A stretch of 64,000 nucleotides of DNA. Origin: Bacillota bacterium (lineage in GTDB: Bacteria; Bacillota_I; Bacilli_A; RF39; UBA660). Shown piece after piece: positions 1-64,000 of the stretch (position 1 is the stretch's first letter; each line of letters begins with the position of its first letter). The stretch covers positions 453,291 to 517,290 of the forward strand of contig SVAS01000001.1 in the NCBI GenBank assembly GCA_015059285.1, in the 5' to 3' direction. A program made the translations under genes and the position numbers. The notes beneath the pieces were generated by a model. The model had not been told where the DNA came from and did not search any database. It worked only from the letters and a program-made list of their open reading frames with translations.

Positions 1-21
1 AAGAAAAAAAGAACTATATAA

Positions 22-95
22 AAACATTTGTAAAAAGAACAAATGTTTATTGTAATATTTATGGATACATTTGATTGCAAGATTCAAATATATCC
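22..95. terminator. two inverted repeats below the first gene
   Basis: A 9-bp perfect inverted repeat pairs 22-30 with 40-48. A 12-bp inverted repeat pairs 63-74 with 84-95, with one position that is G-U in minus-strand RNA. On the plus strand the second is followed by TTTTTATTTT. On the minus strand the first is followed, after a short gap, by a T-rich run. They probably end the minus-strand acyltransferase operon and may work in both directions. The window edge limits certainty. Confidence 0.4.
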
Positions 96-145
96 TTTTT
101 ATTTTACGAAGTTTTCTTCATCTATATACATTTTATCATAATATT

Positions 146-739
146 TTATTTTTGTTCTAAACTGATTTCCATAAGTTTTTTTACTTCATTATAAAGTTTT
201 TCATTAGCTTGTTCTAAGTCCATATCAGTCACTTTAAAAGGTTTTCCAATTCTAATAGTTAAATCCTTACTTCTAAATTTATACTCTCCTGTAAGACCAA
301 ACGGAACAATATATGCATCAGTCTTTTTAGCCATACTTACAACACCAAATTTAAAAGGTAACAAAAATTCTTTTGTTTTATTTCTTGTTCCTTCTGGAAA
401 AACACCAAGTGCTCCACCACTTTTTAAAACTTCTAACGCGCTTAAAACAGCTTTATCATCTTTTTGACTACGATTTACACTAATACAACCTGTACCTTTA
501 AAAAACCAAGCTACTTTTTTATTGTCAAAATATTCTTTTTTAGCCATATAACGTATTCCTCGTTTAGTGGCTAATATTGCTAAACATTGATCATATAAAT
601 GTTTATGATTTCCAGCAATTATAATAGCTCCATCTTTTAAAATGTTTTCTTTACCAATTATTTTAGGATTATAATAAAGTTTAAAAATTGGTCCTAAAAC
701 AATTTTACTAACTCTATAAAGTAATGGCATTTTATTCAT
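146..739 (-). CDS. lysophospholipid/1-acylglycerol-3-phosphate acyltransferase (PlsC family)
   Basis: Short PlsC/LPLAT-family enzyme of about 197 residues, expected to transfer an acyl chain from acyl-ACP or acyl-CoA to lysophosphatidic acid or a similar lysolipid at the membrane. The HX4D motif (NHKHLYD, about residue 46) and the FPEGT motif (about residue 116) are both present. Three ATGs sit in a row at 745, 742 and 739. The Shine-Dalgarno GGAGT at 748-752 lies 8 nt from the ATG at 739, so I chose that one. The start lies just inside or beside the stop of the upstream ligase gene (TAA at 732-734), indicating translational coupling. It is the last gene of a three-gene acyltransferase-ligase-acyltransferase operon. 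The substrate is not deducible from sequence. Confidence 0.88.
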   Translation of the reverse strand: MNKMPLLYRVSKIVLGPIFKLYYNPKIIGKENILKDGAIIIAGNHKHLYDQCLAILATKRGIRYMAKKEYFDNKKVAWFFKGTGCISVNRSQKDDKAVLSALEVLKSGGALGVFPEGTRNKTKEFLLPFKFGVVSMAKKTDAYIVPFGLTGEYKFRSKDLTIRIGKPFKVTDMDLEQANEKLYNEVKKLMEISLEQK

Positions 740-2465
740 CATCATCTACTCCAATATCACTTTGCAATTTTCTAAAATCTACTTTACCTAACTTTGTTTT
801 TGGTAATTTTTTTCTATAAACAAATTCAGCTGGCACCATATAATGAGCTAAATTCTTTTTACAAAATTCTTTTATTTCTGTTTTTATAAATAAGCCATGA
901 AAACCATCTTTTAAAACAATAAAAGCTTTAGCAACTTCTTGTTTATAATCATGCGGAACACCTACTACTGTACATTGTAACACTGCTGGGTGACTTTCAA
1001 TTACTTCTTCAATATGCGCAGGATATACATTATAACCACTTGTAATAATCATACGTTTTAATCTTCCTTTATAGAAAACAAAACCATCTTCATCCATATA
1101 ACCTAAATCTCCCGTGTGTAACCAAATATGTCCATCATCATGTATTTGTAATGCGTCATTTGTTTCACTTTCATTGTTTAAATAACCCATCATTAAAGCT
1201 TTAGTATGAATACAAATTTCACCAACTTCATTATATGGCATTGCCTCGCGAGTAGACGGATTAATAATTTTTATGTGATTACCTGCAAGCGGAATTCCAA
1301 TAGAACCACTTTTATTAACATCATCGCAAGCTAAGCATACGGCCGCTAAGGCTTCAGAAAGACCATAACCCTGAGTTATTTTAGCAAAAGAATTATGTTC
1401 TTTTAAATAATTATTGATTCTTGTTTCTAAACTTTTACTTAAAAAATCTCCACCACTAATTACATATTTTAAAAATGAAAGATCTAAGTTTTTAATATTA
1501 TTACATTTTGTTAAAGCTTCAAACAAAGTAGGAACACCAAGTACACAAGTGGGCTTTGTTTTATTAAATAATATATCAAACTTTTTAGAATCAAATTGAG
1601 GAACTAAAATAGTAGAACAACCAAGAGCCATTGGACTATGCATCAAAACACTTAATCCAAAGCCATGAAAATTAGGTAAAATTGCCAAGCAACTATCCCC
1701 TGCTCTAAGTCTTTTCAAAGATATTTTTTCTTGTTTAGCTGCATAAGTAAAACATCTATTTTGAATAACTACATTCTTTGGGTTTCCACTTGTTCCACCA
1801 CTATGTAATATTACCGCTGGTGTATCTTTGCCAAATTTAGTATAAGTTCCAGCTTTTTTAAACCAAGCATAACTTTTAAATTTATTCCAGCTTATAAACA
1901 TATTATTATGAGGATATCTTTCAACCTTACCAATTTGCGTAAGTTTATAACCTATTTTCATAAATATATTCATTGAATTACTAGCTGATACAAACACTAC
2001 TTTTTTTACATTAGTATCATAAATATTATTTTTAATTTTATTATAGAATAAATCTATCATAAATAAATATTTTGTTTTAGTTGAACTTAAACTTGCTTTT
2101 ATCTCTTCTTCTGCTGATAAAGGATGAAGCATATTGGCAATCGCTCCTAACTTATTAAGAGCATATAAAGTTATTAATGCCTCTGGTACATTGGGCATAC
2201 AAATAGTTGCTATATCTCCTTTATTAATTCCCATTTTTTCTAAAGAAATAGCGGCTTTATCTATTTGTTTTATGAACTTCTTAAATTTTATTTTTCTGTC
2301 AAAATATTGATAAGCCGTATATTGAGGATATTTACTTGCTGCTTTTTTAATTTGATCATACATACTAATATTAGGAACTTCCATATTCATTTCCTCATCA
2401 GTATAATATTTACTCCAAGGAGCAGGAATTTCTTTTTTTCTTCTAAAAATATCAAATATTGACAT
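732..2465 (-). CDS. AMP-binding acyl-CoA/acyl-ACP synthetase
   Basis: Adenylate-forming (ANL superfamily) ligase of about 577 residues, expected to activate a fatty acid as acyl-AMP and transfer it to CoA or ACP. Visible motifs in order: the phosphate-binding loop HSGGTSGNPK (about residue 220), YGLSEA (about 365), TGDLGYMDEDG (about 450), and the C-terminal catalytic-lysine segment KTKLGKV near the end. The ATG at 2465 follows GAGGTGATTTGTG and shares one base with the stop of the upstream acyltransferase (TGATG). The gene sits between two PlsC genes. A split version of the acyltransferase/acyl-ACP synthetase pairing known from E. coli Aas is a reasonable inference; chain length and acceptor are unknown. 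Confidence 0.88.
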   Translation of the reverse strand: MSIFDIFRRKKEIPAPWSKYYTDEEMNMEVPNISMYDQIKKAASKYPQYTAYQYFDRKIKFKKFIKQIDKAAISLEKMGINKGDIATICMPNVPEALITLYALNKLGAIANMLHPLSAEEEIKASLSSTKTKYLFMIDLFYNKIKNNIYDTNVKKVVFVSASNSMNIFMKIGYKLTQIGKVERYPHNNMFISWNKFKSYAWFKKAGTYTKFGKDTPAVILHSGGTSGNPKNVVIQNRCFTYAAKQEKISLKRLRAGDSCLAILPNFHGFGLSVLMHSPMALGCSTILVPQFDSKKFDILFNKTKPTCVLGVPTLFEALTKCNNIKNLDLSFLKYVISGGDFLSKSLETRINNYLKEHNSFAKITQGYGLSEALAAVCLACDDVNKSGSIGIPLAGNHIKIINPSTREAMPYNEVGEICIHTKALMMGYLNNESETNDALQIHDDGHIWLHTGDLGYMDEDGFVFYKGRLKRMIITSGYNVYPAHIEEVIESHPAVLQCTVVGVPHDYKQEVAKAFIVLKDGFHGLFIKTEIKEFCKKNLAHYMVPAEFVYRKKLPKTKLGKVDFRKLQSDIGVDDDE

Positions 2466-3049
2466 CACAAATCACCTCTTAATAAATCATCAATAACACC
2501 CTCTAGACGTTTTATCTCAGGTTTAATTTCACCAATTACTTCTAATTCTTCACCAAATATAATAGTTAAGTTTTTTGAAAATAGCTTATAATCACCTTTG
2601 ATTGCAAAAGGAATTATTTTTGTATTAGTTTCTTTCGCCATAGTAACAGCACCTCTTTTAAAAGGAAGTAACTTCCCCTTTACTTTTTCGGTCGTTCCTT
2701 CTGGAAAAATACCAATAACTTTTTCATCATTTAAATACTCTATCGCACTCTCTAAAGCTTTTGGATCTCCATTTTTTCGGTCAACCGGAATTAAACCCAT
2801 GTTACCAAAAAGAATTTTCTTAACTCCTATCCATAATTCTTTTTTTGCTAAAAAGTGAATACATCTTTTAGTACAACTAATTAAAAATAAACTATCAAAA
2901 ATATGTGTATGATTTCCTGCAAGAACAATTCTTCCTTCTTTAGGAATTTTTTCTTTACCTATTATTTTAGGCGTAAATAAAAATTTAAATAACACAGTTA
3001 TTATAGGTCTTAAAATCTTATATAAAATCGCTTCTTTTTTATCTGTCAT
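2465..3049 (-). CDS. lysophospholipid acyltransferase (PlsC family), paralogue
   Basis: Second PlsC-type acyltransferase of about 194 residues, paralogous to the one at 146-739. HX4D appears as NHTHIFDS and the second motif as FPEGTTEK, followed by LLPFKRGA, typical of the substrate pocket. An upstream TTG at 3064 keeps the frame open, but its own sequence contains the ribosome binding site (GAGG at 3059-3062, 9 nt before the ATG at 3049), so I place the start at 3049. It is first in the operon and is followed with a 1-base overlap by the ligase. Two acyltransferases with one ligase suggests sequential acylation of one backbone or acyl-chain salvage, which is inference. Confidence 0.87.
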   Translation of the reverse strand: MTDKKEAILYKILRPIITVLFKFLFTPKIIGKEKIPKEGRIVLAGNHTHIFDSLFLISCTKRCIHFLAKKELWIGVKKILFGNMGLIPVDRKNGDPKALESAIEYLNDEKVIGIFPEGTTEKVKGKLLPFKRGAVTMAKETNTKIIPFAIKGDYKLFSKNLTIIFGEELEVIGEIKPEIKRLEGVIDDLLRGDL

Positions 3050-3068
3050 TATATCATACCTCAATATA

Positions 3069-3097
3069 ATTATATCACATTTAAATAATATTTTGAA
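3069..3097 (-). promoter_or_regulatory. promoter for the acyltransferase/ligase operon
   Basis: Minus-strand TTCAAA (3092-3097), 17-bp spacer, TATAAT (3069-3074), about 20 bp upstream of the ATG at 3049. The -35 is imperfect and the -10 is consensus. Confidence 0.5.
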
Positions 3098-3105
3098 TTA
3101 TAAAA

Positions 3106-3128
3106 AAGCAATGGTTATACCATTGCTT
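3106..3128 (-). terminator. Rho-independent terminator of the prepilin gene
   Basis: Stem 3106-3114 with 3120-3128, loop of 5, followed on the minus strand by six T. It lies directly after the stop of the prepilin-like gene. Confidence 0.88.
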
Positions 3129-3134
3129 CTATAA

Positions 3135-4184
3135 TTATTTTAAAATTTCTATTACTGGACGGACACCACAATAATTTTCAGGATTTGAGATTTCACTACT
3201 AACATAACCACTAAACATTACATACCAAGAATTATTAGATATTGTTGCATCAGCAGAACTTGTCCAATATCCATATATTCCTGTATCACTACTCAAATTA
3301 TCATATGCCCAATTATTTGAACTTATTTCTCTTGCTTCTGTTTCTGAAAGCATACGTGATCTTACATTTGTTCTTGTAATTGTACCATATCTACTATCTG
3401 TTAAGCTATATGTTTTTGTAGGAATATTTGTCCATCCACTTGTTTGGGTTTCTAAATAGTTTAATGCTGTGATTGGTCCTTTATTATTGTTACCACCATC
3501 ATTCATAACTATATTCCATTCTGCTTCTGTTCCACCCGCTGTTATGTAATCATTTTTTCTAATCCATGGCGTATATCCATCTATATTACTATCCATAATT
3601 AGTGTTACAGTATTATTCTCTTCACTTACTACATAAAAGTTTTTGATATTACCAGGTGCTACTTCGATTGCAAAGTTTGTTCCTACTGCACAGGCAGTTC
3701 CATCTGTTGCACAAGTTGCCACAGCTGTAGCAAAACTATTTGTTCTTGCCAAATAGGCTAAGGTACCTGGTTCTGGTGGCAAATTACAACCATCAAATTC
3801 TTCTAATGTTTCTATTTTACTATCGTCATACCCTTTTGTAATACATAATGATCCATTTGATATTGCTAATGCTACTTTACCTTCACGTGTAACTTTTATC
3901 TTACCTGTTTTTGGTAATTCTCCTTTTATATCTAAGCCTTCTGCACTTGTAAGCTTTCCTTCTTCAATTGTAAATTCAATATTACTTGTCATTCCACCAT
4001 TTAATAGCTCACCTGCATAATACATCTCACCTGCACTTATTAGTCCATATGCGGTATTTTCAAACGCTTTTTTTCTAGCACTTGTTATAATATTTATTAT
4101 AACTGGTACTGCTATAAGTGCGATAATTGCTAATATTACTATTACTGCTAACAGTTCAATTAAGGTAAATCCTTTTTTCTTCAT
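3135..4184 (-). CDS. prepilin-type protein with lectin-like C-terminal domain
   Basis: Secreted pseudopilin-like protein of about 349 residues. The N-terminus KKKGFTLIELLAVIVILA is a class III (type IV pilin/type II secretion) prepilin signal, cleaved after Gly and methylated on Phe, followed by the long hydrophobic helix. Residues 50-130 form a pilin-like region. The C-terminal ~200 residues contain repeated W/G landmarks (GYWTSSA, then CGVRPVIEI at the end) resembling FGE/C-type-lectin-like or DUF6273-type domains. An upstream in-frame TTG (4217) is rejected because AAGGAG lies between it and the ATG at 4184. The 5' region is almost a copy of that of the gene at 28849-30483. No peptidase or assembly ATPase is in the window, so its machine is unknown. 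Confidence 0.85.
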   Translation of the reverse strand: MKKKGFTLIELLAVIVILAIIALIAVPVIINIITSARKKAFENTAYGLISAGEMYYAGELLNGGMTSNIEFTIEEGKLTSAEGLDIKGELPKTGKIKVTREGKVALAISNGSLCITKGYDDSKIETLEEFDGCNLPPEPGTLAYLARTNSFATAVATCATDGTACAVGTNFAIEVAPGNIKNFYVVSEENNTVTLIMDSNIDGYTPWIRKNDYITAGGTEAEWNIVMNDGGNNNKGPITALNYLETQTSGWTNIPTKTYSLTDSRYGTITRTNVRSRMLSETEAREISSNNWAYDNLSSDTGIYGYWTSSADATISNNSWYVMFSGYVSSEISNPENYCGVRPVIEILK

Positions 4185-4345
4185 AATATTCCACTCCTTC
4201 TTTCTTATTTTGAACAATTTTTTATTCTTTTATACTTTTATTTACTTTGCATAACGTATTGTTCTAGATTAATTTTATAACATAAATATTTTAGTGTCAA
4301 TAACATTTTGTTTTATTAATCTATGTTGACACATTTATTATACAT
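4185..4345 (-). repeat. upstream region duplicated at 30484-30644
   Basis: About 160 bp upstream of the prepilin start, including ribosome binding site, leader and promoter, is nearly the same as the sequence upstream of the prepilin gene at 28849-30483. The similarity continues into the first ~150 bp of the coding regions. This indicates duplication of an expression cassette rather than convergence. Confidence 0.85.
4272..4300 (-). promoter_or_regulatory. prepilin promoter (copy 1)
   Basis: Minus-strand TTGACA (4295-4300), 17-bp spacer, TAAAAT (4272-4277). The same arrangement is conserved in the second copy at 30571-30599, which strengthens the call. The leader is about 80 nt. Confidence 0.8.
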
Positions 4346-4380
4346 AAACATTTATCAAAAATAAATTTTATAACATAATT

Positions 4381-4406
4381 AAAAAGATGCTATTTAGCAT
4401 CTTTTT
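4381..4406. terminator. terminator after the AI-2E-type transporter gene
   Basis: Near-perfect inverted repeat (AAAAAGATGC with GCATCTTTTT) with A- and T-runs on opposite sides, so it can work in both directions. It lies directly after the transporter stop. Confidence 0.82.
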
Positions 4407-4408
4407 AA

Positions 4409-5476
4409 TTACTTTTCTAATAATTTTTTTCTTTTTGTTTTTTCTACTTTTTCATTTATATCACGTTTATAGTAGTTATATGTAGTTATTAACATGATTG
4501 CAACTGGTAAAGATATGATAATACCAAATACACCACATATTTTCCCTCCTGCAAACACAGCTAAAATAACTACCAATGGATGGATTTCATTAGTTTTTCC
4601 ATAAACAGACGGATTAATAATATAACTATCAATTGCTGATAAAATAACAAACACTATAACTGTTTTTATAAACAAACTAGGACTTATTACAAAGGCTGTT
4701 ATAGCAGCAATTATATTAGTAAACATCCCACCAAAATAAGGAATTAAAGAACAAATTGCAGCTAAAAATCCTAAAAGAATTGCATTAGGGTGTCCTATAA
4801 TTAAAAAAGCTATAGAATATTCAAATAACGTTATAAAAACAATTTTAATAAATCCTGTTAAATAATTTTTCATAGCATGATCTAATTCTCTAACATAATT
4901 ATAAGTTTTCTTTTTGTTTTTAAAATATTCTTTTACTCTTTCTCTAATTTTATCCATATCAATTAAAAAATAAATTGCGGATGCTATTGCTATAAAAGCT
5001 ATAGACAAATAATTTACTGAAACTCCAATAAAAGTAATTGCTCCATCAGAAATATATTTACCTAAAGTTTTGATAATATCATTAAAACTATCTGATAAAG
5101 TATTTTGTAAAGGACCAAAATCTATATCATACTCTAAAGATACTTCTTTAATAAAAGTTATAATGCTATTAAATAAACTTCCTAATTGGTCAAATAACAA
5201 TGGTGAAACCATAAATATAGTTATTCCAAATGTTGCAAGTACTAGTAAAACTACAAGCAATATACTTAGCTTTCTAGGTAATTTATGTTCTTGTAAATAT
5301 TTTACAAAAGGATAGAGCGCATATGCAACTGCAAAAGCTATCAAAAAAGGAAATGTTATTTTAGATAAAATACCTAGGGTTCCTAACCATAAGTCACTTG
5401 TTTGATATATTAAAAATATAATTAAAACAAGTATGGCAATATTAATTAATTTATAGTCTAAACGATTTTTAATCAC
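4409..5476 (-). CDS. AI-2E family transporter (UPF0118/PerM family)
   Basis: Integral membrane protein of 355 residues, usual length for the PF01594 family (AI-2 exporter TqsA, B. subtilis YtvI). Hydrophobic segments occur near residues 10-50, 60-85, 150-175 and in four helices from about 205 to 335, with the family's large loop in between. The start is GTG at 5476, preceded by AGGTAATATT. It follows dtd with a 4-bp gap and so belongs to the comN-secDF-rel-dtd operon. The substrate cannot be predicted: members export AI-2 in some organisms and act as Na+/H+ or unknown transporters in others. Confidence 0.85.
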   Translation of the reverse strand: MIKNRLDYKLINIAILVLIIFLIYQTSDLWLGTLGILSKITFPFLIAFAVAYALYPFVKYLQEHKLPRKLSILLVVLLVLATFGITIFMVSPLLFDQLGSLFNSIITFIKEVSLEYDIDFGPLQNTLSDSFNDIIKTLGKYISDGAITFIGVSVNYLSIAFIAIASAIYFLIDMDKIRERVKEYFKNKKKTYNYVRELDHAMKNYLTGFIKIVFITLFEYSIAFLIIGHPNAILLGFLAAICSLIPYFGGMFTNIIAAITAFVISPSLFIKTVIVFVILSAIDSYIINPSVYGKTNEIHPLVVILAVFAGGKICGVFGIIISLPVAIMLITTYNYYKRDINEKVEKTKRKKLLEK

Positions 5477-5480
5477 AATA

Positions 5481-5918
5481 TTACCTACTTTCCATTATGA
5501 TGGTAACTGGTCCATCATTAGTTAGATTAACTTTCATTTCAGCCCCAAATATACCAGTTTCTGTATGAACAACTTCATTTAGTTTTTGATTAAAAATATC
5601 ATATAATTGAATAGCTTCTGCTCCACCTAAGGCATTAGCATAACTTGGTCTTCTTCCTTTTTTAGTATCAGCATATAAAGTAAATTGTGAAATACTTAAA
5701 ATTGTTCCATTTATATCTAGAATAGATTTATTCATAACACCAAATTCATCATCAAATATACGAAGATTAACTATTTTATTAACCATATATTCAATATCTT
5801 GAATAGTATCTCCTTCAGTAAAACCTACTAAAATAACTAATCCATATTCTATACTACCAGTTATTTTTTTATCTACTTCTACACTTGCATTTAATGCTCT
5901 TTGAATAACCGTTCTCAC
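5481..5918 (-). CDS. dtd: D-aminoacyl-tRNA deacylase
   Basis: Dtd of 145 residues (normal length), which hydrolyses D-aminoacyl-tRNA and mischarged Gly-tRNA(Ala) in the cytoplasm. The two signature motifs of the cross-subunit active site are visible: SQFTLYAD (about residue 77) and the C-terminal NDGPVT (about residue 133). The gene overlaps the stop of rel by 4 bp, and the rel-dtd pairing is conserved in Firmicutes. Expression is probably driven from upstream of comN. Confidence 0.95.
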   Translation of the reverse strand: MRTVIQRALNASVEVDKKITGSIEYGLVILVGFTEGDTIQDIEYMVNKIVNLRIFDDEFGVMNKSILDINGTILSISQFTLYADTKKGRRPSYANALGGAEAIQLYDIFNQKLNEVVHTETGIFGAEMKVNLTNDGPVTIIMESR

Positions 5919-8089
5919 TTAATTAACCTTTCAACATCAATAATATTATTAATAGCACTAATTTCATTCATAAATTTAATTAATCTATCTTTATTTGATA
6001 CTACGATAGTTATTTCATATAAATAGTTTTCAGAAGAAGAAATAGTATTAATACTTTGAACTGTAATATCTGTATTAGATGTTTTAGAAATAATATCTAA
6101 TAAAATGTTCTTATTTTCATTAGCATGTACAAGTATTGTTGTTGGATATTTTTTACTAATATTTTCATTCCACTTAACTTCAATTATACGTTCTTCTAAT
6201 TCACTTACATTAGGACAAACCATCCTATGAACAGTAATACCATTACCTTTAGTAATATAGCCTAATATACGGTCACCAGGTATTGGTTTACAACAAGAAG
6301 CTACATTAACTTTAATATCATCAATACCTTTTACAATAATGTCATTTTTAACAGTAGGTGCGACTACTTCTTTATTAGTAGTTTTACTTAATATTAATTC
6401 TTCTTTTGTTTTATTTTCATTATTAATGATATTAAATATTTGATTTAAAGTTACTTTATTACTTCCTAAAGATGAATATAGTTCATTAAGATCACTATAT
6501 TTTAAATCTGATAATATTTTATCTAAATTATCATCATCAAAAAATTCACTCATAACTATTTTTCTTTTACGCAATTCATCTTTTAAAAGATCTTCACCTT
6601 TTTTAACATATTCTTCTTTATCTATTTTATTAAAGAAGTTTTTAATTTTATTTTTAGCTCCGCTTGTTTTAGCCATATTAATCCATTCACGATTTGGACC
6701 AGTAGAGTTTTTATTAGTATTAATTTTAATAATATCATTATCTTTAAGCTCATAATCTAAAGGCACTATATTATTATTAACAATAGCCCCAACCATTTTA
6801 TCTCCTACACCACTATGAACACGGTACGCAAAATCTATAGGTGTAGATCCAACAGGAAGTTCTATTACATCTCCTTTAGGTGTAAATACATAAATATTAT
6901 CTTTTAATACCTCTTCATTAATAGTTTTTACAAATTCTTCATCATTAGCTTCATTTTGTAAATCCATAATTGTCCTAAAAAATTGTAGTTTTTGCTCCAT
7001 AGCATTTTGAATACTGGCTTTTACATTACTTCCCTTTTCTTTATATGACCAGTGAGAAGCAATTCCCAGTTCTGCTACTTTATCCATTTCATAAGTACGA
7101 ATTTGGATTTCAAATAAATGTCCATCAATACCAAATACTGTTGTATGAAGTGACTGATACATATTTGATTTAGGCATAGCTATATAATCTTTAAATCTTT
7201 TAGGAATTGGTCTATATTGTGAATGAATAATACCTAGAGCTTGATAACAATCTTGTTCAGTATCTACATATACCCTAAGAGCAAGTAAGTCATATATATC
7301 ACTAAATTTTTTACCTTTATCAAGTTTTTTATAAATACTATATATACTTTTAGCTCTACCTTTTATTTCATGTTTAATATTATTTTTATTTAACATTTCT
7401 GATACTTTATTTTTCATCTCAATTACTAAATTATCACGTTCTGATTTTGATTGGTTTAAGTTTTCAACTATTTCAAAATAAATATCAGGTTTATAATAAC
7501 GTAAAGATAAATCTTCTAATTCACTTTTAATACTACTAATTCCCAGTCTATGTGCAATAGGAGTTAAAATATCTAAAGTTTCTTTAGCTTTTTCTCTTTG
7601 ACTTTTTTCAGGAATTACCCAAAGAGTTCTCATATTATGAAGCCTATCAGCAAGTTTTAAAATAATAACCCTAACATCTTCACATAAGCCTACCAAAATT
7701 TTACGATGATTAGCAATTACAGCCTCTGTTTCACCAGTAAAATTAAGCTTATTAATTTTATGAATACCTTTTACTAAAGAAGTAATTTCTTCACCAAAAG
7801 TTTCACTTAATTCTTCTTTTGTAGTATTACTATTTTCTAAAACATCATGAAGTAAAGCAGCACAAATAGTAGAACTATCCGCATATATCTCAGTTAAAAT
7901 ATAAGCAACATTTAAAGGGTGAATAATATAATCTTCACCCGTTAATCTTTTTTGACCAAAATGTTTTTCATATGCAAACATATAGGCTTTTCTTATTAAG
8001 TCTAATTCTTGCACATCTGTTATATAAGCCAATTTATCTTTTAAATCTTCATAAGTTAAATTTGGTTTATCTTTTCTCACCTTTATCAC
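5915..8089 (-). CDS. rel: bifunctional (p)ppGpp synthetase/hydrolase Rel
   Basis: Long RelA/SpoT homologue of 724 residues that makes and degrades (p)ppGpp in the stringent response. Domains: HD hydrolase (about 40-160), synthetase (about 235-350, with RFKDYIAMPK and YQSLHTTV), TGS (about 390-455), and zinc-finger/ACT regulatory domains at the C-terminus with the Cys pair SCCKP (about 600). The hydrolase HD motif is intact (LLHDV), but the following Glu-Asp pair reads Glu-Asn (residues 85-86, codon 7832-7834). The start is GTG at 8089 or the GTG three codons later, since GAGG lies just upstream of both. It is 6 bp after secDF in the same operon. Confidence 0.95.
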   Translation of the reverse strand: MIKVRKDKPNLTYEDLKDKLAYITDVQELDLIRKAYMFAYEKHFGQKRLTGEDYIIHPLNVAYILTEIYADSSTICAALLHDVLENSNTTKEELSETFGEEITSLVKGIHKINKLNFTGETEAVIANHRKILVGLCEDVRVIILKLADRLHNMRTLWVIPEKSQREKAKETLDILTPIAHRLGISSIKSELEDLSLRYYKPDIYFEIVENLNQSKSERDNLVIEMKNKVSEMLNKNNIKHEIKGRAKSIYSIYKKLDKGKKFSDIYDLLALRVYVDTEQDCYQALGIIHSQYRPIPKRFKDYIAMPKSNMYQSLHTTVFGIDGHLFEIQIRTYEMDKVAELGIASHWSYKEKGSNVKASIQNAMEQKLQFFRTIMDLQNEANDEEFVKTINEEVLKDNIYVFTPKGDVIELPVGSTPIDFAYRVHSGVGDKMVGAIVNNNIVPLDYELKDNDIIKINTNKNSTGPNREWINMAKTSGAKNKIKNFFNKIDKEEYVKKGEDLLKDELRKRKIVMSEFFDDDNLDKILSDLKYSDLNELYSSLGSNKVTLNQIFNIINNENKTKEELILSKTTNKEVVAPTVKNDIIVKGIDDIKVNVASCCKPIPGDRILGYITKGNGITVHRMVCPNVSELEERIIEVKWNENISKKYPTTILVHANENKNILLDIISKTSNTDITVQSINTISSSENYLYEITIVVSNKDRLIKFMNEISAINNIIDVERLIK

Positions 8090-8095
8090 ATTCCT

Positions 8096-10318
8096 CTAGG
8101 CATTTATACCTTTTATTTTCTTTTCTTCTGGTTCTGTTTCTTCATACCATTTTTTCTTTATTGGTTTATTTATGTTTTTCTTTTCTAAGTCAAATAATAG
8201 TTGACAAGCAACAAAGATTGATGAAAGCACTCCAGCAATAAGTCCAAATAGAAGTGCTAAATTGAAATTGATTATTTCATGTGAACCAAGCACTATTAAA
8301 CAAATTACTGGACATAAAGTCGTTAATGTTGTAATTATAGAACGTTTTAAAGTGGCATTTAAACCTTCGTTAATTACTTCTTCTAAATCTTCTTTTGTTT
8401 TTAATTTCTTTTTGTTTCTAATGTTTTCTCTAATTCTATCAAATGTAACAATAGTATCATTAATAGAATATCCAATAATAGAAAGAATTGCGGCAATAAA
8501 AATTGAAGATACTTCTAATTTAAATAAACTAAATATTACAAAAATTATGAATGCATCATGAATAAGAGCAACAACACCACTTAAGGCATATGAAAATCTA
8601 AATCTAATTGAAACATATAAAACTATTCCAATTGACGCTAAAATTAAAGCAATAATAGCATTTTTAACAAGTTCTTGTTTGACAACATTAGATACAACAC
8701 CGATATCAGTTTTTGCTTCATATTTTTCTTGGAAATACTTTTCAGTAGTTAAAACTTGATCTTTAGTCAATGTTTCTTCTACTTTAGCAATTACTGTATT
8801 ATCATCTAATAGCTCTATTTCATATAAATTATATTCTAATTCTTTTATATCTTTTCTAATTTCTTTTTCAGTTAATTCTTGATTACTTACTAACGTAACT
8901 GAAGAACCACCTTTAAAATCTATTCCTAATTTTAATTTATTGGTAGTAAAAGTATATATACCTAGAATAACTAAAAGTACTAAATAGATATAAGCAAATT
9001 TACGAATTTTAACAAAATTAAATTTTCTTTGTTTTTTAACTTTTTTATAACCAATAAATAAATTTAATTTATTATCAAATTTACCTGTTTTAACAAATAG
9101 TCCAAGCAAAAATCTAATTAATACAACCATAACTAACATAGTAACAATTGTACTAATAATAAGCATAGTTGCAAATCCTTTAACACTACTTTCACCAAAA
9201 ATAAATAATATTAAAGCAGCAAGTAATGTGGTTATATTAGAATCAAAGATTGAAGAAAATGCATTTTTGTTTCCATTTTTATAAGCAACGTTTAATTTGC
9301 TTCCACTATTTAATTCATCTTTAATACGAGCAAAACTAATCACACAAGAATCGATTGCCATACCAATTCCAATAACTAGTGCGGCAATACCAGGTAATGT
9401 AAGTACTCCACCTACTAACCAAAAAGTTAGAAATGTTAAGAATGTATAAATAACAATACCAACACTAGCAATAAGTCCTGAAAAATGATAAACAACAATC
9501 ATTAAAGCCATAATTAATAATATTCCAACAATCCCTGCTTTAAACGTTTTTTCTAAAGAACCTTCACCAAATTCAGCACCTACTGTTTTAGAAGAAACCT
9601 CTTCTAATTTGGTTGGTAAAGAACCTGAATTAATTAAATTAACTAAATTTTCAACTTCTTCTTGCGTAAAGTTTCCTTGGATAATAACATCTGATGCAAA
9701 TCCTTGTGAAACAGACGCTACTGATAAACATTTGGAGTTACTTAAACTACCACATTTACTTTGTTCTAATTGGAATGAAGAATTTTCATCAAAATCTAAC
9801 CAAATAACTATTCTATTATCTTCTTTTTCACTAATAGCTTTAGTTACTTCATAAAACTTATTTTTATCTTTAACACTTAGTGATACAGCAGGTCTACCAG
9901 TTTCATCTTGACCAACTTTAGCTCCACCACTTTTTAAAACATCGCTATTCATAAGTAAGTTATCGCTTGTATCACGGAAAGTAAGACTTGCTACTTGTGA
10001 TAACGTATTACGAGCTTCAGTAGGATCTGTAACACCTGCTAATTGAACACGGATACGGTTTTCACCTTCAACTATAATTGTTGGTTCTGTAACACCTAAT
10101 ACATCAATTCTTTTAGAAATTGTTTTATAAGTGCTCGTAACCATATCTTTAGTTACTTCACCACCATCAATACTTTTAACTTCATATAAAACTTCAAAAC
10201 CACCTTGTAAATCTAAACCAAACTTTTGATTTTTTAATAATGTTGGAGTAAATAAGGCAATTACTCCTAAAATTACTACAATATATAAAATACTTTTAAA
10301 TATACTTTTTTTCTTCAT
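8096..10318 (-). CDS. secDF: protein translocase subunit SecDF (fused)
   Basis: Fused SecD-SecF of about 740 residues, as in Bacillus, which uses proton flow to assist Sec-dependent export at the membrane. The SecD half shows the first helix, GLDLQGG, the large periplasmic P1 domain (about 60-250) and the conserved membrane motif with GIGMAIDSC. The SecF half begins near residue 440 with GIDFKGGS and has YSINDTIVTFDRIREN. Twelve membrane helices are expected. AGGAGG 6 nt before the ATG at 10318 fixes the start; an upstream in-frame start is not supported. It lies between comN and rel, as in B. subtilis. Confidence 0.94.
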   Translation of the reverse strand: MKKKSIFKSILYIVVILGVIALFTPTLLKNQKFGLDLQGGFEVLYEVKSIDGGEVTKDMVTSTYKTISKRIDVLGVTEPTIIVEGENRIRVQLAGVTDPTEARNTLSQVASLTFRDTSDNLLMNSDVLKSGGAKVGQDETGRPAVSLSVKDKNKFYEVTKAISEKEDNRIVIWLDFDENSSFQLEQSKCGSLSNSKCLSVASVSQGFASDVIIQGNFTQEEVENLVNLINSGSLPTKLEEVSSKTVGAEFGEGSLEKTFKAGIVGILLIMALMIVVYHFSGLIASVGIVIYTFLTFLTFWLVGGVLTLPGIAALVIGIGMAIDSCVISFARIKDELNSGSKLNVAYKNGNKNAFSSIFDSNITTLLAALILFIFGESSVKGFATMLIISTIVTMLVMVVLIRFLLGLFVKTGKFDNKLNLFIGYKKVKKQRKFNFVKIRKFAYIYLVLLVILGIYTFTTNKLKLGIDFKGGSSVTLVSNQELTEKEIRKDIKELEYNLYEIELLDDNTVIAKVEETLTKDQVLTTEKYFQEKYEAKTDIGVVSNVVKQELVKNAIIALILASIGIVLYVSIRFRFSYALSGVVALIHDAFIIFVIFSLFKLEVSSIFIAAILSIIGYSINDTIVTFDRIRENIRNKKKLKTKEDLEEVINEGLNATLKRSIITTLTTLCPVICLIVLGSHEIINFNLALLFGLIAGVLSSIFVACQLLFDLEKKNINKPIKKKWYEETEPEEKKIKGINA

Positions 10319-10328
10319 GTAAATCCTC

Positions 10329-10601
10329 CTAGTCTTCAAAATACACTTTTCTATTTCTTAAATTCAGTTTTTCTTTTAAATATATATCAATACTAGCATC
10401 ATCTGAATTTAATACATCCGCTACCATTTGATATAATTCTAAATTAACTGACTTAACCCATTTTACTTCTTTTAAATAATTCCATACGTCTTCTTCTTTG
10501 ATATATAAATACCCATTACGACGCATTTCTTCTACTTTAGTAATTAAAGCTGGCTTTAACCTATCATAAAGTTCACTTGCAGATTTGAATTCAACTTCCA
10601 T
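10329..10601 (-). CDS. comN: ComN-like post-transcriptional regulator
   Basis: Small soluble protein of 90 residues matching the PF13797 family (B. subtilis ComN/YrzD), which affects late-competence comE mRNA in Bacillus. The sequence has the family's compact helical layout with LKEVKWVKS and a final KEKL segment. The start ATG at 10601 follows GGAGG with a 5-nt gap. The gene is first in the operon and is 10 bp upstream of secDF, the same neighbours as in B. subtilis (comN-secDF with spoVB beyond). Its target here is unknown. Confidence 0.8.
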   Translation of the reverse strand: MEVEFKSASELYDRLKPALITKVEEMRRNGYLYIKEEDVWNYLKEVKWVKSVNLELYQMVADVLNSDDASIDIYLKEKLNLRNRKVYFED

Positions 10602-10637
10602 AAGAACCTCCATTTTGATAATTCACTTACATATTCC

Positions 10638-10666
10638 ATTATATATTAAATTTAATATTTTTTAAA
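10638..10666 (-). promoter_or_regulatory. candidate promoter of the comN-secDF-rel-dtd operon
   Basis: TATAAT (minus, 10638-10643) with 17-bp spacing to TTTAAA (10661-10666), 37 bp upstream of the comN start. The -10 is consensus and the -35 is poor. Confidence 0.42.
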
Positions 10667-10739
10667 GGGTTTTGCTCTTTTTTTATAAGTTTATAAGTAT
10701 TTATATTGGTTAAATAAATATATTTAATTAGGTGATGAT

Positions 10740-12038
10740 ATGAAAAATAAATTCATCAAATCAACTTTAATATTAATTATTGGTGGAATGTTTACAAAAA
10801 TACTTGGAATGATTATAAAAATAGTTATGACTAGACTTTTAGGAACTGAAGGAATAGGTATATACATGCTAATAATTCCAACGTTTACTCTTTTTATTGC
10901 TTTAGCCCAATTTGGTCTTCCAATTGCTATTTCCAAATTAGTTTCTGAAGATAAAAGAAATAACAAAAATCTAGTGTTTTCAATTATTCCTATTTCTTTA
11001 ATAATAAATTTGATTATTATGCTATTTTTACTTTTTTCAAGTAATTATATAGCTAATAATTTATTACATGAACCTAGATGTTATGATGCACTAATTTGTA
11101 TTGGTTTAGTTCTTCCTTTTATTAGTATTTCAAGTATCTTACGTGGCTATTTTTTTGGAAAACAAAAAATGATACCACATGTAATTTCTAATATTACTGA
11201 AGATTTTGTTAGATTAATTATATTAATAATTGGCATTCCTATCTTTTTAACTAGAGGAATTAATTTTGCCATTGCTTTTGTAATACTTAGTAATGTTATA
11301 AGTGAATTAACTTCTATTTTAGTACTATTTTTCTTTTTACCAAAAAATTTCAAAATTACTAAAAGAGATTTAAAGCCAAACAAAACTAATATTAAAGAAA
11401 CACTAAGTATAAGTGTTCCCACAACAGGTAGTAGACTTATAGGAAGTATTGGTTATTTTTTTGAACCAATTATTTTAACATCTGTTTTATTAAGAGTTGG
11501 TTACTCTAATAATTATATTGTAAATGAATATGGAATTTTAAGTGGTTATGTTATGCCGCTTTTAACACTCCCCTCTTTTTTTACACTAGCCATTTCTCAA
11601 GCTTTAATACCAATTGTAAGTAATAGTTTTAGCAATAATAAATACAGCTATACTAAAAATAAAATTAAGCAGGGAATATTTTTTTCATTAATAATTGGAA
11701 TACCTGTAACTATCTTTTTTATAACTAACCCAAGTTTACCACTTAAAATAATTTATAACACCAAAGAAGGTATTAATTACATTAAAATAATGGCTCCTAT
11801 ATTTTTACTACATTATATTCAGTCACCAATTTCATCAAGTCTTCAAGCTATGGGATTTGCCAAAATTAGTATGAAAGGAACATTTTATGGAATGCTATTT
11901 AGGACACTTATATTATTTATAGCAAGTTCACTAAAAATTGGTATGTGGGGTCTTGTATTTGCAACTTCTATTAATATTATTTTTGTAACTTTCTACGACG
12001 GATATAATGTATATAAAATATTAAAAAAAAGAATATAA
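10740..12038 (+). CDS. spoVB: SpoVB-like polysaccharide/lipid flippase
   Basis: Membrane protein of 432 residues with about 12-14 hydrophobic segments from the MATE/MVF/polysaccharide-exporter superfamily. Its N-terminus, TLILIIGGMFTKILGMIIKI with the TRLLGTEGIGIY segment, is characteristic of the SpoVB/YtgP group, which flips lipid-linked cell-wall precursors. The start follows AGGTGATGAT. It is transcribed away from comN and secDF, the same neighbourhood as B. subtilis spoVB. Function in spore cortex or vegetative wall synthesis cannot be separated from sequence alone. Confidence 0.82.
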   Translation: MKNKFIKSTLILIIGGMFTKILGMIIKIVMTRLLGTEGIGIYMLIIPTFTLFIALAQFGLPIAISKLVSEDKRNNKNLVFSIIPISLIINLIIMLFLLFSSNYIANNLLHEPRCYDALICIGLVLPFISISSILRGYFFGKQKMIPHVISNITEDFVRLIILIIGIPIFLTRGINFAIAFVILSNVISELTSILVLFFFLPKNFKITKRDLKPNKTNIKETLSISVPTTGSRLIGSIGYFFEPIILTSVLLRVGYSNNYIVNEYGILSGYVMPLLTLPSFFTLAISQALIPIVSNSFSNNKYSYTKNKIKQGIFFSLIIGIPVTIFFITNPSLPLKIIYNTKEGINYIKIMAPIFLLHYIQSPISSSLQAMGFAKISMKGTFYGMLFRTLILFIASSLKIGMWGLVFATSINIIFVTFYDGYNVYKILKKRI

Positions 12039-12058
12039 CTTTGACTTATATTCTTTTT
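12026..12058 (+). terminator. terminator of spoVB
   Basis: Perfect 13-bp inverted repeat 12026-12038 with 12046-12058, loop of 7, ending in TTTTT on the plus strand. The stop codon lies in the left arm. Confidence 0.87.
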
Positions 12059-12319
12059 CTATATAAACTAACCAATCCCTTATTTTAAGTTGTACAACTA
12101 CTTGTAGTAATGTTTTAAAAACCCCTTTTCATCCCTCTTATTTGTACAAGATAATTATGAAGATTAAACCGGTTTTAACTAAATTTTAAAATCTAATTTA
12201 ATATCATGATTAATTAATGAATGTGTAGCTTTTTTCATTAATTAATAAAATAAATGTATACAAATAACGGAACAATCCTTAATACTAATATTCTCTCTTA
12301 GTATTACAATTTTATTATA
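12059..12319. other. non-coding stretch with two inverted repeats
   Basis: I see no gene in these ~260 bp. An 11-13 bp inverted repeat built on ATTAATTAATGAA lies at about 12209-12245, and a smaller one (AATACTAA with TTAGTATT) at about 12279-12305. The stretch lies between spoVB and a truncated RhuM gene and could be debris of an insertion or deletion event. Confidence 0.4.
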
Positions 12320-12727
12320 TTATATGGGCAAAAAGTTGTCAATTAAAACGTGTAAACAAAATGTATATATAAGTGTTGTTATTATTTTATAAAGTTCATT
12401 ATTAGCCCATTTTCTAAATATAATTCCTTTATTACTTTTTACTCTATAACCAACACTAATAATCATATCTAAATTATAATAATCAACCATATGAGTTTGA
12501 ATTTTTCCTTTAATTGCGCCATGTTCAGCGGTTGTCGCAAATTTTGCGACAACCATCCCTTTATCTAATTCTTCACATAAAGCATTTTGAATATGTTTCC
12601 TAATAGTCTTATAATCTCTATCAAATAACTTTGCCATTTGTTGCGTATTAAGCCAAACCGTCTCATCTTTCATATTTACTTCTAATTTAACATTTTGTTC
12701 TTCAAACAAAATAATTTCATTTTTCAT
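12320..12727 (-). pseudogene. truncated RhuM-family protein
   Basis: The first ~105 residues match the N-terminus of RhuM-family proteins: an early WLNTQQMAKLFDRD DNA-binding-like segment, then KTIRKHIQNAL, and the family motif VGYRVKSNKG followed by FRKWAN. RhuM proteins are normally about 300 residues. Here the match stops directly after RKWAN and the protein ends with an unrelated ~27-residue tail and a stop, so the C-terminal two thirds are missing. The ribosome binding site (GGAAG, 9 nt from ATG) is intact. Such genes travel with mobile or restriction islands, so this is probably a decayed acquired gene. It could still make a short DNA-binding protein. Confidence 0.72.
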
Positions 12728-12821
12728 TAATTACTACTTCCTTTGCTACAAAAATACTTCTCAATTATATTATTCGGCAAAAGAAAGTCATTTCCTTTTT
12801 TATTTGGTATTTTTATAAAAA

Positions 12822-12844
12822 AAGAAAAGCCAAAAGCTTTTCTT
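12822..12844 (-). terminator. terminator of miaB
   Basis: Stem AAGAAAAGC with GCTTTTCTT, loop of 5, followed on the minus strand by a T-run. It overlaps the miaB stop. Confidence 0.87.
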
Positions 12845-14267
12845 AATCATTTTTAATTTTACCGTTCATACTCCAAGTTTTAATATCTGTTATGTAAACA
12901 TCTACAATACTACCAATATAGTCTTTAGAACCCTCTACATTAACTAATTTCATAGTATCAGTATAACCTACTAACATATTATCATCTTTTTCACTAACAC
13001 CTTCAATTAAAACAGGAACTACTTTGTTTAAATATTTTTGATTAGCTTCTAAAGAATACTTATTAATTAGTTCATTTAATCTATATAATCTTTGTTCTTT
13101 TTCTTTTAAACAAATGCCATCTTGCATACGAGCTGCTGGTGTTCCAACTCTAGGAGAAAAAATAAATGTGAATGCGGAATCAAATTTGCAAGCATTTACT
13201 ACTTCTAATGTTTCATTAAAATCATCTTCCGTTTCATTCGGAAAACCTACAATAATATCAGTAGTAATAGAAACATTTGGTATTTTTTCTTTAATTTTAT
13301 TAAACAAACTAATATATTCTTCTTTAGTATATCTTCTTCCCATTAATTTTAATATTTTAGAAGAACCCGATTGTAAAGGCAAATGTATGTAAGGCATAAT
13401 ATTGTCGTATTTACTAATTATATCAATCATTTCATCAGTAAAATCCCAAGGATGACTAGTTACAAAGCGAATTCTTTTAATACCAGTGTTAGCAACATCT
13501 TCAAGTAAATTAGCCATACCATAATTAATATCCAAATCTTTACCATAGGCATTAACATTTTGTCCAAGTAAAGTTACTTCTAAATAACCATCTTTAACTA
13601 ATTTATTAACTTCTTCTAAAATATATTTAGGTTCTCTACTTCTTTGTTTTCCTCTAGTATATGGGACTATACAATAAGTACAAAACTTATCACAACCATA
13701 CATAATATTAACCCATGCTTTATATTTACTATCTCTTTTAACAGGAATATTTTCAATAACATCTCCTTCAATACTAAGAACTTCTACTTCTAATCTCTTT
13801 TTAGCCATAGAAGTATTTAATATATTTGGAAGATTGTGAATATTATGAGTTCCAAATACTATATCAATCCACTTATATTTTTTTAAAATTTCATCTACAA
13901 CAGCTTCTTCTTGTGCCATACATCCACATATACCTACAATTAAATTTGGTTTAGTTTCTTTTAAATGTTTAATTCTACCTAAATAACCAAATACTTTATT
14001 GTGAGCATTTTCTCTAATAGCACATGTATTCATTAAAATTAAATCAGCGCTTTCCATAGTATCTGTTTCAATAAAACTCATATCTTCAAGTATCGCTTTA
14101 ATATTTTCAGTATCATGTTCATTCATCTGACAGCCATAAGTTTTAATAAAATATTTTTTATCTTTTCCTAAAACTTTTAATGCATCATTTAAAAAATACT
14201 CATTTTCTTTCACTAAAACTTTTTTATTTGTTCTTTTTTGTGCTTCTTTTAAATTAGGCATCTGCAT
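12843..14267 (-). CDS. miaB: tRNA-2-methylthio-N6-dimethylallyladenosine synthase
   Basis: Radical-SAM methylthiotransferase of 474 residues that adds the methylthio group to i6A37 in tRNAs. N-terminal UPF0004 domain with cluster cysteines in YGCQMNEHD, NTCAIRE and GCMAQEE; radical-SAM CX3CX2C in CDKFCTYC (about residue 195); C-terminal TRAM domain (about 400-465). The start is preceded by AAGTGATTTT. The gene is monocistronic here with its own terminator. Confidence 0.95.
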   Translation of the reverse strand: MQMPNLKEAQKRTNKKVLVKENEYFLNDALKVLGKDKKYFIKTYGCQMNEHDTENIKAILEDMSFIETDTMESADLILMNTCAIRENAHNKVFGYLGRIKHLKETKPNLIVGICGCMAQEEAVVDEILKKYKWIDIVFGTHNIHNLPNILNTSMAKKRLEVEVLSIEGDVIENIPVKRDSKYKAWVNIMYGCDKFCTYCIVPYTRGKQRSREPKYILEEVNKLVKDGYLEVTLLGQNVNAYGKDLDINYGMANLLEDVANTGIKRIRFVTSHPWDFTDEMIDIISKYDNIMPYIHLPLQSGSSKILKLMGRRYTKEEYISLFNKIKEKIPNVSITTDIIVGFPNETEDDFNETLEVVNACKFDSAFTFIFSPRVGTPAARMQDGICLKEKEQRLYRLNELINKYSLEANQKYLNKVVPVLIEGVSEKDDNMLVGYTDTMKLVNVEGSKDYIGSIVDVYITDIKTWSMNGKIKND

Positions 14268-14310
14268 AAAATCACTTCATTTCTATCAATAAATATTACC
14301 ATATTTATAA

Positions 14311-14342
14311 TGATTTATCAAGAAAAAAGAATTGATAAATCA
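14311..14342. repeat. inverted repeat at the 3' end of the sensor gene
   Basis: TGATTTATCA pairs with TGATAAATCA across a 12-nt A-rich loop and overlaps the stop of the sensor gene. There is no clear T-run, so terminator function is uncertain. Confidence 0.4.
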
Positions 14343-16100
14343 ATCCTCTATATATTTTTTAAAAATCATCTTTACTTCTTCTTTATTAACTGGTTTTTCT
14401 AAACATGAGCTAAAACCATTTTTTAAATATAATTTTTTTGTTTCATTTTGTTTAGAAGAAGTTAATATAATAACCGGCATCTTTATATTTTCATATTGTT
14501 TTAACTTATCTAATGTTTCTTGAGCGGTTAATTTTGGTATTTTTTCATCAATGAATATCAATTTATAATTAGAACTTTTATGAACTTTTTCCAATCCTTT
14601 AATACCTAAATCAACAACATCGATACTACCATTATATTCTTTGGTTACTTTAGTAATTGCATTAATGTCCCTTTTAACACTACTAATTACTAAAATATTA
14701 ATATTACTAATATAATTTTGGGTTAATTTTTCTAATGCGTTTTTTTCATTATTTACAATCTTTTGATCTAAAACAACTGTAAATTTGCTTCCTTTTTTAG
14801 GTTCACTACTAACCATTATTGTTCCATCTAAATTACTGATAATCCTTTTAGCTTGGCTTAATGATTTTTTTGAATCACTAAATATACTTTCAATTGTATT
14901 AGCATCCATACCTACTCCAGAATCCTCAACCTCTAGAATCAACCTACAAATATCTTGTTTAATGATGCAACTAATATTTAGTTCAATATAACCTGAGGAA
15001 GTATAGCTTATTGCATTATTTAAAATGACATCAATTACTTGCTTTAAATGCGCTGAATCACCATACAAATAATTTGGTATATCTTCACTAATATTAGTTC
15101 TAAATTCAATATTATTATTTTGCAATTTCATTTTATTAGTAGCAATAATTTCTTTAAAAACAACTTTTGTATTGTATTTTGTATTATAAATTTTTAATTG
15201 AGATTTATCCATATCTGATGTATCTAAAACATTGTTAATTGAATTTAATAAAAATTTTGAACTTCTACTAATTTCTCTAACATCCTCTTTTATCAAATTA
15301 ATATCATCACAATCTAATATAATTTCACAACGTTTTTCAATTGTTTTCAAAGGTTTTTTCATTTGCTGAGATATATTAAGTAAAAACATAGTCTTTTCGT
15401 TATTAGTTTTTTCAATATTTTCCTTTGATTTATTAAAATCTCTTAACATTTGAAGATCAGGATTTTCAATAGTAAAATACATTAAAAATGTTACAAATGT
15501 TTCCATAGATGTCATAAGTAATAAATACGGATTTAATTTTTGAATAACCATTACTATAAAACCAAACACTATAAAAACAAAGATTGGTAAATATTTTTTT
15601 GATTTTAGTTTTTTATAGTTTTTGAATATTTGAATAAGCCATATTACAATGTAAATAAAAATAATCACATATAATAAATTAGCACTTAAACCATATGAAT
15701 ACATACCTTTACTATCGTATTGATAATAAAGAGGTAAAATATAAATAATGGCTACTATTAATAAATAAAACAAAATAAATATTTTTTTATTATTAAATTC
15801 AGTTTTTATTGTTTTTTCAGATTTTGAAATAACAAACACATAACATGTAAATAATGTAGCCCAAGTAAACAAATAAACTAAATATGTTTTTGTTATAATA
15901 GAATTTAAAACTGGAAAATAATTCATATTGGAAACTGTAAAAATGCTTAATATATCTAATACTAGTCCAATAAAATTTGTGAGCATTAAAGATATAAACA
16001 ATTTATTTTCCAAATTATTTAATCTTTGTTTATAAAAATATATACAAATAAGCAAAATAGAATATATCAAACTAATTCCTAAAATATATAAAGACCCCAC
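14340..16100 (-). CDS. membrane hybrid histidine-kinase-like protein with degenerate motifs
   Basis: Protein of 586 residues: about seven hydrophobic segments (residues 1-225), a HisKA-like helix, a HATPase_c domain (about 335-440) and a C-terminal receiver-like domain (about 465-586). The HisKA motif normally reads SHExxxPL; here it is SQQMKKPL, with Gln in place of the phospho-acceptor His (residue 245, codon 15366-15368). The ATPase N-box (NNAISYT) and G1 (DSGVGMD) remain, but the GxGL segment is replaced by SLSQAK. In the receiver, the usual Asp pair after strand 1 is SS, while the phospho-Asp (FIDEKIP) and Lys (EKP) remain. The start is GTG at 16100 with AGGGG upstream. No response regulator is adjacent. 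It is probably a non-kinase sensor or adaptor; its signal is unknown. Confidence 0.8.
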   Translation of the reverse strand: MGSLYILGISLIYSILLICIYFYKQRLNNLENKLFISLMLTNFIGLVLDILSIFTVSNMNYFPVLNSIITKTYLVYLFTWATLFTCYVFVISKSEKTIKTEFNNKKIFILFYLLIVAIIYILPLYYQYDSKGMYSYGLSANLLYVIIFIYIVIWLIQIFKNYKKLKSKKYLPIFVFIVFGFIVMVIQKLNPYLLLMTSMETFVTFLMYFTIENPDLQMLRDFNKSKENIEKTNNEKTMFLLNISQQMKKPLKTIEKRCEIILDCDDINLIKEDVREISRSSKFLLNSINNVLDTSDMDKSQLKIYNTKYNTKVVFKEIIATNKMKLQNNNIEFRTNISEDIPNYLYGDSAHLKQVIDVILNNAISYTSSGYIELNISCIIKQDICRLILEVEDSGVGMDANTIESIFSDSKKSLSQAKRIISNLDGTIMVSSEPKKGSKFTVVLDQKIVNNEKNALEKLTQNYISNINILVISSVKRDINAITKVTKEYNGSIDVVDLGIKGLEKVHKSSNYKLIFIDEKIPKLTAQETLDKLKQYENIKMPVIILTSSKQNETKKLYLKNGFSSCLEKPVNKEEVKMIFKKYIED

Positions 16101-16160
16101 TTAATCATCCCCTATCTTTACTAATTACATTATAACATTTGTATTTTAATAAGTAAACAA

Positions 16161-16188
16161 AAAAACTATTAACACTTTAATAGTTTTT
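16161..16188 (-). terminator. terminator of the second ligase gene
   Basis: A 12-bp perfect stem (AAAAACTATTAA with its complement), loop CACT, followed by T-rich sequence on the minus strand. It overlaps the end of the ligase gene. Confidence 0.82.
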
Positions 16189-18144
16189 AATAGTTTTTAC
16201 TTTTGCTTTTCCATCAAAATGTTCAGAAGCGGAAATGATTTTTATTTCATCATTTTCTATTATTGGTTTAATACATTTATCACTTATACCTTCTTTAACT
16301 AAAGCATTATAACTTCTTTTTTCACAACCTGTTCCAACAAAACCTTCATCAAAACTTCTAATTCTATATACAACACTATCTAAAACATTAGCTAGTTTTG
16401 TATTTTCAAACTTTTTAGCAATTCTAGTCTCAATACCCATTAAAATTTTTGGAATATTGTTTTTTACTCCAGGCTGTAGTTCAATATGCACTACTAATTT
16501 ATTATCTATATTAACTACTTCATAAGATAAAATATGTTTAGTATCTTTTTCTACTTCTTTACCAATACTGAAAAGTGGTAAAGTTGAACCATCAGAAAGG
16601 ACTAATTCTTTGCCTATTCTTTCAAGAATTTCTAATGTTCCATACTTATCTATGGTAGCATATACGTTACAATCAGTCCATATTTTTCCGTATGCATCCT
16701 TTATATAAAATTCCGAAGTTGCTTGAGGATTGTTTTTGTATCTTTTCATAGCAGCTGGAGTTCTTGCGACTAATCTTCCAACTTCTCCAACAGGAACTTC
16801 ATAACCTTGATTATCTAAAGTTGCTAATTCAACCATAGCATATTTTTTTAATCCACATCTTGAACCAGTTAATTTAAATTTTGGATGTAAATCTTGAAAA
16901 GCGCGATATGGTGTAAAAAACATTCCACCTCTTTCACAGTCCCCACCACCTATAGATAATGGTACTGGTGAAATTGGTCTTGGTAATTTTCCAACACCAC
17001 AGCTTACTTTTCTTAGCATTTTATTAATAAATTTTTCTTCTCCTAAAGATGTTGGTTCTCCAACAGAAGTAAGCATCATCATATAAGGCATTTTAAAACC
17101 ATAAAATTTAGGATCCGCATACAATTGTTTAGCAGCATAAACAACCATATTTCTTGGAGCAGAAACATAATTTGGTTTATTTATAGCTAAACTATATAAG
17201 AAAAATTCTTTTTTATAAATTGGTTCCAAAGCAACTGTACATCCCTTATATAAAACATCCGATATACTAGAAATAATTCCTGTATTAGAATGTGATGGAA
17301 TTAATGCAAGTCCCGTTAAATCCTTCATTTTAGGTAGTCCTGATAAATCAGGATCTTGAAATCTACCAATAGTTATTAAACTACGATTACTATGAACAAT
17401 CGCTTTAGGTCTATTAGAATTTGTCGAACCACTACTATAAGTCACTAAAAATTCCGTATTAATGTTACCAATATTATATTCTGTTATATTTTTTCGTTCT
17501 ATAGGAAGTTGAAATTCAAAATCAAACTTATCTATAATTTTTATATTGCTTTGACGATGTAATAATACTTTGTTTTCAAAATCACAGAAAGGCTTATCCA
17601 ATTCAATATAAGGATCAAAACCATTCTTTAAAGAATCTGTAAGTGAAAACATTATAGCTGTTCTAATTTTTGAATTTTCAATAGACTGATGAATTTGTCC
17701 AAACTTATCATCGGTACATACAATGAAATCTGAATTACAATCATTAATGATTTCCGTAATATATTCAGAATCAAAATCGGAACCAAAACAATTCATCTTT
17801 GCCCCCAATAAATTAAGAGCCATTATCACATATAAAAATTCTGGAACATTAGACATACACATAGGAACTTCAGAATTTTCATCAATCCCCATTTGTTCAA
17901 ATATAGCAGTATAGTCTTTTACTTTATTAAATAACTTTCTATAAGTTATCTTACTTCCACGATAGAATAAAGCAACATAATTTAAGTTATTTTTATTTTT
18001 TTCAAACAAATCTCTTGTCCAAGAAAAATTGTGATTATTTTCAACATCATCAAGACCTGTTTGAGCTGTTTTTGATAGATTGTTCCACTCTATATTAAAC
18101 ATTTCTTTAAGTATTTTTTTCGTATTAATTCTTGATTTTTCCAT
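16177..18144 (-). CDS. AMP-binding ligase (acyl-CoA/acyl-ACP synthetase-like)
   Basis: ANL-superfamily ligase of about 655 residues. The P-loop reads SSGSTNSNRPK (about residue 240), and later segments keep the family's hinge region (LEILERIGKE). The C-terminal end KAKVKTI contains lysines where the catalytic Lys is expected, but the usual GKxxR form is not clear. The start is the ATG at 18144 after AAGGGGGATTAT; an upstream in-frame codon lacks a binding site. A promoter lies just upstream. The PlsC-type gene at 18236-19138 is adjacent, repeating the ligase/acyltransferase pairing seen at 0.1-3 kb. The substrate could be a fatty acid or another carboxylate. Confidence 0.8.
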   Translation of the reverse strand: MEKSRINTKKILKEMFNIEWNNLSKTAQTGLDDVENNHNFSWTRDLFEKNKNNLNYVALFYRGSKITYRKLFNKVKDYTAIFEQMGIDENSEVPMCMSNVPEFLYVIMALNLLGAKMNCFGSDFDSEYITEIINDCNSDFIVCTDDKFGQIHQSIENSKIRTAIMFSLTDSLKNGFDPYIELDKPFCDFENKVLLHRQSNIKIIDKFDFEFQLPIERKNITEYNIGNINTEFLVTYSSGSTNSNRPKAIVHSNRSLITIGRFQDPDLSGLPKMKDLTGLALIPSHSNTGIISSISDVLYKGCTVALEPIYKKEFFLYSLAINKPNYVSAPRNMVVYAAKQLYADPKFYGFKMPYMMMLTSVGEPTSLGEEKFINKMLRKVSCGVGKLPRPISPVPLSIGGGDCERGGMFFTPYRAFQDLHPKFKLTGSRCGLKKYAMVELATLDNQGYEVPVGEVGRLVARTPAAMKRYKNNPQATSEFYIKDAYGKIWTDCNVYATIDKYGTLEILERIGKELVLSDGSTLPLFSIGKEVEKDTKHILSYEVVNIDNKLVVHIELQPGVKNNIPKILMGIETRIAKKFENTKLANVLDSVVYRIRSFDEGFVGTGCEKRSYNALVKEGISDKCIKPIIENDEIKIISASEHFDGKAKVKTIKNY

Positions 18145-18170
18145 ATAATCCCCCTTACACAAGCGCTTTT

Positions 18171-18199
18171 ATTTTAACACTTATATTATTTATTGTCAA
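18171..18199 (-). promoter_or_regulatory. promoter of the second ligase gene
   Basis: Minus-strand TTGACA (18194-18199), 17-bp spacer, TAAAAT (18171-18176), 27 bp upstream of the ATG at 18144. Confidence 0.8.
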
Positions 18200-18235
18200 A
18201 ATATCATTAATATTTATATTTTATAATATATACTA

Positions 18236-19138
18236 TTATTTTTTATTTAATACAATTCGTTTCGTAAAAGAAAAGGCTTCTTCATATGTTGTAATTTTAG
18301 GATCTTTATACATCGTTTTATAAACATCATCAATAGTAAATCCAAATTCGCATTTATCAACAATATCTTGTTTAAACTTATCTACAAAACTTTGATTAAT
18401 ACTGGTTCTTTCAAAAATACCTTGACTTTCCCATATATCCCATTTTAATGTTGCTAAAGTGTCCCTTAAATTATCATTAAGCTCATCAGCCGATAAACTT
18501 TTATTTAAAACCATATTCTTACCAATATTTACATAAAACTTTTTACCATATTGCTCAATAGCCATTGGAATTATTTCAGCACCTGTTTCTAAAGCCATTT
18601 TAACAATTCCTGTATATAATTTCATACAAGGTAAATTATCAGTAATATTCCATGACCCCTCAGGATATATTAATAAATCTCCACCATTTTTTAAAAGTTC
18701 AACAGCTCTATTCTTAGCAATAAATCTATCCGTTTTATTATTAGTTTCTAAACAAATAACACCATTTAAATATAGCATCAAACCAGCTACATCTTTATAT
18801 AAACTCCTAGGATCACCTAAAAATAAATATGCATGATCTTTAATTGCTTCAAATGTCCTTTGAATATCATTACCACCAATATGTGTACAAGCATAAATTA
18901 TTGGCTTGTTAGTTTCTATTCTTTCATCCTTAATAACTTCTATTGTTTCTTTACAAAGTTTTCTATCAATTTTAATTAAAGATAGTAATAACTTATGGAT
19001 TTTTTTTCTTATTTTAATGCCTTTTAAAGGAACACCGTTTTCATAATTATAACGTCTCAATTCCATATAATATTTTTCAAGTTCTTGAATACTTAATTTT
19101 CTTAATTCTAATAAGCTCTTACGTTCAAAAATTTCCAT
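18236..19138 (-). CDS. lysophospholipid acyltransferase family protein
   Basis: PlsC/LPLAT-like protein of 300 residues, longer than the two at the window start. HX4D is present as HIGGND (about residue 86) and the second motif as YPEGSW (about residue 158), followed by the segment with GAEIIPMAIEQYG. An N-terminal ~70-residue helical region and a C-terminal ~80-residue extension flank the core. The start follows AAGGAG. Its own promoter lies at 19173-19201, and the downstream ligase also has one, so the pair can be transcribed together or separately. It probably acylates a lysolipid or a polyprenyl- or sugar-linked acceptor, which is unspecified. Confidence 0.82.
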   Translation of the reverse strand: MEIFERKSLLELRKLSIQELEKYYMELRRYNYENGVPLKGIKIRKKIHKLLLSLIKIDRKLCKETIEVIKDERIETNKPIIYACTHIGGNDIQRTFEAIKDHAYLFLGDPRSLYKDVAGLMLYLNGVICLETNNKTDRFIAKNRAVELLKNGGDLLIYPEGSWNITDNLPCMKLYTGIVKMALETGAEIIPMAIEQYGKKFYVNIGKNMVLNKSLSADELNDNLRDTLATLKWDIWESQGIFERTSINQSFVDKFKQDIVDKCEFGFTIDDVYKTMYKDPKITTYEEAFSFTKRIVLNKK

Positions 19139-19172
19139 AATATTTCTCCTTTAAAATAGTTATTAATTGATA

Positions 19173-19201
19173 TTTATACTAACAAAAAAGACTAAAGTCA
19201 A
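19173..19201 (-). promoter_or_regulatory. promoter of the acyltransferase gene
   Basis: Minus-strand TTGACT (19196-19201), 17-bp spacer, TATAAA (19173-19178). The -35 is embedded in the terminator hairpin of the upstream antiporter gene. Confidence 0.72.
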
Positions 19202-19218
19202 TTTATATAAATTGACTT
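19195..19218 (-). terminator. terminator of the antiporter gene
   Basis: AAGTCAATTT pairs with AAATTGACTT across ATAT, followed on the minus strand by TAGTCTTTTTT. Confidence 0.75.
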
Positions 19219-19234
19219 GTTAATCTAGTTTTAT

Positions 19235-20401
19235 TTATCTTTTTATTTCTCCCGCTTTTTTAAGCATTACTTTAGTAATTAGTGGTCCTATCAAATCAAA
19301 AATAAATGAAGACGCTACTATAACAGCAATTAAACTTTTACTATCATTTGGAATAACTTCTACAGCAAGCATAGCAAGTCCGATTGCAAGACCTGTTTGA
19401 GAAAGTAACGTTGGACCTAAATAATTATATACTTTTTTAGGACTATCCACTAATTTAGCTCCTAGCATAGATCCAAATATCTTACCCATAGTTCTAGTAA
19501 CAATATAAACAATACCTAAAACACCAATCGTTGAAAGCATACTAAAATCCAAGCTAGCACCTGATAAAACAAAGAAAATAATTGAAATAGGCGGGGCTAT
19601 ATAATCCATTAAATCAAGTATCTTATCAGTAGTTTTATGATTATAGGCATTAATAAAAATTCCACCTTGTATCATACAAACTAAAAGTGAAGAAATATGA
19701 TAATAATCACTTATAACAATAGTTCCTAAAATAAAAACTATTATTAAAGCAATAATATTACTTTTAGATTTCAATACTTTCGCAACTATACCAAGTAATA
19801 TTCCACTAATAACTCCCAAGATTAATGATATACCAATTTCTTTAAATGGTTCTAATAACCCAATTAAAGATGTATCATGGGCATTTAAAAATTGAGCAAC
19901 TACTACAGCAAAACCAAATATAATGATAGATATAACATCATCAATCGCAACGACACTAAGCATAGTATTAGTAAGTTCTCCTCTAGCTTTATACTCTTTT
20001 ACTATCATCATGATAGCTGCTGGAGCTGTTGAAGAAGCAATCGCTCCTAAAATAATTGAAAAAGAAGCCGAAAAGCCTAAAATCAAAGAGCTATAACTAA
20101 CTAATGCCATTGTTAAAAAAGAAGACATTATTCCTATCACAAATGGCTTAACTCCTAGTCTTTTTAAGTATTTTAGTTTAAATTCTGCACCAATAGAAAA
20201 AGAAATAAAAGAAAGTGCAATCGTTGAAAAACTTTCTAAATTACTTATTTGTTTTAAATTAATTAGTTTTAAAACACTTGGTCCGATAACAATACCTGCT
20301 ATTAAATAGCCGGTGACCTCAGGCAGTTTAAAAAGTTTAACCAAACCACCGAAAATAAGACCCGATAGTAAAACGATACCAATTGCAAATAAAATATTCA
20401 T
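19235..20401 (-). CDS. cation:proton antiporter (CPA2/KefB-type)
   Basis: Integral membrane antiporter of 388 residues with about 12 helices, matching the Na+/H+ exchanger (PF00999) CPA2 branch. Family marks include GYLIAGIVIGP near residue 32, ASSTAPAAIMMI and VAIDDVISIIIF (the ion-binding Asp region) near residue 150. It lacks the cytoplasmic RCK/TrkA domains of full KefB proteins. Its start touches the stop of the small gene upstream (TAATG), so the two are translationally coupled. The transported ion (Na+ or K+) is not resolved. Confidence 0.87.
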   Translation of the reverse strand: MNILFAIGIVLLSGLIFGGLVKLFKLPEVTGYLIAGIVIGPSVLKLINLKQISNLESFSTIALSFISFSIGAEFKLKYLKRLGVKPFVIGIMSSFLTMALVSYSSLILGFSASFSIILGAIASSTAPAAIMMIVKEYKARGELTNTMLSVVAIDDVISIIIFGFAVVVAQFLNAHDTSLIGLLEPFKEIGISLILGVISGILLGIVAKVLKSKSNIIALIIVFILGTIVISDYYHISSLLVCMIQGGIFINAYNHKTTDKILDLMDYIAPPISIIFFVLSGASLDFSMLSTIGVLGIVYIVTRTMGKIFGSMLGAKLVDSPKKVYNYLGPTLLSQTGLAIGLAMLAVEVIPNDSKSLIAVIVASSFIFDLIGPLITKVMLKKAGEIKR

Positions 20402-20733
20402 TATTCTAAATTTCCTTCCATATTATTCATGGGAATTGTAAAAAATAAGTATTGATGACTAGGTATTAAATCTTTTACTATATTTTTAACTATATCAACT
20501 CTATCATTTTTTATTGGTATAAAGATAAGTCTACTTTCATCATTAAAATAATCTAACATATATCTAATAGAACCAAAAATATTTACATCTTTTTTTCTGT
20601 TTTTATTATTATTTTCACTAATAAAAGTATCACTTTCTAATACTGTAATATTTTTAATATCATTACTAGTTAATCTTTTTATTAAAGTATCTAATAATTC
20701 TTCTTCTTTTAAAATCATAATTGCTAGTTCCAT
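20401..20733 (-). CDS. small PII-like candidate regulator of the antiporter
   Basis: Soluble protein of 110 residues that I do not recognise firmly. It starts MELAIMILKEEELLDTLI, followed by a segment with NITVLESDTF, a low-complexity Asn/Lys loop (about residues 52-60) and strand-like sequences. This beta-alpha-beta order with a variable middle loop resembles PII/PII-like ferredoxin-fold proteins that bind nucleotides and control partner transporters. The start ATG at 20733 follows AGGGATTAT, and a strong promoter lies upstream. The 1-base overlap with the antiporter gene supports a regulatory partner. The fold assignment is inference. Confidence 0.6.
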   Translation of the reverse strand: MELAIMILKEEELLDTLIKRLTSNDIKNITVLESDTFISENNNKNRKKDVNIFGSIRYMLDYFNDESRLIFIPIKNDRVDIVKNIVKDLIPSHQYLFFTIPMNNMEGNLE

Positions 20734-20754
20734 ATAATCCCTACTTTCACATTT

Positions 20755-20783
20755 ATTATATATCAACAATTAGTTTTTTTCAA
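20755..20783 (-). promoter_or_regulatory. promoter of the regulator/antiporter operon
   Basis: Minus-strand TTGAAA (20778-20783), 17-bp spacer, TATAAT (20755-20760), 21 bp upstream of the ATG at 20733. Confidence 0.75.
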
Positions 20784-20789
20784 TAAAAA

Positions 20790-20817
20790 AGTAATGCATT
20801 ATACTTCTTGCATTACT
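20790..20817 (-). terminator. terminator of the RNase J gene
   Basis: AGTAATGCA pairs with TGCATTACT around a 10-nt loop, followed by TTTTTATTG on the minus strand. The gene stop lies in the loop. Confidence 0.85.
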
Positions 20818-22445
20818 AATAAAATCATCGGTTTACATTCTGTAGCTTGATATAAATATTTACCTACTTTATCACGAATACCCATTTTAGCTTTATTAAA
20901 ATCAATATAGTGTTCCTTAGTATTTTCTTTTATTACTTCAAGTGATATATTTTGAATTTCTTTAATAATATCTATATTATCTTTAACATAGATAAAACCT
21001 CTAGTAAGAATTTCAGGTCCTGCTAAAACTTGTTTTGTTTGTTTATCTAAAGTAACAGTTACCATAACTATTCCATTATCAGCTAAAGCTTCACGATCTT
21101 TAAGTACAACTTCACTAATATCTCCAACTGTTTTTCCATCAATTAAAATATCGTCTATTTTTATAGTTTCTTCTGTGTCAACTAAAACACCATTTTCAAA
21201 AGTTACTACTTGACCATTAAGTTTAAGAAGCACATTTTCATCATTCATCCCTATTTGTTTAGCTAATTTACTATTAGAAACTTGATGACGATATTCACCA
21301 ATTACTGGAAAATAATACTTTGGTTGCATTAAATCTAACATTAACATTAAATCTTCACTAGATGCATGTAATGACAAATACTTATTTGTTGATAAAATTA
21401 TCAAATTAGAACCTAATTTGGCAATACGATCAAAAATCGCAGTCGCACTTTTTTCCATGCCATCATATACTTGAGTTGCAAATACAACAGTGTCATTTTG
21501 TGTAATTTTTATAAATTTATCATAACCATTTAATATTCTTTTCATATTAGAAAAAGGTTTTTCTCTTTCATCAGAAATAATAACTACTACATTTTCATCA
21601 TTTACATGATGTATATTTACTATTCTTGATTTATCAAATTTAACATACCCTTCTTCAATAGCACGTACAATAATATTTTCTAAACGTTTTCCCATTATTA
21701 CAACTTTACGCTCTGTTTTTTCAATAGCATTAAATAATTCTTGAATACGATATAACTGTGCTTCAAAGATATTAAATAAAATACGACCTTCATTACGATT
21801 TAATATTTCTTGCATATAAGTGCCTGTACGATGATTTGGGGATGTAAATCCTTTTTTATCAGCATATAAAGATTCACTCATTAAACAAAGTACACCTTGT
21901 TTCCCAACATAAGCAAGTTTACCTATATCTGTTTTATATGCTCCTATCATAGTAGGATCAAAAGCAAAATTACCTGTATAAAAAATTGCACCATCTAAAG
22001 TATAAAGTACATAACCTACAGTATCTGGAACTGCATGCGTTAAAGAAATTGGAAAAATAGCATTTTTACCAAAATTAACTTTACGATGTGGTTTTAATTC
22101 AATCAAATTATCAGTATTTAAACCTGATTGTAGAAATTCTTCTTTTAAAAGTTCCAAAGTAAATTTTGTACCATATATTTTTAAATTAGGAATATCATTT
22201 ATAATATCAACAACTGCTCCCATTTGTTGTTCATGACCATGTGTAATAAATATACCCTTTATTCTATCTTGATTTTCTTTTAAATAATCATAATTAGGAA
22301 TTATATAGTCAACTCCTAACATTTTATCATCCGCATATTTTAAACCTGCATCAAAGACAAATACATCATTATCAACATCTACAATATACATATTTTTACC
22401 GACTTCATTTAAGCCACCTAGGCTAAATATTTTTATTTTACTCAT
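20799..22445 (-). CDS. RNase J family protein, metal ligands degenerate
   Basis: Metallo-beta-lactamase/beta-CASP protein of 548 residues, full length for RNase J, which normally performs endo- and 5'-3' exonucleolytic mRNA decay. The order of domains is normal: lactamase core, beta-CASP (about 210-370) and C-terminal domain. The metal motif HxHxDH reads HGHEQQ (residues 69-74), so Asp and the last His are Gln. TGDFKFD-type sequence reads TGNFAFD, and the late VHGEYR motif reads VIGEYR. This pattern exceeds the degeneration seen in B. subtilis RNase J2, the low-activity partner of J1. It is probably a non-catalytic or RNA-binding subunit; an active RNase J would lie elsewhere. The start follows AAAGGAG. 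Confidence 0.87.
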   Translation of the reverse strand: MSKIKIFSLGGLNEVGKNMYIVDVDNDVFVFDAGLKYADDKMLGVDYIIPNYDYLKENQDRIKGIFITHGHEQQMGAVVDIINDIPNLKIYGTKFTLELLKEEFLQSGLNTDNLIELKPHRKVNFGKNAIFPISLTHAVPDTVGYVLYTLDGAIFYTGNFAFDPTMIGAYKTDIGKLAYVGKQGVLCLMSESLYADKKGFTSPNHRTGTYMQEILNRNEGRILFNIFEAQLYRIQELFNAIEKTERKVVIMGKRLENIIVRAIEEGYVKFDKSRIVNIHHVNDENVVVIISDEREKPFSNMKRILNGYDKFIKITQNDTVVFATQVYDGMEKSATAIFDRIAKLGSNLIILSTNKYLSLHASSEDLMLMLDLMQPKYYFPVIGEYRHQVSNSKLAKQIGMNDENVLLKLNGQVVTFENGVLVDTEETIKIDDILIDGKTVGDISEVVLKDREALADNGIVMVTVTLDKQTKQVLAGPEILTRGFIYVKDNIDIIKEIQNISLEVIKENTKEHYIDFNKAKMGIRDKVGKYLYQATECKPMILLVMQEV

Positions 22446-22514
22446 AAAACTCCTTTCTTTTTTCTTCCAAAAACCTTAATAATTATATCAAAATATCTAA
22501 AATAAAGCAAATAA

Positions 22515-22536
22515 AAAGAACACTTATGTGTTCTTT
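22515..22536 (-). terminator. terminator of the tandem-repeat surface protein gene
   Basis: AAAGAACAC pairs with GTGTTCTTT (loop TTAT), followed by TTTTTATTT on the minus strand. Confidence 0.88.
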
Positions 22537-22540
22537 GAAA

Positions 22541-24028
22541 TTATGCTCCAGGAGTTGGTGCAGGTATAGTAGGTTGTTCTTCTACAGTAATAGTTTTAGT
22601 GTTTTCTGCTAAAACTTCTCTTGTTGCTACATCTACTATTTTAAATGTTACTGTATATGTTCCTGCAGTTTTAAACGATACTCTAAAGTTGCTTGTTGCA
22701 TTATCTGTTAACGGAAAACCTGTTGCTGGTCCAAATTCTTGTCCTAGTGGTAAATCATACCATTGTCCATCTTGGATTTCATAATATTCTAATGTATCAA
22801 TAGCTGTTTCATCTGATAATCCACCAGTTCCTACTACCATTGTTCCTGCATATCCATTTGCCATTGTTGTTATACTAAATTCTGTTACATCTCCTACATA
22901 TACCTTTTCTGGTATTGTAATACTTACTTCTGCTGGTTTTAATTCTACAGTAATAGTTTTAGTGTTTTCTGCTAAAACTTCATTTGTTGCTACATCTACT
23001 ATTTTAAATGTTACTGTATATGTTCCTGCAGTTTTAAACGATACTCTAAAGTTGCTTGTTGCATTATCTGTTAACGGAAAACCTGTTGCTGGTCCAAATT
23101 CTTGTCCTAGTGGTAAATCATACCATTGTCCATCTTGGATTTCATAATATTCTAATGTATCAATAGCTGTTTCATCTGATAATCCACCAGTTCCTACTAC
23201 CATTGTTCCTGCATATCCATTTGCCATTGTTGTTATACTAAATTCTGTTACATCTCCTACATATACCTTTTCTGGTATTGTAATACTTACTTCTGCTTCT
23301 TCTTTTTCTGCTAAAATAGTTTTAAAATCAGAAAGTAAAACTTCTCTTGTTTCTGGATTTAATAAAGAATATGTAATAGTAAGTTCACATTCTTCTGATA
23401 ACGTAATTCTAAACTTACGAACATTATCTTGAAGTTCAATTTCTTCTTCTAATAATGCTAATCCATACCAAGCATCATCATCTTCATCATAATATTCCAA
23501 ATTAGCAATTGCTAATATATTAGAGAAACTTAATGTTCCCAATGCTTCTAAACCTTTATCATCATTTGCTACTGTTTCAACAGTAAATTCAATTGGCTCA
23601 TTAATGAATCCTTCTGTTGGAAGTTCTAGTGTTAAAGTAGCCGGTTTTTTTTCTACTGGTAGAACAGTTGGTTTTGCAACTGGTTGAACTACAGTATTAA
23701 AAACTGGTAAATAACTTTCTACTTCTTCTTCACTAACTGTTACTTTAGACCATTTTGCTTTTAATTTAATATCTTTAGTAACTTTTTTATCAAAATCATA
23801 TTTTTTACCATCTAAGAACCAACCTTTAAAATTATAGCCTTCTTTTGTTGGGTCTTCTGGTTCTTCTACTTTTTTATTTTCTTTTATTTCTTGTTTTTCT
23901 ACTTTTGTACCACCATTACTATCAAAAGTTACAGTATATGTTTTATCACCTTTGAAAGCAAATATAGCAATACTACCACCTATAAGTAGAACAACTAGTG
24001 CAATTATAATTGCTTTTATTTTACTCAT
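22541..24028 (-). CDS. secreted tandem-repeat surface protein with InlB B-repeat
   Basis: Protein of 495 residues. One N-terminal hydrophobic helix (about 5-25) anchors or exports it. Residues 30-95 form a Listeria/Bacteroides-type repeat (PF09479, InlB B-repeat): YTVTFDSNGG ... GYNFKGWFLDG ... LKAKW. Residues ~118-240 are a diverged copy, and ~241-360 and ~361-482 are two almost identical copies, of a ~121-residue Ig-like module (GTYTVTFKIVDVAT, then a final ENTKTITV). The C-terminus is a short Pro-rich tail with no LPxTG-type sorting signal. Start ATG after AAGGAG; promoter at 24147-24175. Function is unknown; adhesion or display is plausible. Confidence 0.82.
   Translation of the reverse strand: MSKIKAIIIALVVLLIGGSIAIFAFKGDKTYTVTFDSNGGTKVEKQEIKENKKVEEPEDPTKEGYNFKGWFLDGKKYDFDKKVTKDIKLKAKWSKVTVSEEEVESYLPVFNTVVQPVAKPTVLPVEKKPATLTLELPTEGFINEPIEFTVETVANDDKGLEALGTLSFSNILAIANLEYYDEDDDAWYGLALLEEEIELQDNVRKFRITLSEECELTITYSLLNPETREVLLSDFKTILAEKEEAEVSITIPEKVYVGDVTEFSITTMANGYAGTMVVGTGGLSDETAIDTLEYYEIQDGQWYDLPLGQEFGPATGFPLTDNATSNFRVSFKTAGTYTVTFKIVDVATNEVLAENTKTITVELKPAEVSITIPEKVYVGDVTEFSITTMANGYAGTMVVGTGGLSDETAIDTLEYYEIQDGQWYDLPLGQEFGPATGFPLTDNATSNFRVSFKTAGTYTVTFKIVDVATREVLAENTKTITVEEQPTIPAPTPGA
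22580..23297. repeat. two 363-bp tandem repeats
   Basis: The unit beginning at 22580 repeats at 22943 with an exact 363-bp offset (121 codons), extending to about 23297. I saw essentially one clustered difference (CTCTTG versus CATTTG). This near-identity implies a very recent duplication or gene conversion. A third, strongly diverged copy lies upstream in the same gene. Confidence 0.95.
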
Positions 24029-24145
24029 ATTTCTAACTCCTTATCTGTTTTTAGTTCTTTGAATTTTATATCCCCTGAATAGTCCCCTGAAATAAATCCC
24101 TCCTTTTATGTTCAATGCTACCCTTGAACATATATCCTATAAGTT
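24029..24145 (-). promoter_or_regulatory. leader of the tandem-repeat protein mRNA
   Basis: The ~110-nt untranslated leader contains a 7-bp hairpin (TGTTCAA with TTGAACA), then AAAAGGAGGG that is not followed by an ATG, then the heptamer CAGGGGA twice, before the gene's own AAGGAG. The extra binding-site-like sequence and the repeated heptamer suggest post-transcriptional control, but this is unproven. Confidence 0.35.
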
Positions 24146-24146
24146 A

Positions 24147-24175
24147 ATTATACCCATACAAATTTTTTTAGTCAA
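24147..24175 (-). promoter_or_regulatory. promoter of the tandem-repeat protein gene
   Basis: Minus-strand TTGACT (24170-24175), 17-bp spacer ending in TGGG, TATAAT (24147-24152). Confidence 0.85.
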
Positions 24176-24230
24176 TAGATTATTTAATTTATTTGTTATA
24201 AAATAAAGGTTTTTTTGATTTTTTTACAAA

Positions 24231-24256
24231 AAAAACACCTATAAATTGATGTTTTT
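24231..24256 (-). terminator. terminator of uppP
   Basis: Stem of 9 (one G-U pair in minus RNA), loop of 8, followed by TTTTTTTTG. It overlaps the uppP stop. Confidence 0.8.
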
Positions 24257-25061
24257 AAAATAAAATAGATAATATAACAATTATACCAAGTATAATTCGA
24301 TACCACATAAACAGTTTGAAGTCATTTTTACGCAAGAATTTTAATAAGAATGAAATGCATAACAAACCAATTATAAATGAAACTAAAATACCAATAATAA
24401 AAATAGATAAATTAGCACTTATAATACTTATAGTCCCATCTTTTAATAATGTAAGTATTACTGCTCCAAGCACCACAGGGGCTGATAAGAAAAATGAAAA
24501 TTTTGCACTATCTTCTCTTTTAATACCACAAGTTCTAGCAGCGGCAATTGTTGTTCCACTTCTAGAAAAACCTGGAATTAAAGCGAGCACTTGACTACAA
24601 CCAATAATCATAGCATCTTTAAAGCTCATTTCTTTTACTTCTTTATTTTGTTTAAAATGTTTATCTGCTAAATAGATTAACACACCCATAATAATTAAAG
24701 CGAGTGCTATAACAAGATAATTACTTCTAATGATTTTATCAATAGTATCTTCAAATAAAACACCAGCTAAAGCTGCAGGTATGGTTGCAACTATAATCAT
24801 CCACATTAATTTACCATCTTTATCTTTAGCTCCTTTAGTAAATCCGTTAATAAACATAGTTAAAAAATCTTTAAAAAAGAAAACTATAATCGCTAGTAGA
24901 GTTCCTAAATGTAAAGCAATATCAAAAGCAAAGGTAACATTTTCAGGAATACTTGCTCCAATACCAAAAATATCTCTAAAAATAATTAAATGTGCAGACG
25001 AAGAAATTGGTAAAAACTCTGCTATTCCTTGAATAATTCCTAATATAATAACATGTATCAT
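24255..25061 (-). CDS. uppP: undecaprenyl-diphosphate phosphatase
   Basis: BacA/UppP-family membrane enzyme of 268 residues that dephosphorylates undecaprenyl diphosphate to recycle the wall-lipid carrier. The two signature motifs are present: AEFLPISSSAHL (about residue 17) and PGFSRSGTTI (about residue 160). About eight membrane segments. The start at 25061 follows TAGGAG; the longer frame to 25100 has no binding site. It stands alone between surface-protein genes. Confidence 0.95.
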   Translation of the reverse strand: MIHVIILGIIQGIAEFLPISSSAHLIIFRDIFGIGASIPENVTFAFDIALHLGTLLAIIVFFFKDFLTMFINGFTKGAKDKDGKLMWMIIVATIPAALAGVLFEDTIDKIIRSNYLVIALALIIMGVLIYLADKHFKQNKEVKEMSFKDAMIIGCSQVLALIPGFSRSGTTIAAARTCGIKREDSAKFSFFLSAPVVLGAVILTLLKDGTISIISANLSIFIIGILVSFIIGLLCISFLLKFLRKNDFKLFMWYRIILGIIVILSILF

Positions 25062-25122
25062 ATGAACATCTCCTATCTTAATACTATACAAGTATATCAC
25101 ATTTATGAATGTATTTCAAAAA

Positions 25123-25152
25123 AAGAACAGTTATTTTAAATAAACTGTTCCT
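25123..25152 (-). terminator. terminator of the Ig-like secreted protein gene
   Basis: GAACAGTT pairs with AACTGTTC around a 10-nt AT-rich loop, followed by seven T on the minus strand. Confidence 0.8.
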
Positions 25153-26291
25153 GAGTATGTTTGATTATAGTTACTATACACATAACCTGAATAATATCCA
25201 ATCCAAGTTCTTGTAATTTGTTTAGTTGAATTATAGTAGTTACATCTACCTAATTCATCAATCAATTTTTGAGTACATCCTTTAGCACACATAAAATCTG
25301 TTTTTTCTAAAGTCCCTCTATATCCATCAGCATTATAGTAATATGTTGGATGATCATCAGAGGAATCAGTTGATACATATTCCCAACCATCTGTTCCATA
25401 TTCACCAACATTTACACAACGATAAGTATAGTAAACTTTATTTGTCCAACTATAGTTACTAATGTATTTAGAACTTTTAGAATTGTAGTCAGCTTTCAAA
25501 TATCCTGCATAAGTTCCATCATTATAATATTCAGAATGATAATTTGAAATATATTTTGATTCTGGTAAATAATAATTATTGTTATAATTGTTGTTGTAGT
25601 TGTTATTTACAACTTCTTCAATAACAACTAATTTAGCTACTGTTCCTCTTACTCCATGTTCTGTATATGCTTCATAAATTAAATTATATGTGCCTGGTAC
25701 ATGTATATTTACTGTGCCATCAATTAAAGTGACATCTAATTTACGTCCTGAATAAGGATCGGTTGCTGTTGGTTTAGAAATTTTATTTGTCAAACAGCTT
25801 GTGCTGCCTTCATTACAAGTTACTTTATCTTTATTTTTAAATACTGGACCAGCATAATAATTTTTTGTTGTCGTAGTAGTTGATTGGTATTTATTAGAAT
25901 TTGTTTTATTACTAGTTGTAGTAGTTGTTTTTTCCTTTACACGAATACTACTTGTAACACTTCTACAAGCTGTAGAACCCCTATATTGACAAACTTTAAT
26001 AACTACAGTATAGTCACCGGGTACTGCTGTATTTACATTGTTATACGTAACTTCAGCATATTTATCAGTATCAACAACTGACATAGGATCAAAATTAGAG
26101 TATTGAGTAATTATTTTGGAAGTTGTATATTTTACAGCTGGCAAGTTAGCAGAAGCAGAACTTTCTGAGCTATCAGCTTCCATTTTCTTTTCGGAAAACT
26201 TAACTTCTGAATTGTAAGCCATAAAACCAAAATAAACTGTTAGTGCAAACAAACATACGATGCATAAGAATTGTTTTAACGTATTTTTCAT
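25131..26291 (-). CDS. secreted protein with Ig-like domains and Thr/Asn-rich linkers
   Basis: Protein of 386 residues with an N-terminal signal/anchor helix (about 8-26). Two DUF5011-like Ig folds are visible: residues ~50-118 (AVPGDYTVVIKVCQYRG) and ~155-225 (HVPGTYNLIYEAYTEHG). They are separated by a Thr-rich linker (~119-145) and followed by an Asn/Tyr-rich linker (NNYNNNYNNNYY). The C-terminal ~140 residues are Tyr-rich with Cys pairs and repeated Y-x-G-x-L/V units (YAGYL, YRGTL, YSGTVY). No sorting signal is present. Promoter TTGACA-17-TACAAT upstream. Function unknown; extracellular interaction is likely. Confidence 0.72.
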   Translation of the reverse strand: MKNTLKQFLCIVCLFALTVYFGFMAYNSEVKFSEKKMEADSSESSASANLPAVKYTTSKIITQYSNFDPMSVVDTDKYAEVTYNNVNTAVPGDYTVVIKVCQYRGSTACRSVTSSIRVKEKTTTTTSNKTNSNKYQSTTTTTKNYYAGPVFKNKDKVTCNEGSTSCLTNKISKPTATDPYSGRKLDVTLIDGTVNIHVPGTYNLIYEAYTEHGVRGTVAKLVVIEEVVNNNYNNNYNNNYYLPESKYISNYHSEYYNDGTYAGYLKADYNSKSSKYISNYSWTNKVYYTYRCVNVGEYGTDGWEYVSTDSSDDHPTYYYNADGYRGTLEKTDFMCAKGCTQKLIDELGRCNYYNSTKQITRTWIGYYSGYVYSNYNQTYSGTVYLK

Positions 26292-26343
26292 AAAACCACC
26301 CCACCTTTGAAAAATTAAGAAATAACACGTTCTTTCATAACGT

Positions 26344-26372
26344 ATTGTACAATTTTTTTATATGCTTGTCAA
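26344..26372 (-). promoter_or_regulatory. promoter of the Ig-like secreted protein gene
   Basis: Minus-strand TTGACA (26367-26372), 17-bp spacer, TACAAT (26344-26349). The sequence ACAATACGTTATG starting in the -10 also occurs in the leader of the prepilin gene at 3135-4184, and in altered form upstream of the gene at 28849-30483. Confidence 0.8.
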
Positions 26373-26398
26373 GTTATAATATATAACCTGTTGTTAAG

Positions 26399-26770
26399 TT
26401 AATTACTTGCAGTACAATTATTTGGAAAACTATAATTATATCGTTTGTTTTCAATACTAACTTTTATTTCCTTATTTAGACTAATTTCACTACCATTTTT
26501 ATCTAAAATTGGATTTTGTAATTTACCATCATCAACTAAAGTTTGTAATTTTATACAATAAACATTATTGTTAATTTTAGGATACTCATCTTCTCTATTT
26601 TCTAAATATAAGCTAGTAGCAGAAAATAATAATTCTTCTGTTACAGCATCAATTTTATTTTGACTATTACGAATTTGATTAATAATTGTTGGCGCTACTA
26701 AAACAGAAATAACTCCTAATATCGCAACTACACCGATTAACTCAGCTAGTGTAAATCCTTTTTGTTTCAT
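26399..26770 (-). CDS. pseudopilin (prepilin-type signal)
   Basis: Small secreted pseudopilin of 123 residues. The prepilin signal KQKGFTLAELIGVVAILGVI has the Gly-Phe cleavage site and Glu at +5. It is followed by a helix and a short globular part with two Cys (about 68 and 119), suitable for a disulfide. Size fits a minor pseudopilin of a ComG/type II-like filament. ATG preceded by AAGGAGTGAGATT. It follows the glycosyltransferase gene by 24 bp, so they form one operon. Different signal context and no C-terminal display domain set it apart from the three large prepilins. Confidence 0.82.
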   Translation of the reverse strand: MKQKGFTLAELIGVVAILGVISVLVAPTIINQIRNSQNKIDAVTEELLFSATSLYLENREDEYPKINNNVYCIKLQTLVDDGKLQNPILDKNGSEISLNKEIKVSIENKRYNYSFPNNCTASN

Positions 26771-26794
26771 AATCTCACTCCTTGTAATGATTTA

Positions 26795-27844
26795 TTAATT
26801 ATTAAAAATTTTTTCAAGTTCATTTGTTATATTTTCATTATATTCTTGCAATGAATTGAATTTTTTACGACCATTTTTTTGATATTTTTTTAAATAACCT
26901 ATAATGTCATTTGTACCTTTAACTTTAGGACAATATTTTTCTAAATGTTTAGGAATTAAAATATCTAATCCTACTGCCATTGCTTCTAATATTACCATAC
27001 CTTGGCCTTCATATCTACTTGATAAATAAAATAAATCCATTTGTTTTAAATATTTGAAAGGATTTTTTTGATTTCCTACAAAAGTAACATATTTTTCAAT
27101 ATTTAAACTATGTGCTTGCTTTTCTAAGTTTACCCTTTCTTCACCGTCACCAATAATATATAAATGAAAATCATTACGATAATTTGTTAATTCACTTATA
27201 TTATTTAACATAATATCAATACCCTTTTGATGACATAACCTACCCACTGTAACAATATTTAAAAGTTTTTTATTTATTTTTAAATCAACATCTTCATTCA
27301 TTTTATTTTTAATTTCATTTGTATCTATATAATTTGGTACCACATAACACTTTTTACCTTTACAATTTTCTAGTTTTTTAAAAGCATCCATGGCTCCTTT
27401 AGATACAGCACAAAACGTATCAAAATAACGATATTTTTTCTTAAAAAAGAAGTGTAAAATACGATATTTAGGTTCTTCTTTTAATTTTATTGGAATATCA
27501 TTATGTATCCATATTGCTTTTTTTAAAACATCACATTTTAAAGCCCCTAAGGCTGTATGCATTTGATAACTATCAAAATCTATAGCAACATCATATTTTT
27601 TATTTAAAACATCTACTTTCATTATCTTTTTAACAATATTAAATGGTAAAAATTGAAAAACTCTATGAGGTTTTTTTAAATAAATGACATTTGTCTTTTC
27701 GGGTATTTCATAAAAACAATTATCTCCAAACATATATAAATCAATATTATATTTAGTATAATCTATATTTTTTAATATATTGGTTACTGACTTTTGAATT
27801 CCACCAACACGCAAATCATTTATAAATACTGCAATATTTTTCAT
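26795..27844 (-). CDS. glycosyltransferase family 4
   Basis: GT-B fold glycosyltransferase of 349 residues. N-terminal acceptor domain begins with the Gly-rich loop DLRVGGIQKS. The C-terminal donor domain carries VGRLCHQKG (about residue 198) and EGQGMVILEAMAVG (about residue 280), the EX7E-type nucleotide-sugar motif of GT4 enzymes. ATG after AAAGGGACAATTT. It is co-transcribed with the small pseudopilin. It may glycosylate a surface polymer or a pilin; the sugar and acceptor are unknown. Confidence 0.87.
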   Translation of the reverse strand: MKNIAVFINDLRVGGIQKSVTNILKNIDYTKYNIDLYMFGDNCFYEIPEKTNVIYLKKPHRVFQFLPFNIVKKIMKVDVLNKKYDVAIDFDSYQMHTALGALKCDVLKKAIWIHNDIPIKLKEEPKYRILHFFFKKKYRYFDTFCAVSKGAMDAFKKLENCKGKKCYVVPNYIDTNEIKNKMNEDVDLKINKKLLNIVTVGRLCHQKGIDIMLNNISELTNYRNDFHLYIIGDGEERVNLEKQAHSLNIEKYVTFVGNQKNPFKYLKQMDLFYLSSRYEGQGMVILEAMAVGLDILIPKHLEKYCPKVKGTNDIIGYLKKYQKNGRKKFNSLQEYNENITNELEKIFNN

Positions 27845-27927
27845 AAATTGTCCCTTTCTATTAATAGGTTTTCCTATTTATAATATAACACATATTTAAA
27901 TAAATTAAAAGATAAATTAAATTCACA

Positions 27928-27956
27928 TTGTTTTTAAAGTTTGTTCATGTTATTAT
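27928..27956 (+). promoter_or_regulatory. promoter of the sortase gene
   Basis: TTGTTT (27928-27933), 17-bp spacer, TATTAT (27951-27956), 20 bp upstream of the ATG at 27977. Confidence 0.58.
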
Positions 27957-27976
27957 ATATTGTAAGGTGTGATAAG

Positions 27977-28810
27977 ATGAAAAAGAAAAAAATCAAAATT
28001 AAATATAAAAATATCTTTTTAATGCTTTTAGTACTTGTTTTTACATATCTACTTATCTTTTCTATTTATAAAATAATTCTTTGGTATAAAGATAATAAAA
28101 ATATAGATAAACAAGTAAACGAAATTAATAAAATAACAAAAATAGAAGAAGTAAAAGATAACGAAAACACAGAACTAGTTAATCCACCAGATGAAGGTGA
28201 TAAAAAAAATCCTTATTGGGACTATATTGAAATGAATTTATTGAATGTTGATTTTAAAGAACTAAAAAAAACTAACAACCAAACTAAAGGTTGGATACAA
28301 GTAAATGGTACTACTATTAATTATCCTTTTGTTCAGACACAAGATAATAGTTTCTATTTAACTCACTCTTTTGATAAATCATATAATGAAGCAGGATGGG
28401 TATTTTTAGATTACCGAAATAATATTAATGAATTAGATAGAAATACTATTTTATATGCACATGGTAGAATGAATAAAACTATGTTTGGAAGTTTAAAAAA
28501 CATTATTAAAAGTGATTGGTATAGCAACAAAGATAACTATGTTATAAAAATGTCTACAGAAACAGAAAATACCCTATGGCAAGTATTTAGTGTTTATAAA
28601 ATACCAACTACTAATGATTATATTCAAGTCAATTTTTCTAGTGATGAAGAATACAACAAGTTTTTAAATAAACTTAAAAAACGAAGTACTTTTGATTTTA
28701 ATGTAGACCTAACAGAAAAAGATAAAATTATTACTTTATCAACTTGTTATAATGATTACGAAAAAGTTGCTATGCATGCTAAATTAATTAAATATGAAAA
28801 AAAACAATAA
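27977..28810 (+). CDS. srtB: class B sortase
   Basis: Membrane-anchored transpeptidase of 277 residues. Basic N-terminus, one membrane helix (about 10-35), a charged stalk, then the sortase barrel. The catalytic His lies in LYAHG and the Cys in TLSTC near the C-terminus. The residue aligned with the catalytic Arg (usually RxVVHAK) is Lys in EKVAMHAKLI. AAGGTG upstream of ATG 27977 sets the start. No protein with a clear LPxTG or NPxTN sorting motif is in this window, so its substrates lie elsewhere. One of the few plus-strand genes here, with its own promoter and terminator. Confidence 0.88.
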   Translation: MKKKKIKIKYKNIFLMLLVLVFTYLLIFSIYKIILWYKDNKNIDKQVNEINKITKIEEVKDNENTELVNPPDEGDKKNPYWDYIEMNLLNVDFKELKKTNNQTKGWIQVNGTTINYPFVQTQDNSFYLTHSFDKSYNEAGWVFLDYRNNINELDRNTILYAHGRMNKTMFGSLKNIIKSDWYSNKDNYVIKMSTETENTLWQVFSVYKIPTTNDYIQVNFSSDEEYNKFLNKLKKRSTFDFNVDLTEKDKIITLSTCYNDYEKVAMHAKLIKYEKKQ

Positions 28811-28813
28811 CAC

Positions 28814-28841
28814 AAAAGGTGAAAAATATTTTTCACCTTTT
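28814..28841. terminator. bidirectional terminator between sortase and prepilin genes
   Basis: A 13-bp perfect inverted repeat (AAAAGGTGAAAAA with its complement) between two convergent genes, ending in T-runs both ways. Confidence 0.85.
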
Positions 28842-28848
28842 TATATGC

Positions 28849-30483
28849 TTATTCTTTAGTATATATTTCTTCTGTTACTATAACAGCACTAGGATTTGTA
28901 GTATTATCAGCACCAAAATTACATCCACTACCAATATATAATTTATGCGTGTCATTATCAATCCTAATTTTATTAGAAGCATTTAAATTAATTTTAGAAT
29001 TACTAATGTATAATGTATTATTTTGTTCGCCAGAAGTTCCTCTAAGTACTATTGGAGATTGTAAACCATATATTTTATTGTTATCCATATATACTGTTAT
29101 ATTATTGCTTTCTGCACTACCACCGATATATACTCCTGCTTCATTAGAACTAGTATTAGTAATATAACCTTCAGGCATTTCACAACCTTGGAAGGTTGAA
29201 TTATTTACATATGATGTTGTTCCAGATCCAACAAAATAAATACCTCCATGTCCAAAACTTTCATATATTCCTCCATTTACAGATATGGTTCCTTCACTTT
29301 GTATGCCAGAATGGGTTCCCATTACATAACAATTATTAACTTTAAGATTGCCAGTTGATGCATTCGCTATGCCTTGAGACAAAGAAAGCCAAACATCATT
29401 TTCATTATAATAATTAGCATATGATTTTATTTCGTTATTAGTTGCAATCATAGTCTTTTCATTATATATTCCATACGTTTTAGAATTAGTTGCCTTAACT
29501 AAAATGTTACTATCATTAATAATTGCATCACCACTATTAAATACACCAAAAGTTGATGTAGGAGATGTAGCACTAACAATAATATCACTATCTAAAATAG
29601 TAGCAGTTCCACCTGCATTTATTTTTATACCAACTGGAAAATATGTTTCGTTAATTGTCGTTTCTTCTAACTTATACGTTCCACCATTAATAATAAAATT
29701 ATTTGTTCTAGTCTGAATAAGATTTCCACCACCATCAACACCATTCATAATTACAGCACTACCGGTTAATCTACCATCTATCGTAATAGTATCTTTACGA
29801 TTTTTTCCTCCATCAATTCCGATGTAGTGATTAAAAATTATAGATTTTCCTCCTAAATTAATTGTCATATCTGTAGAAGGAACTATTTTTTCACCTTCAA
29901 TAATAGTATCTTTAAGTAAAACAACAGAAATGTTTTCAGCTTCATCAATATAGATGCCTGCCTCAGCTTCTGCCTCTTCTGTATCGGCGTTTTCACCTAT
30001 TTCATTATTGTTTACATCTGTTATTGCATTATTTATAGAACTATAATAAACAAAAGAGTAACGGTCTTTCAATTCCTCTATACTTGGTACAAATACCCAA
30101 CAACTTGCTAAATCTTTTGTCACTTCCACACTAGTTTCGCCAACATTTTTTTTAGCACAATATTCTCCATTTATGATAGCTACACTTATCTTACCATCTT
30201 TAGTAACTAACAATTGTCCTTTCGGAACGTCTCCTTTCACAGACAATTCTTTTTCGTTATTAGGCAAAATAAATTTCTTATCCTCATCCATACCACCTCC
30301 TAATAAAGAAGCAGCATAATACATCTCTCCTGCTTTTATTAATCCATGTGCAGTATTTTCAAAAGCTTGTTTTCTAACTCCACTTATTATGTTCATTATT
30401 ACTGGTACTGCTATTAGTGCTATTATTGCTAGTATCACTATTACTGCTAGTAACTCAATCAAGGTAAATCCTTTTTTCTTCAT
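28849..30483 (-). CDS. prepilin-type protein with beta-helix C-terminal domain
   Basis: Secreted protein of about 544 residues. The first ~70 residues are almost the same as in the prepilin at 3135-4184 (signal KKKGFTLIELLAVIVILA, then NTAHGLIKAGEMYYA). After a short pilin-like region with Cys pairs, residues ~170-540 have many short Gly/Asn-rich strand repeats (for example FIINGGTYKLEE, GIYNEKTMIATNN, GGIYESFGHGGIYF) typical of right-handed parallel beta-helices (pectate-lyase-like/polymorphic outer-surface repeats). The start is ATG 30483 after AAGGAG; a TTG further up is rejected. Promoter and leader are a copy of those at 4185-4345. Carbohydrate or surface binding is plausible, enzymatic activity is not evident. 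Confidence 0.82.
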   Translation of the reverse strand: MKKKGFTLIELLAVIVILAIIALIAVPVIMNIISGVRKQAFENTAHGLIKAGEMYYAASLLGGGMDEDKKFILPNNEKELSVKGDVPKGQLLVTKDGKISVAIINGEYCAKKNVGETSVEVTKDLASCWVFVPSIEELKDRYSFVYYSSINNAITDVNNNEIGENADTEEAEAEAGIYIDEAENISVVLLKDTIIEGEKIVPSTDMTINLGGKSIIFNHYIGIDGGKNRKDTITIDGRLTGSAVIMNGVDGGGNLIQTRTNNFIINGGTYKLEETTINETYFPVGIKINAGGTATILDSDIIVSATSPTSTFGVFNSGDAIINDSNILVKATNSKTYGIYNEKTMIATNNEIKSYANYYNENDVWLSLSQGIANASTGNLKVNNCYVMGTHSGIQSEGTISVNGGIYESFGHGGIYFVGSGTTSYVNNSTFQGCEMPEGYITNTSSNEAGVYIGGSAESNNITVYMDNNKIYGLQSPIVLRGTSGEQNNTLYISNSKINLNASNKIRIDNDTHKLYIGSGCNFGADNTTNPSAVIVTEEIYTKE

Positions 30484-30644
30484 TTTTTTCCACTCCTTCT
30501 TTCTTATCTTGAACAATTTTTTATTCTTTTATACATTTATTTACTTTATATAACATATTGTTCTACGATAATTTTATAACATAAATGTTTCACTGTCAAT
30601 AACATTTCGTTTTATTTTTTGATATTGACACTTTTATTATACAT
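30484..30644 (-). repeat. upstream region duplicated from/with 4185-4345
   Basis: Near copy of the promoter, leader and ribosome binding site of the prepilin gene at 3135-4184, with scattered single-base differences. Confidence 0.85.
30571..30599 (-). promoter_or_regulatory. prepilin promoter (copy 2)
   Basis: Minus-strand TTGACA (30594-30599), 17-bp spacer, TAAAAT (30571-30576), the same as copy 1. Confidence 0.8.
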
Positions 30645-30675
30645 CTATTGATATTTAAAGGAAGCTATATCAAAA

Positions 30676-31833
<1,158 letters not shown>

Positions 31834-31870
31834 TCATTATATATGAAATACTTGTTTTTTTCAATAAAAA

Positions 31871-31892
31871 ACAGACAAAATACATTGTCTGT
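31871..31892 (-). terminator. terminator of the third large prepilin gene
   Basis: ACAGACAA pairs with TTGTCTGT, followed by TTTTTTATTG on the minus strand. Confidence 0.87.
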
Positions 31893-31900
31893 AATTATAT

Positions 31901-32926
31901 TTATTTTGATAATTCTATTACTGGACGCACACCATAACTGCCATCGTAGTAGACATCGTCATCGTAAATACCACCTTCGTAATCCACAGGCCAAGCTCGA
32001 AAAACATCATCTGCATAAGCTGAGCTTGTCCAGTATCCATATGGTGGATTATCAGATCCTAAGTTCCCATATGACCAATCATATTCGATTATTGCATTCG
32101 CTTCTGTATAAGTTAGCATTCTTGCACGTGCATTTGCTCTTGTAAGCATTCCATATACACTATCTGTTAATGTAAATTCCTTAGCAGCTATATTTGTCCA
32201 TTCACTTGTTTGACTTTCTAAATAATTTAAGGCTGTAATTGGACCAAATGTATTATTATCTGACCAATCATTCCATGCAGTTCCTCCTGCTTTAACATAA
32301 TCTCCTTGTGCAATCCATGCTACTGTTTCCTCATCTACGTTTCTATCCATGATTAATGTTACTTGGTTACCTACATCGCTTACTACATAAAAATTTTTAA
32401 TGTCTCCTGGCGCTACTTCTATTGCAAATTTTGTTCCAACTGCACATGTCCCACTTGTTGCACATGCATCTATGCTTGCAGCAAAATCATTTGTTTTTGC
32501 TAGTTCACTTAGTGCTTTTGCGACTGACACTTCTGGTGTCTCTTCTACATCCTCATTTTTTACAATTTTTATTTCTTCACCAGCTTCTTCTTTTGTTGCT
32601 GTATATGTTCCATCTGTTGCATTTAATATTATTTTTCCTTCTTTTGTTACTGTCATAGAACCACTTGTTGGTAAACTTCCTTTTATATTTAATCCTGATG
32701 GACTTACTCCATCTTCTGTGAATGTAAACGTTATATCTTCTGTCAATAGCTCCTCTGCATAATATAATTCCCCTGCTTTGACAATTCCATACATAGTATC
32801 TTTAAAAGCACTTTCTCTAGCCTTACTTATAATATTCATAATAACTGGTACTGCGATTAGTGCTATAATTGCTAGTATCACTATTACTGCTAACAGTTCA
32901 ATTAAGGTAAATCCTTTTCTCTTCAT
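31901..32926 (-). CDS. prepilin-type protein with lectin-like C-terminal domain
   Basis: Secreted prepilin of 341 residues: signal KRKGFTLIELLAVIVILA, pilin helix, a globular region, and a C-terminal ~190-residue domain clearly homologous to that of the gene at 3135-4184 (FAIEVAPGDIKNFYVV, GPITALNYLESQT, GYWTSSA, YGVRPVIEL). Between GYWTSSA and the final GVRPV the two proteins differ almost entirely, and here that stretch is rich in Asp/Tyr encoded by C-ending codons, unlike the rest of the region. Start ATG after AGGAGTGAACTT. It does not share the duplicated promoter of the other two. A C-type-lectin-like ligand-binding tip is a plausible role. Confidence 0.83.
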   Translation of the reverse strand: MKRKGFTLIELLAVIVILAIIALIAVPVIMNIISKARESAFKDTMYGIVKAGELYYAEELLTEDITFTFTEDGVSPSGLNIKGSLPTSGSMTVTKEGKIILNATDGTYTATKEEAGEEIKIVKNEDVEETPEVSVAKALSELAKTNDFAASIDACATSGTCAVGTKFAIEVAPGDIKNFYVVSDVGNQVTLIMDRNVDEETVAWIAQGDYVKAGGTAWNDWSDNNTFGPITALNYLESQTSEWTNIAAKEFTLTDSVYGMLTRANARARMLTYTEANAIIEYDWSYGNLGSDNPPYGYWTSSAYADDVFRAWPVDYEGGIYDDDVYYDGSYGVRPVIELSK

Positions 32927-33002
32927 AAGTTCACTCCTATTCTAACAAGTTTTATTATACATTCTTCTACTCTTTAGAATAGAACTATAACATAAATCAA
33001 AA

Positions 33003-33030
33003 AAATAGAATAACTTTGGTTATTCTATTT
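33003..33030 (-). terminator. terminator of the parE-parC operon
   Basis: 12-bp stem AAATAGAATAAC with complement, 4-nt loop, followed by TTTTGATTT on the minus strand; overlaps the parC stop. Confidence 0.87.
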
Positions 33031-35521
33031 TAAAATCATCTAAAAAGTCATCTATAGTCATAATTTTTTCATCTATTTGTTCTAATGATACTTCTTCAAT
33101 TATTTCTTCTTGTTGGTCTTCTTTTTTATCTTTTTCTAATTTTACTATTTCAAAAACATCATCTATTTTTACTTTTGAAATAGTAGACCCTGTTGAGTAT
33201 CTATCAGCAATTGGTAATTCAGTTGTTTTTAATTCCATAAAGTCATTATTTAATTTTAAAGTTAAAGTTGTTTTATTAACTATAAATGTTTTTAATATTT
33301 TATATGGATTAGTTTTAACATCTCTTACCATAAGTAGTCCTTTTCTTGCTCTAGACATCATTTCAAATTCTGATATTTTTATTCTTTTACCTGTTTTTTT
33401 ATCAGTTATAACAGTTACATATTCTAAATTATCAAAGATATGTGCGGATACCACTTTATCTTCTTTTAAAGATATTGCTTTAACACCACTGCCTTTAAGC
33501 CCAATTGTAGAGATTTCTGAATTATTAAAGTGTAGTCCATATCCTCTTTCAGTTGAAATAAATACTGATTTGCCACTATTATCTGTAACTGATACTACTT
33601 TATCATCACCTTTTAATTTGATGGCAGTCATTGGTTTAGAATATCTTTGAACTTTAAATTCATCTAAATGAGTTTTCTTAACCATACCATTTTGAGTAAA
33701 TATTGTAATATCTTTATTATCATTAAAGTTAGTTACAGGAATACTTTTGATAATAGTTTCTTCTTGATCTATTTTAATAATATTACTAATATGTTTACCT
33801 AATTCTTTCCATTTGAGTTCTGGAATTTCATGAACAGGAACATATAAATAATTACCCAAATTAGTAAATAATAATATGGTATCTAATGTATTTAGTTCAT
33901 ATAAACCGATTACATAGTCTCCTTCTTTTAAAGTTGTATCTTCTTCTTTATTATAACTTCTAAGAGAAACTCTTTTAACGTAACCTTCATTAGTTACTAC
34001 AACAATATTCTCCTCACTATGAATCATTTTCGTTGTATCAATCTTAATTTCCATTACCTCATCTTTGATTTCTGTTTTACGAGGTTTTGCATATTCTTTT
34101 TTGATTATTTTTAATTCTGTTTTCATAACATGTTTTAAAGCTTCTTCGTTATTTAATATTTGTGTCCAAATGTTAATATTTTTACTTAATTCTTCCATTT
34201 GAATTTTGATTTCTGTTACATCTGTATTAGTTAAACGATATAATTGTAATTCAACAATAGCTTTAGCTTGTTCAAAAGTGAAATCAAATTCTTTAACTAA
34301 GTTTTCAATAGCGTCACTTTTATTTTTACTTGATCTAATTACTTTAATAACTTTATCTAAAATACTTAAAGCTTTAATTAAACCTTCTAAAATATGATAT
34401 CTAGCTTGAGCAAAATCTAAATCATATTTAGTTCTTCTAGTGATAACTTCTTTTTGATGAGCGATATATGCATCAAGTATTTCAATTAATCCTAAAGTCA
34501 TAGGTCTTCTATTTACAATTGCGACCATATTATAGTTATATGATATTTGTAATTCTGTATTTTTATATAGATAATTTAAAATTAAATCTTTATCAGCATC
34601 TTTTTTTAAGTCAATGGCAATTCTTAAACCCTCTCTATCAGATTCATCTCTTACTTCTTGAATTCCATCTACTTTTTTATCTATTCTAATTTCATCTATC
34701 TTTTTAACGAGCGTTGCTTTATTTACTTCAAAAGGTATTTCAGTAACAATTATTTGAGTTTTGCCTTTTTCTTTAACAAACTCTACTTTAGATCTAACAA
34801 TTACTTTTCCTTTTCCTTTAGTGAAAGCATCTCTTATTCCTTCTTTTCCTTCAGCTATACCGCCAGTTGGAAAGTCAGGACCTTTAACTATATCCAAAAT
34901 AGTATCCAAATGACAATTAGGACTATCTATTCTTTTAATAGTTGCATCTATAATTTCTCCTAAATTATGAGGTGGTATGTTAGTTGCATAACCAGCACTA
35001 ATTCCTGTTGTTCCATTAACTAAAAGATTTGGAAACTTAGCAGGTAAAACAGTAGGTTCTAAAAAACGGTCATCAAAGTTAGGTGCCCAATTAACAGTAT
35101 CTTTATTTAAGTCACCCAAAAGTTCATGACTTATTTTAGCTAGTTTAGCTTCTGTATAACGATATGCGGCAGGAGAATCTCCATCCATTGAACCATTATT
35201 TCCATGAATATCAATTAATATGTGATTTTGTTTCCACCACTGACTCATACGAACCATAGCATCATACACCGAAGAATCTCCATGAGGGTGAAATTTACCA
35301 AGTACATCTCCTACTGTTGCAGCACATTTAATATAGTTTTTATCATATGTATTACCAGCTTTAAACATAGCATACAAAATTCTTCTTTGTACCGGTTTTA
35401 ATCCATCTCTAACATCAGGAATAGCACGATCTTGGATAATTGTTTTAGCATATCTTCCAAATCTATCTCCCATTATATCTTCTAAAGCATAATCATGTAT
35501 TCTTTTTAAAACATCTTGCAT
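33020..35521 (-). CDS. parC: DNA topoisomerase IV subunit A
   Basis: ParC of 833 residues, the DNA-cleaving subunit of topoisomerase IV that decatenates chromosomes. The active-site Tyr lies in AAYRYTEAKL (about residue 120). The preceding HGNNGSMDGD is the ParC form rather than the GyrA form, and the C-terminal beta-pinwheel lacks a GyrA-box. The quinolone region reads GKFHPHGDSSVYDA, with the wild-type Ser-Ser pair. The start follows AGGTGATTAA, 11 bp after the parE stop. Confidence 0.95.
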   Translation of the reverse strand: MQDVLKRIHDYALEDIMGDRFGRYAKTIIQDRAIPDVRDGLKPVQRRILYAMFKAGNTYDKNYIKCAATVGDVLGKFHPHGDSSVYDAMVRMSQWWKQNHILIDIHGNNGSMDGDSPAAYRYTEAKLAKISHELLGDLNKDTVNWAPNFDDRFLEPTVLPAKFPNLLVNGTTGISAGYATNIPPHNLGEIIDATIKRIDSPNCHLDTILDIVKGPDFPTGGIAEGKEGIRDAFTKGKGKVIVRSKVEFVKEKGKTQIIVTEIPFEVNKATLVKKIDEIRIDKKVDGIQEVRDESDREGLRIAIDLKKDADKDLILNYLYKNTELQISYNYNMVAIVNRRPMTLGLIEILDAYIAHQKEVITRRTKYDLDFAQARYHILEGLIKALSILDKVIKVIRSSKNKSDAIENLVKEFDFTFEQAKAIVELQLYRLTNTDVTEIKIQMEELSKNINIWTQILNNEEALKHVMKTELKIIKKEYAKPRKTEIKDEVMEIKIDTTKMIHSEENIVVVTNEGYVKRVSLRSYNKEEDTTLKEGDYVIGLYELNTLDTILLFTNLGNYLYVPVHEIPELKWKELGKHISNIIKIDQEETIIKSIPVTNFNDNKDITIFTQNGMVKKTHLDEFKVQRYSKPMTAIKLKGDDKVVSVTDNSGKSVFISTERGYGLHFNNSEISTIGLKGSGVKAISLKEDKVVSAHIFDNLEYVTVITDKKTGKRIKISEFEMMSRARKGLLMVRDVKTNPYKILKTFIVNKTTLTLKLNNDFMELKTTELPIADRYSTGSTISKVKIDDVFEIVKLEKDKKEDQQEEIIEEVSLEQIDEKIMTIDDFLDDFKIE

Positions 35522-35532
35522 TTAATCACCTA

Positions 35533-37440
35533 CTATATTTTATAATTATCTTCTAAAGTAAAGATAACATTTTCTTCAATCCAATCTTTTCTTGGTTCTA
35601 CTTTATCACCCATTAAAACACTTACTCTTTTTTCAGCTAAAGCAACATCATTAATGTTAATTCTAATTAACATTCTTGTATCAGGATTCATAGTTGTATC
35701 CCATAATTGATCAGGGTTCATTTCTCCTAGCCCTTTATATCTTTGAATACTTGGTTTTCCAGTATTTTCTTTTTTTATTTCTTCTAGTTCTTCATCCGTC
35801 CAAGCATAAAAGATTTTCTTTTTACCGTAGTCTACTTTATATAAAGGAGGTAAAGCTATATAAAGTTTACCAGCTTCAATTAAAGGCTTCATATAACGAT
35901 AAAAGAATGTAATTAAAAGTATTTGAATGTGAGCCCCATCATCATCAGCATCGGTCATAATAATTACTTTATCATAATTAGAATCTTCAATAGTAAAGTC
36001 AGAACCCACTCCAGCACCAATGGTATGAATCATTGTATTAATTTCTTCGTTTTTTAAAATTTCTTCCATTCTTGCTTTTTCTGTATTAACAACTTTTCCC
36101 CTTAAAGGTAAAATAGCTTGGAATTTCCTATCTCTTCCACCTTTAGCACTACCACCAGCAGAATCCCCTTCTACTAAAAATAGTTCATTTTTCTTAGGGT
36201 TTTTAGTTTGAGCTGGAGCAAGTTTTCCAGATAAAGCTCTTTCTTTTTTGTTTTTATCTTTACCATTTCTAGCTTCATCACGAGCGCGTCTTGCGGCTTC
36301 TCTTACATTTTTACTTTTTATAATTTTATCCATAATACTAGTTGCGATTGCTTTGTTTTCTTCTAGAAAAAATTGAAGTTTTTCAGCAACTATATTTTCT
36401 ACAACCGTTCTAGCAATTGGAGTACCTAGTTTACTTTTAGTTTGTCCTTCAAATTGAAGTAAAGCTTCAGGTATTTGAAGACTAATAATAGCAGTTAATC
36501 CTTCTCTAGTATCAGCACCTTCTAAGTTTTTATCCTTTGCTTTTAAATAACCATTAGCTCTTGCATAATCATTAAATACTCTTGTTAAAGCAGTTTTAAA
36601 TCCTACTTCATGACTACCACCATCATTAGTTTTTACATTATTTACAAATGAAACAATATTTTCAGAATAGGTATCAGTATATTGAAAAGCCACATCAACA
36701 TTAATATCATTTTTATTTCCACTAAAAGAATATACTTTATGTAATTCTTTTTTATCGTCATTTAAATATTCTACAAAAGAAGAAAGTCCATCATCATAAT
36801 GAAATACATCTTTTTTATTATCATTAACATCTTCTACTTCAATTGTTAAATTTTTTATAAGGAAAGCAGATTCTTGCATTCTTTCAACGATTGTTGTATA
36901 GGAAAAAGTAGTAATAGGAAATATTTCAGGATCGGGTTTGAATGTTACAGTTGTTCCTGTTTTATGTGTTTTACCAATTTCTTTTAAAGGAACTTTAGTT
37001 TTACCACCATCTTCAAAACGGATGTAATATTCATGCCCATCTCTTTTAATATTTACTTCCATCCACTCACTTAGCGCATTAACAACAGAACCACCAACAC
37101 CATGAAGACCACCAGAAACTTTATAGCCTCCACTTTCAAATTTACCACCGGCATGCAATACTGTGTAAATAACTTCTGGGGTACTTTTTCCTGAAGCATG
37201 CATTCCGGTTGGAACTCCTCTTCCTTCATCCATTACAGTGATAGACTCATCTGCATTTATTATTACTTTTATTTTATTACCATAACCATTGATAACTTCA
37301 TCCATTGCATTATCAACAATTTCCCAAACTAGATGGTGTAATCCTCTTTTGTCAGTAGACCCAATATACATACCGGGTCTTTTTCTTACCGCATCTAATC
37401 CTTCCAATATTTTTATTGAGCTCTCATCATATTTTGCCAT
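35533..37440 (-). CDS. parE: DNA topoisomerase IV subunit B
   Basis: ParE of 635 residues, the ATPase subunit. GHKL ATPase motifs are visible: EIVDNAMDEV (N-box), DEGRGVPTG (G1) and GGLHGVGGSVVNALS (lid). The TOPRIM domain has LFLVEGDSAGGSAKGGR and DADDDGAHI. Pairing directly upstream of parC and the shorter C-terminus indicate ParE rather than GyrB. ATG after GGTGAAAATAT; promoter at 37458-37487. Confidence 0.95.
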   Translation of the reverse strand: MAKYDESSIKILEGLDAVRKRPGMYIGSTDKRGLHHLVWEIVDNAMDEVINGYGNKIKVIINADESITVMDEGRGVPTGMHASGKSTPEVIYTVLHAGGKFESGGYKVSGGLHGVGGSVVNALSEWMEVNIKRDGHEYYIRFEDGGKTKVPLKEIGKTHKTGTTVTFKPDPEIFPITTFSYTTIVERMQESAFLIKNLTIEVEDVNDNKKDVFHYDDGLSSFVEYLNDDKKELHKVYSFSGNKNDINVDVAFQYTDTYSENIVSFVNNVKTNDGGSHEVGFKTALTRVFNDYARANGYLKAKDKNLEGADTREGLTAIISLQIPEALLQFEGQTKSKLGTPIARTVVENIVAEKLQFFLEENKAIATSIMDKIIKSKNVREAARRARDEARNGKDKNKKERALSGKLAPAQTKNPKKNELFLVEGDSAGGSAKGGRDRKFQAILPLRGKVVNTEKARMEEILKNEEINTMIHTIGAGVGSDFTIEDSNYDKVIIMTDADDDGAHIQILLITFFYRYMKPLIEAGKLYIALPPLYKVDYGKKKIFYAWTDEELEEIKKENTGKPSIQRYKGLGEMNPDQLWDTTMNPDTRMLIRININDVALAEKRVSVLMGDKVEPRKDWIEENVIFTLEDNYKI

Positions 37441-37457
37441 ATATTTTCACCGTATTA

Positions 37458-37487
37458 ATTATACCATAAAATAAAAGAATTTGTCCA
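37458..37487 (-). promoter_or_regulatory. promoter of parE-parC
   Basis: Extended -10 TGGTATAAT (TATAAT at 37458-37463) with TGGACA (37482-37487) 18 bp upstream. Confidence 0.6.
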
Positions 37488-37497
37488 AAACAAAAGA

Positions 37498-37522
37498 AAA
37501 AAAGCCTATTAGAAGCTTTTTT
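37498..37522 (-). terminator. terminator downstream of ftsK
   Basis: AAAAAAGC pairs with GCTTTTTT (loop of 9), followed by T-rich sequence on the minus strand, just upstream of the parE promoter. Confidence 0.78.
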
Positions 37523-37524
37523 AG

Positions 37525-37665
37525 GTATGCTAAAAGGTGGATCAACCACCTTTTAACAAAAGTAACATAATAAAATATTCGGAGTAAAATTAGATCAATT
37601 GACCTAACGAAGTTATTCTATCACATTTGAATAATAAAACTTATTTTTATAACAAAGTGATTTTC
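37525..37665 (-). other. structured intergenic region, possible small RNA or 3' UTR
   Basis: No gene is visible in these ~140 bp between ftsK and parE. On the minus strand there is a near-palindrome AGGTCAATTGATCT at 37590-37603 and a strong 9-bp hairpin AAAAGGTGG/CCACCTTTT at 37532-37554, then the terminator at 37498-37522. No convincing promoter was found, so this may simply be the ftsK 3' UTR. Confidence 0.35.
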
Positions 37666-39861
37666 TTATTCATTTTCTTCATTTTTAATTTTAACTAATA
37701 CTTCACGAGGTTTAGAACCATTATTTGGGCCTATTATTCCCCTTTCTTCTAATAAGTCAATACAACGAGCTGCACGATTATATCCTAATCTAAATCTTCT
37801 TTGCAGTAATGATGCACTAGCTTTTCCTTGAGTTACTACAAATTCAACAATTTCATTATATAAAGGTTCTTCATAATCATCTTTACTATCAATCATCGTT
37901 GTTGCACCTTTCATATCTTCTTCATCCATTGTAAATGTTTCATCGTATTTAGCTTTTTGTTGTTTTATTGTATAATCAACGACATTTTTGATTTCATCAT
38001 CAGAAATGAATGTTCCTTGAATACGAATCGGCATATTTTCACCTTGTGGTAAAAATAACATATCACCTTTACCTAAAAGTTTTTCTGCACCGACCATATC
38101 AAGTATTGTTCTAGAATCAATACTTGATGAAACTGCAAATGAAATACGAGAAGGAATATTGGCTTTTACAACCCCTGTAATAACATCTGTAGATGGTCTT
38201 TGTGTAGCTACAATCAAATGAATTCCAGCAGCTCTTGCCATTTGTGTAATTCTCATAATAGAATCTTCTACTTCTTTAGCAGCAACTAACATAAGATCTG
38301 CAAGTTCATCAATAATAACAACTATATAAGGTATTTTTCTTAATTGTTCGCATTCTTCTAAATTAGCGTTTTTCTTTTCAACATACATATTATAACCAGC
38401 AATATTTTTAGTGCCACTATTTTCAAACAAATCATAACGCCTTTCCATTTCGGCAACAATTTTCTTTAAAGCAATATTAGCTTTTTTAGGATCTGTTACA
38501 ACTGGCGCAAGTAAATGTGGAACACCATTATACATTGATAGTTCTACTTTTTTAGGATCAACCAACACCAGTTTTACTTCATCTGGTCTAGAACGCATTA
38601 AAATAGAAGTTATCATACTATTAATACAAACTGATTTACCACTACCAGTAGAACCAGCTACTAAAAGATGCGGAGTTTTATTAATTTCACAATATTGCGG
38701 ATTACCCATAATATCACGGCCTAATGTTACTAAAAGTTTTGCATCTCCTAAACTTTTTGGTACTCGTTCTAATATTTCTCTTACTGAAACCATTGATATT
38801 TGCTTATTTGGAAGTTCAATACCAATTGTTTTTTTACCTGGAATTGGTGCTTGAATTTTAACAGCTTTGGCAGCCAAAGCTAAAGCTATTTCTTTATCAA
38901 GACTAACAATCTTACTTACTTTCGTTCCAGCTTTTATTTCTATTTCATATTGCGTTACAGCAGGACCTACATGAGCTGCTACTACTTTACCATCTATACC
39001 AAAATCTTTAAAAACTGTTTCTAAAATTGGAGCATTTGCTTTTATAGCAGCTTCGTTTTCTTTTGTATTTGTTTTTACTGGTTTAGAAAGTAATGTAATT
39101 GGCGGATAAAAATAAACGCCTGGTTTTTCTTCTTTTTCCTCTTTTGTATCAGTAGTTGTTTGTTTTTCTTGTAATTGTTTTTTATCATCTATTTGCATCA
39201 AATCATTCATGCTAGATACAACAATTTTATTATCTTCTTCATATTCATCTTCTACTTTACTAATTTCTAATTTATCTTTTTTACTATCTTTGCGAGCTCC
39301 AATGTTCTTAGTTTTATTTTTACACCATTTAACCATGTCATAAATAGATAATCCTGTAAACATAATAAAACCACTTATAATGAGTACAATACAAACTACT
39401 TTTGTTCCTTCAATTGAAAATAATTTTACAAATGAAAATGAAAATAAAGCTCCAAAAATACCTCCACCATATATGTTAGCACCTTCTGAAAAAGACATTA
39501 GATTATTAATAGTTTCTTTAAAAATTTCAAAACCCTCTAAACTAAATTCTTTAACATAACCAATATGATATAAAATCAAAACCGATAAAACTAAAATATA
39601 TAAACCTACTAAATTTGAAGTAAAAAAACTAGGTTTATCTCTTTTAACCATCATATATATACCTACAAGAGCGACTGAAAATAATAAAATATTATATAAT
39701 TCACCCACTAAGAATGCGGAAAAGCATTTAATAAAATTACCCACTAGTCCAAATTCACATATTCCTATTATTGCAATTAATATAAGTAAAATTCCTACTA
39801 ATTCTATTTGATATCCACTTGAGGATTTTTTTTCTTCTTTACGTTTTTTTCTTTTTGCCAT
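37666..39861 (-). CDS. ftsK: FtsK/SpoIIIE DNA translocase
   Basis: DNA translocase of about 731 residues that pumps chromosome ends across the division septum. Four membrane helices (about 20-170), an acidic linker, the alpha-beta motor with Walker A GSTGSGKS (about residue 405) and Walker [12 protein letters not shown], and the C-terminal winged-helix gamma domain ([18 protein letters not shown]) that reads orientation sequences. GGAGG 8 nt upstream fixes the ATG at 39861; the longer frame is unsupported. The linker is shorter than in E. coli FtsK and similar to Bacillus SpoIIIE/SftA. Confidence 0.94.
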
Positions 39862-39935
39862 GTTTATTACCTCCACAACTATTCTAATTAATACCATTAT
39901 ATCACGAATTAATTTTTTCATAAAGATATTAAAAA

Positions 39936-39959
39936 AAATTACTATTAATTTAGTAATTT
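39936..39959 (-). terminator. terminator of obgE
   Basis: AAATTACTA pairs with TAGTAATTT (loop of 6), followed by TTTTTAATATC on the minus strand. Confidence 0.87.
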
Positions 39960-41234
39960 TTATAAACGATATTCAAACTCATAATCAAGAATTCTAACGG
40001 TATCGCCATCTTTTGCGCCTAATTCTCTAAGTTTAGCATCTATTCCCATTTTTCTTAATTTATTAGCAAATCTATTAGCTGCTTCATCAGTTGTAAATCT
40101 AGTCATTCTAAGTAGTTTTTCTACTTCTTTACCAAGTATTACCCAAGTATCATTATCTCTATGAATTGTAAATGGTTGTTCTCTTTCAAATTTATATAGA
40201 ATATGACTTTCAATTTTTTCATCTTCATATAATGGCTCTTTTTCAATTTTATCTAACATATCTGCAATTACCATTAAAACTTCGTCAACGCCTTCATTCG
40301 TAAGCGCAGATATAGGATATATTTGAACATCTTTTACTTTTTCTTTAAATTTTTTTAGATTTTCGCTACTATCAGGCATATCCATTTTATTAGCTAAAAT
40401 AATTTGTGGCTTATTTAAAATTTTAGGATTAAAGTTTTCTAATTCTTTATTGATAGTTACATAATCTTGGTAAGGGTCTCTTCCTTCAAATGAACTCATA
40501 TCAATAATATGAGCAATTACTCTAGTTCTTTCAATGTGTTTTAAAAATCTATCCCCTAAACCTTCTCCCAGTGAAGCACCTTCAATAAGTCCCGGTAAAT
40601 CAGCAACAACAAAACTACGATTATCTTTTGTTTTTACAACTCCTAAGTTTGGTGATAAAGTTGTAAAATGATAAGCTGCTATTTTGGGTTTGGCAGCTGA
40701 TATTTTTGATATAAATGTGGATTTACCAACACTTGGAAGACCTACTAAACCAACATCAGCTAGTAATTTTAATTCAACTTTTACTTTTCTTACTTCTCCT
40801 GGTTCACCATTTTCAGCAAAAGCAGGTGCAGGATTAGAACGTGTAGCAAATGCTATATTTCCTCTTCCACCTCTTCCACCATAAGCAGCTATTACTTCAT
40901 CTGTTTTTTCAGTAAGGTCAGCAATTACTAAACCACTTTCTAAATCCGTAATAACAGTACCTGCTGGAACCCTAACAACAACGTCTGTTGCGTTAGCTCC
41001 GTGCTTACCTTTACCTTCTCCATTAACACCTTTATTACCTTTAATTACTTTTTTATATCTTAAATCTATTAGTGTATTTAACCCTTCATCAACAACAAAT
41101 TTAATGTTAGAACCACGACCACCATTTCCACCAAATGGGCCTCCCATTTCAACATATTTTTCTCGTCTAAATGCCATACAGCCATTTCCGCCATCACCAG
41201 CTTGTAGTTCTAAAATAACTTCATCAACAAACAT
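39960..41234 (-). CDS. obgE: GTPase ObgE/CgtA
   Basis: Ribosome-associated Obg GTPase of 424 residues. N-terminal Gly-rich Obg fold (1-158), G domain with G1 GLPSVGKS (about 165), G3 [10 protein letters not shown]4 NKMD, and the C-terminal OCT domain (about 345-424). It acts in 50S assembly and growth control. In Bacillus obg lies directly after spo0B and rpmA; here a UPF0316 gene, a CPBP gene and a small RNA-like unit separate it from rpmA. The start follows AGAGGTGTCTTT. Confidence 0.95.
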
Positions 41235-41257
41235 AAAGACACCTCTTTTCTTTCAAT

Positions 41258-41286
41258 ATTATACCTTATTCTAAATATAAATCAAA
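41258..41286 (-). promoter_or_regulatory. promoter of obgE
   Basis: Minus-strand TTTGAT (41281-41286), 17-bp spacer, TATAAT (41258-41263). Confidence 0.5.
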
Positions 41287-41302
41287 TAGTTTATAAAAAA
41301 AA

Positions 41303-41317
41303 GATAATTAAATTACC
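41303..41317 (-). terminator. terminator of the UPF0316 gene
   Basis: GGTAAT pairs with ATTATC (one G-U) around a 3-nt loop, followed by eight T on the minus strand. Confidence 0.7.
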
Positions 41318-41833
41318 TTATTTAAAATAGCCATTTTGTACCATTTTTGTTTCATTAACAACAATAAATGCTTTTTCATCTAAACTTTTAATCAAATCTC
41401 TTAGATGACTAAAGTTTCTTTTATCAATTTCAATAAATAACATATATTTATCTTTATCTTGTTCTTGACCTTTAACGTCGATTACCGATACTGCATACCC
41501 TTCTTTTCTAATAGTATTAACTATTTGGTTATTATTTTCAGATAAAATAACTTGTACACCAAAGTTACCTTTAATAAAAGTATTAGATAGATATCCACCT
41601 ATATAGGTTCCAGTTGCAAATCCTCCAGCATAAGAAATAGCAATCCAAATACTATCTAAATCAGTATTTAAAGCTTCTCTAACTATTAAAAACCATATTA
41701 ATAATTCAACAAAACCTATTAAACTTGCGATTAAGGTTTTTCCTTTAACCATAACAATAGTACGCATGGTTCCTAAAGAAACATCCAAAATCCTTACTAA
41801 AAACACTTTTAAACATAAAATTAACAATTCCAT
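41318..41833 (-). CDS. UPF0316 membrane protein (DUF5698/DUF2179)
   Basis: Protein of 171 residues with three hydrophobic segments (about 3-22, 32-52 and 60-80; DUF5698) and a cytoplasmic C-terminal DUF2179 domain (about 95-165) with a beta-alpha fold (VIDVKGQEQDKDKYMLFIEI). Matches the UPF0316 family (B. subtilis YebE-like) by order and length. The start ATG at 41833 follows AGGTGAATGT; a longer frame to 41893 is not supported. Molecular role unknown. It is downstream of the small peptide gene and may be co-transcribed with it. Confidence 0.85.
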   Translation of the reverse strand: MELLILCLKVFLVRILDVSLGTMRTIVMVKGKTLIASLIGFVELLIWFLIVREALNTDLDSIWIAISYAGGFATGTYIGGYLSNTFIKGNFGVQVILSENNNQIVNTIRKEGYAVSVIDVKGQEQDKDKYMLFIEIDKRNFSHLRDLIKSLDEKAFIVVNETKMVQNGYFK

Positions 41834-41864
41834 ACATTCACCTACAATTAATATTGACACATTT

Positions 41865-42023
41865 TTATTTTTTATTACCAAAGATAGTCGCAATAACCAA
41901 AATAATTATTACAACGACAATTATTATGATAATCATATTCATATTTTTAGCTCCTGATGGAGCTTTTTGAACAACTGCCAATGTTGATATATCTATTTTA
42001 CTGGCAAAATTTAATATATTCAT
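41865..42023 (-). CDS. 52-residue membrane peptide next to a CPBP protein
   Basis: Very small protein that I do not recognise. It has a polar N-terminal part (MNILNFASKIDISTLAVVQK), a short APSGAK linker, and a C-terminal hydrophobic helix made almost only of Ile and Val (about residues 32-47), ending in FGNKK. GGGAG lies 9 nt before the ATG at 42023, inside the end of the upstream CPBP gene, whose stop is only 5 nt before. The tight coupling suggests a functional pair. It could be a small membrane subunit or a modified or exported peptide; a double-glycine leader is not present. Confidence 0.68.
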   Translation of the reverse strand: MNILNFASKIDISTLAVVQKAPSGAKNMNMIIIIIVVVIIILVIATIFGNKK

Positions 42024-42027
42024 ATTA

Positions 42028-42708
42028 TTATGCTCCCATTCTAGCAAGCATAATAATTAAAGGTATTAAGTTATAAGAAAATTTTATCAACATAGGCATA
42101 ACAATATTATCCTTATTTTTAATATAAACATGAGATAGTACTGCTGAAAAAGCAAAATAACTAATCATATCAAAAATAGTTAGTACACTAATATCTGTAT
42201 ACATAATATTTATTAATGCGTATATTAAACTACTAGTTACAATAAACAAAGCATTATTATTTATTATTTCTCTAATTGTTTTTTTAAATACTAATTCTTC
42301 AGCAATTGGAGCAAATATAAGAGCTTTAAATATCGTATAAATAGTAGAAATACTTGCTAAAGAATAAATAGATGTAGTATTGCCATCACTTTCTAAAGAA
42401 GGAAAAATCATTTCTGTAATAATTCCCCCAAGTATGTTTATAGCAAATAAAATTGCAACCCATTTTATAACAAATAATATTTTTTTTGAAATAGAAAATT
42501 CTTTAACAAAAGTTATAAATCCTTGTTTTAAATTATTTTTATAAAGAATAACTATTCCTAAAAAGAAAACCAAATCCGCAATAAAAACAGTTATTATTTC
42601 ATCTGTTATACCACAAATATTTAAAATACTAGTTATTACTGTTGTATAAATAAAATAAACTAGAAATATTACAATTAGTTTTAGCAGTTGTTTTGTTTTC
42701 TCATTCAT
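42028..42708 (-). CDS. CPBP-family intramembrane protein, catalytic His absent
   Basis: Membrane protein of 226 residues with about seven hydrophobic segments, matching the CPBP/CAAX-prenyl-protease (Abi, PF02517) family. Motif 1 is present as PIAEELVF (about residue 136), although the usual Arg is Lys. The expected His of motif 2 (SSLxFALxH) is Asn in SSLIYALIN, and the His of motif 4 (xxHxxxN) is Lys in MLIKFSYN. The fold is clear but proteolysis looks lost or altered. CPBP proteins are often linked to bacteriocin immunity and peptide processing. The 52-aa peptide gene follows 5 nt later. Promoter at 42731-42759. Confidence 0.8.
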   Translation of the reverse strand: MNEKTKQLLKLIVIFLVYFIYTTVITSILNICGITDEIITVFIADLVFFLGIVILYKNNLKQGFITFVKEFSISKKILFVIKWVAILFAINILGGIITEMIFPSLESDGNTTSIYSLASISTIYTIFKALIFAPIAEELVFKKTIREIINNNALFIVTSSLIYALINIMYTDISVLTIFDMISYFAFSAVLSHVYIKNKDNIVMPMLIKFSYNLIPLIIMLARMGA

Positions 42709-42730
42709 ATAATCCCTACTTTCTAGTTAG

Positions 42731-42759
42731 ATTATAACAACTATAATATTAAAAAGCAA
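42731..42759 (-). promoter_or_regulatory. promoter of the CPBP/peptide operon
   Basis: Minus-strand TTGCTT (42754-42759), 17-bp spacer, TATAAT (42731-42736). Confidence 0.65.
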
Positions 42760-42796
42760 GTAATATAGTAAAGTTGACATATGGTTTTAAAAAAAA

Positions 42797-42815
42797 CTCC
42801 GGCATTATACCGGAG
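42797..42815 (-). terminator. terminator of the small transcription unit upstream of the CPBP gene
   Basis: GC-rich stem CTCCGG/CCGGAG with a 7-nt loop, followed by eight T on the minus strand. One of the strongest terminators in the window. Confidence 0.93.
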
Positions 42816-42872
42816 CATCGTTTTAACTAATTAGTTATATATACTGCGCAAAAAAATAAACTTATTAGTTAA

Positions 42873-42902
42873 TTAGAAGAATCTTGATAGCCATCTCCAC
42901 AT
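42873..42902 (-). CDS. candidate 9-residue micropeptide
   Basis: ATG at 42902 follows AAAGGAGG with an ideal 8-nt gap and encodes MWRWLSRFF then TAA. The peptide is aromatic and basic (two Trp, two Phe, two Arg). The quality of the binding site, better than for most long genes here, argues for real translation. It may be regulatory (ribosome stalling) rather than a stable product. Unproven without ribosome profiling. Confidence 0.45.
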   Translation of the reverse strand: MWRWLSRFF

Positions 42903-42944
42903 AGTTACGGCCTCCTTTCACCTCTAAAACATTACTACAATTAA

Positions 42945-42973
42945 AATATATCACAAAAAAAGATAAAATACAA
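42945..42973 (-). promoter_or_regulatory. candidate promoter of the micropeptide unit
   Basis: Minus-strand TTGTAT (42968-42973), 17-bp spacer, TATATT (42945-42950). The -35 overlaps the loop and right arm of the rpmA terminator, so the unit could also be fed by read-through. Confidence 0.45.
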
Positions 42974-42986
42974 CTATTTTATCTTT
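42959..42986 (-). terminator. terminator of rplU-prp-rpmA
   Basis: 11-bp stem (AAGATAAAATA with complement), 4-nt loop, followed by seven T on the minus strand. Confidence 0.85.
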
Positions 42987-42998
42987 TAATATATTATA

Positions 42999-43289
42999 TT
43001 ATTTTTCTAAATAAACGCTAACTTGTTTTTTATCTCTACCCATACGTTCGAATTTAACATAACCTGCTACTTTAGCATATAGAGTGTCATCACTACCAAT
43101 TCCTACATTAACACCTGGATAAATTTTTGTTCCACGTTGACGATAGATAATTGAACCACCAGATACATATTCTCCATCAGCCGCTTTAGCACCTAATCTT
43201 TTAGCAATAGAGTCACGACCATTTTTTGTTGACCCTTGACCTTTTTTATGGGCAAATAATTGAATGTTTAACTTTAATAAATTCATCAT
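42999..43289 (-). CDS. rpmA: 50S ribosomal protein L27 (with cleavable N-terminus)
   Basis: bL27 of 96 residues. The first ~12 residues (LLKLNIQLF) form the Firmicutes-type extension cut before AHKKG by the Prp protease, whose gene lies directly upstream. The mature sequence has the usual [11 protein letters not shown] and the [10 protein letters not shown] core. GGAGGTGTCCTAG precedes two adjacent ATGs (43289, 43286). Confidence 0.96.
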
Positions 43290-43601
43290 CTAGGACACCT
43301 CCCTATTTATTTTAATATTTTTATTATAATCTTTTTCTAATTCTTCTAATAAATCAATCATATTTTGAATTAAAATATCAATTGTTTCATTATGTTTTTT
43401 TACGTTTATAACTAAATCATGATTTTGATCATAGTCAATCGCATTTTCATCTAACTTTAAAATGCCATTAATAGTTGTTATTGCAATACTTGAAACAGCT
43501 GCACATACAATATCTTTACCATGAACATCATAACCAGCATGGCCCGATATTCTAATGTTATTAATCTTATCATCAAATGTTTTAATAACTACTTTAATCA
43601 T
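43290..43601 (-). CDS. prp: ribosomal-processing cysteine protease Prp
   Basis: Prp (YsxB) of 103 residues, which removes the N-terminal extension of L27, an essential step in Firmicutes ribosome assembly. Catalytic His in GHAGYDVHGKD (about residue 21) and Cys in DIVCAAVSS (about residue 33) are both present. The gene lies between rplU and rpmA, and the L27 here has the matching cleavage sequence. Confidence 0.94.
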   Translation of the reverse strand: MIKVVIKTFDDKINNIRISGHAGYDVHGKDIVCAAVSSIAITTINGILKLDENAIDYDQNHDLVINVKKHNETIDILIQNMIDLLEELEKDYNKNIKINREVS

Positions 43602-43602
43602 A

Positions 43603-43905
43603 TTATTTACTTCTAATTGTTTTTATTTCAACTTTAGTATATGGTTGACGATGACCTTGAGTTTTACGATACTTTTTCTTAGGATTGTATTTAAATACTT
43701 TAATTTTTTTACTTTTTCCGTGTTTAATTACTTCTCCTACTACTTCAGCATTTTGTACATATGGACGTCCTAGTGCTCCATTAGCCATTAATACTTTATC
43801 AAAAACAACTTCTTTTCCAGTTTCAGTTTCTAATTTTTCAATATATAAAACTGTTCCTTCTTCTACATAATATTGTTTTCCTCCAGTTTCAATAACTGCT
43901 TTCAT
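43603..43905 (-). CDS. rplU: 50S ribosomal protein L21
   Basis: bL21 of 100 residues with the family's MKAVIETGGKQYYVEEG start and the basic KYNPKKKYRKTQGHRQ segment near the C-terminus. First gene of rplU-prp-rpmA, preceded by a structured L21 leader and a strong promoter. Confidence 0.97.
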   Translation of the reverse strand: MKAVIETGGKQYYVEEGTVLYIEKLETETGKEVVFDKVLMANGALGRPYVQNAEVVGEVIKHGKSKKIKVFKYNPKKKYRKTQGHRQPYTKVEIKTIRSK

Positions 43906-44000
43906 ATTCTTCCTCCTAACCTTTATAATCTAAGACTCGCCTTTAAGGTGTTTACACTTAAACCTTTTCAGTGCGGTTGTAGAGTAAAGGCTCTACACAA
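43906..44000 (-). ncRNA. ribosomal protein L21 leader
   Basis: The ~95-nt 5' UTR of rplU folds into hairpins: TTGTGTAGAG with CTCTACAA (about 43979-44000), and AAGGTTTAAGTGT with AACACCTT, then the AGGAGG binding site. Position and structure fit the known Firmicutes L21 leader (Rfam family), proposed to mediate autoregulation by L21. Confidence 0.75.
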
Positions 44001-44006
44001 TATAAG

Positions 44007-44035
44007 ATTTTATCATATTAACCTTTATATGTCAA
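44007..44035 (-). promoter_or_regulatory. promoter of rplU-prp-rpmA
   Basis: Minus-strand TTGACA (44030-44035), 17-bp spacer, TAAAAT (44007-44012). It lies within the last codons of the upstream spoIVFB-like gene. Confidence 0.85.
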
Positions 44036-44758
44036 ACTTTTTTTTAATATTTGATGTTCAGAATAACATTTATTATCAACATAAAAAAGATGTTTATAAT
44101 CTCTAAACATGCAATTTAAATTATAACCATTTATTACTTTCCTTTTTTTAAAATTTATTCTGTATAAATATCTTTCCATTAAAAATTTATTAAAGATATT
44201 TTTATGATTTTGAACTTCATTAATTATTTTATAAATTAAAAATATCAAAACTATTAATGTCACTAAATTGAATTTAATAAAACTGAATAATATTATAGTA
44301 ACCAAAGAGATAATAATTGTTAATTTATGGCATAATTTAAATGGCATTAAGTAATTACATAATAAATTTATAATTTTTGATCCATCTAAAGGAATGATGG
44401 GTAATAAATTAAAAAGTAATAGAAAATAATGATATTTTAATATCAATGTGTTTTTTAAAAAAGAAAAAATTAGTAATTGCGTAAGTGGACCTGATATAGC
44501 TATTATAAATTCTTCTTTCAAAGGTTTATTTATTTTTTCATTAAATAAAGTTAATCCGCCAAATGGAAGTATAATTATTTTTTCTATTTTCCATTTAAAA
44601 TGCATAGACGTTAGTATATGACCTAATTCATGAACTAATATAATAATCATAATATAACTAAATTCTTTAAAAAAACCTGTTATTAAAGTCAATATAGATA
44701 CAATATAAAAAAGAGGATGTATTTTAAATATATTTTTGATAGTCAAGCACTTTACCAT
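44018..44758 (-). CDS. spoIVFB: SpoIVFB-like site-2 metalloprotease (M50)
   Basis: Intramembrane metalloprotease of 246 residues. The HELGH zinc motif lies near residue 43 and the second metal motif as LLPIIPLDGSK near residue 118, with about six hydrophobic segments and a C-terminal ~60-residue cytoplasmic part. In Bacillus SpoIVFB cleaves pro-sigma-K during sporulation. Gene order spoIVFA-spoIVFB-rplU-prp-rpmA is the same here, which supports orthology. It overlaps the spoIVFA-like gene by 35 bp with only a weak binding site, suggesting coupled translation. Whether this organism sporulates is not shown. Confidence 0.87.
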   Translation of the reverse strand: MVKCLTIKNIFKIHPLFYIVSILTLITGFFKEFSYIMIIILVHELGHILTSMHFKWKIEKIIILPFGGLTLFNEKINKPLKEEFIIAISGPLTQLLIFSFLKNTLILKYHYFLLLFNLLPIIPLDGSKIINLLCNYLMPFKLCHKLTIIISLVTIILFSFIKFNLVTLIVLIFLIYKIINEVQNHKNIFNKFLMERYLYRINFKKRKVINGYNLNCMFRDYKHLFYVDNKCYSEHQILKKSLTYKG

Positions 44759-45329
44759 CTTTCTTATAAACTAAATATAAAATATTATCCTTAGTTGTTC
44801 CAATAAGAGTTCCTTCTTCTACATAATCATAAAGCTTAACATTCGTAACGTCTATATTACCATACCATAAATCAATTCCATTAGCTTGTTGGATGATAAT
44901 GGTATTGCCATACCCATCTTTTTTTCCTATAAAAACTACCAGTCCACTTAATTGATTTGGTACTAAATATTTATCACTAACAGTAAGTTTTACGCCATCA
45001 ATATATTTATTAGCTTCTGTATAGATTAATTTTTCATTAAAAACAGGTTTTGTAGTTTCAAAAAAATCTTTAAATGGTATAGAACTACCAAAGTATTTTT
45101 TATATAAATTATTTACTTGTGCAAAAGAAAAATTCGTTTCATATACTTGTTTATAAAATTCTGGTTTTAAACTTTTATTACTTTTAAGTAAAATCATGGT
45201 TATTAAAGTTAAAATGATTGTTATAAAAAATTTGGTTACAAATTTAAAAATATAATGATTATTTTTTCGTGGAATTTCTTTTTTCTTTTTATTTTTTATT
45301 TCTTTTTTTAATTTTTCTAACTCGTCCAT
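44724..45329 (-). CDS. spoIVFA: SpoIVFA-like M23-type membrane protein
   Basis: Protein of 201 residues: basic coiled N-terminus, one membrane helix (about 32-50), and a C-terminal peptidase-M23-like fold (about 120-195, with VFIGKKDGYGNTIIIQQ and LWYGNI). The HxxxD and HxH zinc ligands of active M23 enzymes are missing, as in SpoIVFA, which holds and inhibits SpoIVFB. Position directly upstream of spoIVFB confirms the call. ATG after AGGTGAATATAT. Confidence 0.82.
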   Translation of the reverse strand: MDELEKLKKEIKNKKKKEIPRKNNHYIFKFVTKFFITIILTLITMILLKSNKSLKPEFYKQVYETNFSFAQVNNLYKKYFGSSIPFKDFFETTKPVFNEKLIYTEANKYIDGVKLTVSDKYLVPNQLSGLVVFIGKKDGYGNTIIIQQANGIDLWYGNIDVTNVKLYDYVEEGTLIGTTKDNILYLVYKKDGKVLDYQKYI

Positions 45330-45343
45330 ATATATTCACCTAT

Positions 45344-45832
45344 TTAATATATATGTTTGCGTTTTTTAAATATTATTTTTTTATAATTGATAACAACATA
45401 AATTATAGTTATATATATAAGATTTAAAAAAACAGATGACAAAATACTATTGATTATTTTAAAAATATTAAACTCTAAATAATTTAATATGATTAAGATT
45501 AAATAAACCATTAACCGATAATAAACAATTGTTCCTAAAGAAATTAAAAGTATAGCAAGGTAATTAAACTTAATTTTTCTAAATATTTGTTTTAAGATTA
45601 AAGATAAAATAGAAAAAACAAAAGCATTTAAAAATAAAGTATCAGTAATTACAACGTCATATAATAATCCTAATATAAAAGCACTAATAAAAAAAGAATT
45701 ATCTTTTTTATTAAAATATAAGAAACTAAATATTAAAGATAAAATAGAAAACAAGGGATAAAAGAAACTATTAAAGTTTACCCATTTGGAAATCATTATA
45801 TCTAAAAAAAATGAAGTAATTATTATAGTCAT
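45344..45832 (-). CDS. mreD: rod shape-determining protein MreD
   Basis: Hydrophobic protein of 162 residues with five to six membrane segments. No strong sequence motif, but length, topology and position directly after mreC (4-bp overlap) identify MreD, part of the elongasome. mreB and minCD, which flank mreCD in Bacillus, are not in this cluster. Confidence 0.85.
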   Translation of the reverse strand: MTIIITSFFLDIMISKWVNFNSFFYPLFSILSLIFSFLYFNKKDNSFFISAFILGLLYDVVITDTLFLNAFVFSILSLILKQIFRKIKFNYLAILLISLGTIVYYRLMVYLILIILNYLEFNIFKIINSILSSVFLNLIYITIIYVVINYKKIIFKKRKHIY

Positions 45833-46641
45833 TGTTTTTTTCTCAAGACTTTCACATAGTTAAAGTTATCTATATTAAAACTGGGTTTTACTTTAATAAT
45901 AGCTTCCAAATCAAAATTATCTTTCTCTATTTCTATTACTTCTCCTATCAAAATACCACTTGGGAAAATATTACCCATACCAGTTGTAGAAACTAAATTT
46001 CCTATTTTAATATTCTTAGTATCGGAAATACCTTCAATAATATAACTACCTTCTTTTTCATTAAAAGAAGTTAATATCCCATAAATATAATTATTATCTA
46101 CTTTTATTTGAACTGATACTTTATTATTAATATCACTACTAGTTAATAATTTTATAGTACTATTGTTTCTGCTTACTTTAATAACTTTACCAATTAATGC
46201 TTCTGCGGTTGTGACTGCCATATCTTTTTTGATACCATCTTTGCTTCCTTTATCAATAATTACAGTATTATACCAATAACCTAAATTACGGCTGATAATA
46301 GTAGCATTTACCTCTTCATATTCAGAAACTAAATGCTTTAAATTTAAGGTTTGTTTTAATTCTTCTAATTCTTTTTTCAAGTTTTCTATTTCAACTTCTT
46401 TTTTGTTTGATATGTTTTGTTCTACTATTTTTAAGTTTTTATTATTATTAAATATTTTTAGTGGAAAAGAGATAATCTGATTAATAAATAATGTACTATC
46501 TTTAATTGTTTTTTCAACAAAGGTTAATTTTCTATTATCTTTGATTATAAAAGACATAACTATAAAAAAGATAACTATTATTAATCCACTTAAAAGCACT
46601 TTGTTTTTTCTGTTTTTCTTAGTTTTCTTGGTTCGTTTCAT
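45829..46641 (-). CDS. mreC: rod shape-determining protein MreC
   Basis: MreC of 270 residues: basic N-terminus, one membrane helix (about 15-33), a coiled coil (about 65-100) and the extracellular beta domain with VSEYEEVNATIISRNLGYWY and a GTLVGKVI-type segment (ALIGKVIKVS). It organises the wall-elongation complex. It overlaps radC upstream by 4 bp and mreD downstream by 4 bp. Confidence 0.9.
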   Translation of the reverse strand: MKRTKKTKKNRKNKVLLSGLIIVIFFIVMSFIIKDNRKLTFVEKTIKDSTLFINQIISFPLKIFNNNKNLKIVEQNISNKKEVEIENLKKELEELKQTLNLKHLVSEYEEVNATIISRNLGYWYNTVIIDKGSKDGIKKDMAVTTAEALIGKVIKVSRNNSTIKLLTSSDINNKVSVQIKVDNNYIYGILTSFNEKEGSYIIEGISDTKNIKIGNLVSTTGMGNIFPSGILIGEVIEIEKDNFDLEAIIKVKPSFNIDNFNYVKVLRKKQ

Positions 46642-47324
46642 AAAATCTCGCCACTTTCAAAAAAACTATAATATTTATCATCTCCTATAATAATGTGATC
46701 AACTATTTTTATTCCTAATAAATTACCTATTTCAACTAACGAATTTGTAAGACGATTATCTTCTAAGCTAGGTACAACATTTCCACTTGGATGATTATGG
46801 ATACAAACAATTGCGGAAGCATCTAAAAGATACGCTTCTTTAAATATGTTTTGAGGATGGACTAAACTTTTATTGATTGTTCCAATAAATAGTAATTTTT
46901 GATCAATAACTTTTTTTTGATTATCTAAATATACAGCATAAAAGTGTTCCTGCTTTTTATTTTTTAATATTGGTTTATAATAATCAAATATAATTTTTGG
47001 ATTATCTACTTTTAAATTTTGGATTATAGATTGTTGGTTATTAATTCTTTTTCCTAATTCTATAGCCGCAAGTAAAACTGTTGCTTTTGAAGGACCTATT
47101 CCTTTTACTTTTAATAATTGATTATAATTTATATTTTGTAAGTCACCAATATTGTTTAATTTTGAAAGTACTAAGGATGCTAAAAATTTTACTGATGTAT
47201 CTTTAGTTCCTGTTTTTAAAAGTATAGCTAATATTTCTTCATTGCTTAAGTTTTCTACACCACTATTAATTAGTCTTTCTCTAGGTCTTTCGGCTACTGG
47301 TAAATCTTTAATTCTCACGTTCAT
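46638..47324 (-). CDS. radC: RadC family JAMM-domain protein
   Basis: RadC/YsxA of 228 residues: N-terminal helix-hairpin-helix part (LLKVKGIGPSKA, about 65-80) and a C-terminal JAB1/MPN domain with the zinc motif HNHPSGN followed by Asp (about residue 175). The role in DNA repair is disputed and the biochemical function is unknown. Located upstream of mreCD as in Bacillus. It overlaps the SPOR-like gene by 17 bp. Confidence 0.93.
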   Translation of the reverse strand: MNVRIKDLPVAERPRERLINSGVENLSNEEILAILLKTGTKDTSVKFLASLVLSKLNNIGDLQNINYNQLLKVKGIGPSKATVLLAAIELGKRINNQQSIIQNLKVDNPKIIFDYYKPILKNKKQEHFYAVYLDNQKKVIDQKLLFIGTINKSLVHPQNIFKEAYLLDASAIVCIHNHPSGNVVPSLEDNRLTNSLVEIGNLLGIKIVDHIIIGDDKYYSFFESGEIL

Positions 47325-47775
47325 TTAATATCAACTCCTCATATTTACTAAGTACCTGACTACATATAGCTTTAATTGTATTTTCATCTTCTGTTGTTTC
47401 TAGTAATTGATCATATTGATTTAAAATTTCTACAAAACCTATATTATCTACATTAATTTCCTTTATATAAGTAATATATCCTAATTTTTCATAAAATCCT
47501 TTTAATTTATCACTATTTTCTTTTGTTTTTGTAATACCAATATATGTGTAGTACTTATCGTTTTCAATATTATAAATATAATATGCAAAATCAGACATGT
47601 TTTTTTCCATGCTTTCTTTTGTTGAATAAACACCTTGTTGGATAAAATAAAGTGTTTCATAACTATTAAAAACTGTTTTTAAATTTTCTTTCTTATCATA
47701 TTGATTAATCATAAATTTGGCCAATAAAAAACCAACTAGAAGTGCAGATAAGATAGGCATTATGTATTTTTTCAT
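47308..47775 (-). CDS. SPOR-domain-like membrane protein (SpoIIB-like position)
   Basis: Protein of 155 residues with one N-terminal membrane helix (about 5-22) and a domain at ~40-115 (TLYFIQQGVYSTKESMEKNM ... LGYITYIKEI) with the pattern of SPOR domains, which bind denuded glycan at division or sporulation septa. In B. subtilis SpoIIB, a SPOR protein, lies just upstream of maf-radC-mreB, matching this location. Domain match is moderate and the protein is shorter than SpoIIB. ATG after AGGTGATAAT. Confidence 0.65.
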   Translation of the reverse strand: MKKYIMPILSALLVGFLLAKFMINQYDKKENLKTVFNSYETLYFIQQGVYSTKESMEKNMSDFAYYIYNIENDKYYTYIGITKTKENSDKLKGFYEKLGYITYIKEINVDNIGFVEILNQYDQLLETTEDENTIKAICSQVLSKYEELILNEREN

Positions 47776-47838
47776 ATTATCACCTATTTAAATTATCTAC
47801 CTTTAGTTAGTCTATTTTTGTCGAATACTGTTTAATTT

Positions 47839-49263
47839 TTAATATTGTATTCCCCATAAAACTAAATGTTTAGCATTTTTGCCACATACAATACATTTAT
47901 CATCTATATGTTCAGCATTTTCTAAAATACATCTAGACTTAGTTCCTTGAATTTCTTTCATAGAAAGTTCACATTCATGATCACCGCACCACATAGCTTT
48001 TACAAAACCTGGACGATTTTTCATAATTTCTTCTACTTCTTCTAGTTTATGACATTCATAAGTTTGATTATTTCTTCTTTCAATTGCTTTAGTATATAAA
48101 TCATTTTGAATGTCTTTCATTAATCCTTTAACATAATTTACGATATTAACGTCAGTTGGTTCTAACATTTTTTCTCTTGTATCTCTACGTACTATAGAAA
48201 TTTTATTATTCTCTAAATCTCTAGTTCCAATTTCAATTCTAACTGGAATTCCATTAACTTCTGCTTCTGCAAATTTAAATCCTGGAGATTTTTCGCTATC
48301 ATCTATATAAACACTTATTCCGCTTTCTCTAAGTTCATTATAAATTCTATTAGTGTTTTCCATAACTTTTTCATCATTTCCAATTGGAATTATTACTACT
48401 TGTTTTGGAGCAATCTTAGGAGGTAACACTAACCCATTATCATCACTATGGACCATAATTAAAGCTCCAATCATTCTAGAAGAAACACCCCAAGATGTTT
48501 GATAAGCATATTCTAATTCATTATTTTTATTTAAAAATTTAATATCATAAGCTTTTGAAAATCTTTGACCAAAGTAATGACTAGTTCCTGATTGTAGTGA
48601 AACTCCATTATACATTAATGCTTCAATTGTTAATGTATAATCAGCACCAGCAAATTTTTCAGATTCTGTTTTTTTACCAGTAACCACAGGGATTGCTAAA
48701 TATTCTTCAAAGAATTTACGATATATGTTTAACATTCCTTTTGTTTCTTTTTCAGCTTCTTCTTGTGAAGAATGAACTGTATGTCCTTCTTGCCACCAAA
48801 ACTCTCTACTTCTTAAAAATGGTCTAGTTTCTTTTTCCCAACGCATTACAGAACACCATTGATTATATTTAAGTGGTAAATCACGATAAGATTTTACTAC
48901 TGTACTATAATAATCACTAAATAATGTTTCACTTGTTGGTCTAATACACATTCTTTCTTCTAGTTGCTTTGAACCACCCATAGTAACCCATGCTACTTCC
49001 GGTGCGAACCCGTTTATTAATTCTCCTTCTTTTTTCATTAAGTTTTCTGGAATTAACATTGGCATAGCAACATTTTGATGTCCTGTTTCTTTAAACATTC
49101 TATCTAATTCTTGTTGCATTCTTTCCCAAATAGCATATCCATTTGGTTCTAAAATAATACACCCTTTTACATTAGAATATGAAGCTAGATGCGCCGCTGT
49201 AACAATATCTGTATACCATTTAGCAAAGTCTATATCTCTTGAAGTAATTGCTTTATTTTTCAT
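47839..49263 (-). CDS. proS: prolyl-tRNA synthetase (archaeal/eukaryotic-type)
   Basis: Class II ProRS of 474 residues, the type without the bacterial editing insertion. Class II motifs 2 and 3 are visible (MRWEKETRPFLRSREFWWQEGHT and the late segment with GSKQ/EERM region), anticodon-binding domain from about residue 290, and a C-terminal zinc-binding-like domain ending in a Tyr (LVLWGIQY), typical of type-3 ProRS. ATG after AAGGAGGAAAATT. No T-box leader is seen; the 5' UTR is short with an extended -10 TGGTATAAT at about 49314-49322. Confidence 0.94.
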   Translation of the reverse strand: MKNKAITSRDIDFAKWYTDIVTAAHLASYSNVKGCIILEPNGYAIWERMQQELDRMFKETGHQNVAMPMLIPENLMKKEGELINGFAPEVAWVTMGGSKQLEERMCIRPTSETLFSDYYSTVVKSYRDLPLKYNQWCSVMRWEKETRPFLRSREFWWQEGHTVHSSQEEAEKETKGMLNIYRKFFEEYLAIPVVTGKKTESEKFAGADYTLTIEALMYNGVSLQSGTSHYFGQRFSKAYDIKFLNKNNELEYAYQTSWGVSSRMIGALIMVHSDDNGLVLPPKIAPKQVVIIPIGNDEKVMENTNRIYNELRESGISVYIDDSEKSPGFKFAEAEVNGIPVRIEIGTRDLENNKISIVRRDTREKMLEPTDVNIVNYVKGLMKDIQNDLYTKAIERRNNQTYECHKLEEVEEIMKNRPGFVKAMWCGDHECELSMKEIQGTKSRCILENAEHIDDKCIVCGKNAKHLVLWGIQY

Positions 49264-49387
49264 AATTTTCCTCCTTAAGGTTTTTTATATTTAAACTTTT
49301 GAACTCGTTTTAATTATACCATAATTTATGAGTTTAGTGTATATAAATCATAAGTTTTACACAATATAAATTAGAAAGGAAATAGTT

Positions 49388-49600
49388 ATGAATAAAATAC
49401 CTAATATAATTTCTAATAAAGACTTAAATCATCTTGAAGATATATTTGAATGGAATTTTAACATTTCTAAATTAGCTAACCATTTCAGTTTAGAAACAAA
49501 CAACCCTATTATTAAAAATATTTTAATTAAGACAAGAAACGTACATACAAAACATTGTAAAAAAATTAAAAATTTACTTTTGGAGAAAACAAATGACTAA
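49388..49600 (+). CDS. small coat-like helical protein
   Basis: Protein of 70 residues, all helical in appearance: ISNKDLNHLEDIFEWNFNIS then a segment of HFSLETNNPIIKNILIK and a Lys/His-rich end. This pattern resembles the short proteins annotated as spore coat proteins that occur next to CotF-like genes in clostridia and bacilli. Its last codons overlap the CotF-like gene by 8 bp. The start follows AGAAAGGAAATAGTT. Function is inferred from resemblance and pairing only. Confidence 0.65.
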   Translation: MNKIPNIISNKDLNHLEDIFEWNFNISKLANHFSLETNNPIIKNILIKTRNVHTKHCKKIKNLLLEKTND

Positions 49601-49901
49601 AATCAATAATCCTCAAGTAAACATTTTAAAAACTACTCAAATGAACGATAAAGATTATTTAAAAGTTTTATTAGAAATAGAAAAAAATTTATCAAACAAT
49701 ATAAGCACAGCTTTAAATGAAGCTAGTTGTGATCAAATGTTTAATATAGAATTTATTATGTTTACTGAAATTCAAGGATTGGTAAGAGATTTATATGAAA
49801 TGATATTTGATTGCGGTTGGACTAATTTAGAAAAAATTGAAAAAGAAAAAATAAATGAATTTTTAAAAGAAATTGAAACTAATTTAAATCAATTAATATA
49901 A
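49593..49901 (+). CDS. CotF-family spore-coat-like protein
   Basis: Protein of 102 residues matching the Coat_F (PF07875) pattern: two long helices with STALNEASCDQMFN near the middle and the ending RDLYEMIFDCGWTNLEKIEK. Members are ferritin-like helical proteins found in spore coats and also in non-spore contexts. Co-transcribed with the 70-residue gene upstream (8-bp overlap) and followed by a terminator. A Trp-containing C-terminal segment is conserved in the family. Confidence 0.75.
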   Translation: MTKINNPQVNILKTTQMNDKDYLKVLLEIEKNLSNNISTALNEASCDQMFNIEFIMFTEIQGLVRDLYEMIFDCGWTNLEKIEKEKINEFLKEIETNLNQLI

Positions 49902-49919
49902 TAAAGTAAAAACTTTATT
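49900..49919 (+). terminator. terminator of the coat-like operon
   Basis: AATAAAGT pairs with ACTTTATT (loop of 4), followed by ATTTTT. Confidence 0.72.
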
Positions 49920-49928
49920 ATTTTTAAT

Positions 49929-49957
49929 TTGACAACTTTGTATTAATTTGATATTGT
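49929..49957 (+). promoter_or_regulatory. promoter of the secreted Cys-containing protein gene
   Basis: TTGACA (49929-49934), 17-bp spacer, TATTGT (49952-49957). Confidence 0.7.
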
Positions 49958-49990
49958 ATAGTTGACTTTTTAAGAAAGAGAGAGATTGTT

Positions 49991-50767
49991 ATGTTAAAAG
50001 TCACAAACAAGCGTTTAAAAACTATGGCTTGTTTATTATCTTTTACAATTTTAACTACAAGTGGGTGTTCATTAAAGAATGCCAACATAAGTGAACTACA
50101 CCAAAAGTCACAACAAGAAAAATATATAGAAAGCGCAGATGAGGAAACAAAAAAAACAATTTTAGTTGATTCAGTTATTCCTGAGGCAATAATTTCTAGT
50201 GATGAAGAAGTTCAAATTACTACCGAAAATATACCTCAAGCAATTATAGCTGAACATGATTATACAAATTATGAAGACAAGAATTCAGAAGAAAATATTC
50301 CTACTGTTATAAAAAGTCCTTTAGAAATATTTTTGGAAACACTTTTGTCTACTGACTTTGGTTATAATGATGATATCAAAGAGTTTTATAATGAGCATTG
50401 GGATATTATTGAAAACCAAAATTTAGAAGATACTGAGAACATTAGATTACATTATGCTAAATTAAGTTATCAAAAAATATTAAGTCACAATATACCATAT
50501 GAAAGTATGATGATAGAATTAAATAACTTAATGGTTGAACAACAAATACCAAGTTGTATGAGTGAAGAAGATTGGCAAGCAAACTTTAGATGCTTGATTT
50601 CTACTTTAGATGAAGAAGAAAGTTTATATTCAACTTATTTTAACTTAGCATATTTGGTACATAAACAAAGTTGTTTAGATGAGCATGAATTAGATGTTGG
50701 TATCACTTGTAAAACGTTAAAAAAAGAATATGATAATAAATACAAACTAAAAGAAGAATTTGTGTAA
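49991..50767 (+). CDS. secreted or lipoprotein of unknown function
   Basis: Protein of 258 residues with a basic start, a hydrophobic signal (about 11-24) and Cys at residue 26 in LTTSGCS. The Cys suggests a lipoprotein, but Thr at the -3 position is not ideal for a lipobox. The next ~80 residues are acidic, low-complexity and contain the repeated pattern (V/I)PEAII, IPQAII, IPTVI. The C-terminal ~150 residues are helical with four further Cys (two pairs). No family is recognised. Promoter and terminator flank it, so it is a single-gene unit. Confidence 0.7.
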   Translation: MLKVTNKRLKTMACLLSFTILTTSGCSLKNANISELHQKSQQEKYIESADEETKKTILVDSVIPEAIISSDEEVQITTENIPQAIIAEHDYTNYEDKNSEENIPTVIKSPLEIFLETLLSTDFGYNDDIKEFYNEHWDIIENQNLEDTENIRLHYAKLSYQKILSHNIPYESMMIELNNLMVEQQIPSCMSEEDWQANFRCLISTLDEEESLYSTYFNLAYLVHKQSCLDEHELDVGITCKTLKKEYDNKYKLKEEFV

Positions 50768-50777
50768 AATTCTTCTT
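50751..50777. terminator. bidirectional terminator between two convergent genes
   Basis: AAGAAGAATT pairs with AATTCTTCTT, followed by a T-run on the plus strand and an A-flanked stem on the other. It ends the secreted-protein gene and probably mutL. Confidence 0.8.
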
Positions 50778-50781
50778 TTTT

Positions 50782-52542
50782 TTAAAACCCACTACGTTTA
50801 AAAAGTTTTTCTAAATCATATTTAGAATAATGAATAATTGTTGGTCTACCATGAGGACAGTTAAACGGATTTGAACATTTTCTTAAATCATTAATTAAAC
50901 TTTCTATTTCAAGTATTGTAATATTTTCATTTGCTTTTATAGACAATTTACAACTTAGCATAATAGCAATTTTTTCATTGAATTTTTCAATATTAAAATC
51001 TTTTTCTTTATTAATCACAACTTCAATAATTCTTCTAATAGCCTCTTCTTCATACCCTTTTGGCAACCATACAGGATGAGCTTTAACTATTACTGAATTA
51101 ATACCAAATTCTTCAATATCAAAATTCATATTTTTTAAAACACTAAAGTTTTCTTTTAGAATAATAAATTCATTATTAGAAAGTTCAATGCTAATAGGAA
51201 ATAACATTTGAATACTATCATTAGATGGATTACCTAATTTATATTTATAAATTTCATAATTTATTCTTTCTTTAGCTGCATGTTGGTCAATTAAGTACAT
51301 CCCTTGTTCATTTTGACATATTATATATGTGCCATGAACTAAGCCTACTGGATATAATTCTGGTAAACGGTCACTTTCTTCTTTTTCATTTTCCTTCTTC
51401 AAAGAAGCAACATCTTCTTTTTTTGTAATTAAATCCTCATTAATTAAAACATATGGTTCCTCTTTTTCTTCTACTCTATCCAAGTTTAAAGCAATTTCTT
51501 CATATTTCGGTTTGATTTCTATTGGTTTTTCTTCTTTTACTTCAATATGAGGAATTAATGTTGGTTTTGCTAAAATTTGTTTAATACTTGTTTCAATCAA
51601 TGTACATAATTCTTCCATTTTACCAAATTTAATATCCATTTTAGTAGGATGAATATTTACATCAATTAAAGTTGGATCTACTTTTATATTCAAAACGACA
51701 ATCGGATATCTATTATCTGGTTTATAAGAATGATAGGCATCATTAATAACTCTATTGATTTCAGAATTTCTAACTACTCTACCATTTACTATAGTAACTA
51801 TAGCATTTCTACTAGAACGATGAATCTCTGGTTTACTAATATATCCAGTAATTTCATAATCTTCATCACTTGTTTTTATTTCTAACATTTTTTTGGCAAC
51901 ATCTAATCCGTATATCGCTTTTATTGTTTTTAGTAAATCTCCACTACCATCCGTCTTTAAAATTATGTTATCGTTATTAGTTAATGTAAATCTAATATTA
52001 GGATGTGAAAGAGCTATTTTATTCATATAATCTGTCACATTGGCAAGTTCTGCGTAAAGGCTTTTCATATGTTTTAATCTAGCTGGAGTATTATAAAATA
52101 AATCACTAATACACATTACTGTTCCTTGACGTGAATCTCCTTTTTGATTACTAATTAATTTGCCACCTTGAATATGAATGATACTTCCTATATCACCAGT
52201 TGATGTTTTTAATACAACATCACTAACACTAGCAATTGATGGTAATGCTTCTCCTCTAAACCCTAAAGTATTTATGTGATACAAATCATCTTCATCTATT
52301 ATTTTACTTGTAGCATGACGTTGAAACGCGAGTAATGCATCTTCTTTTTCCATGCCTTTTCCATTATCTGTTACTTTTATAGAAACAGTTCCTGCTTGTT
52401 CTAATTCAACTTTTATTTCTGTTGCATTTGCATCAATACTGTTTTCAACTAATTCTTTTACTACTGAAGAACATCTTTCTACAACTTCTCCAGCAGCTAT
52501 TTTATTAGCGAGTATTTCATCCATAATTTTTATATTAGCCAT
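50782..52542 (-). CDS. mutL: DNA mismatch repair protein MutL
   Basis: MutL of about 586 residues. GHKL ATPase motifs: ELVENSIDANA, DNGKGM and GFRGEAL. The C-terminal dimerisation/endonuclease domain has DQHAAKERINYE (metal-binding endonuclease motif) and CPHGRPT, so it is a nicking MutL as in Bacillus. The start ATG at 52542 follows AGGTGATATT. mutS, usually upstream, is not in the window; uvrC is the upstream neighbour. Confidence 0.95.
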   Translation of the reverse strand: MANIKIMDEILANKIAAGEVVERCSSVVKELVENSIDANATEIKVELEQAGTVSIKVTDNGKGMEKEDALLAFQRHATSKIIDEDDLYHINTLGFRGEALPSIASVSDVVLKTSTGDIGSIIHIQGGKLISNQKGDSRQGTVMCISDLFYNTPARLKHMKSLYAELANVTDYMNKIALSHPNIRFTLTNNDNIILKTDGSGDLLKTIKAIYGLDVAKKMLEIKTSDEDYEITGYISKPEIHRSSRNAIVTIVNGRVVRNSEINRVINDAYHSYKPDNRYPIVVLNIKVDPTLIDVNIHPTKMDIKFGKMEELCTLIETSIKQILAKPTLIPHIEVKEEKPIEIKPKYEEIALNLDRVEEKEEPYVLINEDLITKKEDVASLKKENEKEESDRLPELYPVGLVHGTYIICQNEQGMYLIDQHAAKERINYEIYKYKLGNPSNDSIQMLFPISIELSNNEFIILKENFSVLKNMNFDIEEFGINSVIVKAHPVWLPKGYEEEAIRRIIEVVINKEKDFNIEKFNEKIAIMLSCKLSIKANENITILEIESLINDLRKCSNPFNCPHGRPTIIHYSKYDLEKLFKRSGF

Positions 52543-52580
52543 AATATCACCTATCTCCATTTTATCAAAAATATAAGAAA

Positions 52581-52599
52581 AAAGCCATCAATTGGCTTT
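52581..52599 (-). terminator. terminator of uvrC
   Basis: AAAGCCA pairs with TGGCTTT (loop of 5), followed by TTTCTTAT on the minus strand. Confidence 0.8.
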
Positions 52600-54361
52600 A
52601 ATAGTTTTGTAAAAACTCATATAATCTTTCAGAAACTTTTTTTGGTAATATTTTTTCTAACTCTTCTGTATTTAATTTTTTTAGTTGATTAATTGTTTTA
52701 TATTTTTTTAATAATTCTTCTTTTCTTTTTGAACCAATTCCTTCAATATTATCAATAATACTTTCTAAAGATCCTTTACTACGTAATTGTTTATGATAGT
52801 TAATAGTAAAGTTATGAACTTCATCTTGCATACGTTCTAGTAAATAAAATAGATTTGATTTTTTATCTATTTCAACCTCTTCAATCGGAGTATTAGCAAG
52901 TAACGCTTTTGTTGTATGTTTATCATCTTTTTTAAGACCGATTACCGGAATATTTATATTTAAACTATTTAAAACTTCTCTAGCTACATTAATTTGTCCT
53001 ATTCCACCATCAACAATAATTAAATCTGGTCTTATTAATTTATCTTTTAAAACTCTAAAATATCTTCTGTAAATTACTTCTTTCATAGTTCCATAATCAT
53101 CATTCTTATCAAGAGATATTTTAAATTTACGATAATCATTTTTACTTGGTTTACCATTTACAAAAACAACCATTCCTGATACGTTAAATGTCCCAAAAAG
53201 ATTAGAGTTGTCAAAAATTTCAATACGATCTAATTTATCAAGTTTTAAAATTTTTCTTAAGGTTTCATTAGCATCTATTGTTCTTTCTTCATCTTTTTTT
53301 ATTAGTTCAAATTTTTCATTAATAGCAATTTTTGCATTATCATTAGCCATGTTTACTATTTTTAATTTTACACCTTTTTGAGGAACAATTACATTAATTC
53401 CTAAAAAGTCCGAAAGTAATGAACTATCAACAATTTCTGGAACTAATATTTCACGTGGTAATAATATATCTTTTTCATAAAATTTAGCAATATATTCAAC
53501 CAAAGTCTCTGTTTCATCATCAATTAAAGGAAATATTTTTGAATGCCTTTCAACTATTTTCCCCCCTCTAATAAAAAATACTTGAATACTAATATATCCT
53601 TTATCAACAAAATATCCAAATACATCTCTATCTATTTTGTCCTGGATTTCAACTTTTTGTTTTGCAAGAGTGATAGTAATATAATCTAATAATTCTTTAA
53701 GCTCTTTTGCTTTTTCATAATGTAGTTTTTCACTTTCCAGTTCCATTTCTTTTTTTAATTTATCTGTAACAATTTTATCATCGCCTTTTAAAAATTTAAT
53801 TATTTCATTTTCCATTTCTTTTACTTTTACTAAATCAAATTCATTAGAACAATATCCTAAACATTCACCTATGTGATAATAAAGACATGGTTTTTTATTA
53901 AATGTTTTACATTTTCTTAAAGGGTAAATACGATTAAGTAAATTTACTGTATTACGTGCAGCACTTACATTTGGATAAGGTCCATACATACGATTATGGT
54001 TCTTTTTCTTTCTATTAACATTTCTTACAATAGCAAGTCTAGGAACACTTTCGTTAGTAAGTTCAATATATGGATAACTTTTATCATCTCTAAGTAAAAT
54101 ATTATATTTTGGATCATACTTTTTAATAAGATTTAACTCAAGTATTAAAGATTCTGTTTCGGAAGTGACAACCATATATTCAAAATCAGCAATCTCACTT
54201 ACTAATTTAGCAGTTTTACCAGTGTGAGTACCATGAAAATAAGAACTTAATCTATTTTTTAATTTTTTTGCTTTTCCAACATATATAATTATATTATCTT
54301 TATTTTTCATCAAATAACATCCCGGTTCATTTGGTACTAAACTTAATTTTTCCTTAATCAT
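52598..54361 (-). CDS. uvrC: excinuclease ABC subunit C
   Basis: UvrC of 587 residues, the dual-incision nuclease of nucleotide-excision repair. N-terminal GIY-YIG domain (GCYLMKNKDNIIIYVGKAK), central UVR motif that contacts UvrB (about 195-230), RNase-H-like endonuclease with DNSNLFG, and C-terminal tandem helix-hairpin-helix (IEGIGSKRKEELLK). The start ATG at 54361 has a weak binding site. Divergent from yigZ with promoters for both in about 100 bp. Confidence 0.95.
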   Translation of the reverse strand: MIKEKLSLVPNEPGCYLMKNKDNIIIYVGKAKKLKNRLSSYFHGTHTGKTAKLVSEIADFEYMVVTSETESLILELNLIKKYDPKYNILLRDDKSYPYIELTNESVPRLAIVRNVNRKKKNHNRMYGPYPNVSAARNTVNLLNRIYPLRKCKTFNKKPCLYYHIGECLGYCSNEFDLVKVKEMENEIIKFLKGDDKIVTDKLKKEMELESEKLHYEKAKELKELLDYITITLAKQKVEIQDKIDRDVFGYFVDKGYISIQVFFIRGGKIVERHSKIFPLIDDETETLVEYIAKFYEKDILLPREILVPEIVDSSLLSDFLGINVIVPQKGVKLKIVNMANDNAKIAINEKFELIKKDEERTIDANETLRKILKLDKLDRIEIFDNSNLFGTFNVSGMVVFVNGKPSKNDYRKFKISLDKNDDYGTMKEVIYRRYFRVLKDKLIRPDLIIVDGGIGQINVAREVLNSLNINIPVIGLKKDDKHTTKALLANTPIEEVEIDKKSNLFYLLERMQDEVHNFTINYHKQLRSKGSLESIIDNIEGIGSKRKEELLKKYKTINQLKKLNTEELEKILPKKVSERLYEFLQNY

Positions 54362-54460
54362 AATATCAGCTTCTTCATTTTTAAATTTTTAACTATTCCT
54401 ATTTTAACACAAACTAGACTTATTTTAAATATTAAGCTATAATTAACGTGGTGAATATTT

Positions 54461-55030
54461 ATGAATACTGTTATTGATAATATAAATGAAATCGTTATTA
54501 ATAAATCGCGTTTTATTTGTTTAACTTATAATATATCTAATATTAATGAAGTAGAGGCAAAAATTAGTGAAGCTAAACAAAAGTATAAAGACGCTACTCA
54601 CTATTGTTATGCTTATATTATTGGAAGTTTAGAAAAAGCAAGTGATGATGGTGAGCCAAGTGGTACTGCTGGTATACCTATTTTAAATGTTTTAAAAAAA
54701 GAAAAAGTACAAAATGTTTTGTGTATTGTTATAAGATATTTTGGTGGGATTAAATTAGGCTCTGGTGGTTTAGTTCGTGCTTATTCTAAGGCTTGTAAAG
54801 AAGGTTTAATAATTACTACTTTGGAACAAGGCTATTTAGTTGAAATTAAGTTTAAATATAGTCATATTAAAGAAATTGAATATTTAATAAAAGATGCAGT
54901 TATTATTAATAAAAATTTTAACAATCAACCAATTTATAAATTTAAAATAAAAAGTAATAAATATAAACAAGTAGTTGAAAAACTTAATTTAATTAGTGAT
55001 GTTTCTATTATTGAAGATATATACATTTAA
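54461..55030 (+). CDS. yigZ: YigZ/IMPACT family protein
   Basis: UPF0029/IMPACT-type protein of 189 residues. Core segment with DATHYCYAYIIG, SDDGEPSGTAG and IRYFGGIKLGSGGLVRAY is the family signature; the C-terminal DUF1949 half (about 125-189) is present. Bacterial members are of unknown function and often lie beside wall or division genes. The start follows GGTGAATATTT. Confidence 0.9.
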   Translation: MNTVIDNINEIVINKSRFICLTYNISNINEVEAKISEAKQKYKDATHYCYAYIIGSLEKASDDGEPSGTAGIPILNVLKKEKVQNVLCIVIRYFGGIKLGSGGLVRAYSKACKEGLIITTLEQGYLVEIKFKYSHIKEIEYLIKDAVIINKNFNNQPIYKFKIKSNKYKQVVEKLNLISDVSIIEDIYI

Positions 55031-55059
55031 AAAAAGAAAAGGTTTCACTTTTCTTTTTT
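55030..55059. terminator. bidirectional terminator between yigZ and tsf
   Basis: 12-bp stem AAAAAAGAAAAG with complement around a 6-nt loop, with T-runs in both directions between convergent genes. Confidence 0.85.
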
Positions 55060-55062
55060 AGA

Positions 55063-55935
55063 CTAATTATTTAATTGTTTAGCAACTTCTTCAGCAAAGT
55101 TTTCTTCTCTTTTTTGCATTCCTTCGCCTACTTCATAACGGATCATGTCTAAAATTTTGCCACCATTATTTTTAACAAATGTAGCAACACTTATATCTCC
55201 ATCTTTTACAAATGGTTGTTCTTCCAAACAAATTTCTTTATAATATTTTTGAATTCTTCCTTCTACCATTTTTTCTGCTATTTCTGCTGGTTTTCCTTCA
55301 TTGATAGCTTGTTCTTTTAATACAGCTCTTTCTTTTTCTACTTCTTCTGTTGGAACATCTGTTTTTCTTACATAAGTGGGTCTCATAGCTGCAGCATGCA
55401 TTGCTACATCTTTAGCTACTTCTTCGCTTGCATTTTCAACGATTGTTAAAACAGCAATTTTACCTCCCATATGTATGTATTCACCAAATGCCTCATTATC
55501 ATTTTTAGATACTTTAGTAAATCTTCTGAAAGATAATTTTTCACCAATTTTTGAAGTCTTAGCAACGATTTGATCATTAACTGTTCCTTCAGATGTTTGA
55601 AGCGCTAAAACATCTTCGTTAGTTTTAGGATCATTACTAATAATTGCTTCTAAAATTTCATTAACTAAAGTTTTGAACTCTTCATTTTTTGCTACAAAGT
55701 CAGTTTCAGAGTTCACTTCAACGATAACTGCGTCATTTCCTTTTACAAGGATTGCAGATACACCTTCAGCAGCAATACGATCTGCTTTTTTTGCAGCTTT
55801 TGAAATTCCTTTTTCTCTTAACCAATCAATTGCAGCTTCAATATTTGCATCACATGCTTCTAAAGCTTTTTTACAGTCAAGCATTCCTGCTCCAGTTTTT
55901 TCTCTTAATTCTTTTACTAAACTAGCACTTATCAT
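55063..55935 (-). CDS. tsf: elongation factor Ts
   Basis: EF-Ts of 290 residues, nucleotide-exchange factor for EF-Tu. N-terminal UBA-like part with [26 protein letters not shown], and the core that inserts into EF-Tu ([18 protein letters not shown]). Follows rpsB by 52 bp, the universal pairing. ATG after GAAAGGAAAGTAATT. Confidence 0.97.
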
Positions 55936-55958
55936 AATTACTTTCCTTTCTAAAATTA

Positions 55959-55981
55959 AAGATGATTGTTTAAATCATCTT
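55959..55981 (-). terminator. intergenic hairpin between rpsB and tsf
   Basis: AAGATGATT pairs with AATCATCTT (loop of 5), followed by a short T-rich run (TAATTTTAG) before tsf. It may attenuate tsf transcription or define an rpsB-only mRNA. Confidence 0.5.
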
Positions 55982-55987
55982 ATTATT

Positions 55988-57016
55988 CTATTTTAAAGCG
56001 TCAATTAATTCAGCTTTTTTCATTGTTGAGTAACCTTTAATTTCTTTTGCTTTTGCAAGTTCGCGAAGTTCTGCAACTGTTTTACTAGTTAAATCTTCTT
56101 TAACTATGGCTTTTTTTTCAGTTGATTTTTCTTCTTTTGCTTCTTGTTTTTGTTCAGTTTTTGTTTCTACTTTTTTAGCTTCTTTTTTTTGTGTTGGTTT
56201 AAATTCTTTACGATCATTATTGCGGTCAAAACGTCTATTATCTCTTCTGTCTTCTTTTCTTTTAACTGTTTCTAATGCTTGTTGCATAATATCATTTGGT
56301 TGTTTTTCTTCGCTAGATACATAGTTAACAATTTCTCCACCATGAGCTTCTACGATAGCATTAGCTAAAACGCCTAAAATTAATTTAACAGCTCTAATTG
56401 CGTCATCATTACCTGGAATTACATAATCTACCATATCAGGATCACAGTTTGTATCTACAATACCAAATACTGGGATTTTTAATTTTCTAGCTTCTTTAAT
56501 AGCAATATCTTCTTTTGAAGGATCTACTATTACAAGTGCGCTAGGTAATTTATACATTTCACGAATACCACATAATAATTTATTTAATTTATCATATTCT
56601 TTTTTTAAACCAATAACTTCTTTTTTAGGTAGAACTTCAAAAGTTCCATCTTTTTCCATTTTTTCAATTTCTTCTAATCTTTTTACTCTTCTTCTGATAG
56701 TTTTGAAGTTAGTTAATGTACCACCTAACCATCTTTCTGTTACATAAAAAGAATTTGAACGAGTAGCTTCTTCTTTTGTAGCGTCACTAGCTTGTTTTTT
56801 AGTACCTACAAATAAAACTTTACCTCCATTTGCAGCAATACCATTTAAAGCAACATATGCTTCTTCAATTTTTTTTGCTGTTTTTTGCAAATCAATAATA
56901 TAAATATCATCTCTTGATGTAAAGATGTATTCTTTCATTTTTGGATTCCATCTTTTTGTTTGATGTCCAAAATGAACTCCTGCTTCTAATAAATAATTCA
57001 TTGAAACAACTGCCAT
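55988..57016 (-). CDS. rpsB: 30S ribosomal protein S2 with C-terminal SAP/Rho-N-like extension
   Basis: uS2 with the normal ~230-residue domain ([20 protein letters not shown], then [17 protein letters not shown]) plus about 110 extra residues. The extension has an Arg/Asp-rich segment, a Lys/Glu-rich linker and an end ([18 protein letters not shown], then [15 protein letters not shown]) that matches the Rho N-terminal/SAP helix-extended-helix pattern, which binds nucleic acids or tRNA-like partners. Standard S2 is about 250 residues, so 342 is unusual. ATG after AAAGGAGGAATATTTT. Confidence 0.95.
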
Positions 57017-57120
57017 AAAATATTCCTCCTTTTGTTATTTTCCTCCGATGCTTCAACTTTAAATACCACCTTAAAAGGCACTAGGCACTTAAATCCGTCA
57101 TCGTGTGTTTTAAAAAAGCC
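57017..57120 (-). ncRNA. structured leader of rpsB-tsf
   Basis: The ~105-nt 5' UTR contains pairing between CGATG near its start and CATCG near its end, enclosing an AGTGCCT/AGTGCC repeat and GGTGG. A GGAGGAAAATAAC-like element precedes the true binding site. The arrangement fits an autoregulatory S2 leader; the exact family is not identified. Confidence 0.5.
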
Positions 57121-57126
57121 ATTAAT

Positions 57127-57154
57127 ATTATATCATAATTATATGTTTTTACAA
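57127..57154 (-). promoter_or_regulatory. promoter of rpsB-tsf
   Basis: Minus-strand TTGTAA (57149-57154), 16-bp spacer, TATAAT (57127-57132). Confidence 0.6.
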
Positions 57155-57178
57155 CATTTTTTTGAATAAATAAAAAAA

Positions 57179-57198
57179 TTGAACTAAATATTGTTCAA
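57179..57198 (-). terminator. terminator of rpsU-yqeY
   Basis: TTGAAC pairs with GTTCAA (loop of 8), followed by TTTTTTTATT on the minus strand. Confidence 0.82.
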
Positions 57199-57627
57199 TT
57201 TTTCTTTAATCATTTTATTAACTAATCCCATATCAGCTTTTCCTTTTACTAAAGGTGATATTACACTCATAATTTTTCCCATATCTTTAGGGCTAGAAGG
57301 ATTTATTTGATTAAATACATCATCTATTACTTTAGCTATTTCTTCTTCTGACATTTGTTCAGGCATATATTCTTCTAAAATGCTTATTTCATTATTAGTT
57401 GCATTAATCAAGTCTGTGCGATTTCCTTTTTCAAATTCTACAATAGAGTCTTTTCTTGTTTTTATTTGTTTAGAAATTATCCTAATCACTTCGCCATCAT
57501 CAAGTTCATGTTTAACGTTTATTTCTTCTAGTTGCATAGCACCTTTTACCATACGAAGTACAGATAATCTTTCCTTATCTTTATTTTTCATAGCTGATAC
57601 TAAATCTGTTAATATACGTTCACGCAT
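57184..57627 (-). CDS. yqeY: GatB/YqeY domain protein
   Basis: YqeY of 147 residues, the C-terminal tRNA-binding-like domain of the GatB amidotransferase subunit as a free protein (LSVLRMVKGAMQLEE at the start, YMPEQMSEEEI and SPKDMGKIM later). The biochemical role is not established. ATG at 57627 follows GGAGGAATATATA. Co-transcribed with rpsU, as in Bacillus. Confidence 0.92.
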   Translation of the reverse strand: MRERILTDLVSAMKNKDKERLSVLRMVKGAMQLEEINVKHELDDGEVIRIISKQIKTRKDSIVEFEKGNRTDLINATNNEISILEEYMPEQMSEEEIAKVIDDVFNQINPSSPKDMGKIMSVISPLVKGKADMGLVNKMIKEKLNNI

Positions 57628-57647
57628 TATATATTCCTCCAATAAAG

Positions 57648-57842
57648 TTAATTATACATTCTTTCTCTTTTTCTAGAATTTTTAATTGCTTCTTTCTTAG
57701 CTTTTCTTCTTTTAACTCCAGGTTTCATATATCCTTCTTGTCTTTCACGAACTGCTTTTAGGAGGCCGTCTTTAACGTTTCTTTGTTTCATAGTTCTTAA
57801 TGCACCATCAACATTACCGTTACGAACAACAACTTTTGTCAT
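57648..57842 (-). CDS. rpsU: 30S ribosomal protein S21
   Basis: bS21 of 64 residues, basic, with the VVRNGNVDGALRTMKQRNVK start and the conserved C-terminal RRKAKKEAIKNSRKRE segment. Preceded by GGGAGGGAATACT. First gene of rpsU-yqeY. Confidence 0.96.
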   Translation of the reverse strand: MTKVVVRNGNVDGALRTMKQRNVKDGLLKAVRERQEGYMKPGVKRRKAKKEAIKNSRKRERMYN

Positions 57843-57871
57843 AGTATTCCCTCCCTTCTTAACTATGCATT

Positions 57872-57900
57872 ATTATACCACCTATAAATATATAATACAA
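57872..57900 (-). promoter_or_regulatory. promoter of rpsU-yqeY
   Basis: Minus-strand TTGTAT (57895-57900), 17-bp spacer ending in TGG, TATAAT (57872-57877). Confidence 0.75.
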
Positions 57901-57943
57901 GAAAAAGTTTATGAAATAATTGTTTTTCCTAACAAAAAGAAAA

Positions 57944-57965
57944 AAAGAGAAAAATTTTTCTCTTT
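57944..57965 (-). terminator. terminator of the bacteriocin-type operon
   Basis: AAAGAGAAAA pairs with TTTTCTCTTT, followed by TTTTCTTTTTG on the minus strand. The last small gene's stop lies in the stem. Confidence 0.85.
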
Positions 57966-58131
57966 AAAAACAAATGCCATTTTCTAAAACATTTCTAATA
58001 AAAGTTCCTACGATATTACCATAGGTAAAAATTATTTTTGTTAAAACTTCTATTAAAGGCATACAAAACACTATCAATATTAAAGTTAGTACTTCTTTTT
58101 TATATTTTTTCACATTGGTTATAAGCTGCAT
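57964..58131 (-). CDS. 55-residue membrane peptide of the bacteriocin-type operon
   Basis: Small protein with a Lys-rich start (KKYKKE), a hydrophobic helix (about 14-36) and the end YGNIVGTFIRNVLENGICF. The ATG at 58131 lies 13 bp inside the end of the preceding peptide gene, with AGGAAG 9 nt upstream, so the two are translationally coupled. There is no double-glycine leader. It ends in Asn-Gly-Ile-Cys, and the preceding peptide ends in Asn-Asn-Ile-Cys, a shared C-terminal Cys feature. Immunity proteins of class II bacteriocins are often small, basic and membrane-bound, so immunity is the leading inference; a leaderless peptide is the alternative. Confidence 0.72.
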   Translation of the reverse strand: MQLITNVKKYKKEVLTLILIVFCMPLIEVLTKIIFTYGNIVGTFIRNVLENGICF

Positions 58132-58283
58132 ATATTATTACTTCCTATTCTACGAATTGCAGTACCAACACTTCTTCCTAATCCTAAAATAGCATTAATT
58201 CCTTTTACTATTGAACTAATTAGTGTCCCTGAAATATTAATACCACCACATACCATAAGTAATTGTTGTTTATCTAATTCCAT
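58119..58283 (-). CDS. double-glycine-leader bacteriocin-type precursor peptide B
   Basis: Precursor of 54 residues. The leader MELDKQQLLMVCGG has hydrophobic residues at the expected positions and ends in Gly-Gly. The predicted mature core of 40 residues begins INISGTLISS, contains a GxxxG-type run (GLGRSVG) and two Arg, and ends in a Cys-containing tail. This fits class II bacteriocin or related Gly-Gly peptides cut by C39 exporters. ATG after AGAAAGGAGAAATT, a near-perfect binding site. It follows peptide A by 12 bp and overlaps the 55-residue gene by 13 bp. Confidence 0.82.
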   Translation of the reverse strand: MELDKQQLLMVCGGINISGTLISSIVKGINAILGLGRSVGTAIRRIGSNNICSL

Positions 58284-58295
58284 AATTTCTCCTTT

Positions 58296-58430
58296 CTAGT
58301 TACATTTTAACGGACGTACATAACCATCAATAACGCCAATAATAAAAACAATACCAGCAGCTATTAAAAATCCTACACCTACGCCTCCACCTTTTATTTG
58401 CTTTAATTCAGTTTCTTTTACTTCTTTCAT
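58296..58430 (-). CDS. double-glycine-leader bacteriocin-type precursor peptide A
   Basis: Precursor of 44 residues. The leader MKEVKETELKQIKGG is a textbook double-glycine leader (Glu-Leu-xx-Ile at the usual spacing before Gly-Gly). The 29-residue core begins GVGVGFLIAAG, is mostly hydrophobic with several Gly spaced for helix packing (class IIb-like), and ends RPLKCN with a single Cys. The ATG overlaps the accessory-protein stop (ATGA), with GAAGGG 9 nt upstream. Together with peptide B it may form a two-peptide bacteriocin; a signalling peptide is the alternative. Confidence 0.83.
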   Translation of the reverse strand: MKEVKETELKQIKGGGVGVGFLIAAGIVFIIGVIDGYVRPLKCN

Positions 58431-58885
58431 TGTTTCATTCCCTTCTTTATCTTTTTTATTAGTTTTTGAAAAAATGTTTCTTTTGGTAATTCAATACTAA
58501 TATTAATAATATTGTTATTAATAATTAAGTCTTGTTCAATTTTTGTTTCTAATACTACTTCGTAATATCTATTATACTTTTCATCTAATATGAATTCTTC
58601 ACTTATATTCTTAATTTTATATTTATTTTTTTTATTATTAATAATTAAATTTTCCTGATTAATATTTTCTATTTGTTCTTCTAATACTAAAGTTCTAAGA
58701 TGATAACTATTTTGTTCTTTCACTAAGACTGCAGTTAAATTAATATATGAATGATATGATATACTTAATAAAATGGCTAATAATAATGTTAAAAATATCA
58801 TTAAGAAAAATATGTAAATTTTAATATTAAACGATTTTCTTTGTAAAATTACATCGCTATTATAAAAAGCATTAATACTATTCAT
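58427..58885 (-). CDS. miniature HlyD-like accessory protein of the exporter
   Basis: Protein of 152 residues: N-terminal ~20 residues, one membrane helix (about 24-46), a short helical region with VLEEQIENINQEN (about 67-80), then a beta-rich C-terminal part (YEVVLETKIEQDL ... ISIELPKETFFQKLIKKI). The layout is that of bacteriocin accessory HlyD/ComB proteins but without the long coiled coil and lipoyl domain, so it is one third of the usual ~450 residues. It overlaps the transporter start by 8 bp and the peptide A gene by 4 bp (ATGA). Assignment to this role rests mostly on operon position. Confidence 0.68.
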   Translation of the reverse strand: MNSINAFYNSDVILQRKSFNIKIYIFFLMIFLTLLLAILLSISYHSYINLTAVLVKEQNSYHLRTLVLEEQIENINQENLIINNKKNKYKIKNISEEFILDEKYNRYYEVVLETKIEQDLIINNNIINISIELPKETFFQKLIKKIKKGMKQ

Positions 58886-60947
58886 TTTTATTTTTTTTGT
58901 TTACAATCCTTCCATTATTTAACTTGATGGTTCTATCAAAAAGATCTAAATTTTCTAAACGATGCGAAATTACAAGTATCGTTTTATCTTTATATTTTTT
59001 AAATATATTTTTTAATATTCTTCTTTCTAAATTTACATCTACCTGATTTAAACCTTCGTCAATTAATAAAATATTAAAATTTTGCATAAGCGCACGCGCT
59101 AATATAATTCTTTGCTTTTGTCCACCAGATATATTAAAACCATTTTCTTCTATCAACATATTATAACCTGTACTATTATCTTTAATAATTTCATCCACTT
59201 CACAAATTTTAGTTATATCTAAGAATTTATCTAAATCATCATTATCTAACAAAATATTATTATACAAAGTATCAGTAAACAAGGTTTCTTGTTGAGAAAT
59301 CATACTTATTCCATCAGAAGTTTTATAATCATTATAGTCAATATCATTGATATAAATTTGATTACGATTTATTTTGTAATACTTCATTAAAATTTTAAAC
59401 AAGGTACTTTTACCACTACCACTAGGTCCTACTATCATAATTTTTTCGCCTTTTTTTATAGTCAAATTTATGTTATTTATTATGTTTTTGTTATTTAATT
59501 CAAATGACAAATTATGAATTTTTATATTTCCTTCCAGCTTCTTATTAAGAACTCCTTCTTGTTTTGTTATTTCCAACATATTGAGAACATTTTTTAAAGA
59601 AATTTTTGCTTCTTTAATAGTATAATCTAGATCAATTATATTTTTAATAGGATCTAGAAAATAAATCAATATGGTATTAAAAGTTAGTAATGTTCCAAGT
59701 GTCAACTCTCCTTCAAGCACTAATAAACTTCCAAAAAATATAATAATAGCTTGTCCAAATGTATTTAACATATCTTTTAAAAACAATTGATTTGTATAAT
59801 TTTTTTGGAGTGAAAAAAGTGTTTTTAGATATGTAACATACTTATTTCTATACATTTTATTAATATATTTTTCTAACTTCAAACCTTTAGATGTTTCAAA
59901 TCCGGTAATTGCTTCTACCATATAAGAATTTACAGAACATTTATTTGCTTGAACTTCATTAATTTGATTAGTTAATATTTTTTCAAAAATCAAAACAATT
60001 ATTATGTAAAATAGCAATATAATTAAAGCTATAAAAAATAGTTTAGAATTTATAAAAAATAACATAATCATTGAAATTAATGACAAAGGAATATCTACAA
60101 ATATGGATAAAAATACTTTACTTATCATGTCTCTAACACTATCTAAATTATTAATTTTTGTAACTATTTCTCCTGTTGTTCTATTGCGATAATAATGATA
60201 TGGAAGTGATAATACGTTCTTAAATGTATTTAAATTAAGTTCTAAATCTAATTTTTGATTAAAAAATATTAACAATCTATTTCTACAGAAGTCAGTAATT
60301 ATTCTAAAAAGATAAACAAATCCAAAGATAATAAAGCACAATATTAGATGCGGTTTAGGATAATTGATACCATCAATTATATATTTAAAGTAAAAAGATG
60401 AAAGAATAGTAAAAATGGTCAACATTAAAGAAATTAAAAACATTTGAGCAATTTCTTTTTTATATTTTTTTAAGATATCGTATGAATAATTAAATAAAGA
60501 GTTTGTGGTATTTCTAGGTATTGGGGATGTGGGATATAAGACTATTAAGATTTTGCTCCAGATTTGTTCAAATTCATTAAAAGAAACTTTCTTTATTTTA
60601 TCTTGAGGATCACCGATAATTATTTTTTTATTTCTAAAATCAATTTTATAAATAACTATGTAATGTTTATACGTTTTATTTATTACTACATGTGCAATAC
60701 ACGGAAGTATTATATTAGAGGTATTAATTTCTTTTAATTCAGTTTTTATTCCTTTAGCATTAAATCCGATTTTGTTAGCTACTTTGATAATATTATAAGC
60801 TGTTGTACCATTTTTATTTGTTTCAAGCATTTCGCTTAAAACATCCATATTAATATAACCTTTGTAATATTTTATAATCATTAATAAAGATGCGGCTGCG
60901 CAATCTTTAATTCCATTTTGTTTAATAAACGGATATTTTTTTGACAT
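58878..60947 (-). CDS. peptidase-containing ABC exporter (C39-ABC) for Gly-Gly peptides
   Basis: Exporter of 689 residues in the usual three-part order. C39 peptidase at 1-130 with catalytic Cys16 (GIKDCAAAS), His near residue 97 (YKHYIVIY) and Asp/Gln site (GDPQDK), which cuts leaders after Gly-Gly. Membrane domain with six helices (about 160-430). ATPase with Walker A GPSGSGKST (about 500), signature NISGGQKQR, and Walker B LLIDEG. The D-loop reads LNQVD, where most ABC proteins have TSALD. Start ATG after AGGAGGTGATAAT, an ideal binding site. First gene of the operon, followed by the accessory protein and peptides. Confidence 0.94.
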   Translation of the reverse strand: MSKKYPFIKQNGIKDCAAASLLMIIKYYKGYINMDVLSEMLETNKNGTTAYNIIKVANKIGFNAKGIKTELKEINTSNIILPCIAHVVINKTYKHYIVIYKIDFRNKKIIIGDPQDKIKKVSFNEFEQIWSKILIVLYPTSPIPRNTTNSLFNYSYDILKKYKKEIAQMFLISLMLTIFTILSSFYFKYIIDGINYPKPHLILCFIIFGFVYLFRIITDFCRNRLLIFFNQKLDLELNLNTFKNVLSLPYHYYRNRTTGEIVTKINNLDSVRDMISKVFLSIFVDIPLSLISMIMLFFINSKLFFIALIILLFYIIIVLIFEKILTNQINEVQANKCSVNSYMVEAITGFETSKGLKLEKYINKMYRNKYVTYLKTLFSLQKNYTNQLFLKDMLNTFGQAIIIFFGSLLVLEGELTLGTLLTFNTILIYFLDPIKNIIDLDYTIKEAKISLKNVLNMLEITKQEGVLNKKLEGNIKIHNLSFELNNKNIINNINLTIKKGEKIMIVGPSGSGKSTLFKILMKYYKINRNQIYINDIDYNDYKTSDGISMISQQETLFTDTLYNNILLDNDDLDKFLDITKICEVDEIIKDNSTGYNMLIEENGFNISGGQKQRIILARALMQNFNILLIDEGLNQVDVNLERRILKNIFKKYKDKTILVISHRLENLDLFDRTIKLNNGRIVNKKNKNE

Positions 60948-61018
60948 ATTATCACCTCCTCATTAACTATATACGTTTTATTTATATTAAATCCCTTTTT
61001 GTTTTTTAAAAAAAATAA

Positions 61019-61040
61019 AAAAATCCCAAAAGGGATTTTT
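61019..61040 (-). terminator. terminator of the small membrane protein gene
   Basis: AAAAATCCC pairs with GGGATTTTT (loop AAAA), followed by TTTATTTTT on the minus strand. It separates recD2 and the small gene from the bacteriocin operon. Confidence 0.88.
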
Positions 61041-61193
61041 TTACATCATATCTTCTAACTCTTCACACGCACATTTAGCTTTCTTTTTTATCATGTTTTC
61101 CATAGCATATAACATGTCATCGCTATACTTTTGATAAGCTAATACAGCTGTTGCACCAAGAGCCATTAGGGTTAAGCTTTTTACTAATTTCAT
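61041..61193 (-). CDS. 50-residue small membrane protein
   Basis: Protein with one N-terminal hydrophobic helix (about 4-20: SLTLMALGATAVLAY), a short amphipathic part and an end with CACEELEDMM. The layout resembles YtxH-like or other one-helix membrane proteins. I do not recognise a specific family. ATG at 61193 follows GAGGTGATAAA. A perfect palindrome lies just upstream. It sits between recD2 and the bacteriocin operon, but its own terminator separates it from the latter. Confidence 0.65.
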   Translation of the reverse strand: MKLVKSLTLMALGATAVLAYQKYSDDMLYAMENMIKKKAKCACEELEDMM

Positions 61194-61222
61194 TTTATCA
61201 CCTCTTAAGCTAGAAAATATTT

Positions 61223-61241
61223 TGTATGTAATATACATACA
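61223..61241. promoter_or_regulatory. perfect palindromic operator-like site
   Basis: TGTATGTA and TACATACA flank ATA, a perfect 8-bp inverted repeat between recD2 and the 50-residue gene. This is the length and shape of an operator for a dimeric regulator; a GntR/YtrA-type binder is one guess. Confidence 0.5.
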
Positions 61242-61255
61242 CTAGTATTTTTCCA

Positions 61256-63481
61256 TTATTTTCTATTTTTATACAAATTATTTGCAATTTTTTCTAAAAG
61301 AGATGTTTTTCTAATATATTCATTATCATTCATTACACTATATTTAAAAGCATTAGGATCTCCTAGCAAAATTAGTTTTTTCTTTGCTCTAGTTATTCCA
61401 GTATAAACTAATTTTCTATAAAGCATTCTTTTATAACTATTACAAATTGGCATAATAACCATCTCAAATTCACTACCCTGCGATTTATGAATACTGATTA
61501 TATAACCATGTTTAAATTTAGAAAAATCTTTTGGAGTAAATTTTACAACGTTACCATCAAAATCAATATGAATTTCATTTTTACCGCTTTTACTTATGTT
61601 TGCTGGAATAATATTTTTAATTACACCAATATCACCATTATATATATTTTCATCAGGCATATTAACTAATTGTAATATTTTATCGTTTTCTCTATAAATG
61701 ATATCTCCAAAATTAATTTCTTTTTTTTCTTCTCTTTCTGGATTAAAAATAGATTGTAATTCAATATTTAATTTATCTATTCCGTTTTCACCATGATACA
61801 TAGGCGCCATTATTTGTACTCTTTTATAGTCATACCCTTTATCAATTATTTGTATGCATAGTTGCTTTAAATTCATTTTAATACTTTCTGAATTACATTT
61901 TAAAAAAGTATAATCACTTTTAGTTTCTAAATAATTTTTACTCAAATCATTATTTTTTATTTCGTGAGCTAGTGTATTAATATAAGAATTTTCATCTTGA
62001 CGGTATAACAAATCAAGATGAATAGTATCAATTATTTCACTATCAATCAAATCTTTTAATACCTGCCCCGGTCCTACACTAGGAAGCTGATTATAATCAC
62101 CAACCAAAATGACTTTTATATCATCTAAAAGACCTTTAAATAAATTATCTAATAAATTAATGTCTATCATACTAACTTCGTCAATTATAATTAAATGACT
62201 GTAATCTTTATTATATTCATTAACTCCAAATTCATTGGTTTCTTTATTCCATTTTAAAAATCTATGAATGGTCATTGCCGGTAAACCTGTTGATTCGCTC
62301 ATTCTTTTACTAGCACGACCTGTAGGAGCTAGAAGAGCAATTTTTTCAACCAAACCATCATAATCTAATTTATTTATTTTACTATATAAATCTACAATAG
62401 CTTTGATAATTGTTGTTTTTCCTGTTCCAGGTCCTCCTGTTATAATCAAAAGATTATTTTCTAAAGCTTTTTTTATTGCCTCCTTTTGTTTTTTGTTATA
62501 AACAATATTATTATCTTTTTCTAAACCTTTAATGTAATTATCCATTTTAGAATATTTTTTAGATTCTATACTTGCAAGAGTTATAATTTTTTCTGCTACT
62601 TTTTCTTCAGCATCCCATAATTCTTTTAAATAATAATTATTTTTTTCTTTTTTCAATTTATCTATAACAACCAATTCTTCAATATACATTTCAAATTGTT
62701 CATATTCTATTTCAATTTTTAAATAACTAGTAACACTTTTAAATATAGTACTTATATCTAAATAAGTATCCCCATTTGTATATACTAATTTTTTAATACT
62801 ATAAATTATACAAGCCTTTATACGTCTTTCATCATAGCAATCATAGTATAATTTTTGAGAGATTTCATCTAATTTCACAAAACTTACATCATCAATATCG
62901 TCTAATAAACTAAAAATATTATTTTCTATTATTTCCTTAGTTTTACTTTTATAAGTATTATAGATTGTTAAAGCGTCTTTCATAGTAAATCCTAGTTCGC
63001 TTAAATAAACTATTGTTGTATGACTTTCTTCATATTTAATAAGGTTATTATAGATAGAATTGGCTTTTTTTGTTGATAATTTTGGTACAATATTTAAAAC
63101 TAAAGGATCTTTAATAATTTTATCTAATACATCTTCACCTAATATTTCTACAATACTAGTAGCTAGTTTTTCTCCTACTCCTGGGAATAAATCACTAGAT
63201 AAAAATTCAATCACGCCATCTTTATCTTCAGGTTTTACTCTTTCATATTCGCTTACTTGAAATTGAAATCCATATCTAGGATGATTTACTTCTTCACCAT
63301 AAAACATATATATATCATCTTCATTTAGTTCGTGAAAATATCCTGTAAATGTTATGGTTTTATTAATAAATTCTTCTATGTTTTGACTATTAGTTTCACG
63401 TACTTTAAAAAGACCAATAACATAGCCTTTATCAGATTTAAAAATTGATTTTCTAAAGTTACCTTTTATATATGTTTTCAC
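61256..63481 (-). CDS. recD2: RecD-like DNA helicase RecD2
   Basis: ATP-dependent 5'-3' helicase of 741 residues, full RecD2 length. N-terminal OB-like and helix-hairpin-helix part (FPGVGEKLATSIVE, about 105), Walker A GGPGTGKTT (about 350), Walker B LIIIDEVSMID, and C-terminal motifs (SIHKSQGSEF, YTGITRAKKKLIL). Bacillota without RecBCD carry this type for replication-fork and recombination repair. Start GTG at 63481 after GGTGATATA. Confidence 0.94.
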   Translation of the reverse strand: MKTYIKGNFRKSIFKSDKGYVIGLFKVRETNSQNIEEFINKTITFTGYFHELNEDDIYMFYGEEVNHPRYGFQFQVSEYERVKPEDKDGVIEFLSSDLFPGVGEKLATSIVEILGEDVLDKIIKDPLVLNIVPKLSTKKANSIYNNLIKYEESHTTIVYLSELGFTMKDALTIYNTYKSKTKEIIENNIFSLLDDIDDVSFVKLDEISQKLYYDCYDERRIKACIIYSIKKLVYTNGDTYLDISTIFKSVTSYLKIEIEYEQFEMYIEELVVIDKLKKEKNNYYLKELWDAEEKVAEKIITLASIESKKYSKMDNYIKGLEKDNNIVYNKKQKEAIKKALENNLLIITGGPGTGKTTIIKAIVDLYSKINKLDYDGLVEKIALLAPTGRASKRMSESTGLPAMTIHRFLKWNKETNEFGVNEYNKDYSHLIIIDEVSMIDINLLDNLFKGLLDDIKVILVGDYNQLPSVGPGQVLKDLIDSEIIDTIHLDLLYRQDENSYINTLAHEIKNNDLSKNYLETKSDYTFLKCNSESIKMNLKQLCIQIIDKGYDYKRVQIMAPMYHGENGIDKLNIELQSIFNPEREEKKEINFGDIIYRENDKILQLVNMPDENIYNGDIGVIKNIIPANISKSGKNEIHIDFDGNVVKFTPKDFSKFKHGYIISIHKSQGSEFEMVIMPICNSYKRMLYRKLVYTGITRAKKKLILLGDPNAFKYSVMNDNEYIRKTSLLEKIANNLYKNRK

Positions 63482-63565
63482 TATATCACCATTTTCTTTA
63501 AAGTTACGATAGTATAATTATACATCACGAACAAAAGTTTGTAAACGAAAAATAAAAAAAACAAG

Positions 63566-63820
63566 TTATTCACTTATTTTTTCTAACACTTCTTTATGTT
63601 TTTTTGCAAATAACATAAGAGCTAAATCAAATTCGGAATCATCATTTAATCCAACTATAGAAATTTGTCCATTTTCAACTATTTTCTTTCTAATACAAAA
63701 ATCTTCACTATCTTCTACATTAGATAAATATATGTAAGTATTACCATTAGATTCTATTTCTTCTATGATAGCATATTCAATACCATCCTCTAAATTAATT
63801 ACATCAAAAGTTTTTTCCAT
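63566..63820 (-). CDS. yrzB: DUF1292 (YrzB) family protein
   Basis: Acidic protein of 84 residues with the DUF1292 pattern (FDVINLEDGIEYAIIEEIE ... IYLSNVEDSED ... FDLALMLFAKKH). In Bacillus the gene belongs to the yrzL-yrrK(ruvX)-yrzB operon. Function is unknown. ATG at 63820 follows GAGAGG; the longer frame is not supported. It overlaps the partial gene upstream by 17 bp. Confidence 0.87.
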   Translation of the reverse strand: MEKTFDVINLEDGIEYAIIEEIESNGNTYIYLSNVEDSEDFCIRKKIVENGQISIVGLNDDSEFDLALMLFAKKHKEVLEKISE

Positions 63821-64000
63821 TTTCTTTAGCCTCTCTTTTTTCATTTATAAGACGTGCTTCTTCATAATTTTCCCAAACAGCAACACTTGGTTGACCATGT
63901 TTATCAACATAACCTTTCATAGACAAATAATTTTCCCAAGATTCATACCCTAATGCTCTAACTACTTCTTCAGATTCATTATAACCACAATATTGATAAA
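63804..64000 (-). CDS. partial gene at window edge, unknown protein (C-terminal part)
   Basis: An open frame runs from the window end to TGA at 63804-63806, giving 64 residues and overlapping yrzB by 17 bp. The sequence is Tyr/Trp/Glu-rich (ALGYESWENYLSMKGYVDKH, then VAVWENYEEARLINEKREAK). I do not recognise it. Its overlap with yrzB and the strong frame argue for a real gene whose start lies outside the window. Confidence 0.65.
   Translation of the reverse strand, partial: YQYCGYNESEEVVRALGYESWENYLSMKGYVDKHGQPSVAVWENYEEARLINEKREAKENGKNF

What the first reader, a model, noticed from the sequence alone, without database searches (positions are those of the whole stretch)
57964..60947. Unannotated bacteriocin-type operon with two Gly-Gly peptides and a third overlapping gene
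A C39 peptidase-ABC exporter and a mini-accessory gene are followed by three genes of 44, 54 and 55 codons, all with good ribosome binding sites. They are linked by ATGA or 13-bp overlaps and closed by one terminator. The first two begin with leaders ending in KQIKGG and LLMVCGG. The cores are Gly-rich, hydrophobic and carry a C-terminal Cys. I do not recognise the cores, so this may be a new class II bacteriocin or two-peptide system.
Basis: partly seen in the sequence, partly recalled or inferred. Interest (0 to 1): 0.88.

Follow-up and report, generated by a model that had tools for sequence, protein, structure and literature searches.

The report
Family-wide two-peptide bacteriocin-like export operon
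A whole family of uncultured, small-genome bacteria carries one compact gene set that exports a pair of small membrane-active-looking peptides, and in about half of them a third small gene makes a membrane-anchored look-alike of one peptide that probably protects the producer.

Summary
On the minus strand lie a C39-ABC exporter, a mini-accessory protein, two Gly-Gly-leader peptides (44 and 54 aa) and a third 55-aa gene. All three small frames are under purifying selection. The peptides turn up in nearly all examined genomes of the window's family (51 of 54 in one sample), usually one copy each and in the same order; convincing core matches outside the family were not found. Descent looks largely vertical. 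Both mature peptides carry a GxxxG motif and usually one Cys, near the C-terminus. The accessory is modelled as a membrane helix plus a beta-barrel like that of membrane-fusion proteins. The third peptide has no Gly-Gly leader; it joins a basic N-terminus and a membrane segment to a look-alike of peptide 2's C-terminal module (profile score 33 against a null maximum of 15). Best reading: a class IIb-type two-peptide bacteriocin whose third gene is a decoy-type immunity peptide, as proposed for gallocin A. Killing and immunity are inferred, not shown. About half of the loci lack the third gene, so immunity there is unexplained. The cores look new, the architecture is known: a new variant of a known kind.

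The parts
58878..60947 (-). C39 peptidase-ABC exporter (689 aa): predicted to cleave Gly-Gly leaders and export
   Evidence: Pfam Peptidase_C39 1e-33, ABC_membrane 2e-35, ABC_tran 2e-26; TIGR01193 430.9 bits, below its cut-off of 523.85; catalytic C/H/D and ATPase residues invariant in 75 relatives
58427..58885 (-). Mini accessory protein (152 aa): one TM helix, a beta-barrel, a C-terminal helix
   Evidence: AlphaFold pLDDT 91; Foldseek prob 0.90-0.98 to membrane-fusion proteins BesA, Spr0693, MacA, though E 0.15-0.35 and TM 0.34-0.41; no Pfam family
58296..58430 (-). pep1 precursor, 44 aa; leader MKEVKETELKQIKGG (58386-58430), core GVGVGFLIAAGIVFIIGVIDGYVRPLKCN
   Evidence: found in 81 of 147 relatives, all in the family; dN/dS about 0.07
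58119..58283 (-). pep2 precursor, 54 aa; leader MELDKQQLLMVCGG (58242-58283), core INISGTLISSIVKGINAILGLGRSVGTAIRRIGSNNICSL
   Evidence: found in 80 of 147 relatives, all in the family; core dN 0.07, dS 1.48; core modelled as one helix, residues 19-48, moderate confidence
58128..58178 (-). C-terminal module of pep2: G36-x3-G40-T-x2-R44 ... C52
   Evidence: G40 and C52 invariant, G36 at least 90% in the alignment; G-to-Cys offset 16 in 92 of 94
57964..58131 (-). pep3, 55 aa: no Gly-Gly leader; basic N-terminus, membrane segment, then a look-alike of pep2's C-terminus; candidate immunity peptide
   Evidence: dN/dS about 0.14; present at 44 of 101 loci, start inside the end of pep2; N-terminal charge +2.75 against C-terminal +1.0 on average
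57970..58020 (-). Look-alike module in pep3: G38-x3-G42-T-x2-R46 ... C54, same spacing as in pep2
   Evidence: hhalign with pep2 core: score 33.1, P 5e-8, against a maximum of 14.6 in 300 column-shuffled nulls; GxxxG in 44 of 44 and full motif in 38 of 44 pep3, shuffle rate 0.0013
57944..57965 (-). AT-rich palindrome followed by T: possible terminator overlapping the pep3 stop
   Evidence: sequence; below the G-C threshold of the scan

Best explanation
A two-peptide (class IIb-type) bacteriocin operon. The exporter removes the Gly-Gly leaders and secretes pep1 (29 aa, hydrophobic) and pep2 (40 aa, cationic, probably one helix), helped by a truncated membrane-fusion-like accessory. Outside, the peptides pair in a target membrane through their GxxxG motifs, possibly held by a disulfide between their C-terminal cysteines, and make it leaky. 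Where present, pep3 stays in the producer's membrane by its own helix and shows a copy of pep2's C-terminal module, which competes for pep1 or for the target and so protects the producer. Shown here: genes, conservation, selection, leaders, motifs, similarity of pep3 and pep2. Inferred: cleavage, pairing, disulfide, pore formation, immunity.
For: Gly-Gly leaders next to a C39 exporter with an invariant catalytic triad. GxxxG in pep1 92/96 and pep2 97/99, the stated hallmark of class IIb (PMC8538875; PMC6957408). Pep1 relatives match NCBIfam class IIb cerein 7B/lactobin A, 7 of 9 tested above its cut-off. Exporter and peptides come and go together in all clear cases. Purifying selection on all three small genes. 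Pep3-pep2 module similarity in the same register, seen again in pep3 genes not used for the profile. Known class IIb immunity proteins can be this small: CbnZ 42 aa, just downstream of its structural genes, BrcI 53, AbpIM 55. Gallocin A's third gene gip confers immunity, and its peptide is modelled as a mimic of the bacteriocin peptides.
Against: No activity data. Pep3 is absent from about half of the loci with no evident substitute just downstream, which is odd if it is the immunity gene. Window pep1 scores below the cut-off for the class IIb family (17.4 against 21.5) and pep2 matches no family. The family matches lean on the leader. Near-universal, largely vertical retention is unlike the patchy spread usual for bacteriocins (own knowledge). 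Own pep2-pep3 pairs are only slightly more alike than mixed pairs (25.0 against 23.4).
Confidence: 0.65

Rival explanations
1. The exported pair is not a weapon but a conserved self- or kin-directed device of this family (for example an envelope component or a contact signal); pep3 is an accessory subunit rather than immunity.
For: Near-universal in the family, usually single copy, largely vertical (exporter against rpsU+yqeY distances, Mantel r 0.69), retained in genomes of 0.5-1.7 Mb. Cores are about as conserved as leaders across the family, and pep2's core more conserved than its leader within the genus. About half of the loci lack pep3.
Against: GxxxG pair, Gly-Gly leaders, size and gene order all match class IIb; no regulator or receptor gene was seen in the operon.
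Confidence: 0.22
2. Two independent one-peptide bacteriocins share one exporter, and pep3 is immunity to pep2 only.
For: pep1 and pep2 cores are unrelated; pep3 resembles pep2 and not pep1.
Against: pep1 and pep2 are found together almost everywhere in fixed order; both carry GxxxG and a near-invariant C-terminal Cys; the two genomes whose pep2 lost that Cys (L140, L221) also have a pep1 without the usual RPxxC tail.
Confidence: 0.1
3. The small frames are spurious or decayed.
For: None beyond their small size.
Against: dS exceeds dN in every close pair examined; conserved motifs across about 80 genera.
Confidence: 0.02

Closest known systems
Gallocin A (gllA2-gllA1-gip), Streptococcus gallolyticus
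   Same: Two Gly-Gly peptides followed by a small third gene; gip confers immunity and its product is modelled as resembling the bacteriocin peptides (PMC10100652).
   Different: Gallocin peptides have an intramolecular disulfide hairpin; here each core usually has one Cys (86/96 and 95/99), which excludes that, and pep2 is modelled as one helix. Here the pep3-pep2 likeness is in the sequence. No quorum-sensing genes were seen in the operon.
Class IIb bacteriocins, lactobin A/cerein 7B family (TIGR03949) and lactococcin G
   Same: Leader type and GxxxG-bearing cores; many pep1 relatives match TIGR03949.
   Different: Window pep1 is below the cut-off; no paper in the library holds the core strings searched.
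Carnobacteriocin XY immunity CbnZ and other small class IIb immunity proteins
   Same: Small membrane peptide; CbnZ is encoded right after the structural genes (PMC6957408).
   Different: The paper reports little similarity among such proteins; here the C-terminus resembles the bacteriocin's own module.
MacA-type membrane fusion proteins (HlyD-like adaptors)
   Same: Predicted beta-barrel domain and N-terminal TM helix.
   Different: 152 aa only; no coiled coil or lipoyl domain in the model.

Membership tests
Class IIb two-peptide bacteriocin | Two adjacent precursors with Gly-Gly leaders | tested here: met
   Window and about 95 loci
Class IIb two-peptide bacteriocin | GxxxG or GxxxG-like motif in both cores | tested here: met
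   pep1 92/96, pep2 97/99
Class IIb two-peptide bacteriocin | Dedicated C39-ABC exporter and accessory | tested here: met
   accessory truncated and its relation to fusion proteins only weakly supported
Class IIb two-peptide bacteriocin | Dedicated membrane-associated immunity protein | tested here: inconclusive
   pep3 fits in the window, but is absent from about half of the loci; function not tested
Class IIb two-peptide bacteriocin | Full activity only with both peptides, in equal amounts | not testable with these tools
   needs synthetic peptides
NCBIfam TIGR03949 (cerein 7B/lactobin A) | Score above the curated cut-off of 21.5 bits | tested here: not met
   Window pep1 17.4 bits; 7 of 9 pep1 relatives tested do pass
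NCBIfam TIGR01193 peptide cleavage/export ABC transporter | Score above the curated cut-off of 523.85 bits | tested here: not met
   430.9 bits over residues 14-686; same architecture
Gallocin A subgroup | Two cysteines per mature peptide, intramolecular disulfide | tested here: not met
   One Cys per core in the window and in most relatives
Gallocin A subgroup | Third gene encodes an immunity peptide resembling the bacteriocin | tested here: inconclusive
   Resemblance found; immunity function not tested

The most novel reading that the evidence does not exclude
A vertically inherited, family-core two-peptide system that acts as a disulfide-linked heterodimer through the C-terminal cysteines, with a decoy peptide that arose from pep2 by swapping the Gly-Gly leader for a membrane anchor; its main role may be kin- or self-directed rather than competition between species.
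Probability: 0.2. Interest if true: 0.8.

Novelty: new variant of a known kind. Interest (0 to 1): 0.55.

Why it matters
The family was met here only as metagenome-assembled genomes of small size, yet almost all of its genera examined keep this export operon, which points to a lasting role. About a hundred natural variants of the peptide pair, with invariant motifs, give a ready set for synthesis. The sequence-level likeness of pep3 to pep2 makes decoy immunity, so far a hypothesis from structural models for gallocin A, directly testable by changing the motif in pep3 and assaying protection in a laboratory indicator strain, and the loci without pep3 are natural comparisons.

Tried and rejected
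tblastn of pep2 against plasmid and phage records found nothing, so a mobile or phage origin has no support there. Pfam, NCBIfam and PDB searches of pep2, pep3 and the accessory gave nothing useful. Hits of the pep2 profile outside the family cover mainly the leader and were rejected as relatives of the core. A search of papers for the core strings found none. An iterated pep3 profile drifted onto pep2; I therefore defined pep3 by position, start codon and hydrophobicity, not by motif, and used column-shuffled and reversed controls. A co-evolution test of own pep2-pep3 pairs showed only a small difference.

Full report
WHAT IS THERE. The window carries on its minus strand a compact operon: exporter (60947-58878, 689 aa), accessory (58885-58427, 152 aa), pep1 (58430-58296, 44 aa), pep2 (58283-58119, 54 aa) and pep3 (58131-57964, 55 aa). 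Exporter/accessory overlap by 8 bp, accessory/pep1 by ATGA, pep2/pep3 by 13 bp; 12 nt separate pep1 and pep2. A terminator-like site at 61044-61015 separates the operon from the small gene upstream, and rpsU and yqeY follow it. The exporter has C39 peptidase, membrane and ATPase domains; the catalytic Cys, His and Asp and the ATPase Lys and Glu are invariant in 75 relatives.

HOW FAR IT REACHES. The own genome is 1.04 Mb. Among 147 relatives, 80 have pep2 and 81 have pep1, all in the window's family, nearly all of different genera. In a class-wide sample, 51 of 54 family genomes match the pep2 profile, close to what their completeness (about 92-99%) would give for a universal gene; outside hits are weak and cover mainly the leader. 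A core-only profile in a phylum sample of 392 genomes found the family plus one marginal hit; the listed part of that sample was of the same class, so more distant relatives are not excluded. A pattern scan of 84,980 species found 54 loci, with titles of uncultured or metagenome-assembled Bacilli, Tenericutes, Mollicutes and similar. Of the family genomes without a pep2 hit at first, G019, G034, G044 and G046 do carry peptides on closer search (loci L130, L139, L140); G066, G080 and G285 show no C39 exporter either; G078 shows no exporter match; G048 and G065 have exporter pieces that stop at 373-411 residues; G003 has an exporter and a separate pep2 piece at a contig end. I found no genome with a complete exporter and clear absence of the peptides.

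INHERITANCE AND SELECTION. rpsU lies within 1 kb downstream in 31 of 77 loci with a long exporter; in the same-genus relative L061 the operon sits inverted at the same place between rpsU and the small upstream gene. Exporter distances follow those of rpsU plus yqeY (Mantel r 0.69, p 0.0005, 29 loci), so descent is largely vertical, with the caveat that these 29 loci are those that keep the neighbourhood. Between the window and L061, dN/dS is about 0.07 for pep1, 0.11 for pep2 (core dN 0.07, dS 1.48) and 0.14 for pep3; other close pairs agree in direction. Across the family, cores are about as conserved as leaders, so the cores are not hypervariable.

THE TWO PEPTIDES. pep1: hydrophobic core ending typically in G-V-I-D-G-Y-x-R-P-L-x-C. 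pep2: cationic core with G-R-S-x-G-[TS]-A-I-R-R ... C. GxxxG occurs in 92/96 pep1 and 97/99 pep2 cores. One Cys per core is found in 86/96 and 95/99; in pep2 it lies 16 residues after the first Gly of the motif in 92 of 94. The two genomes without pep2's terminal Cys (L140, L221) also have an aberrant, shortened pep1 tail without RPxxC, although a Cys remains there; since they are of one genus this is a single hint, not proof, of coupling between the tails. AlphaFold gives pep2 a leader helix and one long core helix, at moderate confidence (mean pLDDT 76).

THE THIRD GENE. pep3 was picked by position, start codon and hydrophobicity. Its profile matches the pep2 core in 25 columns with score 33.1, against at most 14.6 in 300 column-shuffled controls and 14.0 reversed; it does not match pep1. 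GxxxG is found in 44 of 44 and G-x3-G-[TSIN]-x2-R in 38 of 44, against 0.0013 in shuffles. In genomes fetched later the motif reappears in six of six pep3 not used for the profile. In the window the spacing is the same down to the Cys. The N-terminus is basic, followed by a membrane segment, which by the positive-inside rule would put the look-alike tail outside. pep3 is present at 44 of 101 loci by my rule; presence follows the exporter tree (16 changes, null mean 25.6). In most of the rest, no replacement is evident within the next few hundred bases. Whether the likeness reflects duplication or convergence is not settled.

THE ACCESSORY. The model (pLDDT 91) is a TM helix, a beta-barrel and a C-terminal helix. 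Foldseek's best matches are membrane-fusion proteins (prob 0.90-0.98), but with E 0.15-0.35 and TM-scores of 0.34-0.41, so this is support, not proof.

MECHANISM. I judge a class IIb-type two-peptide bacteriocin most likely, with pep3 a decoy immunity peptide where present. Precedents: class IIb cores carry GxxxG (PMC8538875, PMC6957408); immunity proteins of 42-55 aa exist; gallocin A's third gene gip gives immunity and its product is modelled as a mimic of the bacteriocin peptides (PMC10100652). The idea of mimic immunity is therefore not new; the sequence-level likeness, the single-Cys pair and the family-wide, largely vertical retention are what differ. That retention, and the absence of pep3 from about half of the loci, are the main reasons to keep a non-weapon role open.

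LIMITS. Relatives are unnamed draft genomes; start codons were chosen by rule; pep1/pep2 counts include a few contig-edge cases; the phylum search may have covered mainly one class; the IIBacFinder atlas of gut class II bacteriocins is known to me only through a preview article (PMC12648078) and may already list some of these peptides.

Noticed in passing
L268:3607-3873 and 3880-4101 (+); L266:3539-3931 (-): In genomes of another family of the class (f4; frames read with TGA as Trp) there are Gly-Gly-leader ORFs, in L268 two side by side. PMC6609329 states that no such peptide has been identified for the C39 exporter of JCVI-syn3A, nor apparent ones in other mycoplasmas. No adjacent C39 exporter was found.
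   Followed up: partly
window 58427-60947: Exporter and accessory weakly resemble the mycoplasma families Mbov_0121 (NF045998, 303 bits, cut-off 500) and MAG1140 (NF045999, E 0.27); possibly an old shared pair.
   Followed up: no
window 61041-61193: A 50-aa membrane-type gene upstream of the operon, with its own terminator-like site, seen only in the same-genus relative among the loci examined.
   Followed up: no
L061 (whole locus): In the same-genus genome the operon is inverted in place between rpsU and the small upstream gene.
   Followed up: partly
L140 and L221: Two genomes of one genus have pep1 and pep2 without the usual C-terminal tails; a third genome of that genus (L222) keeps both.
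   Followed up: partly
L066:3781-4464: A 227-aa ORF lies between pep1 and pep2.
   Followed up: no
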